From Flavobacteriaceae bacterium (GTDB lineage Bacteria > Bacteroidota > Bacteroidia > Flavobacteriales > Flavobacteriaceae), in NCBI GenBank assembly GCA_018657955.1, contig JABHWD010000020.1, positions 62,001-126,000 of the forward strand: 64,000 nucleotides of DNA. The letters run 5' to 3'. The position numbers were made by a program, and so were the translations under genes. Shown here one piece after another: positions 1 to 64,000 of the stretch (position 1 is the first letter of the stretch; every line of letters starts with the position of its first letter). The notes below the pieces were generated by a model that saw only the letters and a list, made by a program, of their open reading frames with translations, did no database searches and was not told the DNA's origin.

Positions 1-1
1 T

Positions 2-835
2 TCTTTAGCCTCTAGGAGAAAAATAACTGATAATGGAGTTGAGTTTAAGAGTCATATAGATGGTAGTTCTCATCTATTTACACCTGAAAAAGTTATTGAC
101 ATTCAAAGATCGATTGGTGCTGATATAATTATGGCTTTTGATGAATGTCCTGCTTATCCATGTGAATTCGATTATGCAAAAAAATCAATAAATTTGACAC
201 ATAAATGGTTAGATAGATGTATTAAAAGATTTGATTCAACTGATGATAAATATGGATATAAGCAGTTTTTATTCCCTATAGTTCAAGGTAGTACGTATAA
301 AGATCTTAGGATTCAGTCTGCAGAATATATAGCAAATACAAATTCATTTGGAAATGCAATAGGAGGGTTGTCTGTTGGAGAGCCTGCTGAAGAGATGTAT
401 GCTATGAATGAGGTTGTATGTGAAGTTTTGCCAAAAGATAAGCCTAGATATCTTATGGGTGTTGGAACGCCAATAAATCTTCTAGAGAATATAGCTTTAG
501 GAATAGATATGTTTGATTGTGTTATGCCTACAAGAAATGCTAGAAATGGCATGTTATTTACTTCAAAAGGAACAATCAATATTAAAAATAATAAATGGAA
601 AGATAATTTTTCAGCAATAGATGATGATGAAATCACTTACGTTGACAAAGAATATTCAAAAGCTTATCTAAGACATCTTTTTTCTGTAAATGAAATTTTA
701 GCAAAGCAAATAGCTTCAATTCATAATTTAGGTTTTTATTCGTGGTTGATTTCTGAGTCTAGGAAGCATATAATAGATGGAGATTTTTTAAATTGGAAGA
801 ATAAAATGGTAAAAGTTTTAAATAAAAGATTATAA
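2..835 (+). CDS. tgt: Queuine/preQ1 tRNA-guanine transglycosylase, 5' truncated by window edge
   Basis: Exchanges guanine 34 of GUN-anticodon tRNAs for the queuosine precursor preQ1. The reading frame is open from base 2, so about 100 N-terminal residues lie outside the window; 277 residues are visible. Family motifs present are the substrate-binding MAFDECP, GGLSVGEP and the nucleophile segment FDCVMPTRNARNG. The C-terminal zinc motif (C-x-C-x2-C, then 25 residues, then H) is odd. The stretch before YSKAYLRHLF reads DDDEITYVDKE, with no cysteine, while the distal His in SIHNL is kept. The LptG-type permease starts 4 bp downstream, suggesting cotranscription. The identification is secure; loss of zinc is inferred from alignment by eye. 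Confidence 0.95.
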   Translation, partial: SLASRRKITDNGVEFKSHIDGSSHLFTPEKVIDIQRSIGADIIMAFDECPAYPCEFDYAKKSINLTHKWLDRCIKRFDSTDDKYGYKQFLFPIVQGSTYKDLRIQSAEYIANTNSFGNAIGGLSVGEPAEEMYAMNEVVCEVLPKDKPRYLMGVGTPINLLENIALGIDMFDCVMPTRNARNGMLFTSKGTINIKNNKWKDNFSAIDDDEITYVDKEYSKAYLRHLFSVNEILAKQIASIHNLGFYSWLISESRKHIIDGDFLNWKNKMVKVLNKRL

Positions 836-839
836 TTAA

Positions 840-1925
840 TTGAAAATAGTAGACTGGTACATACTTAAGAAATATTTAATCACTTATATTTCAATACAAA
901 TTCTGTTTGTTCCGATTGCCATAGTTGTCAATCTAGCAGATAACATAGATAAAATTCTATCAAATCAGGTTCCTTTTGATGAAGTGCTAGAATACTATTA
1001 TAATTTTACTATATATTTTTCAAATTCACTTCTACCATTATTTTTATTTCTCTCAGTTATATGGTTTACATCTAAGTTAGCTTCTAACTCTGAAATTATA
1101 GCATTATACAGTTCAGGATTTTCATTAAAAAACTTAATTAAACCTTATCTTATTGGCTCGGCAATGATAGCATTTATAGCTCTTATTTTAGGAATTTTTA
1201 TAGTTCCAAGTGCTAGTAAAGATTTTAATGAATTCTCATATAAATACCTTAAAGGTTCTAAAAAGAGTATTGACAATAAGAATATTTTTAGAAAGATCAA
1301 TGATAATGAATATATATATTTAACACAGTTCAACACTAAGAATAATATTGGAACAAATTTTACTTTAGAACATTTTAATAAAAATAAGTTAAAGTTTAAA
1401 ATTAATGCCAGCAATATTAGATATATAAAAAAAGACAGCACATATAGATTAACAAACTACATGAAAAGAACCATTACCGACAGTATCGATATTATTTCTT
1501 CTAAAAGAAGATTAGATACTGTATTTTCATTTAATTTTGATGATTTAACTCCACTAAATTATATAGCTGAAACACTTAATTACTCTGAATTAGTAAAATT
1601 TATTAATCAAGAAAAATTAAGAGGCTCATCCAATATAGGAAGATATCAAGTTATTAAGTATAAAAAATGGAGTACACCTTTTTCAATATTTATATTAACT
1701 CTTATTGCATTTTCTGTTTCTTCAGTTAAAAGAAGAGGAGGAGCTGGTATTAACTTAGCATTTGGAATATCTGTAGCTATGACATATGTATTTTTTGATA
1801 AAGTTTTTGGCGTTTTGGCTCAACAATCTGATTTTTCCCCAATTATTGCGGTTTGGTTTCCAAATTTTGTTTTTGGATCTTTAGCTATATACTTATTATA
1901 TAAAAACGCAAACAAGCAACTTTAA
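840..1925 (+). CDS. LptF/LptG (YjgP/YjgQ) family permease
   Basis: Probable inner-membrane subunit of the LPS transporter, which extracts lipopolysaccharide for the Lpt bridge. The 361 residues show the family layout: three hydrophobic segments in the first 125 residues, a soluble periplasmic middle of about 130 residues, and three C-terminal hydrophobic segments from about residue 278. The start is a TTG 4 bp after the tgt stop; no ATG fits the conserved N-terminus (MKIVDWYILKKYL). Whether it is the LptF or the LptG copy cannot be told from this window, so no symbol is given. The tgt-permease pairing is common in flavobacteria. Confidence 0.88.
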   Translation: MKIVDWYILKKYLITYISIQILFVPIAIVVNLADNIDKILSNQVPFDEVLEYYYNFTIYFSNSLLPLFLFLSVIWFTSKLASNSEIIALYSSGFSLKNLIKPYLIGSAMIAFIALILGIFIVPSASKDFNEFSYKYLKGSKKSIDNKNIFRKINDNEYIYLTQFNTKNNIGTNFTLEHFNKNKLKFKINASNIRYIKKDSTYRLTNYMKRTITDSIDIISSKRRLDTVFSFNFDDLTPLNYIAETLNYSELVKFINQEKLRGSSNIGRYQVIKYKKWSTPFSIFILTLIAFSVSSVKRRGGAGINLAFGISVAMTYVFFDKVFGVLAQQSDFSPIIAVWFPNFVFGSLAIYLLYKNANKQL

Positions 1926-2047
1926 ACATTATTTTGTGCCTTCATTTTTTAGTTTTTATTGCTGGATTTACAGCAATACTTGGAGAATTATTTACAATTT
2001 TATCTACAATTCTGATTAACCCAAGAATAAAATATCGAAATACTTAA
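1922..2047 (+). pseudogene. Remnant of DMT (EamA) family transporter
   Basis: Frame 2 overlaps the permease stop and reads LHFLVFIAGFTAILGELFTI before running into unrelated residues and a stop at 2045-2047. That segment matches, from memory, the N-terminal first helix of flavobacterial EamA transporters (HF-VFIWGFTAILG-L). Such a transporter commonly sits between the LptG-type gene and accA in this group. There is no ATG, and only about 40 residues remain of a family of about 300. A second short frame at 2058-2114 ([12 protein letters not shown]) could be the C-terminal end. I infer a transporter gene reduced by a large internal deletion. Confidence 0.5.
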
Positions 2048-2124
2048 AAAAATCATAATGATTGGTGTTATGTTTATTAGATTTTATAATTTTAAAAATT
2101 ATATGTATTTATAAAATTTACTTT

Positions 2125-3078
2125 ATGAATTATTTAGATTTTGAACTTCCTATAAAAGAATTAGAAGATCAACTAAGCGAATGCAAAATATTAGGAGAAA
2201 AAAGCGATGTTGATATTACAGATACATGTAAAAAAATACAGAAGAAATTAAATACTGCTATAAAGGAAATTTATGGCAATTTATCCCCTTGGCAAAAAGT
2301 CCAAATGTCAAGGCATCCAGACAGACCCTATACTTTAGACTATATAAATTCAATTTTTGGAGACAGTTTTATTGAGTTGCATGGTGATAGGAATTTTAAG
2401 GATGATAAAGCAATGATTGGGGGGCTTGGTAAAATAAATGATCAGACGTTTATGTTTATTGGTCAGCAAAAGGGTAATAACACAAAAACAAGACAATATA
2501 GGAATTTTGGAATGTCTAATCCTGAGGGATATAGAAAAGCCTTAAGGTTAATGAAAAAAGCTGAAAAATTTAAGATTCCTGTTGTCACGCTTATTGACAC
2601 ACCTGGCGCCTATCCAGGAATGGAGGCTGAAGAGAGAGGTCAAGGAGAAGCAATCGCCAGGAATATATTTGAAATGACAAAATTAAAAGTGCCAATCATT
2701 ATTGTAATAATTGGAGAAGGGGCTTCTGGTGGTGCTTTAGGGATAGGAGTAGGAGATAAAGTTATGATGCTTGAAAATACTTGGTATTCAGTAATTTCTC
2801 CAGAATCTTGTTCCTCTATACTTTGGAGAAGCTGGGAATATAAAGAGATAGCTGCATTTGCATTAAAGTTGACTGCTAAGGATATGAAAAAAATGAAATT
2901 AGTTGATACAATTATAAAAGAACCTCTAGGTGGAGCTCATAGAAATAGGGAAAAAACATTTATGATTGTAAAGGAAGCTATTCTAAACGCATACGATGAA
3001 TTTAAAGAAAGGTCTTCATCAGATTTAGTAAAAGAGCGAATGGATAAATATTCAAACATGGGAATATATAAATCTTAA
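2125..3078 (+). CDS. accA: Acetyl-CoA carboxylase carboxyltransferase subunit alpha
   Basis: Transfers the carboxyl group from biotin to acetyl-CoA to make malonyl-CoA, the first step of fatty acid synthesis; it works with AccD, which is not in this window. I chose the ATG at 2125 ([16 protein letters not shown]), which gives 317 residues, the normal length. An in-frame start at 2062 would add 21 hydrophobic residues that the family lacks. Motifs seen are [34 protein letters not shown] and the oxyanion-forming [12 protein letters not shown]. dnaB follows after a 119-bp gap. Confidence 0.96.
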
Positions 3079-3197
3079 TTTTTCTTCCATTATTAACAAT
3101 TTATATGTTTTATTAACATCTTAAATGTTTATTAAAGGTTAAAAATTATCAAAATTATTATCAGCTCTAATTGGTTTAATTTTCTAAATTAGCCTTA

Positions 3198-4715
3198 ATG
3201 AAACAGTCAGCTTCTTTTCAAGGCCTTAGAATTGATCATAATTCAATTATTAATCTAGAAAAAGGCAAGATACCACCTCAAGCATTAGATTTAGAGGAAG
3301 TTGTCCTTGGGGCTATGATGATTGATAAAAAAGGTGTTGATGAGGTTATAGATATATTAACTGCTGAAGCTTTTTATAAGGAATCTCATCAATTTATTTT
3401 TGAAGCTATACATAAACTATTTCAAAAAAGTGAGCCTATTGATTTATTGACTGTTTCAGCACAATTAAAAAAAGATTCAAAACTAGAATTATGTGGTGGA
3501 GATTTCTATTTGATTTCATTAACTCAAAAAGTATCATCTTCTGCTCATATAGAGTTCCATGCTAGAATTATTCTTCAAAAATATATCCAGAGAAGCCTTA
3601 TTAAGATCTCAAATGAGATAATCATGGATTCTTATGATGAGACTAAAGATGTTTTTGATCTATTAGATAATGCAGAAGCTAAGCTTTATGATGTTACACA
3701 AGGAAATATCAAGAAATCTTCAGAAACTGCACAAAATTTAGTTATTCAGGCGAAGAATAAAATAGAATCTATTTCTAATAAAAAAGGTTTAAGTGGAATA
3801 CCTTCTGGTTTTAGTAAAATAGATAGATTAACTTCTGGATGGCAAGAAAGTGATCTAATTATTATTGCCTCTAGACCAGGTATGGGTAAAACAGCTTTAG
3901 CTTTATCTATGGCAAGTAATATTTCAATTGGTCAAAACATACCAGTTGCCTTTTTCTCTTTAGAAATGTCTTCTTTACAACTTATAACTAGATTAATTTC
4001 ATCAGAGACTGGTCTTAATTCAGAAAAGCTAAGAACAGGTAAGCTAGAAAAGCATGAATGGGAACAATTAAATGTTAGGGTAAAAAATCTTGAAAAGGCT
4101 CCATTATATATTGACGACAGTCCTTCATTATCAATTTTTGATTTAAGAGCGAAGGCAAGACGTTTAGTCTCACAGCGTGATGTTAAATTAATAATTGTAG
4201 ATTACCTGCAATTAATGACTACAGGGGGAACATTTAAAACTGGTAATAGAGAACAGGAGATTTCTACTATTTCTAGAAATTTAAAAGCACTTGCTAAAGA
4301 ATTAAAGATTCCTGTTATTGCTTTATCTCAACTTTCTAGGCTAGTTGAAGGTAGACAATCAAAGAGACCGCTATTGTCGGATTTAAGAGAGTCTGGAGCA
4401 ATTGAACAGGATTCAGATATTGTTTCATTCATTTACAGGCCAGAATATTATAAAATTGACACCTGGGATGATGATGATAGATCCTCTACTGAAGGTGAAG
4501 CAGAATTTATAGTATCTAAACACAGAAATGGAGGCCTTGAAACAATTAGATTACGATTTGTTCCTTCACTAGGTAAATTTGAAGATATTGAAAATTATGA
4601 TTCTCCTTATGAATTCCATTCAAAAATGAATGCAGCAGCTAATGATGATACATTTAAGCCTGACACAGAACAACCTTCATCATCTAGAGAAGATGAGTCT
4701 GATCTTCCTTTTTAG
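3198..4715 (+). CDS. dnaB: Replicative DNA helicase DnaB
   Basis: Ring-shaped hexameric helicase that unwinds DNA at the replication fork. It has 505 residues. The N-terminal primase-interacting domain lies at about 25-130. The RecA-like motor starts with a GIPSGF box near 200 and the Walker A SRPGMGKTA at about 225-233. Walker B is LIIVDYLQLM, followed by the SQLSR and DLRESGAIEQDSD segments. The acidic, Ser-rich tail ends DESDLPF. No intein is present. The last 32 bp overlap the 3' end of the convergent DUF2007 gene. Confidence 0.97.
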   Translation: MKQSASFQGLRIDHNSIINLEKGKIPPQALDLEEVVLGAMMIDKKGVDEVIDILTAEAFYKESHQFIFEAIHKLFQKSEPIDLLTVSAQLKKDSKLELCGGDFYLISLTQKVSSSAHIEFHARIILQKYIQRSLIKISNEIIMDSYDETKDVFDLLDNAEAKLYDVTQGNIKKSSETAQNLVIQAKNKIESISNKKGLSGIPSGFSKIDRLTSGWQESDLIIIASRPGMGKTALALSMASNISIGQNIPVAFFSLEMSSLQLITRLISSETGLNSEKLRTGKLEKHEWEQLNVRVKNLEKAPLYIDDSPSLSIFDLRAKARRLVSQRDVKLIIVDYLQLMTTGGTFKTGNREQEISTISRNLKALAKELKIPVIALSQLSRLVEGRQSKRPLLSDLRESGAIEQDSDIVSFIYRPEYYKIDTWDDDDRSSTEGEAEFIVSKHRNGGLETIRLRFVPSLGKFEDIENYDSPYEFHSKMNAAANDDTFKPDTEQPSSSREDESDLPF

Positions 4716-4950
4716 AGATATTTTGAATAAATAATGAATTCTTGATTATTTTTTTAGATTTCTCTAGATTTTTATTTTTTACAAATACTTTGTGTGTATA
4801 TAAAAAATTTGGAACTCCAAAACCAGCCAATATTGCAGACTTAGCTTCATCTTTTATAATTGAATTTATATTTATCTGAGATAGTTCTGAAACTAATCTA
4901 TTAGCTTCAATCATTGAACCTGTAAAGACATGAACATATTTAGAGTCCAT
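4684..4950 (-). CDS. DUF2007-like small protein
   Basis: An 88-residue soluble protein. Its pattern (KYVHVFTGSMIEANRLVSELSQINI, then a hydrophobic GVPN and a VFVKNKN strand) resembles the DUF2007 'putative signal transducing' family, a small ferredoxin-like fold. Its true role is unknown. It begins 7 bp after rplT on the same strand, so it is probably read through from the thrS-infC-rpmI-rplT transcript. Its C-terminal 32 bp lie inside the dnaB coding end on the opposite strand. Confidence 0.7.
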   Translation of the reverse strand: MDSKYVHVFTGSMIEANRLVSELSQININSIIKDEAKSAILAGFGVPNFLYTHKVFVKNKNLEKSKKIIKNSLFIQNISKKEDQTHLL

Positions 4951-4957
4951 GTTTTTA

Positions 4958-5302
4958 TTATTTTAGCTTGCTAACTAACTCCTTAAAGGCATTGGGATTA
5001 TTAACTGCTAAATCTGCTAATACTTTTCTATTAATATCAATATTGTTAGCCTTAAGTTTGCTAATTAATTCGGAATAAGTTAGTCCATTTAGTCTAGCAG
5101 CAGCATTAATTCTCATAATCCATAGGGATCTGAAATTTCTCTTGTTATTTCGCCTATCTCTATATGCATAGAGCATTGCTTTATCTACAGCATTTTTAGC
5201 TACAGTCCATACATTTTTTCTTCTTCCGAAATAACCTTTTGCTTGTTTAAGTACTTTTTTTCTTCTAGCTCTCTTGGCTACAGAATTTACTGATCTTGGC
5301 AT
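4958..5302 (-). CDS. rplT: 50S ribosomal protein L20
   Basis: Primary 23S rRNA-binding protein needed for early 50S assembly. The 114 residues are the normal length. It opens with the typical basic [20 protein letters not shown] and contains the conserved [20 protein letters not shown] segment. It is last of the classic infC-rpmI-rplT set, 79 bp after rpmI. L20 autoregulates this operon in other bacteria; I could not identify the binding site here. Confidence 0.97.
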
Positions 5303-5381
5303 TTTTTTATTTTTTTAAATTAGGTGGTTTTTAACTCTTTTATTTACCCAAATTTATGGTTAATACTTACCGATTAATAAG

Positions 5382-5579
5382 CTATTTTAATCTTAGCTGT
5401 TTTTTTATATTATCAACATCACTTTTATGAACTAATGTTGAATGTGTCAAAGCTAACTTTCTTTTTTTCGATTTTTTTGTTAGGATATGACTTTTAAAAG
5501 CATGTTTTCTTTTTATTTTTCCAGATCCAGTTAGCTTAAAGCGTTTCTTTGCACTGGATTTTGTCTTCATTTTTGGCAT
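5382..5579 (-). CDS. rpmI: 50S ribosomal protein L35
   Basis: A small basic large-subunit protein of 65 residues, of normal length. It has the family start [20 protein letters not shown], then [21 protein letters not shown]. It lies 10 bp after infC on the same strand and is presumably translated from the same mRNA. Confidence 0.96.
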
Positions 5580-5589
5580 TTCTCTTAAT

Positions 5590-6144
5590 TTATTTTTTCT
5601 TTTTTGGTGTAATTATCATTATCATTTTTTTACTCTCTAGTTTAGGTAATTGTTCAACAGTACCATATTCTTCCAGATCTTGAGCAAGCCTTAACAATAG
5701 AATTTCACCTTTATCTTTATATATAATTGATCTTCCTCTAAAAAACACAAAAGCTTTAAGTTTTGCCCCATCGGTTAAGAACTTAATTGCATGCTTTTTT
5801 TTAAATTCATAATCATGATCATCTGTATTAGGTCCAAATCTAATTTCTTTTACAACAACCTTTGATGTTTTTGATTTTAAAAACTTCTCTCTTTTTCTTT
5901 GTTCAAAGAGGAATTTTTTATAATCCATTACCTTACATACAGGAGGAATTGCCTTTGGAGAAATCTCTACAAGATCAAATCCTTGTTCATCTGCAATCAT
6001 TTGTGCTTTACTAGTAGAATACACTCCTAGCTCTACATTATCTCCTACTAGCCTAACCTCAGAGGCTTCAATCTTTGAGTTAATCTTATGAGGATCTTCC
6101 CTTCTTCTTCTAGGTCTATAAACTTTTCTTCTTAAAGCTATAAT
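5590..6144 (-). CDS. infC: Translation initiation factor IF-3, non-AUG start
   Basis: Binds the 30S subunit, prevents premature joining of 50S and proofreads the start codon. The first ATG/GTG/TTG in frame is a GTG at 6024, inside the conserved N-terminal domain (GVYSTSKAQ). Translation of the upstream frame continues the family sequence: [20 protein letters not shown], then [15 protein letters not shown]. The only place to start is ATT (6144-6142) or ATA (6141-6139) directly before GCT. An AUU start is the known autoregulatory device of infC in enterobacteria. The AUU start gives 184 residues. The gene begins 12-15 bp after the thrS stop. Confidence 0.93.
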
Positions 6145-6156
6145 TTTAAGTTTTAA

Positions 6157-8085
6157 TTAAACATTATTTATTTCTTTGTCGACTATATGGAAAAATTTAT
6201 CCAATTTAATCATCCCATAATCTTTTCCTCCATGGCTTCTAAGTGAGATCATATTATTATCATTTTCTTTTTCACCAATTATAATCATAAATGGAATCTT
6301 GCTTAATTCAGCATCCCTGATTTTACGACCCATTGTCTCACTTCTGTGATCAGCCAGCGCGCGAATTTCGTTATTTTCTATCAAATTTAAAACTTTTTTA
6401 GAGTATTTTTCATATTTATCGCTTATTGGAAGAACTATAACTTGATTAGGAGTAAGCCATAATGGTAAGTTTCCTGCTGTATTTTCAAGTAAGATTGCAA
6501 TAAACCTTTCCAAACTTCCAAAAGGAGCTCTATGTATCATAACAGGTCTATGTAGTTTGTTATCTTTTCCTTTATATGTCAGATCAAATCTTTCAGGTAG
6601 AGTATAATCAACTTGAATAGTTCCTAGCTGCCATTCTCTTCCTAATGCGTCATTTACCATAAAATCTAATTTTGGCCCATAAAATGCAGCCTCACCATAT
6701 TTTACATTATAATTTAATTTCTTTTCTTTAACTGCTTTTAAAATAGCATTCTCTGATTTTTCCCATACATCGTTATCACCTATATATTTTTCTGAATTTT
6801 CAGGATCTCTTAATGAAATTTGAGTAGAGAAATCATCAAGACCTAGATTTAAAAATACGTGCAGTGTTAAATCAATAACATTTTTAAACTCCTTATCAAG
6901 CTGATCTTCAGAACAAAAAATATGAGCATCATCCTGAGTAAATCCTCTTACTCTTGTTAATCCATGTAATTCTCCACTTTGCTCATATCTATAGACTGTT
7001 CCAAATTCTGCATACCTTACTGGTAAATCTTTATAGCTAAATTTTCTAGAATTATAGATCTCACAATGATGAGGACAATTCATGGGTTTTAGCATAAACT
7101 CTTCACCTTTTTTTGGGGTTTTTATTGGCTGAAAACTGTTTTCACCATATTTTTCATAATGCCCAGAAGTAATATAAAGTTCTTTACTCCCTATATGAGG
7201 AGTGATTACCATTTCATATCCTGCTTTCTTTTGAGCCTTTACAAGAAAATCCTCAAGCCTATTTCTTAAATCAACTCCTTTTGGAAGCCATAAAGGCAAG
7301 CCTAAACCAACTTTATTTGAAAATGTAAATAAATTTAGTTTTTTCCCAATTATTCTATGATCTCTCTTTTTTGCTTCTTCAACATTTAATAGATATTCAC
7401 TAAGTAATTTTTGTTTTGGAAAAGAAATTCCATAAACTCTAGTTAACTGTTTGTTTTTTTCATTTGCCCTCCAATATGCCCCGGCTACATTTGTTATTTT
7501 TACAGCTTTTATAATACTAGTATTAGGTATATGACCTCCTTTGCATAAATCAGTAAAATTTGAATGATCACAAAAAGTGATTTCTCCATCATTCAGATCA
7601 TTTATAAGTTCAATTTTGTATTTATTAGATATATTATTATAATAATTAATGGCATCTTTTTTTGATACTGATCGCATTTTAAAATCATGTTTACCTCTAG
7701 ATATATCTATCATTTTTGATTCTATTTTACTAAAATCTTTATCTGTCATAACATGATTATTAAAATCAACATCATAGTAAAATCCATTTTTTATAGCAGG
7801 CCCAATGGTTAATTTTATCTCAGGATATAATTCTTCCAAGGCTTGTGCAAGTACGTGTGATGAAGAATGCCAAAATGCTTTTTTTCCTTCATTGTCATTC
7901 CAGCTATACAATTCTAATGATCCGCTTTCATTTAAATGGGTTGACACCTCTACTGTTTTTCCATTGAAACTAGCAGATAGCACATTTCTAGCAAATCCTT
8001 CACTAATATCTCTTGCAACATCGATAACAGTGATGCTTTTCTTATATTTTTTTTTACTCCCGTCTTTAAGTGTTATAGTAATCAT
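6157..8085 (-). CDS. thrS: Threonine-tRNA ligase
   Basis: Charges tRNA-Thr. The 642 residues carry the full domain set. An N-terminal TGS domain (ITITLKDGSKKKY) leads. The editing domain has HSSSHVLAQALEEL and the CKGGHIPN metal-like site. The class II core has PMNCPHHCE, RYAEFGTVYRYEQSG, TQDDAHIFC and the motif 3 segment MIHRAPFGSLERF. The zinc ligands Cys-His-His are present, and the C-terminal anticodon-binding domain is intact. It heads the infC-rpmI-rplT-DUF2007 transcript. Confidence 0.97.
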   Translation of the reverse strand: MITITLKDGSKKKYKKSITVIDVARDISEGFARNVLSASFNGKTVEVSTHLNESGSLELYSWNDNEGKKAFWHSSSHVLAQALEELYPEIKLTIGPAIKNGFYYDVDFNNHVMTDKDFSKIESKMIDISRGKHDFKMRSVSKKDAINYYNNISNKYKIELINDLNDGEITFCDHSNFTDLCKGGHIPNTSIIKAVKITNVAGAYWRANEKNKQLTRVYGISFPKQKLLSEYLLNVEEAKKRDHRIIGKKLNLFTFSNKVGLGLPLWLPKGVDLRNRLEDFLVKAQKKAGYEMVITPHIGSKELYITSGHYEKYGENSFQPIKTPKKGEEFMLKPMNCPHHCEIYNSRKFSYKDLPVRYAEFGTVYRYEQSGELHGLTRVRGFTQDDAHIFCSEDQLDKEFKNVIDLTLHVFLNLGLDDFSTQISLRDPENSEKYIGDNDVWEKSENAILKAVKEKKLNYNVKYGEAAFYGPKLDFMVNDALGREWQLGTIQVDYTLPERFDLTYKGKDNKLHRPVMIHRAPFGSLERFIAILLENTAGNLPLWLTPNQVIVLPISDKYEKYSKKVLNLIENNEIRALADHRSETMGRKIRDAELSKIPFMIIIGEKENDNNMISLRSHGGKDYGMIKLDKFFHIVDKEINNV

Positions 8086-8145
8086 TTTCTTATAATAGTC
8101 TAAGATTTAATTTAAAAACATTTTATGCTATAATAAAATTATAAA

Positions 8146-8358
8146 TCATTTTTCAAAAAGAGCGTTAATTATTTTAAATATTCCATAAAATATTAAAAAA
8201 ATAGCTATTAAGCAGAACAGTACACCAATTAATGTATAAATATTTAGATATATATGATATTTACTATATCCAACATGAATTAATACTGGACCAATTATAA
8301 TTGGCAATAATGAGCATACTAAATTTATTATACCATCTTTTATTTTCTCTGTTTTCAC
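8146..8358 (-). CDS. Small two-helix membrane protein (DUF6095-like)
   Basis: A 70-residue protein with two hydrophobic stretches (about residues 10-30 and 38-62) and a short basic start. The pattern LPIIIGPVLIHVGY, then LIGVLFCLIAIFLIFYGI, resembles DUF6095 proteins that follow murQ in flavobacteria; this is recall, not a search. The start is a GTG adjoining the murQ stop (TAAGTG), so the two are translationally linked. The function is unknown. Confidence 0.65.
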   Translation of the reverse strand: MKTEKIKDGIINLVCSLLPIIIGPVLIHVGYSKYHIYLNIYTLIGVLFCLIAIFLIFYGIFKIINALFEK

Positions 8359-9183
8359 TTATTTATTTTCTTTAAAACTCTCTATAGCTTTTCTAACATT
8401 TTTACTCTTTTTAAGCAACTCTTTTGCTTTTAAATCTGTAACATCTAATTCAGATTTTATAATATTTTCGCCTCGTTTAACTAATTTATTATTAGAGAGT
8501 TGCATATCAACCATTTTATTTCCTTTTATCCTTCCCAATTTAATCATAACAGATGACGATATCATGTTTAGAATTAATTTTTGAGCAGTTCCAGCCTTCA
8601 TTCTTGAGCTTCCGGTTATATATTCTGGACCAACAACTGCTACAATCGGGTATTTTGCTATAGTTGATAGGGGAGAATTTTTATTACAAGTAATACATCC
8701 AGTGACAACCTTATTTTTATTACATTCTTTAATTCCTCCTAAAACATATGGAGTAGTTCCTGATGCAGCAACACCTATTACTATGTCTTTTTCTGTTATT
8801 TTATATTTTTTTAAATCTTTCCATGCCTGAGTTAATGAATCTTCAGCATATTCTTGGGATTTTCTTATAGCCTTATCGCCTCCAGCAATAATACCAATAA
8901 CTAATTCACTATCAACACCAAATGTTGGTGGACATTCTGATGCATCTAAAATCCCTAATCTTCCACTTGTTCCTGATCCTATATAAAATAATCTACCTCC
9001 ATTTTTTAGCCTTTGATAGATACTGTCTATTAATATTTCAATTTCTGGAATGATTTTTTCAACAATATAAGCTACAGCTTTATCCTCTTGGTTTATATCT
9101 GACAATATTTCTCTAGTGCTTTTAAACTCTAAATTATTATAAAGGGAATTTTTTTCTGTTGTTTTTATGAAATTTCTACTCAA
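8359..9183 (-). CDS. murQ: N-acetylmuramic acid 6-phosphate etherase
   Basis: Cleaves the lactyl ether of MurNAc-6-phosphate to give GlcNAc-6-phosphate, recycling peptidoglycan sugar. It has 274 residues with a sugar-isomerase (SIS) fold. The signature GSGTSGRLGILDASECPPTF (about residues 69-88) includes the probable catalytic Glu83. The second motif region, GSSRMKAGTAQKLILNM, is also present. It lies 12 bp after the isocitrate dehydrogenase gene and directly before the DUF6095-like gene. It fits with mltG elsewhere in the window as part of wall turnover. Confidence 0.95.
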   Translation of the reverse strand: MSRNFIKTTEKNSLYNNLEFKSTREILSDINQEDKAVAYIVEKIIPEIEILIDSIYQRLKNGGRLFYIGSGTSGRLGILDASECPPTFGVDSELVIGIIAGGDKAIRKSQEYAEDSLTQAWKDLKKYKITEKDIVIGVAASGTTPYVLGGIKECNKNKVVTGCITCNKNSPLSTIAKYPIVAVVGPEYITGSSRMKAGTAQKLILNMISSSVMIKLGRIKGNKMVDMQLSNNKLVKRGENIIKSELDVTDLKAKELLKKSKNVRKAIESFKENK

Positions 9184-9195
9184 AACATTTGTTTA

Positions 9196-11412
9196 TTAAT
9201 GAGTGTTTATAATATTATTTAAAGTACTGCTAGGTCTCATTATTTTTTCAACATTCTTAATGTTTGTGGAATAATATCCCCCAAGATCAACTCTTTCTCC
9301 TTGATTTTCATTCAGCTCTTTAATTATTGTTGATTCATTTTTATTTAAAAGAAGGTGCATTTCCTGAAATTCTTCTTTTAGTTTAATATTTTCATTTTGA
9401 ATTGATAGTGCTTCTGACCAATATAAAGCTAAATAGTAGTGACTACCTCTGTTATCAAGCTCTCCAACCTTTCTAGACGGAGACTTGTTAGTCATTAACA
9501 ATTTCTCTATTGCCAATCCTAAGCATTTTGAAAGAACTAATGCATTAGAATTCTTAAACATTTTTCCTAAATGATCTAATGAAACTTCTAAGGCTAAAAA
9601 TTCCCCTAATGAATCCCATCTTAAATGATTTTCTTCAATAAGTTGTTCAACATGTTTAGGAGCAGAACCACCAGCTCCAGTTTCAAACAACCTGCCACCT
9701 TTCATTAAAGGCACTATTGAAAGCATTTTCGCACTTGTCCCTACTTCTAAAATTGGGAATAAGTCAGTTAAATAATCTCTTAAAACATTTCCTGTAACAG
9801 AAATGGTATTCTTTCCAGCATTTATTCTTTCTAAAGTATAATTAGTTGCATCATATGGGGATAATATTTTTATTTCAAGATTCTCAAGGTTATGTTCTTT
9901 TAAATAAAGATGTACTTTTTCTATTAATTCAATATCATGAGATCTTGTATTATCTAACCAAAAAATTACAGGATCTTTTGTTGCTATTCCTCTTTCAACT
10001 GCAAGTTTAACCCAATTTTTTATTGGCTCATCTTTTACCTGACACATACGCCATATATCTCCTTTACTCACCTTTTGTTGAATAAGTGTATCTCCATTGG
10101 TATCTTTTATATTAACATAACCATTATTCTCTATTTCAAATGTTTTATCATGAGATCCATATTCCTCGGCTTTTTTTGCCATTAGTCCAATATTTGAAAC
10201 ACTTCCCATTAATTCAGGATTAAAAGCTCCATTTTTTTTACAAAAATCTATAGTAGCTTTATATATTGATGCATATGAACTATCAGGTATAATCGCTTTT
10301 GTATCCATCATTTGATTATTTCTATTCCACATTTTTCCAGAAGTTCTAATCATTGCTGGCATAGAAGCATCAATAATGATGTCACTTGGAACATGTAGAT
10401 TTGAGATTCCTTTTTCAGAATTTACCATTGCTAAATATGGACCTTGTTCAAAAGCTAGGTTAATATCCTTTTTAATCGCTTTCGATATTTTACTATCGAG
10501 GGATTCAATTTTGCTTAATAACACGCCGATACCATCATTTGGATTTACTTCAATTGTATTTAGAATTTTTGAATATTTTTGAAAAATATTTTTGAAAAAT
10601 ATTTTAACTACATGACCGAATAAAATAGGGTCACTAACCTTCATCATTGTAGCTTTTAGGTGAATTGAAAGAAGTAAGTTATTGTCTTTTGCGTCACGAA
10701 TTTCATTTTCTATAAAATCTAATAAATCTTTTTTATTTAAGACAGAGGCATCGATAATTTCATTTCCCTCAATTGTAAGATTATCTTTTAGAATTTTCTC
10801 TTTTCCACTTATATCAATATGTGAAATACAAACATCTATCTTATTTTTTATAGTTAGAGATTTTTCATTATTTCTAAAATCACCAGATTTCATAGTAGAT
10901 ACGTGAGTTTGTGATTTCTTGTCCCATTTCCCCATTGAATGAGGGTTTCTTTTAGCATAATTTTTAACTGCATTAGGTACTCTTCTGTCAGAATTTCCTT
11001 CTCTTAATACAGGATTGACTGCACTGCCTGTAATTAAATCATATTTTTTTTTAATTCCTTTTTCAGAATTATTTACTGGATCATCAGGATATTCAGGTAT
11101 ATTATAGCCTAACTGTTGTAGTTCTTTTATAGCGTTTTTAATTTGTGGGATAGAAGCACTTATATTTGGGAGCTTTATTATGTTTGCATTAATGTCATTA
11201 ACAAGGTTTGCTAAATACTTTAAATCATCTTCTACAATTTGATTATTTTTTAAATTTTCAGAAAAATTAGCTAAAATTCTTGAGGAAAGTGAAACATCTC
11301 TAGTTTCTGTATTTATTTTAGAAGATTTTGTAAATGCTTTTACTATTGGCAAAAAAGATATGGTTGCTAAAGCAGGAGCTTCATCTGTCTTAGTATAAAT
11401 AATTTTAGACAT
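9196..11412 (-). CDS. icd: NADP-dependent isocitrate dehydrogenase, monomeric type
   Basis: Oxidises isocitrate to 2-oxoglutarate and CO2 with NADP+. At 738 residues it belongs to the large single-chain family, not the 415-residue dimeric one. Characteristic runs are [14 protein letters not shown] at the N-terminus, [28 protein letters not shown], and [17 protein letters not shown] near residue 575. No frameshift is seen. The candidate RNA and its terminator lie just upstream, so transcription probably starts within 11413-11480. Confidence 0.95.
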
Positions 11413-11479
11413 TTAAATATCAAAAAATTAGTTTTTCAAAGATAATGATTGACATTGAGAAATAACAGTAAATACAGAA

Positions 11480-11534
11480 CAGATATAAAAAACAAAAGCC
11501 ATATTATTGTAGTTTCCTACTTTAATATGGCTTT
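11480..11534 (-). terminator. Strong intrinsic terminator (minus strand)
   Basis: Read on the minus strand, AAAGCCATATTA (11534-11523) pairs with TAATATGGCTTT (11506-11495). An inner GTAG/CTAC pairing closes a GAAA loop, and the stem is followed by TTGTTTTTTAT. The stem has about 16 pairs plus the U-rich tail. It lies 70-80 bp before the icd start, so it ends a transcript made from the gap, not icd. Confidence 0.8.
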
Positions 11535-11960
11535 CTATGAATTCACTTTGTAATCAATTCCCCATTACTGGTTGTGACAGAATTTGCATTTTGTCTTGAT
11601 TTCATTGCTCATTCATTCAGAATCGGGTTTCTTTGGTTTGCCTTGGAGATTGCTCTCTTTTGCTTGCATTTCTACCTGATTCCGGTTTAATTGTTTTCTA
11701 TTTGTTCTTATTTTCCACTCTCATTTGCATGGGAGTCTCTTTTAGAACTTTGCTCTTAAGTTCATCTATCCAGCGAACTTTCAAGATTTGCTTTTGAGCA
11801 TTTTTACTTTAGATCATAAATATTGTGCAGGCACACTCTTTATATTCTAAAGCATTGCTTTGGCTTTCCGCTTGCGCAGTCCGCTTTCTGCTTTTTTGAA
11901 AACAATTTTGTGTAAAAGAACGTTTCTTACTTTGAACTTGTATCGTTGCCGATTTTAGCA
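11490..11960 (-). ncRNA. Candidate structured RNA in the rplS-icd gap
   Basis: The 668-bp gap 11413-12080 has no reading frame of gene length. It is richer in G+C than its surroundings (30-43 % per 60-base line, against about 25 % in neighbouring coding lines I counted). It is strongly purine-rich on the minus strand and ends in a good terminator. Local hairpins are visible, such as AAAGC-ATT-GCTTT and GTGC-AG-GCAC near 11826-11865. Three short frames exist, including a 20-residue one at 11605-11543 beginning MKSRQNANS. I could not match it to tmRNA, RNase P RNA, SRP RNA or 6S RNA. The 5' end is a guess. Confidence 0.35.
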
Positions 11961-12053
11961 ATTGCTTCAAATTCGTTAGATCTAATATAGACTAATAATT
12001 ACTAAAACCATTCAATATTATAAAAGTTAATTTCAACATGTTTTAAACTACAA

Positions 12054-12073
12054 TTATTAACAATTGTTAATAA
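12054..12073. repeat. 20-bp perfect palindrome after rplS
   Basis: TTATTAACAATTGTTAATAA equals its own reverse complement. It lies 8 bp beyond the rplS stop, at the upstream edge of the candidate RNA region. It could be an operator for a dimeric regulator or a weak terminator. It has no clear U-tract. Confidence 0.55.
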
Positions 12074-12080
12074 GTTAAAA

Positions 12081-12431
12081 TTAATTTCTTTTTTCTTGAA
12101 TTTTAGCTTTTTTACCTGTAAGATTTCTGAAGTAAAATATTCTAGCTCTTCTAACTTTCCCTTTTTTGTTTAATTCAATTTTTTGAATTAAAGGTGAATT
12201 AACTGGAAATATTCTCTCTACACCAATAGAACCTGACATTTTTCTTATTGTAAAGGTTTCAGTAGAAGAGCTTCCTCTTCTTTGTAAAACAACTCCCTTA
12301 AAAAACTGGACACGTGTTTTATTTCCTTCTTTAATTTCGTAATAGACAGTTATCGTATCTCCAGAACTAAATGTTGGATATGTTTTTTTTGTAACAAATT
12401 CATCTTCTACAAAATTAATTAATGAGCTCAT
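12081..12431 (-). CDS. rplS: 50S ribosomal protein L19
   Basis: A large-subunit protein at the 30S-50S interface. It has 116 residues of normal length, with SGDTITVYYEIKEGNKTRVQFFKGVV, TFTIRKMSGSIGVERIFP and the basic end KVRRARIFYFRNLTGKKAKI. It lies downstream of trmD on the same strand, an order known from many bacteria. A 124-bp spacer containing an inverted repeat separates the two genes. Confidence 0.97.
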   Translation of the reverse strand: MSSLINFVEDEFVTKKTYPTFSSGDTITVYYEIKEGNKTRVQFFKGVVLQRRGSSSTETFTIRKMSGSIGVERIFPVNSPLIQKIELNKKGKVRRARIFYFRNLTGKKAKIQEKRN

Positions 12432-12468
12432 TTTTAAAATTTTAAATTATATCAAGATAACGTGAACA

Positions 12469-12507
12469 ATTTTTGCTGAGAGGTTAGCTTGAAACGCCAG
12501 CAAAAAT
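12469..12507 (-). promoter_or_regulatory. Inverted repeat in the rplS leader, possible L19 autoregulatory element
   Basis: A 10-bp perfect stem ATTTTTGCTG / CAGCAAAAAT encloses a 19-base loop and sits 38 bp before the rplS start. The loop (minus strand GCGTTTCAAGCTAACCTCT) is richer in G+C than the surroundings. Ribosomal-protein leaders are commonly bound by their own product. That role here is inference from position and structure only. Confidence 0.45.
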
Positions 12508-12555
12508 AGCAATAAAATGAGAATTAACAATTATAATTTTATTCTTTATAAAAAA

Positions 12556-13227
12556 TTATTTCAGATCAGGCCTTTTATTTTTAGTTACCTCTATTGCTTT
12601 ATCCATTCTCCATTTTTCTATTTTCTCAGTATTTCCACTGATTAATATTTCAGGGACTTCCCATCCTTTATATTCCCTAGGCCTTGTATATATAGGAGAA
12701 GAAAGCAGGTTATCTTGAAATGAGTCTGTAAGTGCAGAAGTTTCATCTCCAATAACTCCAGGAATCAATCTAATTATACTATCACAAAGGATAACGGCAG
12801 CGAGTTCACCACCCGATAAAACATAATCACCAATAGAAATTTCCTTTGTAATTAAATTATCTCTTATTCTTTGGTCTATTCCTTTATAATGTCCACATAG
12901 AATAATTATATTATTAAGCATAGAAAAGTTATTCGCAATTGATTGATTTAATTTTTCTCCATCAGGTGATAGATAAATCACTTCATCATATTTCCTTTCA
13001 TTTTTTAATTTAGAAATACACTTATCAATTGGTTCAATCATCAATACCATTCCTGCTCCACCTCCAAATTGATAATCATCTACAGATTTGTATTTATTAT
13101 TTGAATATTCCCTTAGATTATGAATTTTAACGTTTACAATACCTTTATCAATACTATTCTTAAGTATAGAAGATTCAAAAGGACTTTTTAATATTTCAGG
13201 GACTACAGTAATTATATCAATTCTCAT
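12556..13227 (-). CDS. trmD: tRNA (guanine-37-N1)-methyltransferase
   Basis: Methylates G37 next to the anticodon using S-adenosylmethionine, preventing +1 frameshifts. It has 223 residues with the SPOUT trefoil-knot motifs [23 protein letters not shown] and [15 protein letters not shown]. The N-terminal [11 protein letters not shown] and [13 protein letters not shown] are also conserved. It lies 23 bp downstream of the HtrA gene and upstream of rplS. Confidence 0.97.
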
Positions 13228-13250
13228 AATTAATGATCTAAAAGGTAAAT

Positions 13251-14678
13251 TTATCTAAAATTAAACCTTTCTATAATATTATTATCATTAATTATTTCAA
13301 TATTAATTGGGTCATGATAATTTCTAGATATTAAAATCTTTTCAACATCTAATATTGTCTGTATTTTATTGCCATTAATTGACTTTACAATATTGCCAAT
13401 CTTAATTCCATAATCATTCCAATATTTTTTATAATTATCATTAAACTCGGATATTTTTACACCAGAAGAAACATTAAATTGTTTTAATTCATCTTTACTT
13501 ATGTTTTTCAATATTCCTATTAGATAAAATTGAATTCTTTCATTCTTGTTTAGCTTAACAGAAACTAATGTTTCTTTTGAATTGGTTTTTAATTTTATCT
13601 TAACTACATCATTAGGTCTTTTAGAGTTTAAATAACCTTTTAAATCAGAAAATTTATTTATACTTATTCCGTCAATTTGTTTAATAATATCTCCACTTTT
13701 AATTCCGGCAATATTTGCACCAGACCCCTCTTCAATAGAATTAATATAAAATCCTTCAGTATCTTTTATTCCTAACACTTTTGAAATTGAACTATTTAAA
13801 GAAGAACCAGTTACGCCAAGAAAACCATATTGAACAACTCCAAATTCCATAATATCTTCAATTACTTTTTTTGCAATATTGCTTGGAACAGCAAATGAGT
13901 AGCCAATATATGATCCAGTTTGAGATTGTATTGCTGTATTTATTCCAATTAATTGCCCTTTTGTGTTTACTAATGCTCCTCCTGAATTACCAGGATTAAC
14001 AGCAGCATCAGTTTGTATATATGACTGTGTTGTTCTTCCTGAAGGATCTAAATTTCTTGATTTAGCACTAATTATTCCTGCGGTAACAGTAGAATTCAAA
14101 TTAAAAGGGTTTCCTACAGCAAGTACCCATTCACCAATTTGTGTTGAATCACTATCACCAAAAGTAGCATAGGATAAAACCTCATTACTATTAATCTTTA
14201 ATAATGCAATATCATTTTTATCGTCACTTCCTATAAGTTCTGCATCAAATGTTTGATTACTATTTGTAGTCACTTCAATTTTATCAGCATTTTTTATAAC
14301 ATGTGAATTGGTTATTATATATCCGTCTGGGGAGATAATAACACCAGAGCCAGTGCCAATTAGTGGGCGTTGCTGCCTTCTGCCAAATATTAAATCCTCT
14401 AGACTAAAATCATTTGAAATATTTGATGAGTTTTTTACATGAACAACATTATCTATTGTTTTTTTTGCTATTTCTACAAAATCGGGTTTTTGAAAATTTA
14501 AATTTTGAAGATTATTCTTGTCAGAAGTTTGTAGATTATTTAATACAGGTATTTCGTTAATAACACTACTAGAAAGTAAATTTATTTTGGCTTCAATTGA
14601 TTTAAAATAGGTGTTAACTTTAATTCCAATAAATAAGCTTAGAATTAATGTTAAAAATAAGTACATAAATTTTTTCAT
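13251..14678 (-). CDS. HtrA/Deg-family serine protease with two PDZ domains
   Basis: An envelope quality-control protease. Of the 475 residues, one N-terminal hydrophobic segment (about 4-20) is a signal or anchor. The trypsin-like domain spans about 105-270 with triad His126 ([10 protein letters not shown]), Asp156 ([10 protein letters not shown]) and Ser232 (NPGNSGGAL). PDZ1 begins near FLGVTGSSL and continues through [16 protein letters not shown] more divergent PDZ2 follows. It is divergent from dapF across a 117-bp spacer that holds a perfect palindrome. It could be called degP or degQ, but the sequence does not decide. Confidence 0.94.
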
Positions 14679-14711
14679 ATCTATAGGGTATTAATTGCAA
14701 CTATAAATCTA

Positions 14712-14743
14712 TTAAAAATCTAATTTTTAAATTAGATTTTTAA
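14712..14743. repeat. 32-bp perfect palindrome between htrA-like gene and dapF
   Basis: TTAAAAATCTAATTT, a TT centre, then AAATTAGATTTTTAA give 15-bp perfect arms. The repeat lies in the divergent spacer, 34 bp from the protease start and 52 bp from the dapF start. The position fits an operator acting on one or both promoters. A terminator role is unlikely because no gene ends here. Confidence 0.7.
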
Positions 14744-14781
14744 CGTACATTTAACAATCAAATTTTAGATTCAATTATTCC

Positions 14782-14789
14782 TATATTTG
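14782..14789 (+). promoter_or_regulatory. TAnnTTTG promoter element of dapF
   Basis: TATATTTG is an exact match to the Bacteroidota -7 element. It ends 6 bp before the ATG at 14796, so the transcript should start within a few bases of the start codon. This both supports that start and suggests a leaderless mRNA. I see no good TTG at the -33 position. Confidence 0.6.
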
Positions 14790-14795
14790 TTTTTA

Positions 14796-15608
14796 ATGAA
14801 AATCCAGTTTTACAAATATCAAGGAACAGGCAATGATTTTGTTATGGTTGATAACAGAGATGGATGCTTTAATTATAATAATACTGAATTTATTTCTAGT
14901 ATTTGTGACAGAAAATACGGAATAGGATGTGATGGATTAATTTTAATTGAAGATGATATTGATCTTGATTTTAATATGAGATATTTCAATTCAGATGGCT
15001 CACAATTAGGTATGTGTGGTAATGGAGCAAGATGTGTAACTCACTTTGCTAAAAAATTAGGGATTATAAATAACTCAGCAATTTTCCAAGCTATTGACGG
15101 TATTCATCATGCAGAAATTATAGATAACAACTACGCTAGAGTAAAAATGAATGATATTGATATGAGTAATTATGATTTAATAGATAAAAATTTTGATAAT
15201 ATATATTTGAATACCGGCTCTCCTCATCTTGTAATCAATTCTAACGATATTGATAAAATAGATGTCTTTAATGAGGGTAGGAAAATCAGATTTGATGATA
15301 CATATAAAAAGGAAGGTGTAAATATAAATTTTGTTGAGGTTGCTTCTGATAATTCATTATGCAAAGTAAGAACTTATGAAAGAGGTGTTGAAGATGAAAC
15401 TCTTTCATGTGGTACTGGGGCAATTGCAGTAGCAGTTGTTTTAAATTATTCTAATATAGTAAGCAAAAAAGAAATAAAAATTTCAATGAAAGGAGGAGAT
15501 CTTAATGTATCATTTGATAGAGTAGGAGATAACTTTTCTAATATTTGGTTATCTGGAGTTGTTTCTGAAGTTTATAAAGGAGAAATCAATGGAGATATTA
15601 AAAGGTAA
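14796..15608 (+). CDS. dapF: Diaminopimelate epimerase
   Basis: Converts LL- to meso-diaminopimelate for lysine and peptidoglycan synthesis. I chose the ATG at 14796 (MKIQFYKYQGTGNDFVMVDN); a TTG nine bases earlier would sit almost on the promoter. The 270 residues contain the catalytic cysteine pair, Cys74 in GMCGNGARCV and Cys205 in LSCGTGA, and the CDGLILIE segment. The last 20 bp overlap the acetyltransferase start, making a dapF-GNAT-mltG operon. Confidence 0.96.
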   Translation: MKIQFYKYQGTGNDFVMVDNRDGCFNYNNTEFISSICDRKYGIGCDGLILIEDDIDLDFNMRYFNSDGSQLGMCGNGARCVTHFAKKLGIINNSAIFQAIDGIHHAEIIDNNYARVKMNDIDMSNYDLIDKNFDNIYLNTGSPHLVINSNDIDKIDVFNEGRKIRFDDTYKKEGVNINFVEVASDNSLCKVRTYERGVEDETLSCGTGAIAVAVVLNYSNIVSKKEIKISMKGGDLNVSFDRVGDNFSNIWLSGVVSEVYKGEINGDIKR

Positions 15609-16110
15609 AAACGTTTTTTTAAGAGCCTTAGAGCCTAAGGATATAGATTATTTATTTTCAACAGAAAATAATGAAAATTTTTGGGAGATAAGTAATACAT
15701 CCCAACCATTTTCGAAACATACATTATCAAAATATCTAGAAAAGTCGCATTTAGATATCTATCAAATTAATCAATTAAGGTTAGTAATTTCAGATTATAA
15801 CAATATTTCTTTAGGATTAATTGATCTATTTGATGTAGACTTTAAAAATTTAAAGGCTGGAGTGGGAATACTTATTAATAAAACTAATAGAGACAAAGGA
15901 TATGCTAAAGAGGCATTAGAAAAACTAATAGAATATAGTTTTAAATACTTAAATCTCCATCAATTGTATTGTAATATCATTGAAGACAACATGCCTAGTA
16001 TTAGTTTGTTTAAGAGTTTGGGTTTTAAAGAAGTAGGGTTAAAGAAAGATTGGGTGTATTTTAAAGGAGAGTATAAAAACGAATATTTATTTCAATTAAC
16101 ATGTATATAA
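15589..16110 (+). CDS. GNAT N-acetyltransferase, RimJ/RimL type
   Basis: A probable acetyl-CoA-dependent N-acetyltransferase of 173 residues starting MEILKGKNVFLRALEPKD. The start overlaps the dapF end by 20 bp and fits the family better than upstream in-frame codons. The acetyl-CoA loop appears as NRDKGYAKEALEKLIEYSF, followed by NLHQLYCNIIEDNMPSISLFKSLGF, the usual RimJ/RimL ending. The substrate is unknown. It overlaps mltG by 10 bp, and its place between two cell-wall genes hints at, but does not prove, a related role. Confidence 0.85.
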   Translation: MEILKGKNVFLRALEPKDIDYLFSTENNENFWEISNTSQPFSKHTLSKYLEKSHLDIYQINQLRLVISDYNNISLGLIDLFDVDFKNLKAGVGILINKTNRDKGYAKEALEKLIEYSFKYLNLHQLYCNIIEDNMPSISLFKSLGFKEVGLKKDWVYFKGEYKNEYLFQLTCI

Positions 16111-17132
16111 AAAAAATAGTTTTTGCTATATCAATGATTGGGTTGATCGTGATGGGTGGATTCTCTTATTACATATACAATATAATGTTTGCTTCTAATA
16201 CTGCATTTAATCAAGAGATTAAATACATATATATTAGGACAGGTTCTGATTATAATGATTTAATACAAGAATTAAGAAAACACTTAAAAGACCCCTCTAG
16301 TTTTAGTGTTTTAGCTAAAAGAAAAAACTATACAAATAATATAAGACCTGGAAAATTCATTATTAAAAAAGGAATGAATAATAATGAAATAATAAATTCA
16401 ATTCGATCTAATAATGTAACAGTTGATTTAATATTTAATAACGCTAAAAACATACATGATTTAGCTTCAATTGTTTCAAAACAAATAGAAGCTGACAGTA
16501 TTTCATTAGCCAATACATTTTTTGAAAAAAACAATGGTTTTAATGATAAAACATTATTATCAATGTATCTCCCAAATAGCTATAATTTGTATTGGAATAC
16601 TAGCTCTGAGGATTTTAAAAAAAGAATGTTAAAGGAATATGAGAATTTTTGGAGTATAGATAGATTAAATAAGGCTAAAGAAATTCCTTTAACACCAACT
16701 GAAGTAATGATTTTAGCTTCAATAGTAAATGAGGAGTCAAAAGAAATAAGTGAATTATCAACTATTGCAGGTGTCTATATAAATAGGTTAAAAAACAATT
16801 GGTTATTGCAGGCAGATCCAACAGTAAAATTCGTTGCATATAAGGATCCAAAATATAAAAATACTGTTATACGAAGAGTACTAAATAAACATTTGAGAAT
16901 AGACTCAGAGTACAATACATATATCTACAAGGGATTGCCTCCAGGATTAATTTCAATGCCATCAATAACATCAATTGATGCAGTACTTAATTATGAAAGC
17001 CATGAATATTTTTATTTTGCAGCAGATCCAGAAAACCCTGGTTTTCATAATTTCGCAAAGAATCTTAGGGAGCATAGATCAAATGCAAGAAAATATCAAA
17101 AGGCATTATCAAAAAAAGGAATAAAAAAATAG
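16101..17132 (+). CDS. mltG: Endolytic murein transglycosylase MltG
   Basis: A membrane-anchored lytic transglycosylase that cuts nascent glycan strands and sets their length. Of the 343 residues, one N-terminal helix (about 5-27) is followed by a LysM-like region and the YceG catalytic domain. The catalytic Glu is 211 or 212 in ILASIVNEES, followed by AGVYINRLKNNWLLQADPTV and YIYKGLPPGLISMPS. The start overlaps the preceding acetyltransferase gene. It converges on dnaA with a 25-bp gap. Confidence 0.95.
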   Translation: MYIKKIVFAISMIGLIVMGGFSYYIYNIMFASNTAFNQEIKYIYIRTGSDYNDLIQELRKHLKDPSSFSVLAKRKNYTNNIRPGKFIIKKGMNNNEIINSIRSNNVTVDLIFNNAKNIHDLASIVSKQIEADSISLANTFFEKNNGFNDKTLLSMYLPNSYNLYWNTSSEDFKKRMLKEYENFWSIDRLNKAKEIPLTPTEVMILASIVNEESKEISELSTIAGVYINRLKNNWLLQADPTVKFVAYKDPKYKNTVIRRVLNKHLRIDSEYNTYIYKGLPPGLISMPSITSIDAVLNYESHEYFYFAADPENPGFHNFAKNLREHRSNARKYQKALSKKGIKK

Positions 17133-17157
17133 ATTTTATAATTTATGAATAATAAAT

Positions 17158-18585
17158 TTATACAGATAATTTTTTACCTAAATCTTCAACAAATTGCCTA
17201 AAATGCTTGTCTGTTGAAGAAAGGTTGTCAACGGTTTTACATGCATGAAGTACAGTCGCATGATCTCTCTTACCAATTTGAGACCCAATACTTGCCAATG
17301 AAGCTTTAGTGAACTTTTTAGCAAAGAACATAGCTAGTTGTCTTGCCTGAACAATATGTCTCTTTCTAGTTTTTGATTGGAGTGTTTCAATATCCATTTG
17401 AAAATAATCGGAGACAATTTTTTGGATATAATCAATTGAAACTTCTCTTTTCGTATTTCTTACAAACTTTTCAATTATTTGTTTTGCTAATTCTATTGTA
17501 ATTTCTTTTTTATTAAAAGATGCTTGTGCAATCAATGATATTATAGCTCCTTCAAGTTCTCTAACATTACTTTTAATATTCTTGGCAACATATTCAATTA
17601 CTTCATCATTCATTTCAATTCCATCACGATACAATTTATTTTTTAAGATAGAAATTCTTGTTTCAAAATCTGGATGTTGTAATTCAGCTGAAAGACCCCA
17701 TTTAAACCTAGACAATAATCTAAGTTCAATATCTTGCATGTCAACTGGAGCTTTGTCACTAGTTAAAATTACTTGTTTTCCATTTTGATGTAGATGATTA
17801 AATATATGGAAGAATACATCTTGAGTTCCAGGTTTCCCAGAGAAAAACTGAATGTCATCAATAATTAAGACATCAATAATTTGATAAAAGAAGATAAAAT
17901 CATTTCTATTATTTTTTTTGACTGATTCTACATATTGTTGAGTAAATTTTTCAGCTGTTGTATATAAAACAGTTTTTTCAGGATATTTATTCTTTACGTC
18001 AATTCCTATTGCATTTGCTAAATGAGTTTTACCTAGACCAACGCCGCCAAAAACTAAAAATGGATTAAATGAAGTTCCTCCAGGTTTGTTAGCAACAGCC
18101 ATTCCAGCGTTTCTTGCTAATCTGTTTGAATCACCCTCAAGGAAGTTTTCAAAAGAATAATTTGGATTTAATTGAGATTCAATTTTTACATTTTTAATTC
18201 CAGGAATTACAAATGGATTCTTTAATTCGGGAACAGATTTATTAATTGATCTTGTTGCGTGTTGTGGTTTTATATCAGCTGCACCAGAACTAGGTATTTT
18301 TTCTGTAAATGGCTGATTATTTCCATAAGTGTTTTGCATTTTAATAACGTACACTAACTTTGCATTTTCACTTAGAGTTTTTTGTAAGGCTACCTTTAAT
18401 AGTTTAACATAATGTTCTTCTAGCCATTCATAAAAAAATTTACTTGGAACTTCAATACTCAAAACATCATCTTCTAACTTAACAGCCTTAATAGGCTCAA
18501 ACCAAGTTTTATATGCTTGTGGCTGTATGTTGTCTTTTATAAACTTGAGACATTTGGACCATACAGAATCAGCAGTTACATTCAT
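17158..18585 (-). CDS. dnaA: Chromosomal replication initiator protein DnaA
   Basis: Binds and melts the replication origin. The 475 residues include domain I at 1-90 and a linker. The AAA+ domain has Walker A FGGVGLGKTHLAN near 179-191 and Walker B VLIIDDIQFF. The C-terminal DNA-binding domain carries the signature GKRDHATVLHACKT. The 149-bp spacer upstream has no recognisable DnaA boxes, so oriC is probably elsewhere. ribD lies upstream on the same strand. Confidence 0.97.
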   Translation of the reverse strand: MNVTADSVWSKCLKFIKDNIQPQAYKTWFEPIKAVKLEDDVLSIEVPSKFFYEWLEEHYVKLLKVALQKTLSENAKLVYVIKMQNTYGNNQPFTEKIPSSGAADIKPQHATRSINKSVPELKNPFVIPGIKNVKIESQLNPNYSFENFLEGDSNRLARNAGMAVANKPGGTSFNPFLVFGGVGLGKTHLANAIGIDVKNKYPEKTVLYTTAEKFTQQYVESVKKNNRNDFIFFYQIIDVLIIDDIQFFSGKPGTQDVFFHIFNHLHQNGKQVILTSDKAPVDMQDIELRLLSRFKWGLSAELQHPDFETRISILKNKLYRDGIEMNDEVIEYVAKNIKSNVRELEGAIISLIAQASFNKKEITIELAKQIIEKFVRNTKREVSIDYIQKIVSDYFQMDIETLQSKTRKRHIVQARQLAMFFAKKFTKASLASIGSQIGKRDHATVLHACKTVDNLSSTDKHFRQFVEDLGKKLSV

Positions 18586-18734
18586 GCAGAAAAATTAAGT
18601 TAGTTAGCTTTAACGAAACCTTAAAATTAAATTAAGATTTGGACTAGCAAATATGTAAACAAATTTTAAATAAAAAAAATTCAAAAGGCTTGTTTTTTAA
18701 TTTTTTTTTTTTGTTTGCATTGTTTTGCATGAAA

Positions 18735-19745
18735 CTAATAATTATTGTTGTAAATAACTAATAATTTGTCTTGAACAATTAAAGTTTTATTTCTTGGATT
18801 TATGTTAACTATTGGAGCTTTAGTTCCATTTTTAAAATTTAGGGGAGACTTAAATTTTCTAATTTCATCCCAAAGATTTTCATTTATAAAGGTTTGCAAT
18901 GTTTGAACTCCACCTTCAACAATTGCTGAAATAATATTTCTGTTATATAAGAGGTTAGTGATTTGATTACCAATTGGTTTTTTAAAATCAATTAGCTCAT
19001 TGGAGATAATAATTTTCTCTGCTTTAGAATTGAAGATATTTGAATTATTATTTAAATTATTGTCTTTACTTATAATAACTACTATTGGATCTCTTCCGTC
19101 CCAATCTCTAGTTGTTAGTTTCGGATTATCTTCTGAGATTGTTTTTCTTCCTACTATTAAGCACTGTTCTTCTGATCTCCATTTATGAACTAACTGTCGA
19201 GAATGTCTATTGGATATCCAAACAGGTTTTATTTTATTTTTTGTTTTGGGCGCAATAAAACCATCATTAGTTTCAGCCCATTTCAAAATTATATAAGGTC
19301 TTTTTTTATTTATAAATGTTAAAAATCTTTTGTGATGATCTTTGCACTTATTTTCTAAAACTCCTAAGACGACTTCAATTCCAGCCTCTTCTAATTGTTT
19401 AATTCCTTTTCCAGAAACTTCTGTGTGTGGATCTAATGTTCCAATAATAACTCTTGGTATTTTATTTTTAATTATTTCGTTAGTGCATGGGGGAGTTTTT
19501 CCGTGATGAGAACATGGTTCTAATGTTACATATAGGGTAGATTCCTTTAATTGGGATTTAATTTTCACTGAATTTATTGCATTTATTTCAGCATGATTTT
19601 TGCCAGGCCTACTTGTATACCCCTCTCCAATAATTTTATTATTATATACTATGCAAGATCCAACAGATGGATTTGGATAGGTATTCCCAATTCCTAATTT
19701 GCCTAGTTCAATACATCTACTAATATATTTTTCGTGTATATTCAC
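18735..19745 (-). CDS. ribD: Bifunctional riboflavin biosynthesis protein RibD
   Basis: Carries out the deaminase and reductase steps after GTP cyclohydrolase II. The N-terminal deaminase domain has the zinc motif HAEINAI, then TLEPCSHHGKTPPC. The reductase domain begins near RPYIILKWAETNDGFIAP. The GTG at 19745 (NIHEKYISRCIEL) is preferred over the ATG at 19763. A TAnnTTTG element at 19757-19750 lies between them, so the ATG would be upstream of the transcript. The protein is 336 residues with this start. It is divergent from an acetyltransferase gene. Confidence 0.94.
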   Translation of the reverse strand: MNIHEKYISRCIELGKLGIGNTYPNPSVGSCIVYNNKIIGEGYTSRPGKNHAEINAINSVKIKSQLKESTLYVTLEPCSHHGKTPPCTNEIIKNKIPRVIIGTLDPHTEVSGKGIKQLEEAGIEVVLGVLENKCKDHHKRFLTFINKKRPYIILKWAETNDGFIAPKTKNKIKPVWISNRHSRQLVHKWRSEEQCLIVGRKTISEDNPKLTTRDWDGRDPIVVIISKDNNLNNNSNIFNSKAEKIIISNELIDFKKPIGNQITNLLYNRNIISAIVEGGVQTLQTFINENLWDEIRKFKSPLNFKNGTKAPIVNINPRNKTLIVQDKLLVIYNNNY

Positions 19746-19749
19746 ATTA

Positions 19750-19757
19750 CAAAAGTA
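19750..19757 (-). promoter_or_regulatory. TAnnTTTG promoter element of ribD
   Basis: On the minus strand the bases read TACTTTTG, an exact match to the Bacteroidota -7 element. It ends 4 bp before the GTG at 19745, which implies a leaderless or nearly leaderless ribD mRNA and decides the start codon. Confidence 0.6.
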
Positions 19758-19764
19758 AAACAAA

Positions 19765-20262
19765 ATGCTTCACTACAATGGTTTTAAAATAAGACCTATT
19801 CAATTAGAAGATAACACTCAGATTTGTAATGTTATTAAAGGTGTTTTTTATGAACTTAATTTACCAAAGATTGGTACTACTTATGCCGACAAAGATACTG
19901 ATAACATGTTTGAAGCATATCAAGATAAAAAGTCAATTTATTATGTAATTAAAAAAGATGATAAAATTCTTGGTGGTTGTGGAATAAAAAAATTAGACGG
20001 ATCTGATAAAAATATTTGTGAGTTGCAAAAATTTTATTTTCATCAGTCGCTAAGAGGTAAAGGAGTTGGAAAATTTGTTCTTGATTTATGTTTAAAATTT
20101 GCAAAGGAAGTAGGTTATGAGCTTTGTTATCTTGAATCAACTTCAGTACTAAAAATATCTCATTATTTGTATAAAGTTTTTGAATTTGAAAATTTAGACG
20201 GTCCGCTTGGTGATACAAGTCATTATTCTTGTGATGTGCATATGATAAAAAAACTTAAATGA
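19765..20262 (+). CDS. GNAT family N-acetyltransferase
   Basis: A 165-residue single-domain acetyltransferase of unknown substrate. The acetyl-CoA-binding segment is QSLRGKGVGKFVLDLCLKFA, preceded by GGCGIKKLDGSDKNICELQKFYF. It starts 19 bp from the divergent ribD GTG, so its promoter must lie inside ribD. It overlaps prmC by 4 bp (ATGA), indicating translational coupling. Pairing with prmC is common in flavobacteria. Confidence 0.88.
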   Translation: MLHYNGFKIRPIQLEDNTQICNVIKGVFYELNLPKIGTTYADKDTDNMFEAYQDKKSIYYVIKKDDKILGGCGIKKLDGSDKNICELQKFYFHQSLRGKGVGKFVLDLCLKFAKEVGYELCYLESTSVLKISHYLYKVFEFENLDGPLGDTSHYSCDVHMIKKLK

Positions 20263-21092
20263 AATTAGCTTCCTTTAAAAAAGAATTTCTAGAATCTATT
20301 ACACCCTTATATAATAATGATGAAGCAAGGTCATTATACTATATGCTATGTGAAGAATATCTGGCCCTTTCTAAATCTAAATTAATTATTGCAGAAGACA
20401 TAGATTTGAGTGTAGAGAAAACTAATCATCTATATAATTGTTTAGAAAGACTAAAAAAAAATGAACCAATCCAATATGTTTTAGGTAATACAAAATTCTG
20501 TGGACTAAATTTTTTTGTAAATGAATCCGTTTTAATTCCTAGACCTGAAACAGAAGAATTAGTTAATATTATTCTTAAAAATGAATTAGGTGATAAAACT
20601 ATTTTAGATATAGGGTCGGGTAGTGGGTGTATTGCTATTTCATTAGCAAAATATTATCCTAACGCAAAGGTCACAGCTTTAGATGTAAGTAAAGATGCTA
20701 TAGATCTTTCAAAAATGAATGCTAAAGAGAATGATGTTAATCTAGAATTCATTAATGCAGATATTTTAAACTATAAATCTGATAAAAAATACGACATTAT
20801 AGTCTCTAATCCACCTTATGTTCTAGAAGAAGAAAAAAAGCATATGTCTAAAAATATACTTGATTATGAGCCTGAGTTAGCTTTGTTTGTAAAGAATGAT
20901 GATCCACTTCAGTTTTACAAAGCAATTCTTGAATTTGCTAAAAACTCTTTAAATAAATACGGAAAAATTTATTTTGAGATAAATGAAAAGTATAAGGATG
21001 AGATTAAAAGGCTAACCTATGACTATGGATATTCGAATATAGAGTGTAAGGAGGATTTATTTGGAAGAAATAGATTTTGTGTAATACTTTAG
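20259..21092 (+). CDS. prmC: Peptide chain release factor N5-glutamine methyltransferase
   Basis: Methylates the Gln of the GGQ motif in release factors RF1 and RF2. It has 277 residues. The N-terminal helical domain ends near IQYVLGNTKFCGLNFFV, then LIPRPETEELV. The SAM-binding fold has LDIGSGSGCIAISLA at about 117-130, and the catalytic NPPY is at about 184-187. The start overlaps the upstream acetyltransferase stop by 4 bp. Confidence 0.95.
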   Translation: MKLASFKKEFLESITPLYNNDEARSLYYMLCEEYLALSKSKLIIAEDIDLSVEKTNHLYNCLERLKKNEPIQYVLGNTKFCGLNFFVNESVLIPRPETEELVNIILKNELGDKTILDIGSGSGCIAISLAKYYPNAKVTALDVSKDAIDLSKMNAKENDVNLEFINADILNYKSDKKYDIIVSNPPYVLEEEKKHMSKNILDYEPELALFVKNDDPLQFYKAILEFAKNSLNKYGKIYFEINEKYKDEIKRLTYDYGYSNIECKEDLFGRNRFCVIL

Positions 21093-21104
21093 TTTAATGT
21101 TGTA

Positions 21105-21212
21105 ATGGGAGAGAAGTTTAAAATTGATGTTTCTGGTACTGACAAATTAGCTGAGAGGATAATATTGCCTGACAGAATCATTCAAGAATTACAATTTAGA
21201 CTTGAGTGCTAA
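21105..21212 (+). CDS. Short unassigned ORF after prmC
   Basis: A 35-codon frame beginning MGEKFKIDVSGTDKLAER and ending FRLEC. It fills the 116-bp spacer between prmC and the convergent cutC, overlapping the cutC stop by 4 bp. The composition looks protein-like, with charged and hydrophobic residues alternating, and it could be a peptide gene or the tip of a lost gene. I recognise no family, so existence as a real gene is uncertain. Confidence 0.25.
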   Translation: MGEKFKIDVSGTDKLAERIILPDRIIQELQFRLEC

Positions 21213-21829
21213 ACTTTCTTTATTTCGCTTTTAAATGATCCATGTATTTCTTTGAATCCAGCTTTTGAAAAAATTTCAAAAAATTTAGTTTTCATTCCAG
21301 CACCAGGTAATATTATAATTCTGTTATTATTTATTTTATTCAATTTTTTAAGAAGTTTAAGTCCTTTAATAGCAGTACCTTCTTGCCCTGAAGTCAAAAT
21401 TCTATTTACACCTAATTTAATAAGTTGATCTACTCCTTCAATAGGATTAACTATTTTGTCAAAAGCTCTGTGAAAAGTAAATTCTAGAGGTTTGCTTAGC
21501 TCAATCAATTCTTTTGTTCTTTTTATGTCAATTGTATTATCAGTATTTAATACCCCAGAGACAATTCCACTACATCCTAATTTTTTAAACTTTTTAATAT
21601 CATTTTTCATTAATTCAAACTCTTCATTATTATATACAAAATCTCCACCTCTAGGTCTAATTAGTATAAATACAGGAATTTTGAGTTTATTTATAGTGCT
21701 AACTGATATATCATCATCTGGAGTTAATCCATCTAGATGTAGGTCTTTGCAAAGCTCAATTCTATTAGCACCTCCTAATTCAGCATTAACAGCATATTCA
21801 TATGAATTAGCACAAACTTCAACAATCAT
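21209..21829 (-). CDS. cutC: CutC family protein
   Basis: A TIM-barrel protein historically linked to copper tolerance; its true biochemical role is unsettled. It has 206 residues, shorter than the roughly 240 typical, with no sign of a frameshift. Conserved segments are MIVEVCANSYEYAVNAELGG, ANRIELCKDLHLDGLTP, VFILIRPRGGDFVY, and LEFTFHRAFDK. It shares its start with the end of the GH20 gene (1-bp overlap), so both are likely one transcript. Confidence 0.92.
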   Translation of the reverse strand: MIVEVCANSYEYAVNAELGGANRIELCKDLHLDGLTPDDDISVSTINKLKIPVFILIRPRGGDFVYNNEEFELMKNDIKKFKKLGCSGIVSGVLNTDNTIDIKRTKELIELSKPLEFTFHRAFDKIVNPIEGVDQLIKLGVNRILTSGQEGTAIKGLKLLKKLNKINNNRIIILPGAGMKTKFFEIFSKAGFKEIHGSFKSEIKKV

Positions 21830-23451
21830 TAATCTATTTTTTCTAAGTGAGTGGAGTAGTTTATATTTAATTTGTCGAGCCTGTCAAAGAAAGAGGTAAC
21901 TCTATTAGAGAATTCTTCAAAATTTGATTTGTTTTTTGACCAAACTACTTCTGATAATGCAAAAATTCTTGGGAATACCATATATTCTACATATTCACTA
22001 GTTGACATATACTCAGTCCATACATTTCCTTGAGCTCCTATGATATATTTTGAAGATTCACTATCTAATTCTTCAGGAATTGGTTCATAGTTGTAGATTT
22101 CTTCAAGAGGAGTATATCCGCCAATAGCTAATGGTTCATTTTTATCTTTAGATTGATAGTGGTCAAGGTAACATGTTGCATTTGGAGTCATAATTACATC
22201 ATGTTTCATATTGGCTGCTTTTATTCCTCCTGAAATACCTCTCCATGACATTACGGTAGCATTTGGAGCAAGACCACCTTCCAATATTTCATCCCAACCA
22301 ATTATTTTCTTCCCTTTACTATTAATATATTTCTCCATTCTTGAGATGAAATAGTTTTGAAGTTCATGCTCATCTTTTAAGCCTTCTCGTTTAATAACAC
22401 TTTGACAATTATTGCATTTCTCCCATCTTGTCTTAGGTGCTTCATCACCTCCAATATGAATATATTTTCCTGGAAACAAATCAACAACTTCATCAATTAC
22501 ATCTTCTAGGAACTTAAATGTTTCTTCTTTGCTGCAGTAGATGTCCTCAAAAACACCCCATAGAGTTGCAACATTAACTGGTTTTTCTTCGCAGCTTAGG
22601 TTTGGATATGCCGCTATTGCTGCTTTTGAATGACCTGGCATTTCAATTTCAGGTATTATAGTTATCTCTCTTTCTAATGCGTAATTAACGATATCTTTTA
22701 CTTGTTCTTGAGTATAATAGCCTCCATATTTTGTTTTGTCGTATTTTCTAGGCCTGTCTGTATAATGACCTGCAAGGGTAGAATCTCTATAAGCTGCAAT
22801 TGTATTTAATTTTGGGTATTTTTTTATTTCAATTCTCCATCCTTGATCTTCAGTTAGGTGCCAATGAAATGTATTGAATTTAAGCATTGCTAGAGCATCA
22901 ATATACTTTTTTATAAACTCTACAGAGAATAGATGCCTTCCTACATCTAAATGCATACCTCTATATTTAAATCTTGGACTATCTTCAATTATTTGACACT
23001 TTATTCTGATCTCTTTATTTGGGTATGTTTTGTCTTCAAAAGATGCAGGAATTAGCTGTCTTAGTGTTTGTATTGCATAAAAAGCTCCTTTATTATCCTT
23101 AGACGTAATAGTAATACCATTTTGTCTTATTTCAATCTTGTATCCTTCATCATTACTTAGTTTTTCATCCAACAAAAATTGCACAAAATTACTTGTGGTA
23201 TTTGAATCTTTTAGAACCAGAAATTTATTTTTTCCTTGATTAAGAAATGCCCTAAAAAAGTTAATTGAATTCTTGAATTGATCGGGATAGTTTATAGAAG
23301 TGTTACTATTTATTATAAAAAATCCATCAAGAAAAATTTGTTTGTCAGGAACAGGTATAATTTTAGAGTTTAAATCATTTGAATAACCTAAATAAAAGAA
23401 GCTATTTATAAGATAAAAAACAGATAAAACTATTACTTTCTTGTACATCAA
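21829..23451 (-). CDS. Secreted beta-N-acetylhexosaminidase, GH20
   Basis: Removes terminal GlcNAc or GalNAc residues from chitin oligomers, glycoproteins or muropeptides. An N-terminal signal segment (about 4-22) suggests export. The GH20b accessory domain occupies about 30-155 and the TIM barrel follows from RFKYRGMHLDVGRH. The catalytic pair is Asp336-Glu337 in HIGGDEAPKTRW. HWHLTEDQGWRIEIKKYP is also typical. Together with the murQ product it could feed amino-sugar recycling, but the two are far apart. Confidence 0.94.
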   Translation of the reverse strand: MMYKKVIVLSVFYLINSFFYLGYSNDLNSKIIPVPDKQIFLDGFFIINSNTSINYPDQFKNSINFFRAFLNQGKNKFLVLKDSNTTSNFVQFLLDEKLSNDEGYKIEIRQNGITITSKDNKGAFYAIQTLRQLIPASFEDKTYPNKEIRIKCQIIEDSPRFKYRGMHLDVGRHLFSVEFIKKYIDALAMLKFNTFHWHLTEDQGWRIEIKKYPKLNTIAAYRDSTLAGHYTDRPRKYDKTKYGGYYTQEQVKDIVNYALEREITIIPEIEMPGHSKAAIAAYPNLSCEEKPVNVATLWGVFEDIYCSKEETFKFLEDVIDEVVDLFPGKYIHIGGDEAPKTRWEKCNNCQSVIKREGLKDEHELQNYFISRMEKYINSKGKKIIGWDEILEGGLAPNATVMSWRGISGGIKAANMKHDVIMTPNATCYLDHYQSKDKNEPLAIGGYTPLEEIYNYEPIPEELDSESSKYIIGAQGNVWTEYMSTSEYVEYMVFPRIFALSEVVWSKNKSNFEEFSNRVTSFFDRLDKLNINYSTHLEKID

Positions 23452-23503
23452 TTTAGTATATTAGATGTCTAAAGATATATAAAATTATATTACTATTTTT
23501 TGA

Positions 23504-25516
<2,013 letters not shown>

Positions 25517-25536
25517 AAAATAGTTTTTTTATAGCA

Positions 25537-26736
25537 CTAAAATGACCATTTTAATCTAGCATAGTAACCATTAATTCTGCTGATAGTATTAATAGGTGCA
25601 ATGTCTGTATCTATAGTTATAATATCAGAATTAAATTCATCATCCATATAGAAAAATTGCCCAATTATGCTTGCGTCAAGAGATGAATTAATGTCATAAG
25701 AAATGTTAGGTGAAAAGAAAAAGAAATTAATTCCTTCACCATACAATAGAGTAAAGGATGTATTTATTGCAGGTGTAATAAATGCAGAAGCCTGAATTAA
25801 ATAACTATTTTTTGAAGGCATTAAATTTTTTGGTGAAAGCACATTCTGTGTTACTGAATGAGGATCAAATTGTTGAGGATCTGAAAATCCATTTGAATTA
25901 TACAGATGAGATCCTAAAATATAAAAACCGTTTTTGAATGAATAATCTATTGATGTAGAGAGACTAGTAGAATTTTTTTCAGAAGATTCTTCAGACATAA
26001 AATAGGTAATTTCTCCCTTAAATCCAGCATTTTTTATGTTTCCAGCCCATCCACCTCCTAAAGCTATATCATCGTAATAATTTGCTAGCAAAAATTGAAA
26101 ATCATATCCCATTTTATTTATTTTATACAATGCTGCAATCACTGAGCTATTTTCTAATGTTGATGGCTTATATACAATATCTAAACTCGATAAATCATCT
26201 CCAGTGTATTGAAAACGAATTACATCAGATCCAGGCCTTTCTATGTAATCAAAATCAATAAAATTATAGGCATTAAACAGATCATTTGAATTCCATATAG
26301 TATTTATTCCCCAATTAACCCTTTGACGGCCAATACTTATTTCAATTTTCTCTTTTTGATATTTTAACCACATTCTATCGATCATAGAATGTATTTTAAA
26401 TTTAGAATCATTAACAAAATGATGAGATAAATCAAGATATCCATTATCAGAATTAAATCTACCTTCATCAAATAGTATACGATTCCTTAATTCTAAGCCT
26501 ATTGAAAAATTTTCTTGAATATAACCTCTAATATTAATCCTATTATGTATTAGATGATTTGTTTGGGATTCTTGATGATTTAACCCTTTAAATTCTAGAT
26601 ATGAAGGCAAATAGTTAATATACCCACTTAAGGTAAATTCTACTTTTTTCTCTTGACCCTGTAATTCAATGCAGGATACTATAATAAGAAAAAATAGAAA
26701 AGAATTATTTTTTAATATCCTTAATAATTTTTCCAT
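25537..26736 (-). CDS. Outer-membrane beta-barrel protein of an ABC export operon
   Basis: A 399-residue protein with an N-terminal signal segment (hydrophobic about 12-24, ending near LQGQ). Many alternating strands follow, such as VEFTLSGYINYLPS and FSIGLELRNRILFDEGRF, and the final strand YYARLKWSF ends in the aromatic residue typical of barrels. I do not recognise a named family; it looks porin-like. Its start lies 32 bp inside the upstream ATPase gene, so it belongs to the LolA-like/permease/ATPase operon and may be the outer-membrane end of that pathway. Confidence 0.7.
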   Translation of the reverse strand: MEKLLRILKNNSFLFFLIIVSCIELQGQEKKVEFTLSGYINYLPSYLEFKGLNHQESQTNHLIHNRINIRGYIQENFSIGLELRNRILFDEGRFNSDNGYLDLSHHFVNDSKFKIHSMIDRMWLKYQKEKIEISIGRQRVNWGINTIWNSNDLFNAYNFIDFDYIERPGSDVIRFQYTGDDLSSLDIVYKPSTLENSSVIAALYKINKMGYDFQFLLANYYDDIALGGGWAGNIKNAGFKGEITYFMSEESSEKNSTSLSTSIDYSFKNGFYILGSHLYNSNGFSDPQQFDPHSVTQNVLSPKNLMPSKNSYLIQASAFITPAINTSFTLLYGEGINFFFFSPNISYDINSSLDASIIGQFFYMDDEFNSDIITIDTDIAPINTISRINGYYARLKWSF

Positions 26737-27382
26737 CTTCTAAAGTTACAACTCTTCTTGCTCTATCAATAACCCTTTGGTCGTGAGTAGAGAATACAAA
26801 TGTGATATTTTCTTGCTTATTTAATCTAGACATAATGTCAAGCAATTTTGCTGTAGATTTTGAATCTAAATTAGCTGTTGGTTCATCTGCAAGTATAAAT
26901 TTTGGTTTTGAAGCTAGCGATCTTGCAACTGCTACTCTTTGCTGTTGACCTCCTGATAGTTCTGCTGGCCTTCTTTTTGACATATCACCCATACCTACTT
27001 CATTTAGCAAATCACTTGATCTTTTTTCCATGTCTTGCTTATTATAGCCTTGCATTAACATAACCATTTCAATATTTTCCTTTGCTGTTAGCACAGGTAT
27101 TAGATTATAAGATTGAAACACAAAACCTATGTTATTTAATCTAAATTTTATCATTTGATTTGATGAATATGATGAAATTAATTCACCATCAATGATTACT
27201 TTTCCACTTGTTGGGTTATCTAAACCACCTATACAATTTAATAATGTAGTTTTTCCTGACCCAGAAGGGCCTACAATAGCAGTAAATTCACCATCAGAAA
27301 TTTTTAAGTTTACATTATCTACAGCTTTAACTTTTAAACTTCCTTGTTTATAAGTTTTTTTTAACTCTTCTGTTTCGATCAT
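26705..27382 (-). CDS. ABC transporter ATP-binding protein, LolD/MacB type
   Basis: A 225-residue ATPase with Walker A GPSGSGKTTLLNCIGG (about 39-54), signature ELSGGQQQRVAVARSLA, Walker B KFILADEPTANLD and the H-loop FSTHDQRV. The sequence type is the one that pairs with FtsX-like permeases, which push lipoproteins or lipids across the periplasm. It follows the second permease by 10 bp and overlaps the barrel gene start. Confidence 0.93.
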   Translation of the reverse strand: MIETEELKKTYKQGSLKVKAVDNVNLKISDGEFTAIVGPSGSGKTTLLNCIGGLDNPTSGKVIIDGELISSYSSNQMIKFRLNNIGFVFQSYNLIPVLTAKENIEMVMLMQGYNKQDMEKRSSDLLNEVGMGDMSKRRPAELSGGQQQRVAVARSLASKPKFILADEPTANLDSKSTAKLLDIMSRLNKQENITFVFSTHDQRVIDRARRVVTLEDGKIIKDIKK

Positions 27383-27392
27383 AATTTAATAT

Positions 27393-28619
27393 TTAAATTG
27401 ATTTTGTTGCTTCTGCCGGATTTATTTTAAGAGCTCTTATTGCAGGAAACATTGAAGAAATGAATGAAATCAAAATTACCAGCAAACTCAGATTAAAATA
27501 ATATTCATAAGGAAGCTTTAAATAAAGTATTGTTCCTACACCAAAGTTCTCAAGACCAGATCCTACGATGCTTAAATCTATACCACTAACACTAAAATAA
27601 TCTATAGTAATATATGTAATTAAGACACTAAATGGTATAGCAACTAAAGAAAGAAATACAGTCTCAAGACAAATCATTAAGAATATATAAATCTTACTCA
27701 TCCCTATAGACATAAGCATTCCTATTTCTTTTTTTCTTTCAAGAATTGCCATAAGCATAGTATTAATAATACCAAATGATAAACCTGAAAGGACTATTAA
27801 CATAAAAATATATAAAAATGAGCTCATCATCTTGTTTGCATAAGCGAGCTCAACAGCAATATCACCCCAGAATTTAACATCTAGAGTATTATTAATTTTT
27901 TGTAAATCTAATTTTAATGATTCAGTTATATCATCATTAATAGTTAAAATAGGGATTTCATGATAACCATTTAAATCGGGTAAATTTGAAAAAATAGAAT
28001 TGTTTTTTACAAAGACATTATAATCATCAAACATTGAATTCCCAGATTTAAAAACTCCCTCTATTCTAAATAATAAAGACGTTATATCTCCATTTACATC
28101 TTGAAAGGTTATTACCACCTTAGATCGAAGTCTTAGATTTAGTTTATCTGCTAATTTTTTACCAACGATCATTGTATTTTCCCTTTTAGATTCAAAATAA
28201 TCTCCTTCAACAATTTTAGTATATACATTAGTTACTTTAATCTCAAATTCAGGATCAATTCCAAGAACATTGACCCCATAGGAACCAGTAGAATTTGATA
28301 ACATACCATTTATTACAGTTCTTTTAGAATAGGATTTCACTCTATTATCATTTTTCAATTTTTCCTCCAAATAGTGAATATTAGAAATAGTGTCACTTAG
28401 AGAATATTCCTTAGAAAACTCTTTATTATGAATTTGAATATCTGCTAGGTAAGTGTTTATTGCTGTGTTCATCCGCTGACTATTTAGAGTAATCATTAAA
28501 GATGAAATTATTAGACCTCCGTATAGACCTAATATGATGGAAAGAATTACTACTAGACTTCTTTTTTTATTCCTCCAGATATTTCTCCACCCAATTTTTA
28601 TTAATGTAATTAGCCTCAT
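27393..28619 (-). CDS. FtsX-like ABC permease (second of a pair)
   Basis: A permease of 408 residues. I chose the ATG at 28619 (MRLITLIKIGWRNIWRNKKRS), which overlaps the upstream permease stop as ATGA. An in-frame start 37 codons earlier would add residues with no family counterpart. One N-terminal helix (about 20-42) is followed by a long periplasmic MacB-type domain and three C-terminal helices. A gain-of-contact segment ERKKEIGMLMSIGMSK follows helix 2, and it ends LKINPAEATKSI. It probably forms a heterodimer with the preceding permease. Confidence 0.9.
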   Translation of the reverse strand: MRLITLIKIGWRNIWRNKKRSLVVILSIILGLYGGLIISSLMITLNSQRMNTAINTYLADIQIHNKEFSKEYSLSDTISNIHYLEEKLKNDNRVKSYSKRTVINGMLSNSTGSYGVNVLGIDPEFEIKVTNVYTKIVEGDYFESKRENTMIVGKKLADKLNLRLRSKVVITFQDVNGDITSLLFRIEGVFKSGNSMFDDYNVFVKNNSIFSNLPDLNGYHEIPILTINDDITESLKLDLQKINNTLDVKFWGDIAVELAYANKMMSSFLYIFMLIVLSGLSFGIINTMLMAILERKKEIGMLMSIGMSKIYIFLMICLETVFLSLVAIPFSVLITYITIDYFSVSGIDLSIVGSGLENFGVGTILYLKLPYEYYFNLSLLVILISFISSMFPAIRALKINPAEATKSI

Positions 28620-29839
28620 TTTTTCATAGCTTTTACTGGGTTTAATGATAAAATTCGAATGGCTGGATAAATTGATATAAGTAATGAAATACCAAAGATG
28701 AAAGCAGCATGTGAAATAGGGATATCCCAATTTATAGAAAAAGGCATTATTGGATCAAAACCAAATTCACCCATGGCATCCCCTAATCCTTCACCAAAAC
28801 TATCCATATTAATTGGATTTTTGTTGAAATAATGTGAAATAGGTCTAGTTGTTAATACTCCAATTATTACTCCTATAGAAGAGAGCATAATAGTTTCTAA
28901 CAATATTATCAGATATAATTTTATCTTATCCATTCCGATTGATAGTAGAACACCAAGCTCGTACATCCTTTCTTCAGTCATCATAAGAACTGTCCCAAAC
29001 ATTCCAAAGCATACAATTACATATAATATAAAAGCCATTATTAACCCTCCTACATTATCTGCTGTAATCATTTGATCTAATTCAGGAAGAATCTCTTTCC
29101 AAGTCATAACTTCATAATCACTAGAAATAGCTTTTCTAACATCTTCTGCTATTTTTTTTTCATCGTAATATTCTTTTTTATCGATAACTAGGTGAGTAGC
29201 AATATTTTCTGATGATATATAATCCTGTGCTGATTCTATATCCATAAAAATGGCATTCTCATTTAATTTGGGGTTTTTTAAATCAATTATTCCATTAGCC
29301 ACATATTTTCCTGCAGCCATCATTCCTTGATAGCCTTGTCCAAAAAGCACTAATGTGTCTCCCATTGTGACATCAAAATATTCTGCTATTCCTTTGCTTA
29401 AAATTATTCTATCAGCATTGTCAAATGATTTTGAACCTTCTATTATTCTTTTATCCCAATCTGTTATTAGTTGTTCTTTTTCAATTTCAATACCAGTAAT
29501 TATTACTCCTTTAGATTTCTCCCCTTTTGAAACAAGAGAAAAGGTTTGAAGACGCTTAGCAATATTATCAATACCATCAATAGAATTAATTTCATTAATG
29601 AATTTTTCATCTACTTCCATTGAATTATTAACACTTTGTTTATCCCAATATCCATTGGCATGAACTTGAACATATCCAGAATAAGATTGTACAATTGTGT
29701 TTATAATATTATCGTAGAAGCCAAATTGCATGCTTCTCATCAATATTATAAGAAATAAAGCTCCAGAAATAGAAAGAGTAGTTATTAAAGTCCTTTTTTT
29801 ATTTCTCCAGATGTTTCGCCAGGCTATTTTTAGAATCAT
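28616..29839 (-). CDS. FtsX-like ABC permease (first of a pair)
   Basis: A 407-residue permease homologous to its neighbour, starting MILKIAWRNIWRNKKRTLITT. One N-terminal helix is followed by a periplasmic core of about 220 residues, and three helices near the C-terminus end SLNPVKAMKK. The cytoplasmic loop EERMYELGVLLSIGMDK matches the coupling loop of lipoprotein-release permeases. It overlaps both the LolA-like gene before it and the second permease after it by 4 bp (ATGA), so stoichiometric production is likely. Confidence 0.9.
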   Translation of the reverse strand: MILKIAWRNIWRNKKRTLITTLSISGALFLIILMRSMQFGFYDNIINTIVQSYSGYVQVHANGYWDKQSVNNSMEVDEKFINEINSIDGIDNIAKRLQTFSLVSKGEKSKGVIITGIEIEKEQLITDWDKRIIEGSKSFDNADRIILSKGIAEYFDVTMGDTLVLFGQGYQGMMAAGKYVANGIIDLKNPKLNENAIFMDIESAQDYISSENIATHLVIDKKEYYDEKKIAEDVRKAISSDYEVMTWKEILPELDQMITADNVGGLIMAFILYVIVCFGMFGTVLMMTEERMYELGVLLSIGMDKIKLYLIILLETIMLSSIGVIIGVLTTRPISHYFNKNPINMDSFGEGLGDAMGEFGFDPIMPFSINWDIPISHAAFIFGISLLISIYPAIRILSLNPVKAMKK

Positions 29840-30579
29840 CTTAAATTTTTCATATAGTTTGGCATGAAGAATCGTTTATTTATGTAGATATCAAATTTCC
29901 ATACTAGCCTTTCAACAATAGTTTTATTACCTTCTTCATCCAATGGAATGAATTCAATTATTGAAGGCAATCTCTTTCCGTCAAAATTTTTCACTGATTT
30001 CCCGTACATAATACTCACAAGCTCATCATACTCATCAAAGAATTGTGTTTTTAATTGCATATAATCTTTTTTGTCAATCCACATAACTAGTTTCCCCCAG
30101 ACCACAGGAGCATCTTCGTTAGGCATGAGTTCAACAATCCAGCAATCCAAACCTCCTACTGATTCTTCACCAATTATAGAATTTGAATAATCATTTAGTA
30201 TTGAGGATCTTTGAACAAGATCATCATTTCTAAAATCTGTTCCCATCCAGTTTTGCATCATCATTGATGGGGGAAGTTTTATTATTCTCTCTATTGAAGG
30301 GATATAATTCCAAACCTCATTCTCTCTTTTTAAGAAAACAGTTCCTTTTTCCTTTGCAGGAGAAAGCACCACTGAAGCAAAATAATCTTCTCCAATTGAC
30401 CAGCCTTTCATTAACATTTCTTTACTCCATTTGGGACGAATGATTTTTATCATCATCTCTTGGTATGATGACTCTATTCCTTTTATTTTTTCTTCAGATT
30501 TTTTTAGAATTTCATTTGCTTCTTGTGAGAAAGATGTAAGAAAAGAAAAAAGACAAATTATAAAAACTAATTTTTTCAT
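29836..30579 (-). CDS. LolA-like outer-membrane lipoprotein-sorting protein
   Basis: A 247-residue exported protein with a signal peptide (hydrophobic to about residue 18, FLTSFSQ). The body resembles the LolA-like family often annotated 'outer membrane lipoprotein-sorting protein', for example GTVFLKRENEVWNYIPSIER and SMMMQNWMGTDFRNDDLV. Such proteins are periplasmic carriers for hydrophobic cargo. As the first gene of the permease-ATPase-barrel operon it could receive cargo from the permeases. The cargo is not shown by the sequence. Confidence 0.82.
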   Translation of the reverse strand: MKKLVFIICLFSFLTSFSQEANEILKKSEEKIKGIESSYQEMMIKIIRPKWSKEMLMKGWSIGEDYFASVVLSPAKEKGTVFLKRENEVWNYIPSIERIIKLPPSMMMQNWMGTDFRNDDLVQRSSILNDYSNSIIGEESVGGLDCWIVELMPNEDAPVVWGKLVMWIDKKDYMQLKTQFFDEYDELVSIMYGKSVKNFDGKRLPSIIEFIPLDEEGNKTIVERLVWKFDIYINKRFFMPNYMKNLR

Positions 30580-30677
30580 AGTAATTCTTTAATAGATAGA
30601 GAATAAACAAAGAATTATATAACAAATTTACGAAATTTAGACACCCTTTTCATAAGATATTAACAGATTTTTTAATG

Positions 30678-32219
30678 TCAAACATCATCTAGCTCTTTAA
30701 ATTTGAATCGATCTAGTTCTGAAGTCTCATGTTCCTGTAACATGATTTTTTCAATTCTCTTAATAATATCGGGATACTCTTTAGATAAATCATTCTCTTC
30801 TAATATATCATCTTCTAAATTATATAATTCTATTTCCATATTTCCATCAAAAATATTCTTCCTAATTCCTTTCCATTTACTTAATCTTACAGCTTGTTGA
30901 CCATTATAACTTGGAAATTCCCAATAAAGAAAATCATGAGTTTTTTGTTTTGAATTTAATAATTCGTTCTTAAAGCTAATGCCATCAATTTCATTAGGAA
31001 TATTAGTACCAGCAATATCACATAGAGTAGGTAGAATATCATAGAAGGAAGATATATGATTTGAAGTTGATCCAGGTATTACCTTATTAGGCCAGCTAAC
31101 AATCATAGGGATTCTTATACCACCTTCATATAGAAAACCTTTTGTTTTTCCATAGCCATTAGAAAAGGGTTTTGAACTATTAAAAAAACTAAAGTCTACA
31201 CCACCAAGATAAGTAGGTCCATTATCACTGGAAAAAATTATTATAGTATTTTCATATTGACCAATTTCTTTTAATTTTTCTATCAATTCCCCTATTTGAT
31301 TGTCTAGATGGGAAATCATTGCTGCATATGTAGCTTTAGGAAATCTATTTGGAAAATAACCTTGATCTCCTAAATACGGATTTTGATCATCTATTATTTC
31401 CTTATATGTATTTACACTTTCTATTGGTGCTTGTAAGGGGAGGTGTGGTAGTGGTGATGCATAGAATAAAAAAAAGGAATTATTTCTGTTATTGTCAATA
31501 AATGATAATGCTTTTTGATGAATTTTATCTGGTGCATATTCCTTTTGAGTAAAAATAGAATAGCTTGATTCATCCATAGGGTTGTCTTCTGGATTCAATT
31601 TAGTAGTTGGGCTAATTAAATCATTTTCTAGAAAGACCTTTGTCTCATTTTCCCAAAGATGTGACGGGTAGAGATTGTGAGCCTGTCTTTGGCAATTGTA
31701 TCCATAAAAAGAATCAAATCCTTGAAGATTTGGGACTCCAACAGTTTCGGGAGCTCCTAGTCCCCATTTTCCAAACATTCCTGTTGCGTAGCCAGCTTTT
31801 TGCAGTAGTTTCCCGATAGTTACAGTATTTTCTGGAATAGGTCTTTGTCCTTCAAGTGAAGGATCGCTAAAAGCCTTAATATAATCCCACACTTCACCAC
31901 GTTCTCTCCATTCATCATTCCCCCTTATATAGGAGTGACCCATATGTTTTCCTGTAATCAATGAATATCTGGCTGGTGCACATACTGGCGCGCCAGAATA
32001 ATGTTGTGTAAACACCATACCATTAGTGGCTAATAGATCAATATTTGGGGTTTTGATTATTTCCTGTCCATTATAACCCACCTCACCATAACCTAAATCA
32101 TCAGCAAGAATGTAGATGATATTAGGAGAAACTTTATTTTCTTTATTTGAGCAATTATTTAGAAAACAAAGCGACAATAATAAATAAAATAATTTGTTAA
32201 ACTTCAATTGCATAAGCAT
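30678..32219 (-). CDS. Lipoprotein sulfatase, arylsulfatase (S1) family
   Basis: Hydrolyses sulfate esters, probably on algal polysaccharides or host glycans. It has 513 residues. The N-terminus has a signal and lipobox (LCFLNNC). The metal-binding ILADDLGYGEVGYNG follows, then the formylglycine motif C-x-P-x-R with Cys80 in GAPVCAPARYSLITGKH. IIFSSDNGP supplies further metal ligands. Activity needs a formylglycine-generating enzyme, which is not in the window. The start overlaps the nucleotidase gene end by 23 bp. Confidence 0.93.
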   Translation of the reverse strand: MLMQLKFNKLFYLLLSLCFLNNCSNKENKVSPNIIYILADDLGYGEVGYNGQEIIKTPNIDLLATNGMVFTQHYSGAPVCAPARYSLITGKHMGHSYIRGNDEWRERGEVWDYIKAFSDPSLEGQRPIPENTVTIGKLLQKAGYATGMFGKWGLGAPETVGVPNLQGFDSFYGYNCQRQAHNLYPSHLWENETKVFLENDLISPTTKLNPEDNPMDESSYSIFTQKEYAPDKIHQKALSFIDNNRNNSFFLFYASPLPHLPLQAPIESVNTYKEIIDDQNPYLGDQGYFPNRFPKATYAAMISHLDNQIGELIEKLKEIGQYENTIIIFSSDNGPTYLGGVDFSFFNSSKPFSNGYGKTKGFLYEGGIRIPMIVSWPNKVIPGSTSNHISSFYDILPTLCDIAGTNIPNEIDGISFKNELLNSKQKTHDFLYWEFPSYNGQQAVRLSKWKGIRKNIFDGNMEIELYNLEDDILEENDLSKEYPDIIKRIEKIMLQEHETSELDRFKFKELDDV

Positions 32220-33111
32220 TAGATGTTTTGTTTTTTATAGAGTCAAAATAAAAATCAATCTGTCCCAAATAAAGGCCAAAGCATCCTACTTGATTGATTA
32301 TTACTTTTTCTCCATCAATGTTTGTAACAATCTCCGGTCTATCTAGAAATGTATGTGTATGCCCACCAATAATTAAATCAATATTTTTTGTTGACTTAGC
32401 CAGGGTAATATCAGAGATTTTTTTTGAATTATCTTTATAAGAATGACCCAAATGTGATAGACAAATAATTAAATCACATTTTTCTTTTTCCTTTAATATT
32501 TTAGTCATTTCTTGAGTTATCTCAATAGGATCAAGGTATTTAGTTTCCTTATATAAGCTGTTATTAACTAATCCTTTTAGTTCTATTCCTAATCCAAATA
32601 CCCCAATTTTAATGCCTGATTTATTAAATATCATGTAGGTTTTTGCATGAGAATCCATTATGGTGTTTCTAAAGTCATAATTGGATGAGATAAATTGAAA
32701 TTTTGCATTAGGAAGCTGTGCGTATAGACCTTCTATACCATTATCAAAATCATGATTACCAATAGTAGCAGCATCATAGTTTAGCATACTCATTAGTTTA
32801 AATTCAATTTCTCCTCCATAATAGTTAAAGTATGGTGTTCCCTGAAAAATATCTCCTGCATCTAATAAAAGGGTGTTAGGATTACTGCTTTTTATAGATT
32901 CAATAATTGTTGATCTTCTTGCTACGCCTCCCTTATTTGGAAATTTTGCATGATTCTCATTAAAAGGCTCAATATGACTATGTACATCATTTGTGTGTAA
33001 TATGGTAATTTTCTTTTGCTCAGAATCCATACAGCTATTATAATTTAAAGCACTACCAGATAGGAGTAATGATGAATAAAGGCTGTTTTTAATAAAGTTT
33101 CTTCTTTTCAT
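32197..33111 (-). CDS. Metallophosphatase domain of a split 5'-nucleotidase
   Basis: Dimetal phosphoesterase of the UshA/5'-nucleotidase family, 304 residues. The N-terminus, RRNFIKNSLYSSLLLSG, looks like a twin-arginine or lipoprotein-type signal. Metal motifs are ILHTNDVHSH, LLDAGDIFQGTPYFNY, ATIGNHDFDNG, LSHLGHSYKD and IGGHTHTF. The C-terminal nucleotide-specificity domain is absent and is encoded by the gene immediately upstream, sharing one base (TAATG). The two chains probably act together outside the cytoplasm. Confidence 0.9.
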   Translation of the reverse strand: MKRRNFIKNSLYSSLLLSGSALNYNSCMDSEQKKITILHTNDVHSHIEPFNENHAKFPNKGGVARRSTIIESIKSSNPNTLLLDAGDIFQGTPYFNYYGGEIEFKLMSMLNYDAATIGNHDFDNGIEGLYAQLPNAKFQFISSNYDFRNTIMDSHAKTYMIFNKSGIKIGVFGLGIELKGLVNNSLYKETKYLDPIEITQEMTKILKEKEKCDLIICLSHLGHSYKDNSKKISDITLAKSTKNIDLIIGGHTHTFLDRPEIVTNIDGEKVIINQVGCFGLYLGQIDFYFDSIKNKTSNAYAIEV

Positions 33112-33857
33112 TATTTCTTTAGAATAAATCTATTGTCTATTTTAAAACTTACAGTATCAACTTCCTTGAAATAGTCAATAAGTATATTTCTTATTTTATA
33201 ATCTAGGATAATATTTTTGTCACTTTTTTCAAAAAAGGTCATTTTATCTCCACCATTTAACAGGTAATCACTAGTTGCAACAGAATAAATTTTATTTTCA
33301 TCAATACTTTTACCATTAATTTTTGCATCTAAAAGATTATAGTTTTTATCTAATACAATATTTATACCCGAAATAGGATGAGCTTTTCTATTTAGAATAA
33401 GATAATTAATTAATTCGTAAACATCCCTGCCTTTTAACTCACAAACAACAAGGCTGTTCTCAAATGGCATTACCTTATAAGCTGTTCTAAATGTTATATC
33501 TCCTTTTGAAATCATGGATCTAATTCCGCCATGATTTAACAAAACAAAATCAATATTTTTATTTGTTCTAGCCCTGTATACTGGATTTGAGAGTTTCAAA
33601 GTTATATCTGCCATCATATTTCCAATAGCAGTATTGAGAACTCCATTTTTTTTGTCATAATCTACAGGACTATAGGCCAGGACACTATCCATTTGTTTAT
33701 CAACATTATTCTTATAAGGATTAATAAAATCTACTATTTTATTATCTTTTTCAATGGCGTTGTTTATCTCGATTTTATTTCCTGATAATACATATTCGGT
33801 TTCACAGCTTTCTATCGAAAAAAATAAAACAAATAATGTGATAATTGCTCTTCTCAT
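33111..33857 (-). CDS. 5'-nucleotidase C-terminal domain lipoprotein
   Basis: A 248-residue stand-alone 5'-nucleotidase C-terminal domain. A signal with lipobox-like FFSIESC comes first. The family motifs are NTAIGNMMADIT, DFVLLNHGGIRSMISKGDIT, TAYKVMPFENSLVVCELKG, and YSVATSDYLLNGGDKMTFF. It is normally the second half of one enzyme. Here it is the first gene of a pair with the metallophosphatase domain. The arrangement is seen in other flavobacteria from memory. Confidence 0.88.
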   Translation of the reverse strand: MRRAIITLFVLFFSIESCETEYVLSGNKIEINNAIEKDNKIVDFINPYKNNVDKQMDSVLAYSPVDYDKKNGVLNTAIGNMMADITLKLSNPVYRARTNKNIDFVLLNHGGIRSMISKGDITFRTAYKVMPFENSLVVCELKGRDVYELINYLILNRKAHPISGINIVLDKNYNLLDAKINGKSIDENKIYSVATSDYLLNGGDKMTFFEKSDKNIILDYKIRNILIDYFKEVDTVSFKIDNRFILKK

Positions 33858-33923
33858 ATTTAGAATTAATATAACAATTGTTATGTTTAATTAATTACAT
33901 TTGTATAATACCAGTAATAAGAT

Positions 33924-34445
33924 ATGTTTTTAAACTTATTTAGGAAAAGATCTAACCAAAAATATATTAACAAAGTACTAAATTCTAAGAGATCAAAAAT
34001 TAGTGAAAAAAAAATTAGATCTGTTGGAATTATATTAAGTCTTGATGAATATAAAGATTACGATAAATTACGAGATATCTTTGTTAATATTGGGATAAAT
34101 GAGAATAAGATTAAGTTTATAGCATATATCACTGACAAAGACTTTCAATTAAATCATTGGGATGATTATTTTAATCCAGAGGATTTTGGTTGGAATGGAA
34201 ACATCACTAATATTGCTCTAACTGAGTTCATAGATTTTAAATATGATGTTCTTATAAGTTATTACCGACTAGATAATTTAGATTTAAATCTTGTTACTGC
34301 GAAATCAAAGGCTAACTTCAAAATAGGAATATCTAATTTTGATCAACGCTTAAATGATTTTATAATTGATATAGGAACTCAGCATATTGGTGTTTTTAGA
34401 AACGAATTAGAAAAGTATTTAAAGGGATTAAATAAGATTTTTTAA
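33924..34445 (+). CDS. DUF6913-like protein
   Basis: A 173-residue soluble protein beginning with a very basic segment (MFLNLFRKRSNQKYINK) and containing the conserved-looking FNPEDFGWNGNI and YDVLISYYRLDNLDLNLV. It resembles DUF6913, a flavobacterial family placed directly before bamD. The function is unknown. It is divergent from the nucleotidase pair, and bamD follows after 70 bp with its own promoter element. Confidence 0.7.
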   Translation: MFLNLFRKRSNQKYINKVLNSKRSKISEKKIRSVGIILSLDEYKDYDKLRDIFVNIGINENKIKFIAYITDKDFQLNHWDDYFNPEDFGWNGNITNIALTEFIDFKYDVLISYYRLDNLDLNLVTAKSKANFKIGISNFDQRLNDFIIDIGTQHIGVFRNELEKYLKGLNKIF

Positions 34446-34490
34446 TATTCTCTTGATATACTTTTAATTTTATAATAGATATTTAATGTA

Positions 34491-34498
34491 TACTTTTG
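34491..34498 (+). promoter_or_regulatory. TAnnTTTG promoter element of bamD
   Basis: TACTTTTG matches the Bacteroidota -7 element and ends 17 bp before the bamD ATG, implying a short leader of about 12 bases. No clear TTG is seen at -33. Confidence 0.5.
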
Positions 34499-34515
34499 CA
34501 TTCGCTTGATTTAGG

Positions 34516-35298
34516 ATGAAAAAAATTCAATTTATATTAATACTTAGTTTGATACTATCTTGTGGTGAGTATCAAAAGACATTAAACTCGGATGTTATTG
34601 GAGATAAATTTCTTGTAGGTACATCGCTATACGATGAAGGGAAATTCAAAAAGGCTAATAGGTTATTTTCTCAAATTGTTCCTCAATATAGAGGAAAACC
34701 TCAAGCTCAGAAATTAATGTATATGCATGCAAAGTGTTTTTACGAAACAGAAAGCTACTATACAGCAAATTATCAGTGTGAACGATTTGCTAGTTCTTAT
34801 CCTGATAGTGAAAAAGTTCAAGAAATAGCATTTCTTGGAGCAAAGAGTTATTATCATCTAGCTCCAATTTTTTCCAAGGATTCAAAAGAAACATTAACTG
34901 CAATTGAGAAGATTCAAGCATTTATTAATACTTATCCAGAATCTGAATATATTAGCGAGGCCAATGAATTGATATTTGATTTAGATTTTAGATTAGAAAT
35001 GAAAGCCTACGATACTGCGCTTCAGTATAATACACTTACAGATCATCAAGCTTCTATAAAAGCCTTTGATAATTTCATATTAGATTTTCCAGGATCAAAA
35101 CTAAGAGAGAAAGCAATGTATTATAGATTCGACTCATCCTACAGGCTTGCTATTAACAGTGTATCTTGGAAAATGCAGGAAAGAATTGATAAAGCCATTA
35201 ATCGCTATAATAGTTTTAAAAAGTATTATGAATCATCTGACTTTACCAACGAAGCTGATATAAAATTAAAGGAATTAAAGGAATTAAAAACAATATAA
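34516..35298 (+). CDS. bamD: Outer-membrane protein assembly factor BamD
   Basis: An essential lipoprotein partner of BamA for inserting outer-membrane barrels. It has 260 residues. The lipobox cysteine is Cys16 (LILSCG). TPR-like repeats follow, for example YDEGKFKKANRLFSQIVPQYRGKPQAQ and FASSYPDSEKVQEIAFLGA. It begins a transcript with rpoZ, coaBC and the DUF4835 gene, a conserved order in the group. Barrel proteins such as the one at 25.5 kb would depend on it. Confidence 0.93.
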   Translation: MKKIQFILILSLILSCGEYQKTLNSDVIGDKFLVGTSLYDEGKFKKANRLFSQIVPQYRGKPQAQKLMYMHAKCFYETESYYTANYQCERFASSYPDSEKVQEIAFLGAKSYYHLAPIFSKDSKETLTAIEKIQAFINTYPESEYISEANELIFDLDFRLEMKAYDTALQYNTLTDHQASIKAFDNFILDFPGSKLREKAMYYRFDSSYRLAINSVSWKMQERIDKAINRYNSFKKYYESSDFTNEADIKLKELKELKTI

Positions 35299-35311
35299 TA
35301 ATAAGAGAATT

Positions 35312-35641
35312 ATGGATTTAAAAAATACCAATGCTGCTCAAACTACTGAAACTTATAATAAAGAAGTTATTGAAGAAAAAACTGATAATATATATGAAGC
35401 AATATCTATAATTGCTAAAAGAGCTGAGCAAATTAAAGGAGATGTCAAAAAGGAATTGATTGAAAAACTTGAAGAATTTGCAACCTTCAATGATAGTTTG
35501 GAAGAAATTTTTGAAAATAAAGAGCAAATTGAAGTTTCAAAATTTTATGAAAAACTCCCTAAGGCTCATGCAATTGCTATTCAAGAATGGTTAGAAGAAA
35601 AAATTTACCATAGGAATAGTAATGAAGAAATAGAAGAATAA
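35312..35641 (+). CDS. rpoZ: RNA polymerase subunit omega, Bacteroidota type
   Basis: A small polymerase assembly subunit of 109 residues. The central NIYEAISIIAKRAEQIKGDVKK matches the RpoZ core. The C-terminal part (KFYEKLPKAHAIAIQEWLEEKIYHRN) is the form found in this phylum. It is tightly placed between bamD (13 bp) and coaBC (4 bp). Confidence 0.85.
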   Translation: MDLKNTNAAQTTETYNKEVIEEKTDNIYEAISIIAKRAEQIKGDVKKELIEKLEEFATFNDSLEEIFENKEQIEVSKFYEKLPKAHAIAIQEWLEEKIYHRNSNEEIEE

Positions 35642-35645
35642 TCAT

Positions 35646-36854
35646 ATGTCAATTTTAAGCGGAAAAAAAATTCTACTAGGTATATCAGGTGGTATTGCCG
35701 CTTATAAAACTGCAATACTTGTCAGATTATTTATTAAAAATGATGCCGAGGTAAAAGTTGTCATGACTCCAGATGCTAAGGAGTTTATTACACCTTTAAC
35801 TCTTTCAACATTATCTAAAAATCCAGTTCATTCTAGTTTTACTTCTGATGATCAAGATGAGACATGGAATAATCATGTAGAACTTGGAATGTGGGCTGAT
35901 TTGATTCTAATTTGTCCTGCAACAGCCAATACACTATCAAAGATGGCTAATGGAAATTGTGATAATTTACTTATAGCAGTTTACTTATCAGCAAAATGTC
36001 CTGTATATTTTGCTCCAGCTATGGATTTAGACATGTACAAACACCAATCAACTAAGGATTCAATATCTAAACTATTAGAAAATAGAAATATTCTAATTCC
36101 TGCTGAAACTGGTGAATTAGCAAGTGGCCTGATAGGAGAGGGGAGATTGGCTGAACCAGATTCAATTTTAAATTTTATTGAAGAAGATATCATAAAGTCA
36201 TTACCCTTAAGAGGTAAAAAAATATTAGTTACGGCTGGCCCTACTTATGAGGCCATAGATCCTGTAAGATATATTTCAAATCATTCAAGTGGAAAAATGG
36301 GTTTTGAAATTGCAAAAAAAGCTTCAGACTTAGGGGCCGAAGTAATTTTGATAAGTGGCCCATCAAACCAAAAAATATCTACAAGATCTATTAATTTGAT
36401 CAATGTGGTATCTGCTAAAGACATGCATGAAGAGGTAATTAAATATTATTCTGAAGCAGATATTGTTATAATGGCAGCTGCAGTTTCAGACTTTAAGCCT
36501 AAAGATTTTTCAAATAAAAAAATTAAAAAAGACAATATTCAACCTAAAATGGAGTTAGAAAAAACAAAAGATGTTTTATTAGAATTAGGAAGACTTAAGA
36601 AAAATCAATTTTTAGTTGGTTTTGCCTTGGAAAATGAAAATGAAATTGAAAATTCTTTAAAAAAATTAAAAAACAAAAATCTTGATTTAATAATATTAAA
36701 TTCTCTAAATGATAAGGGTGCTGGTTTTAGAACAGAAACCAATAAGATCACCATTATTAACAGCAAGGAAGAGAAAACTGATTATGATTTAAAAGATAAA
36801 TCTGAAGTTGCAGAAGATATTCTTAACTCTATAATGAGCCAAATAAATGTTTAG
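35646..36854 (+). CDS. coaBC: Bifunctional phosphopantothenoylcysteine decarboxylase / phosphopantothenate-cysteine ligase
   Basis: Catalyses two central steps of coenzyme A synthesis. Of the 402 residues, the FMN-binding decarboxylase half has GISGGIAAYKTAILVR, the NNHVELGMWADLILICPATAN catalytic region and KMANGNCDNLL. The ligase half starts near GKKILVTAGPTYEAIDPVR and has NHSSGKMG. It overlaps the DUF4835 gene by 8 bp. coaE, the last CoA step, is also in the window. Confidence 0.96.
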   Translation: MSILSGKKILLGISGGIAAYKTAILVRLFIKNDAEVKVVMTPDAKEFITPLTLSTLSKNPVHSSFTSDDQDETWNNHVELGMWADLILICPATANTLSKMANGNCDNLLIAVYLSAKCPVYFAPAMDLDMYKHQSTKDSISKLLENRNILIPAETGELASGLIGEGRLAEPDSILNFIEEDIIKSLPLRGKKILVTAGPTYEAIDPVRYISNHSSGKMGFEIAKKASDLGAEVILISGPSNQKISTRSINLINVVSAKDMHEEVIKYYSEADIVIMAAAVSDFKPKDFSNKKIKKDNIQPKMELEKTKDVLLELGRLKKNQFLVGFALENENEIENSLKKLKNKNLDLIILNSLNDKGAGFRTETNKITIINSKEEKTDYDLKDKSEVAEDILNSIMSQINV

Positions 36855-37734
36855 ATTAACTTTAATTTTATCGCTATTAGCAACAACTCTTACATTTTCT
36901 CAAGAGTTGGCTTGTACTGTAACTATAGATGCTAGACAAACTGGCAATGAAAACTTACAGATTTTCAAGTCACTTGAAACTCAATTAACTGATTTTGTAA
37001 ATAATACTAAATGGACTAATAGGAATATTAAAAATAATGAAAGGATTAATTGCAGTATGTTTATTAATATTTCAAGTTATGATAATGATTTTTTTCAAGC
37101 CACTTTACAAATACAATCATCAAGACCTATCTACAACTCTTCATATAATTCCCCTGTTTATAATTTTAACGATAAGAATTTTACTTTCAGGTATCAAGAG
37201 TTTCAAAATTTAATATTTAATCCAGATGTTTTTGAATCCAATCTTGTTTCAGTATTAGCTTTTCATATATATATGATCATGGGTATAGATGCAGATACAT
37301 TTGATATTAATAGCGGTGGTATTTTTTACAATCAAGCAAGAAAAATACTAGACTTTTCTCAACAAAATGGATTTAAAGGTTGGGCACCTAATGATGGATT
37401 ACAATCACGATATTATTTGATTGACAATATTCTCTCCCCAACATATAAAGAATACAGAACAGTTCTCTTTAATTACCATTTTAAGGGACTAGATTTTATG
37501 ACTACTGATTTAAAGCAAGCTAAAAATGGAATATCAAAGTCCCTTATGCTGTTAGATCAAATGAATAAAAGAAGACCTAATTCATTTATTTTAAGGGTGT
37601 TCTTTGACACGAAATCAGGTGAAATTCAAGATATTTTTAGTGGCGGGCCAAGTATTCCAATAACAAATTTAATATCAACTTTATCTAAATTAGCCCCGAA
37701 CCATTCTGATAAATGGAGAAAAATTAGTTTTTAA
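36847..37734 (+). CDS. DUF4835 family protein
   Basis: A 295-residue exported protein with a signal peptide (TLILSLLATTLTFSQ). It shows the DUF4835 pattern ELACTVTIDARQTG near the mature start, then MGIDADTFDINSGG and NGFKGWAPNDGLQSRY. It is a Bacteroidota-specific family placed between coaBC and recN. Its role is unknown, presumably envelope-associated. It overlaps coaBC by 8 bp. Confidence 0.88.
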   Translation: MFRLTLILSLLATTLTFSQELACTVTIDARQTGNENLQIFKSLETQLTDFVNNTKWTNRNIKNNERINCSMFINISSYDNDFFQATLQIQSSRPIYNSSYNSPVYNFNDKNFTFRYQEFQNLIFNPDVFESNLVSVLAFHIYMIMGIDADTFDINSGGIFYNQARKILDFSQQNGFKGWAPNDGLQSRYYLIDNILSPTYKEYRTVLFNYHFKGLDFMTTDLKQAKNGISKSLMLLDQMNKRRPNSFILRVFFDTKSGEIQDIFSGGPSIPITNLISTLSKLAPNHSDKWRKISF

Positions 37735-37775
37735 ATAAAAACACTAGTATTTTTAATATCCTAATCTAAAATCAG

Positions 37776-39428
37776 TTGTTAAAGAGTTTATCAATAAAGA
37801 ATTATGCTTTAATTGATGACCTGTCCGTAAGTTTCAATAATGGTCTATCAATCATTACTGGAGAAACTGGTGCAGGAAAATCTATTCTAGTTGGAGGTTT
37901 ATCACTTATTCTTGGAAAAAGAGCAGATATTTCTGTAGTTAAAGATGTGTCAAAAAAATGTGTTATTGAAGCAGCTTTTGATGTTGGAAACTATAATTTG
38001 AAGACAATTTTTAATGAAAATGAAATTGATTATGAAACTGAAACTATCATTAGAAGAGAAATATTACCCTCAGGAAAATCACGAGCATTTATTAATGATT
38101 CTCCAGTAAACTTAAACCAACTATCAATTATAAGTGGTGCAATAATTGATATTCACTCTCAGCATCAGACATTAGAGCTAACGCAAAATAATTTTCAGTT
38201 TGAAGTTATTGACTCAATATCAAATAATATAAATCTTATTGAAGATTATAAGAACTACCTAGATCTATATAATGTTAAACAAAAAGAATTAGAAGAACTT
38301 ATAGCCAATAGGGATCAATTAATTAAAACTTTAGATTATAATTTATTTTTAGTAAATGAAATAGAATCATCTAGTATTTTGTCTGAAAGTTTAGAAGCTT
38401 TAGAGCAAGATCAGAGAAATTTAGCAAATTTTAATTCCATTAAGGAAGAGCTGGTTTATAGTCAGCAATTGCTATCAGATGAAAAATATGGGCTAATCAC
38501 TATTATGACTAATTTAAAAAACTCACTTAAAAGATTAAGTGAGAGTTCTAACTCATATTCAATTCTTCTAGATAGATTTTCATCTACTCTAATTGAGGTA
38601 GATGATATCTCTAATGAAATTGAGAATAACTTAGAAAACCTAGAAGAAAACCCTGGTAAATTAGAGGAGATAAACAGTAAGCTAAGCAGCATTCATAATC
38701 TATTTAGAAAACATTCTGTTACTAGAATTAATGAGCTTGAAGAAATTTATATAAAGTTAAATAAGAGTATTTCAACCTCTGAAAATATCGACAAAAAAAT
38801 TGAAGATACTAAGGGTGAATGTGAGGAGTTAATGAATAAATTGAATAGCAAAGCTGAAGTTATTCATAATAATAGAAAAGACACCATACCAACATTTATT
38901 TCTAAAATAGAAGAAATAATTCATGATTTAGGAATGAAAGATGCAAAATTTAAAATAGACATCAATAAACAAGAAACTTTCTTTTCTAATGGAAAAGATT
39001 TGATAGAATTTTTATTTACTGCTAATACTGGTTCTGACTATAAATTATTAAAGCAATCTGCTTCAGGAGGTGAATTATCTAGAATTATGCTTGCAATTAA
39101 ATCAATTTTAGCAAATTATCGTCAACTTCCCACACTTATGTTTGATGAAATTGACACAGGAGTATCAGGTGAAATTTCACAAAAAATAGGAAATATAATG
39201 AAGCAAATGAGTAGAAAAATGCAGATATTCACTATTACTCACTTACCACAAATAGCTGCTAAAGGTGAGTCTCACTATAAAGTGTTAAAGACTCAGGAGA
39301 AGGGTGAAACTATAACAAATATGGTAAAATTAAATACTCAAGAGCGAGTAGTTGAAATAGCAACAATGCTGGAGGGAGATAATATTTCATCCTCAGCTGT
39401 AGCTCATGCAAAACAGCTATTGAATTAA
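37776..39428 (+). CDS. recN: DNA repair protein RecN
   Basis: An SMC-like ATPase that acts early at double-strand breaks. It has 550 residues. The start is a TTG (LKSLSIKNYALIDDLSV), and no ATG fits. Walker A is ITGETGAGKSILVGGL (about 28-43). A long coiled-coil middle (about 150-360) is followed by the signature SASGGELSRIMLAIKS, Walker B TLMFDEIDTGVSGE and THLPQIAA. The sequence is complete. Confidence 0.95.
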   Translation: MLKSLSIKNYALIDDLSVSFNNGLSIITGETGAGKSILVGGLSLILGKRADISVVKDVSKKCVIEAAFDVGNYNLKTIFNENEIDYETETIIRREILPSGKSRAFINDSPVNLNQLSIISGAIIDIHSQHQTLELTQNNFQFEVIDSISNNINLIEDYKNYLDLYNVKQKELEELIANRDQLIKTLDYNLFLVNEIESSSILSESLEALEQDQRNLANFNSIKEELVYSQQLLSDEKYGLITIMTNLKNSLKRLSESSNSYSILLDRFSSTLIEVDDISNEIENNLENLEENPGKLEEINSKLSSIHNLFRKHSVTRINELEEIYIKLNKSISTSENIDKKIEDTKGECEELMNKLNSKAEVIHNNRKDTIPTFISKIEEIIHDLGMKDAKFKIDINKQETFFSNGKDLIEFLFTANTGSDYKLLKQSASGGELSRIMLAIKSILANYRQLPTLMFDEIDTGVSGEISQKIGNIMKQMSRKMQIFTITHLPQIAAKGESHYKVLKTQEKGETITNMVKLNTQERVVEIATMLEGDNISSSAVAHAKQLLN

Positions 39429-39467
39429 TGATTAAATTTTTTTAACTTACATAAGATATTTAAAACC

Positions 39468-40280
39468 ATGTCAAATAATTTATTAAAAGGGAAAAGGGGA
39501 ATTATTTTTGGAGCATTGGATGAGAGTTCAATTGCTTGGATAACTGCAGAGAGAGTTCATCAAGAAGGCGGCACATTTGTTTTATCTAATGCACCTGTTG
39601 CAATAAGAATGGGACAAATCAATGAGCTTGCAAAGAAAACTAATTCACAAGTTATTGCAGCTGATGCTACTTCATTAGAAGAGCTTGAAAACTTAGTAAA
39701 TGAGTCAATGAAGATTCTTGGTGGTAAATTAGATTTTGTTTTGCATTCAATAGGAATGTCAATCAATGTTAGAAAAGGGAGACATTATACAGATCAAAAA
39801 TATGAATGGACTCAAAAAGGTACAGATATTTCAGCAATGTCATTTCATAAAGTAATGCAGATCTTATATAAGCAAGATGCAATGAATAAATGGGGAAGCA
39901 TAGTTGCCTTAACCTATATGGCTTCTCAAAGAGTTTTCCCAGATTATAATGATATGGCAGATAATAAAGCATATTTGGAGAGTATTGCAAGGAGTTTTGG
40001 GTATTTCTTTGGAAAAGACAAGAAAGTTAGAGTAAATACTATCTCCCAATCTCCAACACCTACAACTGCAGGAATGGGAGTTAAAGGTTTTGATAGCTTT
40101 ATTACCTATGCAGAGAAAATGTCGCCATTAGGGAATGCTACTGCTCTTGACTGCGCAAACTATACAGTTTCCCTATTTAGCGACCTCACCAAAAGAGTTA
40201 CTCTTCAAAACCTCTATAATGATGGAGGCTTTAGTAATATGGGGGTAAGCGATGCCATAATTGACGATATAACAGAATAA
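39468..40280 (+). CDS. fabI: Enoyl-[acyl-carrier-protein] reductase (FabI)
   Basis: Reduces the enoyl-ACP double bond in the last step of each fatty acid elongation cycle. It has 270 residues with a short-chain-dehydrogenase fold. GKRGIIFGALDESSIAWITA binds NAD(P)H, VLHSIGMS follows, and the catalytic Tyr-x6-Lys appears as YNDMADNK. SQSPTPTTAG supplies the substrate loop. The GALDESSIAW form is typical of FabI and argues against other SDR enzymes. Confidence 0.95.
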   Translation: MSNNLLKGKRGIIFGALDESSIAWITAERVHQEGGTFVLSNAPVAIRMGQINELAKKTNSQVIAADATSLEELENLVNESMKILGGKLDFVLHSIGMSINVRKGRHYTDQKYEWTQKGTDISAMSFHKVMQILYKQDAMNKWGSIVALTYMASQRVFPDYNDMADNKAYLESIARSFGYFFGKDKKVRVNTISQSPTPTTAGMGVKGFDSFITYAEKMSPLGNATALDCANYTVSLFSDLTKRVTLQNLYNDGGFSNMGVSDAIIDDITE

Positions 40281-40309
40281 AATTAATATACTAACTTAAA
40301 TACTTAAGC

Positions 40310-43300
40310 ATGAAAAAAAATTACATTTTAACACTTTTGATTTCATTTCTATTTGCTTTTAGCTTTCAAGCACAAGTTGTGGTTGGTGAAGGGACAGTTG
40401 TAAATGAAGAAATGCCTATAGAACCTTTTTATAAATTCTCTTATTCTCAGGTAATTTATACAGCAAATGATATAAATGCCTCAGGTAGTATTACAGGGCT
40501 GAAATATAATGCAAATACTGAAACTGATCTAGCTAACAGTGACTACTGGGATATTTGGGTAGGACATACTTCACTTGATGCACATGGTGCTGCATTTGTT
40601 GATATTTCAGAATTAACACAAGTCTATAGTGGCAATGTTACTATTTCAGAGGGAGAGGTAAGTATTACACTCGATACACCATTTGAGTACAACGGAACGG
40701 ATAATCTTATGGTAGCAGTTAATGAAACATCTAATGTCAATGATGCATATGATTTATCAAGTCATGATTTTTATTGCACTGCAACAACTGGTGTTAATCG
40801 AGGGCTAGTAACGTTTAACGATGGCGCTGTAATAGACCCAAGTAATGTAACTGCAACTCCACAGGCAAGAGAGTCTTATGCAAACATAACTTTTGAGGGG
40901 ATTACACAATCTTGTTCAAACCCACAAGCTGTTACTGTTACTAATGTTACGGATTCTACAGCTGAGGTGAGCTGGACATCTCCAAATGGTGATTCTTGGG
41001 AATATATTGTGTTGGAGGCAGGTGAAGATGCTCCAGGAGAATCAGATACTGGTACTAGTGTAAGTACTACCTATACAACACTAACAGGTTTAAATGATGT
41101 TACAAGTTATATTGTTTATGTAAGAACTGTTTGTAGTAGTGAGGTAAGTGGTTGGATAGAAGCATTCTTTACTACAGATTGTGCTCAGCCGATGGCTATT
41201 CCATTTCATGAAGGATTTAATGGTGATGCTGCAGATCCAGCTAATACTACCATGCCTGCACCTTCAAATAGCGCAGATTGCTGGACAGTTATTGATAATT
41301 CACCTAGTACTGCCCCTAGTAATCAAGGGTGGGTTGTAGGTTATCAATTTGGGACTCCATATGAAGGTGATCGAAGTGCTCGATTATACACAAATTTTAA
41401 TACTGGAGAGAATGATGATTGGTTGATTTCACCTCAGTTAAATTTAACGGGTCAGGAAAGATTAAAATTTAGGGTACTCTCAGCAGATGCTAATGATCTT
41501 AACCATATGGAAGTTTTATTATCACAAAACACTAACGATCCAGCTGATTTTACAGAGGTAATAGTGGAAAATTCACAATTTTCTGCTGAGTGGACACAAA
41601 TAATAGTTGATCTATCGGCTTACTCTAGTGCTAGTTATATTGCATTTCATGTACCACCATCATCACAGGATGGAAATAGTATATACATTGATGAGATTAT
41701 AGTTGAAGTTACCCCTTCTTGTCCTGAACCAACAAATGTTACAATATCTAATTTAACATCTAGTTCAGCTGATGCTTCTTGGGTAGCAGGATCAAGTGGT
41801 GAAACAGCATGGGAATATGTAGTTCAAGATGCTAGTTTAGATGCACCAACAGGTAGTGGTACAGCAGTTAGTACAAATTCTGTAACCCTAACAGGTCTAA
41901 CTCAAGGGGGTGAATATGATTTTTATGTTAGAGCAGATTGTGGAGCAGGAGACTATAGTCCTTATGTTCCAATAAGTGGAGTTTATTTTATGATTCCACC
42001 TGTTGGAGGAGTATGTACAGATCCTCTGATAGTAGATGCTCTACCTTATAATACTACAGATACCACAGCTAATTATCAAGATGATTATAGTGGAAGTGCT
42101 GGTGCAAATTGTGGTGAGTCAGCTGCTTATTATCTAAATGGTGATGATGTAGTTTATGCCTATTCACCGACAAGTGATACTTCTATTAATATTTCTATGA
42201 CTCCAGATGCTACTTATTCTGGAATATTTGTATATGATTCTTGTGATGATATTGGGGTAGAATGTATTGCTGGAATAGGAGTGTCTAACACTGATGAGAG
42301 AGTATTTGATATGAATGTTTATTATGGAAATACTTATTATATAGTAATTTCTACTTGGGCATCTCCGCAGAGTGTTGGATATGATCTTTCAATAACTGAA
42401 AATACATGTTCAGATCCTGTTATTAACTTCAGTGTTAATGCCTGTAACTCTGCTACAGATGAATATACAGTTGATGTTGATATTACAGATATGGGATCAT
42501 CTACACAGTATACTGTTACAGATGATTTAGGAAATGTTCAATATGCGCAAGCTGCAGGTGTACTTACATTTACTTTCACAGGAACTCAAAGTCACATTAT
42601 TACTGTAGAGGGTGATGATGCAAACTGTAATCAGACATATACTGCAATATCTGCTTGTCAAGCTTGTCATGCTAGTGGAATCAATTGTACTCTTGGTGAT
42701 GGATTTTTGGGGCTTGTAATTGGTGATATTGATAACTCAGGTTCTGGATGTTCAGATGATGGATACGGTAATTTCACTACTATGACTACTGATTTAGAAC
42801 AGAATGGCACCTATGATTTAACTATAACTACAGGATATTCAAATCAATATATTCGTGTTTGGATTGATTTGAATGATGACTACGTGTTTGATACTAATTC
42901 AGATGAATTAATATTGGATAATCATCTTATTGCTTCTGTAGGAACATCAACCATTCAGGTAACAATCCCATCAGATGCTAATTTAGGATCTCATGTTATG
43001 AGAGCTAAAGCTAATTGGAATTCTGTAGTACCTGATGATGCTTGTGAGGCAACATCCTATGGTGAAACTGAAGATTATACTGTAGTTATAGTAGAATCAT
43101 TAGGAATAAATGATCTAGAGCTTTCAGATCTTAGAATATATCCAAACCCAGTAGATGGTAATTATGTAACAATTAAATCCCCAATTAATGGAGATAAATA
43201 TGTTAAATTATTTGATATAAATGGTAGAAGGGTGCTTAGTACTACTATCACAGGAGATGTATTAGATATTTCATCTATTAATAGTGGCTTCTATATGGTA

Positions 43301-43351
43301 GAGATTACCATAAATGGATACACAAATATTTCTAAATTAATTATTCAATAG
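40310..43351 (+). CDS. Large secreted T9SS cargo protein with FN3, MAM-like and GEVED domains
   Basis: A 1013-residue extracellular protein. After a signal peptide (to about residue 21, FSFQAQ) comes a beta-rich region of about 180 residues. It is followed by a fibronectin-III domain (about 200-290), a cleaved-adhesin/choice-of-anchor-J domain (CWTVIDNSPSTAPSNQGW, then DDWLISPQL), a second FN3 (about 470-555), and a further beta region. A GEVED domain (YIRVWIDLNDDYVFD) and a type A T9SS tail (LRIYPNPVDGNYVTI) close it. It is probably an adhesin or surface protein; the binding target is unknown. It carries no recognised catalytic domain. Confidence 0.9.
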   Translation: MKKNYILTLLISFLFAFSFQAQVVVGEGTVVNEEMPIEPFYKFSYSQVIYTANDINASGSITGLKYNANTETDLANSDYWDIWVGHTSLDAHGAAFVDISELTQVYSGNVTISEGEVSITLDTPFEYNGTDNLMVAVNETSNVNDAYDLSSHDFYCTATTGVNRGLVTFNDGAVIDPSNVTATPQARESYANITFEGITQSCSNPQAVTVTNVTDSTAEVSWTSPNGDSWEYIVLEAGEDAPGESDTGTSVSTTYTTLTGLNDVTSYIVYVRTVCSSEVSGWIEAFFTTDCAQPMAIPFHEGFNGDAADPANTTMPAPSNSADCWTVIDNSPSTAPSNQGWVVGYQFGTPYEGDRSARLYTNFNTGENDDWLISPQLNLTGQERLKFRVLSADANDLNHMEVLLSQNTNDPADFTEVIVENSQFSAEWTQIIVDLSAYSSASYIAFHVPPSSQDGNSIYIDEIIVEVTPSCPEPTNVTISNLTSSSADASWVAGSSGETAWEYVVQDASLDAPTGSGTAVSTNSVTLTGLTQGGEYDFYVRADCGAGDYSPYVPISGVYFMIPPVGGVCTDPLIVDALPYNTTDTTANYQDDYSGSAGANCGESAAYYLNGDDVVYAYSPTSDTSINISMTPDATYSGIFVYDSCDDIGVECIAGIGVSNTDERVFDMNVYYGNTYYIVISTWASPQSVGYDLSITENTCSDPVINFSVNACNSATDEYTVDVDITDMGSSTQYTVTDDLGNVQYAQAAGVLTFTFTGTQSHIITVEGDDANCNQTYTAISACQACHASGINCTLGDGFLGLVIGDIDNSGSGCSDDGYGNFTTMTTDLEQNGTYDLTITTGYSNQYIRVWIDLNDDYVFDTNSDELILDNHLIASVGTSTIQVTIPSDANLGSHVMRAKANWNSVVPDDACEATSYGETEDYTVVIVESLGINDLELSDLRIYPNPVDGNYVTIKSPINGDKYVKLFDINGRRVLSTTITGDVLDISSINSGFYMVEITINGYTNISKLIIQ

Positions 43352-43370
43352 AACTTTAGAAATAAAATTA

Positions 43371-43405
43371 AAAAAGACCTAGTTTTTAAGCTGGGTCTTT
43401 TTTTT
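43371..43405 (+). terminator. Intrinsic terminator after the T9SS protein gene
   Basis: AAAAAGACCTAG and CTGGGTCTTTTT form a stem with a short TTTTTAAG loop followed by eight T. It lies 20 bp after the stop codon and 30 bp before the glycosyltransferase gene. Confidence 0.85.
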
Positions 43406-43434
43406 ATATCTACTTGTTTGATTAAATTTGATCT

Positions 43435-44442
43435 ATGATTGGAAATAACATTTCTTTTATTATTCCTGTATTCAACAGACCAAATGAGATAAAAGAACTT
43501 CTAGAGAGTTTCACTAAATTATCTTCTGAAAAAGATTTTGAGATTGTAATTATTGAGGATGGATCAACAGATGATTGCCAAGGAGTTATAAAGGATTTTA
43601 AGAATCAATTAAGTATATCTTACTATAAAAAAGGCAATACAGGTCCTGGTGATTCTAGAAATTATGGAATGAAAAAAGCAAAAGGAAATTATTTTATAAT
43701 ATTAGACTCAGATTGCTTATTGCCAGAAGATTACATGCAACATGTTATTTATAACTTGAATAACAATTATGTTGATTGTTTTGGAGGTGTTGATGGATCT
43801 CATGAATCTTTTAGTGATTACCAAAAAGCTGTTAGTTTTTCAATGACATCTTTTTTGACTACTGGTGGAATAAGAGGAGGGAAGTATAAGAAAAAATTAT
43901 TTCAGCCAAGAAGTTTTAATATGGGAATCTCTAAAGATGCCTTTTTAAAATCAAATGGATTTGGGAATATACATCCCGGAGAAGACCCTGATTTATCTAT
44001 TAGACTTAATCAATTAGGTTTTAAAACAGCATTATATGCTGATGTTCTAGTTTATCACAAGAGAAGGATTACCATTAGTAGTTTCTTTAAACAAGTATAT
44101 AAGTTTGGATTGGTTAGACCAATATTAAATCATTGGCACCCTAAGTCATCTAGATTGATGTATTATTTCCCGACCTTTGCTCTGGTTTACTTAATTTTTT
44201 CAATAATAGAGCTGATTAAAGGAAATTACATTCCATTATTTATAATCTTTATATACATGATATTAATCTTAATTTCATCAACATACTCTAATAGGAGTTT
44301 TAAGATAGGGTTGTTATCAATTATTACCAGTGCTATTCAAATTTTAGGTTACGGTTATGGGTATTTAAAATCAAGTACCATATTAATTTTTAACAAAAAA
44401 AATATAGAAAAGGTTTTCCCGGAAGTTTTTTTTACTAAATAA
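43435..44442 (+). CDS. Glycosyltransferase family 2 with C-terminal membrane segments
   Basis: A 335-residue GT-A enzyme. The nucleotide-sugar region is ISFIIPVFNRPNEIKELLES, then VIIEDGSTDD. The metal-binding motif is LDSDCLLPEDY. GGVDGSHESFSDYQKAVSFS is reminiscent of O-antigen or EPS-type transferases. Two or three hydrophobic segments from about 245 anchor the C-terminus. The donor and acceptor cannot be told. It opens a tight series with the YbbR-like and coaE genes. Confidence 0.9.
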   Translation: MIGNNISFIIPVFNRPNEIKELLESFTKLSSEKDFEIVIIEDGSTDDCQGVIKDFKNQLSISYYKKGNTGPGDSRNYGMKKAKGNYFIILDSDCLLPEDYMQHVIYNLNNNYVDCFGGVDGSHESFSDYQKAVSFSMTSFLTTGGIRGGKYKKKLFQPRSFNMGISKDAFLKSNGFGNIHPGEDPDLSIRLNQLGFKTALYADVLVYHKRRITISSFFKQVYKFGLVRPILNHWHPKSSRLMYYFPTFALVYLIFSIIELIKGNYIPLFIIFIYMILILISSTYSNRSFKIGLLSIITSAIQILGYGYGYLKSSTILIFNKKNIEKVFPEVFFTK

Positions 44443-44447
44443 GAAAG

Positions 44448-45395
44448 ATGTTTAAAAAGATAAGATCAGTATATAAGACCAGGAAATTCAATGTTTTTGT
44501 GTTTTTTGTGCTATTAGCTCTAATTTATTCTATGACCTCTAAGTTGACATCTAATTATACTAAAACTATAGTATTTGTCGTAAAACCAGTGGATGTTCCA
44601 TCAGATCAAGTTGTATTAGATCAATCAATTGACAGTATAGGGCTTGAATTAGAAACTTATGGGTATAATTTAGCTAAATACTACATAGATCAACCAATAA
44701 TAGAAATTTCACTTAATGATTTGAATAAAGTCAAATCAAAATATCAATGGACCAAACAAAGGAATTTTTCAGATTTACAGTCAAAATTTAATAAATCTAT
44801 TAGGTTAGTCTCATCTTCAGTTGACCAAATAGATTTTACCATTGAACAATATGAATCAAAAAAAGTTCCAGTAGAATTAAAACTAGAGCTAGACTATAAA
44901 TCTGGATTTGATTCCTTTAATGAATATAAATTATCAAAGGATTCAATAATGATAACTGGGCCGAATTCATTAATTGATACAATTAATATGATACAAACTC
45001 ATAAATTAGTATTAAATCAAATAGACTCAGAAATTAATGCTAAAATTAGAATTAAACCACCAGAAAATAGTAACATAACACATTCCGACACAGAATTAGA
45101 TTTTCAGTTGAAAGTAGAGAAATTTACAGAAGAGTCTATAAAGGTTCCTATAACTATTGTAAATATTGATGATAACATGAAAATAAACTATTACCCCAAG
45201 GTAGTATCTGTTTTATATAGGGTTAGTATAAGAGAGTATAAATCTGTTAATCCAATGGATTTTAGAGTAGAATGTGATTTGAATACAATTAATAGAGATA
45301 ATTCAGTATTAATTTCAAGTATTACAAAAAAACCTAGCAATGTTAGAAAATGTAGAATAGAAAATAATCAAATTCAATATGTAATTATACAATGA
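44448..45395 (+). CDS. YbbR-like domain protein
   Basis: A 315-residue protein with one N-terminal helix (about 15-30) and an extracytoplasmic region containing YbbR-like beta repeats, such as KKVPVELKLELDYKSGF and ITGPNSLIDTINMIQT. In Firmicutes the YbbR protein CdaR regulates cyclic-di-AMP synthesis. No cyclase gene is seen here, so that role is not assumed. It overlaps coaE by 4 bp (ATGA), a pairing frequent in flavobacteria. Confidence 0.75.
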   Translation: MFKKIRSVYKTRKFNVFVFFVLLALIYSMTSKLTSNYTKTIVFVVKPVDVPSDQVVLDQSIDSIGLELETYGYNLAKYYIDQPIIEISLNDLNKVKSKYQWTKQRNFSDLQSKFNKSIRLVSSSVDQIDFTIEQYESKKVPVELKLELDYKSGFDSFNEYKLSKDSIMITGPNSLIDTINMIQTHKLVLNQIDSEINAKIRIKPPENSNITHSDTELDFQLKVEKFTEESIKVPITIVNIDDNMKINYYPKVVSVLYRVSIREYKSVNPMDFRVECDLNTINRDNSVLISSITKKPSNVRKCRIENNQIQYVIIQ

Positions 45396-45976
45396 TAAAA
45401 GTTGCTATAACAGGAGGAATTGGGACAGGTAAAACAACTATTTTAAGTATGTTCGCAGATAAGGGTATCCCTGTATTTAATTCTGATGAGATTGCGAGAG
45501 AAATAATGAATACTAATCCCTTACTAAAGAATGAGATTATAACAGCTTTTGGAAATAAGGCATATGATAAAAATAAACTAAACAAAAAGTATTTATCAAA
45601 TGTTGTTTTTAATAATGAGACTTTATTAAAAAAAATAAACTCTATAGTTCATCCTTATGTTGCTAATGAACTCAACTCCTGGATAAAAAAACAAGATTCT
45701 AAATACATAATGTATGAATCTGCAATTATTTTTGAAAACCAAGGAGAAGGGTTTTTCGATAAAATTATATGTGTAACTGCCCCTGAAGATGATATAATTT
45801 CTAGAGTAATGGAAAGAAATAATTTTTCAAAAGACAAGATAAAATCAATAATTAACAAGCAATTACCCAACGAAGTAAAGACTCAAAAATCTGATTATGT
45901 TATAGAAAATGTAGATATTTCAAAGTTGTCAGACAGAGTGTTAGAAATTCATAATAACATAATTGATTCAAACTAA
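45392..45976 (+). CDS. coaE: Dephospho-CoA kinase
   Basis: Phosphorylates dephospho-CoA to finish coenzyme A. It has 194 residues of normal length. The P-loop is TGGIGTGKTTI at residues 7-17. FNSDEIAREIM, VHPYVANELNSWI and VTAPEDDIISRVMERN follow the kinase pattern. It is translationally coupled to the YbbR-like gene. Confidence 0.95.
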   Translation: MIKVAITGGIGTGKTTILSMFADKGIPVFNSDEIAREIMNTNPLLKNEIITAFGNKAYDKNKLNKKYLSNVVFNNETLLKKINSIVHPYVANELNSWIKKQDSKYIMYESAIIFENQGEGFFDKIICVTAPEDDIISRVMERNNFSKDKIKSIINKQLPNEVKTQKSDYVIENVDISKLSDRVLEIHNNIIDSN

Positions 45977-46025
45977 TTCTTCTTAAATCATATGTTAACG
46001 ATAGGTTAAATTAATTAATCCATTA

Positions 46026-46033
46026 TAATTTTG
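46026..46033 (+). promoter_or_regulatory. TAnnTTTG promoter element of the kinase-regulator pair
   Basis: TAATTTTG fits the Bacteroidota -7 consensus. It ends 15 bp before the ATG at 46049 and probably drives both the kinase and the response regulator. Confidence 0.5.
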
Positions 46034-46048
46034 CATTAAATTTGATTT

Positions 46049-47617
46049 ATGAGTAAAAAAACCCTTATTCTTTTAATTACATTAATGAGCGTATCATTAA
46101 TAGGGATTATTATTATCCAAAGTTTTTTTATTACGGAGATTTACAGAGATAATGAGAAGAAATTTAATGCAAATTGTAATATTTCATTATCTGAAGGAAT
46201 TACATGGTTAGAAAAAAGAGAATTTAGACGTTATGTAGTAAAATTTAGAGATTTAATAAGTAGCGGAGGAGTTATAGATACAACTGCTATAAACAGTTTG
46301 TACATTATTAAAGAGGATAAAGATAATAATGAAGTAATGATGTATAGAAATGCATCTATTGAAGAAAACCTTAAGTTTCCTCAATTTTGGAATGTTTTAG
46401 CAGATAGTCTTAGTATAAAGAGAGTTTCTAATGAAAGAGAAACAAAAATTCTTAAGATTCAAAATGAAAATGAATATTCAGGAATAAGCTCTGAGAAATT
46501 TCTTTCAAAGATTGGAGAAATTTCAAAAAGTAAAGAAATTCTATTTGAAACTGCATATCATGACCTTGCAAAAAGAAATTCAATTGAAAGAAGAGTTGGA
46601 AATGTAAAGGCCTTAAATAATTTCTTGAAATATAGATTTAAAAGATTTAATATTGATATTCCATTTGAATTTGCAATATTCGATAGAGATTCACTAACTA
46701 GCGTTAAATCTGAAAACTTCCACTTAGATAAAAATACTTTTGCCTCAGCTCTTTTTACAGATGAGAATGATGAGAGTAATTATATTATAAAAGTAAATTT
46801 TCCAAAAAGAACACCCTTTTTGGTTGCACCGGTAATTTCAATTGCTTTGGTTTCAATTATTTTTACTGTGATAATAATAATCGTGTACATCTATACTGTA
46901 CTCATTCTATTAAGACAAAGACAGATTTCTCAAATCAAAACAGATTTCATTAATAATATGACTCATGAATTTAAAACTCCTATAGCCACTATTAGTTTAG
47001 CTTTAGATTCTATAAAGAACCCGAAAATCATTAAGAATGAGAGTTTAATTAAAAAATATTTAAAAATGATTAAGGATGAGAATGAAAGAATGCATGACCA
47101 GGTTGTAAATCTTCTAAGAATTTCTCAATTAGAAAAGAGAGAGCTAAGTATTGATAAAACTAATTTGGATATAAATGAATTAATAAAGATTGCAGTTTCT
47201 CATGTACAATTATTGTTAGAAAACGAAAAAGGTTCTATAAATTTAAATTTAAATGCAGATAAGCCAGAGATATATGGAAGTGAAACTCATTTAATAAATG
47301 TTATGGTTAATATTATAGATAATGCAATTAAATACTGTGATAAAGCACCAGAAATTGAGGTTTCTACTGAAAATATTGCAGATAAGATTGTATTAAAAAT
47401 TAAAGACAATGGAGTAGGGATGTCTAAAAAAGTACAAAAGAAGATTTTTGAAAAATTTTATAGAGAACAAACAGGAGATTTACATAACATAAAAGGTCAT
47501 GGTCTTGGTTTAGCATATGTAAAAAAAATAATAGATTATCATAATGGAAAAATAATTTTAGAAAGCGCATTAAACAAGGGTACAATATTTTCAATAGAAT
47601 TGTTTGCCAATAAATAA
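46049..47617 (+). CDS. Sensor histidine kinase (RprX-like)
   Basis: A 522-residue membrane kinase. Two transmembrane helices (about 7-29 and 258-288) flank a sensor domain of about 230 residues outside the cytoplasm. The H-box is NNMTHEFKTPIATISLALDS with His306. The ATPase domain has N-box VNIIDNAIKYC, G1 KDNGVGMSKK, and G2 KGHGLGLAYVKKII. The adjacent OmpR-type regulator starts 6 bp later. The stimulus is unknown. The pair resembles RprX-RprY of this phylum. Confidence 0.92.
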   Translation: MSKKTLILLITLMSVSLIGIIIIQSFFITEIYRDNEKKFNANCNISLSEGITWLEKREFRRYVVKFRDLISSGGVIDTTAINSLYIIKEDKDNNEVMMYRNASIEENLKFPQFWNVLADSLSIKRVSNERETKILKIQNENEYSGISSEKFLSKIGEISKSKEILFETAYHDLAKRNSIERRVGNVKALNNFLKYRFKRFNIDIPFEFAIFDRDSLTSVKSENFHLDKNTFASALFTDENDESNYIIKVNFPKRTPFLVAPVISIALVSIIFTVIIIIVYIYTVLILLRQRQISQIKTDFINNMTHEFKTPIATISLALDSIKNPKIIKNESLIKKYLKMIKDENERMHDQVVNLLRISQLEKRELSIDKTNLDINELIKIAVSHVQLLLENEKGSINLNLNADKPEIYGSETHLINVMVNIIDNAIKYCDKAPEIEVSTENIADKIVLKIKDNGVGMSKKVQKKIFEKFYREQTGDLHNIKGHGLGLAYVKKIIDYHNGKIILESALNKGTIFSIELFANK

Positions 47618-47623
47618 TATATC

Positions 47624-48322
47624 ATGAATGATAAAAAAAGAATTTTATTAGTTGAAGACGATCCAAATTTTGGTATTATTCTTCGAGATTTTTTAAATAT
47701 GAATGATTATGATGTTGTTTTAGCAAAAAATGGAATGGAGGGGTTTGAAAAGTTTAAAAAATACGATTTTCATATATGCATACTTGATGTTATGATGCCT
47801 TATAAGGATGGATTTACTTTAGTTGGAGAGATAAAAGAAATTAACCAAGATATTCCAATAATTTTTCTAACGGCTAAATCTTTAAAAGAGGATGTTTTAA
47901 AAGGCTATAAAATTGGTGCAGATGACTATCTTAAGAAGCCTTTTGATAGTGATGTTTTATTGTATAAGATTAAGGCAATTCTAAAAAGAAATAAGCTAAG
48001 TTCAATTTTAGATACAGATGAGCATGAATTTAAGTTTAGTTCTTTCGAATTTAATTCTAAACTAAGACATCTTAAATTTAAGGACAATAAACATACTAAA
48101 TTATCGCCTAAAGAGAATATGTTGTTAAAGATGTTGCTGCTACACAAAAATGATCTAATGCCTAGAGAATTGGCTTTAACAAGGATTTGGAGAGATGACA
48201 ATTATTTTACTTCTAGAAGTATGGATGTTTATATCGCAAAACTAAGAAAACAGCTAGAGATAGATCCAAATGTTAAAATAAACAATATTCACGGAGAAGG
48301 TTTTCGACTAGTTTCCGATTAG
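47624..48322 (+). CDS. Response regulator, OmpR/PhoB family (RprY-like)
   Basis: A 232-residue transcription regulator. The receiver domain has the acidic pair EDD at 11-13, the phospho-acceptor Asp55 in ICILDVMMPY, Thr in FLTAK and Lys in KKPF. The C-terminal winged helix spans from about 135 (KLSPKENMLLKMLLLH, then SRSMDVYIAKLRKQLE). It is cotranscribed with the histidine kinase. The last 15 bp overlap miaA on the opposite strand. Confidence 0.93.
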   Translation: MNDKKRILLVEDDPNFGIILRDFLNMNDYDVVLAKNGMEGFEKFKKYDFHICILDVMMPYKDGFTLVGEIKEINQDIPIIFLTAKSLKEDVLKGYKIGADDYLKKPFDSDVLLYKIKAILKRNKLSSILDTDEHEFKFSSFEFNSKLRHLKFKDNKHTKLSPKENMLLKMLLLHKNDLMPRELALTRIWRDDNYFTSRSMDVYIAKLRKQLEIDPNVKINNIHGEGFRLVSD

Positions 48323-49216
48323 ACTTTTGATATATGCTATAACTTTTTCAAAAGTATAGTCTGGAGTTATCCATTCTACTCTATCAATTGATTTAAACCA
48401 AGTTAATTGTCTTTTAGCATATCTTCTTGTATTCTTTTTAATTTCATTTATACACTCATCTAAAGAATATTTATCTTCTATATAATTAAAGACTTCACTG
48501 TAGCCAATTGTATTCAATGTATTTAAACCTTTTAAGGTATAAAGTTCTTTCACTTCATTAATTAGACCGCTTTCAACCATATTGTCAACACGAGTATTAA
48601 TTTTTTTATACAAATCTAATCTCTCTTGATTCATCCCTAATACTATTATATTAAAATCTCTTTTTTTCTTTTTCTTTTTCAAAAAACTTGAATATGATTT
48701 TCCTGTTGATATAGAAACTTCTAACGCCCTAATTAATCTTCTAGGATTATTTATATCTATACTTCTATACGATGAAGGGTCTAATAGTTTTAATTTTTCT
48801 TGCAGTTTTTTTATTCCTTTTAATTCTAAATCTAAATAAAGTGAATTTCTAACCTCTGTACTTATTCCCGGCATTTCATCTAATCCATATAAAACAGTAT
48901 TTATATATAATCCAGACCCACCTACAAGAATGGCTATATCATTTTTATTGAAGATTGATTCTATAGACTTTAAAGCATCTTTCTCATAATCATATATGTT
49001 ATAATCATCATTAACACTTTTATTATTTATTAAGTGATGTTTAATGCTATTAAGTTCAGAAGTTGATGGTTTTGCAGTTCCAATATTCATTTCTTTATAA
49101 AATTGTCGTGAGTCTGCAGATACGATTTCAGTTTTAAAATAATTAGCAATCTTAATTGCTAAAGTTGTTTTTCCTATTGCTGTAGGACCTATAATGGTTA
49201 TCAGGTGTTTTCCCAT
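48308..49216 (-). CDS. miaA: tRNA dimethylallyltransferase
   Basis: Adds a dimethylallyl group to A37 of tRNAs reading U-initial codons. It has 302 residues. The P-loop GPTAIGKTTLAIKI (10-23) varies slightly from the common GPTASGKT. The catalytic Asp lies in VSADSRQFYKEMNIGTAKPS, and ILVGGSGLYINTVLYGL and KRQLTWFKS are also present. It is the last gene of a five-gene minus-strand operon. Confidence 0.96.
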   Translation of the reverse strand: MGKHLITIIGPTAIGKTTLAIKIANYFKTEIVSADSRQFYKEMNIGTAKPSTSELNSIKHHLINNKSVNDDYNIYDYEKDALKSIESIFNKNDIAILVGGSGLYINTVLYGLDEMPGISTEVRNSLYLDLELKGIKKLQEKLKLLDPSSYRSIDINNPRRLIRALEVSISTGKSYSSFLKKKKKKRDFNIIVLGMNQERLDLYKKINTRVDNMVESGLINEVKELYTLKGLNTLNTIGYSEVFNYIEDKYSLDECINEIKKNTRRYAKRQLTWFKSIDRVEWITPDYTFEKVIAYIKSLIGN

Positions 49217-49219
49217 TGA

Positions 49220-49747
49220 TTATTTTGTTAATCTGTCAATAACATTTGCTATGTCCTTTTCTAAAAGCATTTTAAATAGTGTAAGAGTAGCCATAGCATC
49301 ACCATCAGCTCTATGTCTTTTCTCAATTTTGATACCTAGGCTGTTTGCTAATTTTCCTAAACTGTATGAATCTTGGTTTGGCAGAAGCTCTTTAGACAAC
49401 TCTATTGTGCATAAAGTTTTCCTATTAAAATTAACACCTATGCTTGTAAATTCATTTCTTAATACTCTGTAATCAAAACCTGCATTATGAGCCACTAATA
49501 TGCAGTTATTTGTTATATCTATAATTTTTTTTGATATATCTATAAATTTTGGTGCATTCTTCAGCATTTTTTTATTAATTCCAGTAAGATTTTGAACATA
49601 TGGTTGAATTTCTTTCACTGAATTAACTAAAGTGTGTATTTGATCTGAAAGCTTATTATTCTGAAACTTATAAATAGCTATTTCGGTAATTTTTTCCTCA
49701 TTAAATTTACCTCCAGTAGTCTCTATGTCAATTATTGCGTATATAAT
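49220..49747 (-). CDS. DEDD 3'-5' exonuclease domain protein, non-AUG start
   Basis: A DnaQ-like exonuclease domain. The first ATG/GTG/TTG in frame is GTG 49618, which would remove the catalytic AIIDIETTGGKFNEEKITEI (Exo I, residues 4-23 of the full frame). An in-frame TAG lies 45 bp upstream with no conventional start in between. Initiation must therefore be at ATT (49747-49745) or ATA (49744-49742), before TAC GCA. Exo II (AHNAGFDYRVL) and Exo III (HRADGDAMAT) are intact, so the gene looks functional. It has 175 residues and lacks the GIY-YIG extension of longer relatives. Confidence 0.82.
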   Translation of the reverse strand: MIYAIIDIETTGGKFNEEKITEIAIYKFQNNKLSDQIHTLVNSVKEIQPYVQNLTGINKKMLKNAPKFIDISKKIIDITNNCILVAHNAGFDYRVLRNEFTSIGVNFNRKTLCTIELSKELLPNQDSYSLGKLANSLGIKIEKRHRADGDAMATLTLFKMLLEKDIANVIDRLTK

Positions 49748-49755
49748 TTTATATT

Positions 49756-50409
49756 TTAATTTCTTTCTCCAAAAATTAAACTCCCCACTCTAATCATATT
49801 GCTGCCATATTGAATAGCTAATTTATGATCATAACTCATGCCCATTGATAGAACTGTTATATTAGGATAAGCAAGCCTAAGATTATTAAAAAAATCATTT
49901 AAAGAACTAAATTCATTTTTTAAAATTTCATCATTATTTGTAAAACTAGCCATACCCATTAGCCCTATAATTGTGATATTTTTAAGGCTTTTGAATTCCT
50001 CTGATTCTAACATTACTTTTGCGTGATCTTTAGATAAACCAAACTTTGTTTTTTCAGAAGCAATTTTAATTTGTAATAAGCAATCGATAGTTATATTGTT
50101 TTTCTTTGCTTGTTGATTAATCTCTTTTAAAAGTTTAAAATTATCAACACTATGTATAAGCTTAATAAAATTTGCTATATACTTCACTTTGTTTCTCTGT
50201 AAATGACCTATCATATGCCATTCTATATCTTTTGGCAATGAATTGTATTTGGTTACGAGCTCTTGAACTTTATTTTCACCAAAAATCTTTTGCCCCGCTT
50301 GATATGCTTCCATAATTTGCTCATTAGATTTTGTTTTAGAAACAGCGACTAATTTTACAGAATTATCAAAAGAATGATACAATTTATTTAAATTCTCACT
50401 TATACTCAT
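49756..50409 (-). CDS. YggS family pyridoxal-phosphate homeostasis protein
   Basis: A PLP-binding TIM-barrel protein involved in vitamin B6 and amino-acid balance. It has 217 residues. The PLP lysine lies in VKLVAVSKTKSNEQI (about residue 25), followed by FGENKVQELVTKY, IEWHMIGHLQRNKVKYI and SMGMSYDHKLAI. It is 8 bp before the exonuclease start and 8 bp after the dehydrogenase. Confidence 0.93.
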   Translation of the reverse strand: MSISENLNKLYHSFDNSVKLVAVSKTKSNEQIMEAYQAGQKIFGENKVQELVTKYNSLPKDIEWHMIGHLQRNKVKYIANFIKLIHSVDNFKLLKEINQQAKKNNITIDCLLQIKIASEKTKFGLSKDHAKVMLESEEFKSLKNITIIGLMGMASFTNNDEILKNEFSSLNDFFNNLRLAYPNITVLSMGMSYDHKLAIQYGSNMIRVGSLIFGERN

Positions 50410-50417
50410 TTTCCTTG

Positions 50418-51302
50418 CTATTTAAATTGTTTGGCAACTAACTCAGCCTTTTTGCTTTCTGAATAATCATAAAAACCTTCACCAGATTTTACACCTAATT
50501 TTCCTGATTTAACCATATTTACTAATAGCTCAGATGGAGCATATTTTGAATCTTTAAACCCCTTATACATTACCTCAAGTATTGACAAGCATACATCTAA
50601 GCCAATAAAATCTGCTAATTGTAGAGGGCCCATAGGGTAACCCATTCCAATTTTCATTATACTATCTATATTGCTTACTTCAGCTACTCCTGTATTTAAT
50701 GCCTCAATTGCTTCATTTATCATTGGTAATAGAATTCTATTTGCTATAAATCCAGGATAGTCATTTACCTCAATTGCAATTTTCTTGATTGTCTCAGAAA
50801 TTCCGATTATTGATTTTGTAGTTTCATCACTTGTCTTACGTCCTCTAATAACCTCAATTAATTTCATAATAGGGACAGGATTCATAAAATGCATTCCAAT
50901 AACCTTTTCTGGCCTATTTGTTGAAGCTGCTATTTCTGTTATTGATATAGAAGAAGTGTTTGTTGCTAGTATTGTCTCTTTGGAGCATATTTGATCTAAC
51001 TGTTTAAATAGTTTTAGTTTAATTTCAATATTCTCAGTAACGGCTTCAATAACAAGATCAGATGATTCTGCACTATTTATTTCCATTGTTGTTATAATAT
51101 TATCAAGTGTTGCTCTTTTTTGATCAGAGCTAATAATATCTCTTTTGATCATTCTGTCAAGATTAGTCATAATACTATTTATGCCTTTTGATAGTGAGTT
51201 AGAATTTAGATCAATAAGATTAACATGGTAATTATTCATGGCAAAAACCTGAGCAATTCCATTACCCATAGTTCCTGCACCAATAATTGAAATTTTTTTC
51301 AT
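50418..51302 (-). CDS. 3-hydroxybutyryl-CoA dehydrogenase
   Basis: NAD(P)-dependent oxidation or reduction of a 3-hydroxyacyl-CoA. It has 294 residues. The Rossmann motif is GAGTMGNGIAQVFA, followed by TNTSSISITEIA, the catalytic His in MHFMNPVPIMKLIEVI, and the C-terminal GYPMGPLQLADFIGLD. It could be called hbd or paaH, and the window does not decide. It is the second gene of the operon starting with the Gfo/Idh/MocA gene. Confidence 0.93.
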   Translation of the reverse strand: MKKISIIGAGTMGNGIAQVFAMNNYHVNLIDLNSNSLSKGINSIMTNLDRMIKRDIISSDQKRATLDNIITTMEINSAESSDLVIEAVTENIEIKLKLFKQLDQICSKETILATNTSSISITEIAASTNRPEKVIGMHFMNPVPIMKLIEVIRGRKTSDETTKSIIGISETIKKIAIEVNDYPGFIANRILLPMINEAIEALNTGVAEVSNIDSIMKIGMGYPMGPLQLADFIGLDVCLSILEVMYKGFKDSKYAPSELLVNMVKSGKLGVKSGEGFYDYSESKKAELVAKQFK

Positions 51303-51305
51303 AAG

Positions 51306-52271
51306 CTATTTATTAAATGCATTTATTATTTCTAGTGCGACTTTCAATGCTTTATAGCCATCATCTAACGAAACTTCAGGAGTTATGTCTTTTTCAATTG
51401 AATCAGCTAAACTTTCTAATTCTTCAAGAATAGCATTAGAGTTGTTAATTATACTTTTATCAATTGTTACTTGTTTTTTAATACCTTCTGCATTTTCTAA
51501 TATTAATCCATTAGAGGATTCATTTCCAGAGAAATCCTTCATAATAACAACTTCACAATCTCTTTTAAAGAAATCAATTGATATATATTTTTCTTTTTGA
51601 AAAATTCTAAATTTTCTCATGTTTTTTAAAGAGATCCTACTTGCAGTTAAATTAGCTACACATCCATTTATAAACTCAATCCTAGCGTTAGCAATATCAG
51701 GAGATTTGCTAATAATTGATATTCCACTTGATGAAATATTCTTAATATCAGATTTAACTATATCAAGAATTATATCAATATCATGAATCATTAGATCAAG
51801 AATTACTGGAACATCTGTACCTCTTGGATTAAATTGCGCTAACCTATGAGTTTCTATAAACATTGGGTTATTAATTTTATCTTTCACATGTAAGTACGCA
51901 GGGTTAAACCTTTCAACATGCCCAACTTGCCCTTTAACATTATTTTTTTTTGCAAGACTTATGATTTCATTTGCCTCCTTTAGGTTGTTGGTTATAGGTT
52001 TTTCAACAAATATGTGTTTTTTATTAGCGAGCGCTATGGATGCATAATGAAAATGTGACGGAGTAGGAGTAACTATATCAACAACATCAATCTCTTTTAA
52101 TAATAATTCAAATGAATCAAAATATCTACATGAGAGTTCTTTTGAAACTTTTTTAGAATTAGAACTATCATTGTCATAAAAACCTATTAAGTTGTATCTT
52201 TTTGATTCCTTAAGAAGTTTTATATGAATTTTACCAAGATGCCCAGCACCAATAACTCCGACTTTTAACAT
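51306..52271 (-). CDS. Gfo/Idh/MocA family oxidoreductase
   Basis: A 321-residue NAD(P)-dependent oxidoreductase. The Rossmann start is GVIGAGHLGKIHIKLLKES, followed by the family motif FVEKPI and VGHVERFNPAY, then PVILDLMIHDIDIILD in the C-terminal domain. The substrate is unknown; sugars or inositols are typical. It is first in the minus-strand operon running to miaA, with a 3-bp gap to the next gene. Confidence 0.9.
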   Translation of the reverse strand: MLKVGVIGAGHLGKIHIKLLKESKRYNLIGFYDNDSSNSKKVSKELSCRYFDSFELLLKEIDVVDIVTPTPSHFHYASIALANKKHIFVEKPITNNLKEANEIISLAKKNNVKGQVGHVERFNPAYLHVKDKINNPMFIETHRLAQFNPRGTDVPVILDLMIHDIDIILDIVKSDIKNISSSGISIISKSPDIANARIEFINGCVANLTASRISLKNMRKFRIFQKEKYISIDFFKRDCEVVIMKDFSGNESSNGLILENAEGIKKQVTIDKSIINNSNAILEELESLADSIEKDITPEVSLDDGYKALKVALEIINAFNK

Positions 52272-52360
52272 AGACAGTTTTTACAAATTTAATATTTTTA
52301 AGATCAAATAATAGTTATAAATTTATTGATATTTAAAAATTTATAATATATCTACTATAA

Positions 52361-53002
52361 TTGAATGATTCTTTTAAACATAAAGGTTTAAGAAAGAAAT
52401 TAATCCAAACAATCAAATCTAAAGGGATTAATAATATAAATGTACTTTCTGCTATTGGAAAGGTGCCTAGACATTTGTTTATGGATTCTGGATTTATTGA
52501 TCATGCCTATCAAGATAAAGCATTTCCTATAGGTGCTGATCAAACCATATCTCAACCCTTTACAGTTGCATTTCAAACGGAACTTCTTGAAGTAAATAAA
52601 GGTGATAAAGTGTTAGAGGTTGGCACAGGAAGTGGATATCAAGCAGCAGTTTTATGCGAGCTTGGTGCTAATGTTTTTTCTATTGAAAGACAAGGAGAGC
52701 TTTATAAGAAGGTAGTTAATTTTTTGCCAAGCATTAATTATTACCCAAAAAAGATTGTATACGGAGACGGATATAAAGGTCTTGAAGAAGAAGCTCCATT
52801 CGATTCAATTATTGTGACTGCAGGAGCGCCATTTGCTCCTAAAACTCTATTAAATCAACTTAAAATTGGAGGAAGACTAGTTATTCCAGTTGGAGAAAAT
52901 ATTCAGGTAATGACCTTGTATGTTAGGGTTTCAGAAAAAAAATTTAATATGAAGGAGTTTGGAGAATTTCAATTTGTACCCCTTTTAAAAGAAAAAGAAT
53001 AA
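52361..53002 (+). CDS. pcm: Protein-L-isoaspartate O-methyltransferase
   Basis: Repairs isoaspartyl residues in aged proteins using SAM. It has 213 residues with a TTG start (NDSFKHKGLRKKLIQTIK). The family motifs are VPRHLFMDSGFIDHAYQDKAFPIG, QTISQPFTVA, LEVGTGSGYQAAVL and RLVIPVG. It is convergent with smpB, with a 3-bp gap. Confidence 0.95.
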   Translation: MNDSFKHKGLRKKLIQTIKSKGINNINVLSAIGKVPRHLFMDSGFIDHAYQDKAFPIGADQTISQPFTVAFQTELLEVNKGDKVLEVGTGSGYQAAVLCELGANVFSIERQGELYKKVVNFLPSINYYPKKIVYGDGYKGLEEEAPFDSIIVTAGAPFAPKTLLNQLKIGGRLVIPVGENIQVMTLYVRVSEKKFNMKEFGEFQFVPLLKEKE

Positions 53003-53005
53003 TAT

Positions 53006-53470
53006 TTATTTTTGATTTTTAATTTTTTTTAGCCTGTCCAAATCTTTTTTATTATCTCTGTCTTTAATTGTTTCTCTCTTGTCATAGAGCTTTTTTCCTT
53101 TTGCTAAAGAAATTTCTATTTTTGCTAATCCTCTCTCATTAATAAATAATTTTAAGGGTATTATTGCATTGCCAGAATTGATTGTTTCTTTTAAAAGTTT
53201 TTTCAGTTCATTTTTATTAAGCAATAACTTTCTTTGCTTTCTTGGGCTATGATCCTTCGTGTTACTAAAAGAATATTTTTCAATATTCATATTTAACACA
53301 TATAGCTCTCCTTTGTCATCAAACTTGCAAAAGCTTTCTGAAATACTTGCTTTATTTTGTCTGATAGATTTAATCTCAGAGCCAGTTAAAACAATTCCAG
53401 CGACATATTTTGAAAGCAATTCATAATTAAATTTAGCCTTTCTATTAACTATATTAACTTTGCTATTCAT
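53006..53470 (-). CDS. smpB: SsrA-binding protein SmpB
   Basis: Delivers tmRNA to stalled ribosomes. It has 154 residues with KVNIVNRKAKFNYELLSKYVAG, IVLTGSEIKSIRQNKASIS, the central ISLAKGKKLYDKRETIKDRD and a basic tail. The tmRNA gene itself is not visible in this window. Confidence 0.96.
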   Translation of the reverse strand: MNSKVNIVNRKAKFNYELLSKYVAGIVLTGSEIKSIRQNKASISESFCKFDDKGELYVLNMNIEKYSFSNTKDHSPRKQRKLLLNKNELKKLLKETINSGNAIIPLKLFINERGLAKIEISLAKGKKLYDKRETIKDRDNKKDLDRLKKIKNQK

Positions 53471-53623
53471 ATTTGATTATTCATTAAAGGTATAATTTGT
53501 TGTTATTTGTCTCAGTATAAAATTTAATTACTGTTGATAAATAATAATTCAAATTGTAATTTTTCCCCTAATTAAAATATTCTATTGATTATTTTTGACT
53601 TATAAATTTAATTTAGTAAAAAT

Positions 53624-54898
53624 ATGCAAAAAGATCTTGAAATATTCAATTTAATTGATCAAGAAAGATCGCGTCAAATCGAAGGTCTTGAGTTAATTGC
53701 ATCTGAAAACTTCACAAGTGATCAGGTTTTAAATGCAACAGGGTCAATATTAACAAATAAATACGCAGAAGGGTATCCTGGGAAAAGATACTATGGTGGA
53801 TGCTCTATTGTTGATGAAATTGAGTCTATAGCTATTGATAGGGCTAAAGAACTTTTTGGTGCAGTTTGGGCAAATGTCCAGCCTCATTCAGGGAGTCAGG
53901 CAAATTCTGCTGTGTTCTTTGCTTGTTTAAATGTTGGAGACAAAATTTTAGGTTTTGACTTATCTCATGGAGGACATTTAACACACGGTTCTCCAGTTAA
54001 TTTCTCTGGAAAACTATATAATCCGGTATTCTATGGTGTTGATAAAGAAACAGGGAGGTTAGATTATGATATAATTATGGAAATTGCTACAAAAGAAAAT
54101 CCTAAATTAATTATAGCAGGAGCTTCAGCTTATTCAAGGGACATCGATTATAAAAAATTCAGAGAAATAGCTGATAGTGTTGACGCATTATTATTAGCAG
54201 ACATATCTCATCCTTCAGGACTTATAGCTAAAGGAATTTTAAATGATCCGTTACCATATTGCCATATAGTTACAACTACAACACATAAAACACTAAGAGG
54301 TCCTAGAGGTGGATTAATTATGATGGGCCAAGATTTTGACAACCCTTTTGGTGTTAAATTAAAGAATGGTTCATTAAAGAAGATGTCATCAATTTTGGAT
54401 TCAGCAATATTTCCTGGAAATCAAGGAGGTCCTCTTGAACATGTAATTGCAGCAAAAGCAATAGCTTTTGGAGAGGCTTTAACAGATCAATACATGTATT
54501 ACACACTTCAGGTCAAAAACAATGCAGCAACAATGGCTAAGGCTTTTATTGATAGAGAGTATGATATCATTTCTGGGGGAACAGATAATCATATGATGTT
54601 GATAGATTTAAGAAATAAAAATATAACAGGAAAAGATGCTGAATTAGCACTAGAAAAGGCTGAAATTACAGTTAATAAGAATATGGTGCCATTTGATGAT
54701 AAATCACCATTTATTACTTCAGGAATTAGGGTAGGTACAGCGGCAGTAACAACGAGAGGTTTAATTGAAGAAGATATGATAACAATAGTAGATTATATTG
54801 ATAGAGCTATTTTAAACAATGATAATGACAAGATTCTTAATGAGATAGCTAATTCTGTTAAAGAAATGATGAAAGACAGGCCACTTTATAATTCTTAG
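53624..54898 (+). CDS. glyA: Serine hydroxymethyltransferase
   Basis: Interconverts serine and glycine with tetrahydrofolate, supplying one-carbon units. It has 424 residues. Motifs are [43 protein letters not shown], the PLP lysine in [14 protein letters not shown], and [13 protein letters not shown]. The last 4 bp overlap the convergent lipoprotein gene. Confidence 0.97.
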
Positions 54899-56484
54899 TC
54901 TTCCTGAATCACATGCTGGTAAGCACCTAAGTCTGGATTGATATTCCTGGCTATATTTAATAAATCAAATGGAATTAGGTTAGAAAAAAACTGATCTCCT
55001 TGATTTTTTCCTGCAGAATTTATACCAATAATCATATTATTCTCATAAGGACTAATAAAGTCTGGATCTTGATTTAATATTAAATTTTCAAAATGCTCTT
55101 CATTTTCAAAATTATAAGTAGGCGTATTAAAACTTCCGTTTATATCAGAAAATTTTAATAGACAATTATTAAACTTATAATTTAAGCTTGAATCATCTAA
55201 TTGTTCAATTAATAATTCGATATTTTGACTACCATAGATTATGCAGTTGTTAAAATTTACTTCTAAAACTTCATTATTAAAGACATCTCCTTCTGAATTG
55301 ATTAAGTAATTATTAAGTAGAACGGTAGGGAATTGTCTAAATCCTGAGTTCCAATAATTAGTAATTGTGCAGTGTGTAAAATGGTATATTCCTCCATAAG
55401 TTCCAGCAAAAGATGATTGCCCCGAATTATTTATAACTAAATTTTCTGCTTTTATTGAAGACCCTTTTGCTAGGATACCAAAGTTACTTGAATTATAAAT
55501 TTTACTATTTTTTAGTAATAATTTTTCCTGGTTATTTTCAAAATCTCCACTTAGATATAAGCCGATAGAGTTGTTTTTGATTGTTGCATAATTAATTTCA
55601 TTATTTATGCTACCGTCAAAAAGCCAAATTGTTCCCCACTGTCCTGGAACATTTTCAAAAACTGGCTCTAACCTGTCGCCTTCAAGAATAACCTCATTTT
55701 CTAATAGTTCTTGATCTAAGCTAAATTCACCATTTATCTTTATTGATGCGCCATTGGTAACAATTAATCCCGAATTTGCATGGAAATGCAATCTTGATCC
55801 TGAATCTATTGTTAGTATTTCATTTTCTGGAACAGCAGCATATCCATAAACTACATAAGGTTTGGTTGAAGTAAAGTTTAATTCAGATTCATTAAGGAAT
55901 CTTCCTTGTATATTAGTTTCGTCATTAACTCCATCCCCATCTATATCAAAGCTTAATGTCTCAACAATATATTCATTAGTTTGAGAATCCAGATATCTCT
56001 GAGGATATATAAAAATTGCATCCTTTATCAGGGTAACTAGTTCAACTTTTTGAAAGTTTTCTCCACTATTAAATTGAATATAATCGGTATAAAGAAATTG
56101 TGTACTTTGATCTGATAAGCTTCCTATATCAACAGTTGTTTCTATAAAAATATATAAACTATCATTGGCAAGAAGTTCGATATTTTCAAAATACTTTCCT
56201 GCATTAGAATCTGAACCATAAATACCATCAACATTAAGTCTATAATAAGAGTTTTCACCATTTCCGAGATTTATATTTGGTATTATTATATTTTCATTGG
56301 AATTATTATAGACCTTTAAATTATAGGTACTTGATCCTATATTTGTAAATATTGTATCTAAGTATACGGTATCTTTAGAGAAAGATAAATTCCCGGGACT
56401 TAATTCGAAGTTAAAATCATTTTTACAGCTACTCCAAAATATAACAACTATTAGATATATAAATATGATTAGTAATCTTCTCAT
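54895..56484 (-). CDS. Beta-helix surface lipoprotein of unknown function
   Basis: A 529-residue predicted lipoprotein. The signal ends at [13 protein letters not shown]. The N-terminal part holds an immunoglobulin-like region ([21 protein letters not shown]). The middle, from about residue 215, carries short repeated strands typical of right-handed beta-helices, such as [16 protein letters not shown] and [20 protein letters not shown]. An EF-hand-like [13 protein letters not shown] segment lies near 180. A terminal motif [11 protein letters not shown] is known from polysaccharide- or Chlamydia-type beta-helices. No catalytic residue pattern is clear. Confidence 0.75.
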
Positions 56485-56600
56485 GAAGTAAAAGCTTGTC
56501 TTATTTTATCATCTGATAACGCTGGATTTAAGTATTTATTTTTTCAATTTTAATTAAATATTTGATAAGCAACCTAGAGCTCCCCAGCTATTATCTCCAT

Positions 56601-57422
56601 CTACTTCCCATTTGTTTTAGGTATAATTCTGATTTCAAAAAGTTTATCCCACATCTTACCAGTAACAAAGATGCTATTAGAAGCTTTATTATATGCAATA
56701 CCATTTAGTACATCTAAATCTTTATGATTAGTCACTTCTTTTTTTAATGATGATAAATCAATAACACCCTCAACTACACCGTTTTTTGGATTTATAATAG
56801 CAATACCATCTGCCATATATATATTTCCATATATTCTGTCGTTAATCCATTCAAGCTCATTTATATTAGCAAGCTTTCTTTTGTTTGTGTGTGGCTGTAT
56901 ATAGTCCAATTCTTTCATTGATTTAGGATCTAATAGCCATATTTTGTCTGTTCCATCGCTTTTATAAATATTTTTTCCATCGTTACACAAACCCCATCCT
57001 TCTTTGCTCTTATCGTAAGAAAAAGAATCTATAAGATTAAAATTATTAATATCATAAATAAAGCCAACTTTTTCTCTCCATGATAAAAGATATATTAAAT
57101 CATCTAAGATTGTTATTCCTTCAGCAAAATACTTCTTATTAATATCTTTCTTACTTAATACCTCTCCTGATTCATAATTGACTTTTCGAAGTTGTGATTT
57201 TCCATATCTCCCAATACTTTCATATAAAAACCCATTATAAAACTCAAGACCTTGCGTATAAGCATTTATATCATGAGGGTATACATTAATAATCTCATAT
57301 GAGTAAACCGTTGGAGTTAAGTTATTTTCGGGTAAGGTTTCAGATTTATTATCATTACAATTAATTAATAATAAAGGTATGATAATAGTCAAGGTTATAT
57401 TATAGATATTGTTTTTTATCAT
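56601..57422 (-). CDS. Glutaminyl-peptide cyclotransferase (plant/bacterial type), lipoprotein
   Basis: Cyclises N-terminal Gln to pyroglutamate on exported peptides. It has 273 residues. The lipobox is PLLLINC. Conserved beta-propeller motifs are YPHDINAYTQGLEFYNGFLYES, RYGKSQLRKVN, FAEGITILDDLIYLLSWRE, DGTDKIWLLD and INELEWINDRIYGNIY. Processed Bacteroidota proteins exported by the Sec route often carry pyroglutamate. The substrate here is not known. Confidence 0.93.
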   Translation of the reverse strand: MIKNNIYNITLTIIIPLLLINCNDNKSETLPENNLTPTVYSYEIINVYPHDINAYTQGLEFYNGFLYESIGRYGKSQLRKVNYESGEVLSKKDINKKYFAEGITILDDLIYLLSWREKVGFIYDINNFNLIDSFSYDKSKEGWGLCNDGKNIYKSDGTDKIWLLDPKSMKELDYIQPHTNKRKLANINELEWINDRIYGNIYMADGIAIINPKNGVVEGVIDLSSLKKEVTNHKDLDVLNGIAYNKASNSIFVTGKMWDKLFEIRIIPKTNGK

Positions 57423-57481
57423 ACCAAAGTTGAATAGGGCAAATTTAAGTTATATATTTTTAAATTACTCAAAAAAAATTA

Positions 57482-57509
57482 TTGACTAATATCAAAAATT
57501 GTATCTTTA
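57482..57509 (+). promoter_or_regulatory. Promoter of the SRP RNA gene
   Basis: TTG (57482-57484) at -33 and TATCTTTA (57502-57509) near the -7 consensus are separated by 17 bp. The RNA begins 3-5 bp later. This is the best two-part promoter in the window. Confidence 0.65.
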
Positions 57510-57511
57510 CT

Positions 57512-57608
57512 ATGGCAAGTCCTACACAACTAGCTCCTGATTAACCCTCCAGAACGGGAACGTAGCAAAGGTATTTAGTTGTAGCAGTGTGATGTAGGTA
57601 GCTTGCCA
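57512..57608 (+). ncRNA. ffs: Signal recognition particle RNA, small bacterial type (4.5S)
   Basis: A 97-base hairpin RNA. The ends ATGGCAAG and CTTGCCAT pair, and CCTAC pairs with GTAGG further in. The tip shows the conserved Ffh-binding core: CAGAACGGGAACGTAGCA, with a GGAA tetraloop, the CAG side and the AGCA side of the internal loops. A good promoter lies upstream and a T-run follows directly. The core departs slightly from the E. coli CAGGTCCGGAAGGAAGCA, as expected for another phylum. Confidence 0.9.
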
Positions 57609-57617
57609 TTTTTTTTT
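57595..57617 (+). terminator. SRP RNA terminator
   Basis: The 3' side of the closed RNA hairpin (TAGCTTGCCA) is followed by nine T (57609-57617). The RNA helix itself acts as the terminator stem. The SDR start codon lies 7 bp downstream. Confidence 0.75.
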
Positions 57618-57624
57618 AACAGCA

Positions 57625-58422
57625 ATGTATAAAGTAATTTTAATAACTGGAGGGTCTTCTGGAATAGGAAAAGCTATAGGTGAATTTCTTAGCGATAAAG
57701 GATACATTGTTTATGGTACTAGCAGAGACTCTTCAAAGTATCCTGAATCTAAGTTTAAGTTGTTAACTATGGATGTAACTAATAATGATCAAATAAATTC
57801 ATGTGTTAATCAAATCATAGATTATGAAGGAAGAATAGATGTTTTAATAAATAATGCTGGAGTTGGCATTACAGGTCCATTAGAAGAAATTCCAGAAGAA
57901 GAAATACATAAGCATTTTAAAACAAATCTATACGGACCTATTAATATGATAAAAGCAGTTTTGCCATTTATGCGCAAAAAAAGAAAAGGCTTAATTATTA
58001 ATATTACATCTATTGCAGGTTATGTAGGATCTCCATTTAGGTCAATTTACAGTGCTGGCAAAGCAGCATTAGATCTAATTTCAGAAACATTAAATATGGA
58101 AACAAAGGAATTTAAAGTCAATGTTGTTAGCATTGCTCCAGGAGAATATTTGACTAATATTCCTAAAGGAAGATTTCATTCACCAATAAGAGAAGAATCA
58201 CCATATAAAATTTCTTATAAAAAGGGATTAGAAACTATGAATAAACATATTGATTCAGGTGCTGATCCAAGAATTATAGGACGATTAGTATATAAGATAC
58301 TTAACTCAAAGAGGCCCAAGAAAAAATATTTATCAGGATCATTTATTGAAACATTAGCTCCTTTTTTAAAATTTATCTTTCCACAGAGGTTATTTGAATA
58401 TATTGTAATGAAGAATTATTAA
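57625..58422 (+). CDS. Short-chain dehydrogenase/reductase (SDR) family oxidoreductase
   Basis: A 265-residue classical SDR. The cofactor loop is TGGSSGIGKAIGEFL, followed by the NNAGVG motif, Ser in ITSIAGYVG, and the catalytic Tyr-x3-Lys as YSAGK. SIAPGEYLTN comes next. The C-terminus extends with a hydrophobic LAPFLKFIFP. The substrate is unknown. It starts 7 bp after the SRP RNA terminator tract, so its promoter must overlap that gene or transcription reads through. Confidence 0.9.
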   Translation: MYKVILITGGSSGIGKAIGEFLSDKGYIVYGTSRDSSKYPESKFKLLTMDVTNNDQINSCVNQIIDYEGRIDVLINNAGVGITGPLEEIPEEEIHKHFKTNLYGPINMIKAVLPFMRKKRKGLIINITSIAGYVGSPFRSIYSAGKAALDLISETLNMETKEFKVNVVSIAPGEYLTNIPKGRFHSPIREESPYKISYKKGLETMNKHIDSGADPRIIGRLVYKILNSKRPKKKYLSGSFIETLAPFLKFIFPQRLFEYIVMKNY

Positions 58423-58498
58423 AAAATCTATGTTAATAACTTCATTAATATATATCTTTTAAATATTGTAAATTTAAGGCTCAACCTAAATAATTTTA

Positions 58499-59152
58499 AT
58501 GAAATTTTTTATTGATACAGCAAATTTAGATCAAATAAAAGAGGCTCAAGATCTTGGAATACTTGATGGTGTAACAACGAACCCCTCACTTATGGCTAAG
58601 GAAGGTATAACTGGTAAGAAAAATATATTAGATCATTACAAGAAGATCTGTGATATTGTTGATGGAGATGTCTCAGCTGAGGTAATTGCAACTGATTATA
58701 AAGGAATGATTAATGAGGGTAAAGAACTATCTTCTCTGCATAAACAAATTGTTGTAAAGGTTCCAATGATAAAAGAAGGAATAAAAGCTACAAGATATTT
58801 TAGTGATAACGGGATAAGGACTAATGTTACTTTAGTTTTTTCTCCTGGTCAAGCCCTTTTGGCAGCAAAGGCTGGAGCAAATTATGTTTCTCCATTTATT
58901 GGGAGATTAGATGATGTCTCAACAGATGGCTTAGCTCTGATTTCTGAAATTAGAGAGATATATGATAATTATGGTTTCTCAACAGAAATTCTTGCAGCAT
59001 CTATTAGGCATACAATGCATATTGTTGATTGTTCAAAGATTGGTGCAGATGTTATCACAACTCCTTTGAAATCAATACTTGATCTTTTAAAACATCCACT
59101 TACAGACATAGGATTAGAAAATTTTTTAAAAGACTATAAAAAAGGAAATTAA
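58499..59152 (+). CDS. Transaldolase / fructose-6-phosphate aldolase family protein
   Basis: A 217-residue small-type (TalC/MipB) TIM-barrel aldolase. The start is MKFFIDTANLDQIKEAQDLG, followed by DGVTTNPSLMAKEG, the Schiff-base lysine Lys87 in QIVVKVPM, NVTLVFSPGQALLAAKAGA, YVSPFIGRLDD and ILAASIRHTMHI. The short class often serves as the pentose-phosphate transaldolase in Bacteroidota. Whether this one is a transaldolase or a fructose-6-phosphate aldolase cannot be told by eye. Confidence 0.93.
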   Translation: MKFFIDTANLDQIKEAQDLGILDGVTTNPSLMAKEGITGKKNILDHYKKICDIVDGDVSAEVIATDYKGMINEGKELSSLHKQIVVKVPMIKEGIKATRYFSDNGIRTNVTLVFSPGQALLAAKAGANYVSPFIGRLDDVSTDGLALISEIREIYDNYGFSTEILAASIRHTMHIVDCSKIGADVITTPLKSILDLLKHPLTDIGLENFLKDYKKGN

Positions 59153-59158
59153 TTTATC

Positions 59159-59166
59159 TATTTTTG
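59159..59166 (+). promoter_or_regulatory. TAnnTTTG promoter element of the ABC-F gene
   Basis: TATTTTTG matches the -7 consensus 21 bp before the ABC-F ATG. No clear TTG is seen at -33. Confidence 0.45.
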
Positions 59167-59187
59167 CAAGCCTAAAAATAGGTTTTT

Positions 59188-60804
59188 ATGCTATCAGTCT
59201 CCAATTTATCCATACAATTTGGCAAGAGAGTTCTTTTTGACGATGTTAATACTGCATTTAACAATGGTAACTGTTATGGTATTATCGGAGCAAATGGTTC
59301 CGGAAAATCAACCTTATTAAAAATATTAGCCGGAAAAACAGACCCTACTTCTGGCAGTGTATTCCTTCAGCCAGGAAAAAGAATGTCAATCTTAGAGCAA
59401 GATCATACAATATTTGATAAAAGAACAGTATTAGAAACAGTAATTATGGGTAATAAAGATCTGTTTGATTTAAAATATGAGATAGATAAACTTTATGAAG
59501 ATTATTCTGACGAGAATGCTGATAAGATCGGTGTTTTACAAGAAAAATATGAAGAAATGGATGGATGGAATTCTGAAAGCAATTCTGCTTCTCTACTTTC
59601 AAATTTAGGAATATCTGAAGAATTACATTATAAATTAATGAAAGATGTTGATTCAAAGCTAAAAGTGAGAATATTATTAGCCAAATCACTTTTTGGAGAC
59701 CCTGACGTATTAATAATGGATGAGCCAACTAATGACTTAGATTATCATACAATTAATTGGCTAGAAAATTACTTGGCGAATTTTGATAATTGTATAATTG
59801 TAGTTTCTCATGATAGACATTTTTTAGATTCTGTTTGTACACATATATCAGATATAGATTTTGGAAAAATCAATCATTATTCTGGTAATTATACTTTTTG
59901 GCATGAATCTTCACAGCTAGCCTTAAGACAGCGTATGCAGCAAAACAAAAAAGCAGAAGAAAAGAAAAAGGAGCTGGAACAGTTTATTGCAAGGTTTAGT
60001 GCTAATGTTGCAAAAAGTAAACAAGCAACTAGTAGAAAAAAAATGATTGCAAAACTTAATATTGAACAGATTAAGCCGTCAAGTAGAAGATATCCTGCAA
60101 TTATATTTGAGAGAGAAAGAGAAGCTGGGGATCAGATCCTTAATATTGAGAATTTATCTAAATCAGTTGAGAAAGAGATACTATTTAGTAATATAAATTT
60201 AAATCTAGCAAAAGGTGATAAGGTGCTTTTTTATTCAAAGGATTCTAGAGCAACAACATTTTTTTATGAAATTTTGAATGAAAATATTAATTTGGATTCT
60301 GGAAAGTTTGATTGGGGAATTACTACTTCTCAATCTTATTTGCCTTTAGATAATAGCAATTATTTTATTGACAATACAAGCTTAGTAGATTGGCTTAGAA
60401 AATGGGCTAAAACTGAAGAAGAGAAAGAGGAGGTTTATTTAAGAGGTTTCCTTGGTAAGATGATTTTTTCTGGAGAGGAAGCATTAAAAAAATGTAATGT
60501 TTTGTCTGGAGGAGAAAAAGTTAGATGTATGATTTCTAGAATGATGATGAAAAAGGCTAATGTATTAATGCTAAATGAGCCCACAAATCATTTAGATTTA
60601 GAAAGTATTACAACATTTAATAATTCATTAAAAAAATATAAAGGAACAGTGTTGTTAACTACACATGATCATCAATTTGCACAAACACTGGCTAATAGGA
60701 TAGTTGAATTAACTCCAAAGGGTGTAATTGACAGGTATATGAATTTTGATGAGTACATGCAGGATGAAAAAATCAAAGACTTAAGAAATAAGATGTATTG
60801 TTAA
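59188..60804 (+). CDS. ABC-F family ribosome-associated ATPase, asymmetric sites
   Basis: A 538-residue soluble protein with two ABC domains and no membrane part. ABC1 has Walker A GANGSGKSTLL and Walker B VLIMDEPTNDLD. Its signature position reads KDVDSKLKVRILLAK, without LSGG. The linker contains the basic VAKSKQATSRKKMI stretch. ABC2 has the signature VLSGGEKVRCMIS. Its Walker A position reads FYSKDSRATTFFYE, with no GKT/S, and its Walker B is VLMLNEPTNHLD, with Asn for Asp. One composite ATP site is therefore intact and the other is not. It likely acts on the ribosome, like EttA or YbiT. Confidence 0.92.
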   Translation: MLSVSNLSIQFGKRVLFDDVNTAFNNGNCYGIIGANGSGKSTLLKILAGKTDPTSGSVFLQPGKRMSILEQDHTIFDKRTVLETVIMGNKDLFDLKYEIDKLYEDYSDENADKIGVLQEKYEEMDGWNSESNSASLLSNLGISEELHYKLMKDVDSKLKVRILLAKSLFGDPDVLIMDEPTNDLDYHTINWLENYLANFDNCIIVVSHDRHFLDSVCTHISDIDFGKINHYSGNYTFWHESSQLALRQRMQQNKKAEEKKKELEQFIARFSANVAKSKQATSRKKMIAKLNIEQIKPSSRRYPAIIFEREREAGDQILNIENLSKSVEKEILFSNINLNLAKGDKVLFYSKDSRATTFFYEILNENINLDSGKFDWGITTSQSYLPLDNSNYFIDNTSLVDWLRKWAKTEEEKEEVYLRGFLGKMIFSGEEALKKCNVLSGGEKVRCMISRMMMKKANVLMLNEPTNHLDLESITTFNNSLKKYKGTVLLTTHDHQFAQTLANRIVELTPKGVIDRYMNFDEYMQDEKIKDLRNKMYC

Positions 60805-60811
60805 CTAAAAT

Positions 60812-63238
60812 TTATCGCAATTCAGCTCCAAATTCCTTTATAAGATTATTAGTTACATTTTTCATTAGATGATCTATTTCATTATCAGAAAGAGTTTTTG
60901 ATTTATCTGAAATCTTAAAATTAAGTCCATAGCTTTTCTTATTTTTCGGTATATTATTCCCAATATATACGTCAAATAAACTAATGTTTTTTATAAGATT
61001 TTTATTTGCTTTATATGCTGAATTGTATATTGACTCAAAGGATATATCCTCATCAATTAAAATAGATAAATCTCTTGAAACTTCAGGAAATTTAGGAATT
61101 TCTTGAAATAAAACAGGGCCTTTATTTATTGAGCCAAGAACATTACCCCAATTAAACTCTACATAATAAACCTCTTGTTCAATATCAAAAACATCTAAAC
61201 TATTCTGTGATATAAAGCCAAAACTAACTAAGGGTTTATCATTTAAAATCAAAGTTTCACCGTCTTTTAAGTTTTTATCTATTGTTGGCTTTGAATTAGC
61301 TTTGCTTAGATTTAATCTATCAATTATAGAAGATACGACACCTTTCACATAATAAAAATCACTTTTATGTAGAGTTTTATTCCAATTCTTTGATGATTTA
61401 TTGCCAGTTATAAAAAGACATAATTTTTCTTCCTCAATATATTTGTTATTATTTTTTATATAATCTTTACCAAATTCAAACATTTTTAGATTACTCTGCT
61501 TTCTATTAATATTATAAGATAATGCTTCAATTCCAGAAAACATAAGGGAGTTCCTTAATGATGAAAGATCTGAGCTGGATGAATTAATAACACTTACATG
61601 TAGTGATTCCTTTATATTTTTATTTGCTTTATTAAATTTCGGGGAGGTAAGTGAATTAGTTATTATCTCACTAAATCCTAATGAAACTAAATGATTAGCT
61701 ATTATATTTTCAATATCATTCTTTGATAACTGATCGTGTAGTATTAGAGATCTATTTATTTTCTTTGATGATTCAATGTTATTATATCCATATATTCTTA
61801 ATATTTCTTCTATAACATCTGCTTCTCTAGTAACATCATTTCTATAAGCAGGTATTGAAATTCCAAGATTTGATTCAGTAATACTCTCAATTTTAATGTC
61901 TAGAGAGGTTATTATTCTTTTTATGATCTCACGATCAATTTTTTTTCCAATTAGATTTTCTATATTTTTAAAACTGATTATTATCTGTTTCTCTTCAATT
62001 CTCTTTGGATACACATCTGTAATATCGCTAGACACCATTGAGTTTTTACAGATTTGTTTAATTAGTATACATGCTCTTTTTAAAGCAAGATCAGTTATGT
62101 TTGGGTCAACACCTCTTTCAAACCTATATGATGCATCTGTGTTGAGTCCATGATATTTTGAAGATTTTCTAATTGTTATAGGATCAAAATAAGCACTTTC
62201 TAAAAATATTGAAGTAGTTTTTTCTGTAATTCCAGAATCTAAGCCTCCATAAATTCCAGCTAAGCATAGAGGTTTATTTCCACTGCATATCATCAAATCA
62301 TTACTAGTTAATTTTCTTTCAATCCCATCTAGAGCTGTAAATTTTGTTCCATTTTTAAGAGTTTTTACTGATATCTTATTTTCATGAATTTTATTATAGT
62401 CAAAAGCATGAAGCGGTTGTCCAATATCATGTAAAACATAATTAGTAATGTCGACAATATTATTAATTGGAGTAACATCAATAGATTTTAGTCTATTAAT
62501 CAGCCATTGAGGAGATTCTTGCACAACTATATCATCTATTACTATTCCGCAGTATCTAGGAGCTAGAAGGTTGTTCTCAACCTCAAGTTTGATATTTACT
62601 AATTTCTTATCAATAATAAAATCACTTATAGATGGTTTCATTAGTTCTAATTTCATTCCTCTTTGTAATAGTCCAGCTCTGAGGTCTCTAGCAGTCCCGT
62701 AATGACTTATAGCATCAGACCTATTAGGAGTTAATCCAATTTCAAGTATTTTATCACTTTCTATTTTAAAAATTGTATCAAGCGGTGTTCCTGCTTCATA
62801 TTTTTTGTCTAGCAGCATTATTCCTTCGTGTGAGTCTCCTAAGCCTAATTCATCTTCACCACATATCATTCCATCACTAATTTCTCCTCTGATTTTACTT
62901 TTCTGTATAGTCCAACAATCATCATTTGAGTATATCTTGGTTCCTGCTGTAGCAACAGCGACAGTTTGGTTTAAATCAACATTAGGAGCGCCGCAAATAA
63001 TTTGAACATCTTTGTTTAAGCCAATACTAACAGTAGTTATCTTTAGTCTATCAGCATTAGGGTGTTTTTTACACGTTCTAACTTTTCCAATTACAACTCC
63101 TTTTAAACCTCCTTTAATTGATTTAAAATCTAAAATATCTTCAACTTCTAGCCCTAATTCTGTAAGCATGTCTGCAGTATCTTCAACTGTGTCTTTTAGA
63201 TTCAGGAATTGTTTCAGCCAATTATATGAAATTTTCAT
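60812..63238 (-). CDS. pheT: Phenylalanine-tRNA ligase beta subunit
   Basis: The tRNA-binding and editing half of PheRS. It has 808 residues. The N-terminal EMAP/tRNA-binding domain has GVVIGKVRTCKKHPNADRLKITTV and IICGAPNV. The B3/B4 editing domain holds EIGLTPNRSDAISHYGTARDL. B5 holds ISIPAYRNDVTREADVIEEILRIYGYNNI. The C-terminal FDX-ACB anticodon domain runs from about 715 (FPEVSRDLSILIDEDI). It is complete. pheS is not in the window, a separation common in this phylum. Confidence 0.96.
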   Translation of the reverse strand: MKISYNWLKQFLNLKDTVEDTADMLTELGLEVEDILDFKSIKGGLKGVVIGKVRTCKKHPNADRLKITTVSIGLNKDVQIICGAPNVDLNQTVAVATAGTKIYSNDDCWTIQKSKIRGEISDGMICGEDELGLGDSHEGIMLLDKKYEAGTPLDTIFKIESDKILEIGLTPNRSDAISHYGTARDLRAGLLQRGMKLELMKPSISDFIIDKKLVNIKLEVENNLLAPRYCGIVIDDIVVQESPQWLINRLKSIDVTPINNIVDITNYVLHDIGQPLHAFDYNKIHENKISVKTLKNGTKFTALDGIERKLTSNDLMICSGNKPLCLAGIYGGLDSGITEKTTSIFLESAYFDPITIRKSSKYHGLNTDASYRFERGVDPNITDLALKRACILIKQICKNSMVSSDITDVYPKRIEEKQIIISFKNIENLIGKKIDREIIKRIITSLDIKIESITESNLGISIPAYRNDVTREADVIEEILRIYGYNNIESSKKINRSLILHDQLSKNDIENIIANHLVSLGFSEIITNSLTSPKFNKANKNIKESLHVSVINSSSSDLSSLRNSLMFSGIEALSYNINRKQSNLKMFEFGKDYIKNNNKYIEEEKLCLFITGNKSSKNWNKTLHKSDFYYVKGVVSSIIDRLNLSKANSKPTIDKNLKDGETLILNDKPLVSFGFISQNSLDVFDIEQEVYYVEFNWGNVLGSINKGPVLFQEIPKFPEVSRDLSILIDEDISFESIYNSAYKANKNLIKNISLFDVYIGNNIPKNKKSYGLNFKISDKSKTLSDNEIDHLMKNVTNNLIKEFGAELR

Positions 63239-63349
63239 TTTAAATAGTTAGGTTTAACAAATATAATAATAGTTACTTTCTAATGAAATCTAAAAAGTTT
63301 TTTTAATATTCATTTTTTCATAGATATTTAATCTAGCATAATCCATATT

Positions 63350-64000
63350 ATGAATAAGTTAAATTATTGGATAATTATATTGCATCTAATCTTATCAGGT
63401 TGTAATGAAGATTACAAGGTGATCCCAGGTTCTTATGTAGGCTATTTATATACTATAGATAATCAAGAAATACCGTTTGATTTAGATGTGTTGAAAGATG
63501 GTTCAGTTCAAATTTTCAATCATAAAGAAATAGTTAATATGGAAAATATTCTTTACACAAAGGACTCATTTTTAATCAAATCTCCTGTCTTTGAAGGATA
63601 TATAAAAGCAAAGAAAACATCTTTTGGGTTAGAAGGATACTTTATTAATAATAGTTTAGATAGAAAAATAGAATTTAAAGCTAATCCTGGTTATCAAAGA
63701 TTTAAATTGAAAGATGATTCAAAAAATTATAATTTTTCAGGAAAATGGAAAGTTGTTTTTAATCCTGAAAAACTAGAAGAGTATAATGCAATAGGAATGT
63801 TTGATCAAAGTAATTCTAAGATTTCAGGAACTTTTAGAACAACTACAGGAGATTATGGTTTTATGGAAGGTGTTTCAGAGGGAGATTCAATAAAACTATC
63901 TACATTTAATGGAGCACGTTCATATCTATTTAAAGGTGAGGTAGAAGAAAATATTATAAGCGGGTATTTTTATAGAGGTAACTATAATAAAATTCCCTTT
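63350..64000 (+). CDS. TlpA-like lipoprotein thioredoxin, 3' truncated by window edge
   Basis: 217 codons are visible without a stop. The signal ends in the lipobox LILSGC. The region FNPEKLEEYNAIGMFDQSN, then KISGTFRTTTGDYGFMEG, KLSTFNGARSYLFKG and ISGYFYRGN, matches the N-terminal beta-rich domain found before a TlpA thioredoxin fold in Bacteroidota. The CxxC domain would lie beyond the window, so the assignment rests on the N-terminal part alone. Confidence 0.7.
   Translation, partial: MNKLNYWIIILHLILSGCNEDYKVIPGSYVGYLYTIDNQEIPFDLDVLKDGSVQIFNHKEIVNMENILYTKDSFLIKSPVFEGYIKAKKTSFGLEGYFINNSLDRKIEFKANPGYQRFKLKDDSKNYNFSGKWKVVFNPEKLEEYNAIGMFDQSNSKISGTFRTTTGDYGFMEGVSEGDSIKLSTFNGARSYLFKGEVEENIISGYFYRGNYNKIPF

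Follow-up and report, generated by a model that had tools for sequence, protein, structure and literature searches.

Large structured RNAs are rare in bacteria, and many prove to have catalytic activity or to assemble into unusual particles. OLE, GOLLD, ROOL and raiA are RNAs of this type, with roles that are at best partly known, and the molecule described here would be of a like kind. It would be an independently transcribed, noncoding and highly structured RNA of ~490 nt, encoded on the minus strand and kept by the Flavobacteriaceae family between the genes rplS and icd. We studied it in a window of 64,000 nucleotides, the whole stretch of DNA that was analysed, in which an original prediction from the sequence had placed a candidate for an unnamed RNA gene.

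The rplS-icd gap (11413-12080, 668 bp) is bounded by rplS (ribosomal protein L19; 12081-12431) upstream and by icd (isocitrate dehydrogenase; 9196-11412) downstream, both on the minus strand and both identified by their open reading frames and by family-wide synteny. The gap had been described as by far the longest in a tightly packed window, and this is the case: it is 2.3 times as long as the next (287 bp), which is followed by gaps of 273 and 202 bp, with a median of 61 bp and ~94% of the window coding. The 287-bp and 273-bp gaps (5303-5589 and 8086-8358) gave no Rfam match, and the 202-bp gap contains the Bacteroidales small SRP RNA (57506-57612), the only Rfam match of the window. At 34.3% G+C, the RNA body is richer than the window as a whole (28.9%), in agreement with the enrichment that had been noted over the surroundings. 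The strong purine skew that had been noted on the minus strand held in part; the richness is real (62.3% in the RNA region), but it is only modestly unusual given that coding sense strands average 56.3% and reach 63.0%.

The body of the RNA gene was placed at 11486-11978 (minus strand) from its fold, from homologues at the same locus and from covariation, with the 5' end estimated from a -7 promoter box. This predicted box, TATATTAG (11982-11989, minus strand), has one mismatch to TAnnTTTG, the consensus given for flavobacterial sigma-A in PMC9723704. The window shows a weak -33 element. At the 3' end, a terminator hairpin, AAAGCCATATTA..TAATATGGCTTT, with its T-rich tail (11486-11535, minus strand) was recovered by pattern scan and is near-invariant in 60 aligned members. 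The hairpin itself (11535-11494) consists of 13-bp and 4-bp segments, and the T-rich tail that follows it lies ~73 nt before the start of icd. A generic promoter and terminator scan missed this element, which was revealed by RNA folding and by its conservation in the 60 relatives; the minus-strand terminator that had been predicted to lie before icd is thus borne out.

Comparative searches of the kind proposed with the original prediction traced the RNA across the family. With the gap as query, blastn found homologues at the rplS-icd locus, which extend over the full length in congeners, at 80-90% identity, and over part of it in numerous genera of the family. A terminator-hairpin pattern run over 84,980 species, with one genome each, found at least 119 matching stretches. 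Among the matches listed, ~101 of 119 have rplS and/or icd as a same-strand neighbour, in genera that include Winogradskyella, Maribacter, Arenibacter, Zobellia, Aquimarina, Tenacibaculum, Kordia, Algibacter, Psychroserpens and Cellulophaga; many of the remaining stretches in these matches belong to unrelated phyla and are apparently fortuitous. A covariance model built on the 3' 160 positions of the RNA matches 209 of the 300 genomes of Flavobacteriaceae, which represent 175 of 237 genera. This tally is a lower bound, as some genera without a match have divergent members at the locus (e.g., genus g80). All loci returned from strong matches to the model have rplS and/or icd within reach.

Outside Flavobacteriaceae the model gives weak matches only, and the two that were inspected (L204, L205) are not at the rplS-icd locus. 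Weak matches outside the family and in the species-rich genus g152 (probably Flavobacterium) were rejected as members, those inspected (L201, L204, L205) having no adjoining rplS or icd. The RNA is absent from five genomes of g152, which have a gap of 215-294 bp after rplS, and no homologous RNA was found at the corresponding locus in the other families sampled. Genus g80 (L206, G099), which is represented by another streamlined genome, carries the RNA with an altered terminator stem, AAAGCCGCAC..GTGCGGCTTT; the near-invariant stem sequence is therefore not absolutely required. In genus g26 (L251 716-1650, G030) there are apparently two tandem and diverged RNA units, each with a box array and a terminator.

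The predicted folding energy of the 521-nt minus strand is -129 kcal/mol, compared to a mean of -90.5 for dinucleotide shuffles (z = -7.3). Without the terminator hairpin the RNA body of the window has z = -3.2, and across members the terminator-stripped bodies range from -1.4 to -5.5, with negative values in 20 of 20. From 5' to 3' (coordinates descending on the minus strand), the predicted structure begins with a branched unit composed of a closing stem and two hairpins (11934-11974), seen in the window fold and the genus alignment and with a matching unit in class A. It is followed by a hairpin (11912-11930) in which a GTAAGA/TTTTAC stem closes an AACGTTC loop with a conserved CGUUC; this hairpin appears in the fold made without the tail, and CGTTCTTT is conserved in most members. 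A long-range helix, with its 5' strand AAUUGUUUUC at 11898-11907 and its 3' strand GAAAACAAUU at 11689-11698, is supported by the class A and genus alignments and by the window fold. It encloses a central multi-arm domain (11717-11891), recovered in the alignments and in the window fold, the class A arms of which covary. Two hairpin domains complete the body before the terminator. The first is built on a GGAAUC/GAUUCU stem (11619-11683) and the second contains the UUGAAAUC/GAUUACAA helix (11537-11616); both are seen in the genus alignment and in the window fold, and the equivalent helices of the first and the equivalent domain of the second covary in classes A and B. The order of these elements (5' branched unit, (A)CGUUC-loop hairpin, multi-arm domain closed by the AAUUGUUUUC/GAAAACAAUU helix, two hairpin domains and terminator) is the same in the single-sequence fold of the window as in the other classes. 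A kissing-loop dimer formed through a palindromic AACGUU loop was considered and rejected, since CGUUC is the portion that is conserved, and 31 of 116 members lack AACGTT.

Covariation was appraised in alignments that supplied both the structures and the pair counts, to which controls with 3' partners slid by 1-3 columns and a null of alignments simulated along a FastTree phylogeny were applied. Class A (n = 58, RNAalifold) yielded 127 pairs, of which 86 had changed on both sides, and 93% of cells were paired; the slid controls had 40-43% of cells paired and 54-65 both-side changes. Class B (n = 29) yielded 92 pairs, of which 56 had changed on both sides, and 92% of cells were paired; here the slid controls had 41-47% and 25-38. 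Within the genus of the window, 97.8% of cells were paired over 130 pairs with seven double changes, while sliding reduced these figures to 35-38% and 0-1. Relative to the tree-based null, 28 of 127 pairs in class A and 10 of 92 in class B were significant at the level of the structure set, and the four pairs that passed the test over all column pairs lie inside the structure. The predicted architecture of the RNA is shared across members while the sequence diverges. Covarying helices, promoter-like and terminator elements and the lack of conserved coding frames are the features of an independent structured RNA gene. Together with synteny and the absence of an Rfam match, they support at the sequence level the core of the original prediction, an unnamed RNA gene that is read leftward and ends at ~11480-11490.

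The rplS-icd RNA gene almost certainly belongs to a new RNA family, as judged from these comparisons, and it is very probable that it both does so and acts in trans by one means or another. Action in trans is suggested because the architecture is kept while the sequence drifts, and because the distance to icd varies and another gene sometimes lies between. As to the means, we lean towards an RNP-type function, in which the RNA would operate as a folded and probably protein-bound particle and not as a leader of icd. A long regulatory sRNA that works by base pairing would also act in trans. Its exposed loops (the CGUUC loop and the purine-rich junctions) would pair with target mRNAs, which would suit the conservation of the CGTTC loop and of unpaired A/G-rich junctions, and bacteria are known to have long regulatory RNAs. 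However, over most of the molecule it is the structure that is conserved, not a seed, and ~490 nt is large for sRNAs, and we regard this role as rather unlikely.

The predicted promoter of the RNA is preceded by an array of four boxes. Boxes 1 and 2 (12054-12073, minus strand) form a perfect palindrome, TTATTAACAATTGTTAATAA, an inverted DnaA-box-like pair that is matched exactly in the window. Boxes 3 and 4, GTTTAAAA and GTTGAAAT (12030-12048, minus strand), are degenerate in the window and correspond to GTTNATAA and GTTGATAT in aligned relatives. The arrays of members have the form TTATNAACA / TGTTAATAA / GTTNATAA / GTTGATAT, and the spacing is identical in every one of the 91 members (of 116) whose four boxes could all be parsed. 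Downstream of the array, 113 of 116 members have a TAnnTTW box, which resembles the flavobacterial sigma-A consensus TAnnTTTG. At the rplS locus of the RNA-less g152 genomes the array is absent. In 400 kb sampled from a complete relative, nowhere but at the RNA promoter do at least three TTATNAAC sites fall within 60 bp. In several genomes the number of palindromes is close to that given by a reversed-pattern control.

Palindromes of the type formed by boxes 1 and 2 are also found upstream of gyrB, near carB and between rpiB and rnr. A conserved TTATCAACAATTGTTAATTA-like site that closely resembles the palindrome at the RNA promoter lies upstream of gyrB (L236, L237, L238, L239, L258, L271), and a similar palindrome-like site occurs near or upstream of carB (L240, L242, L256, L270). 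It is possible, from the resemblance of these sites, that the RNA promoter, gyrB and carB constitute a shared regulon. The rpiB-rnr intergenic region (L250, G019:C1:910000-913000; also L247, L235, L267) carries TTATTAACA-type boxes. Since the GC skew changes sign across it, from -0.12 to +0.14 in the complete relative (G019), these Flavobacteriaceae probably have their chromosome replication origin here. The rplS-icd gap itself was rejected as an origin, the skew switch of the complete relative being at rpiB-rnr, far from the RNA.

The promoter of the RNA may be controlled by a factor that sits on the four-box array, for which DnaA would be the most likely candidate. The resemblance of the boxes and their location make binding of DnaA to the array plausible, and we regard DnaA-type control as somewhat less likely than not. 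Such control would couple synthesis of the RNA to replication and growth. A fuller proposal, in which a structural RNA has its synthesis set by DnaA through a dedicated array common to gyrB and the origin and links chromosome replication or topology to another cell process, is tentative and on balance doubtful. It could also be argued that the locus is chiefly a DnaA-binding DNA element, a datA-like titration or control site to which the RNA is incidental, since the four-box array has fixed spacing and resembles the boxes of the likely origin. Against this, covariation spans the whole RNA and the array lies just upstream of the conserved -7 box, and such an element is highly improbable as the main function of the locus.

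The region between the terminator and icd bears on whether the RNA could be a leader. It contains TATCTTTG (11438-11445, minus strand), a candidate -7 box (TAnnTTTG) that, by its sequence and the consensus in PMC9723704, may belong to a promoter of icd itself. In relatives, the terminator is 94-914 nt from icd, and another gene intervenes in some. Because of this varying distance, the occasional intervening gene and the candidate icd promoter, the rplS-icd RNA looks like a separate transcription unit, with its own predicted promoter and terminator. A cis-acting leader or riboswitch of icd with a regulated terminator would be in keeping with the position of the RNA, which immediately precedes icd on its strand, and with the terminator at the end of the RNA. 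Such a leader would be expected to show fixed adjacency and no separate promoter, which is not what we find at this locus; furthermore, the 3' hairpin is near-invariant and no alternative antiterminator was seen. We consider a role as icd leader even less probable than that of a DnaA-binding element. Weakest of all, the suggestion that the gap encodes a short peptide or a dual-function RNA can scarcely be credited: short frames exist (a 20-codon frame at 11605-11543 in the window genome, and a 15-25-codon frame, MxIEIKTKCKF..., that is partly common to the genus), but their lengths and starts differ between congeners, leaving none conserved among the closest relatives or within the genus, the frame stops early in the window, its region is a base-paired domain, and the wider alignment of relatives has no shared frame.

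Known families were sought with Rfam 15, and no match to OLE, GOLLD, ROOL, raiA or any other family reached the gathering score in the gap or in the RNA of relatives. At relaxed thresholds, matches to RefA9, MALAT1, RT-14, Thr_leader and RsmY were rejected as far below the gathering score and inconsistent between members. Covariance-model search likewise confirmed that tmRNA, RNase P RNA, 6S RNA and SRP RNA, which had found no counterpart in the gap by their conserved motifs, do not match there. The genome has its tmRNA (RF00023) at C10:81634-82023 and its RNase P RNA (RF00010) at C20:203607-203906, 6S RNA (RF00013) has no match anywhere in the genome, and the SRP RNA is the one in the 202-bp gap.

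The rplS-icd RNA is present in most sampled genera of a major marine bacterial family, yet it is in no RNA database. Cultured genera carry it (Zobellia, Maribacter, Winogradskyella, Cellulophaga and Aquimarina), which makes it directly accessible to knockouts and structural studies, and a concrete hypothesis on its control is supplied by the box array.

Among RNAs of the same bacteria, 6S-Flavo (RF01685) is also a noncoding RNA gene of Bacteroidetes, but it spans ~108 positions and has its own copy elsewhere in the genome (C20:186305, 98.5 bits). The L19-Flavobacteria leader (RF03130) is likewise next to rplS; however, it covers 29 positions and lies upstream of rplS in relatives, whereas the RNA described here is downstream. 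Flavo-1 RNA (RF01705) was observed upstream of rplS in two relatives (L007 305-394, L008 294-375). Our literature search found no earlier description of the rplS-icd RNA, the comparison with the Rfp RNAs of Flavobacterium psychrophilum being made by locus only. That study reports 85 new RNAs, and Rfp RNAs such as Rfp18 are likewise structured noncoding RNAs of Flavobacteriaceae that are conserved beyond the species (PMC9723704). The five genomes of g152, probably Flavobacterium, have no such RNA at this locus, and it is unlikely that the rplS-icd RNA is identical to Rfp18 or another Rfp RNA. Unlike OLE, GOLLD, ROOL and raiA, the rplS-icd RNA has no Rfam match and is found only in Flavobacteriaceae, at one locus. 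It nevertheless shares with them the character of a noncoding RNA gene of several hundred nucleotides, with a predicted multi-domain fold in which structure is conserved over sequence.
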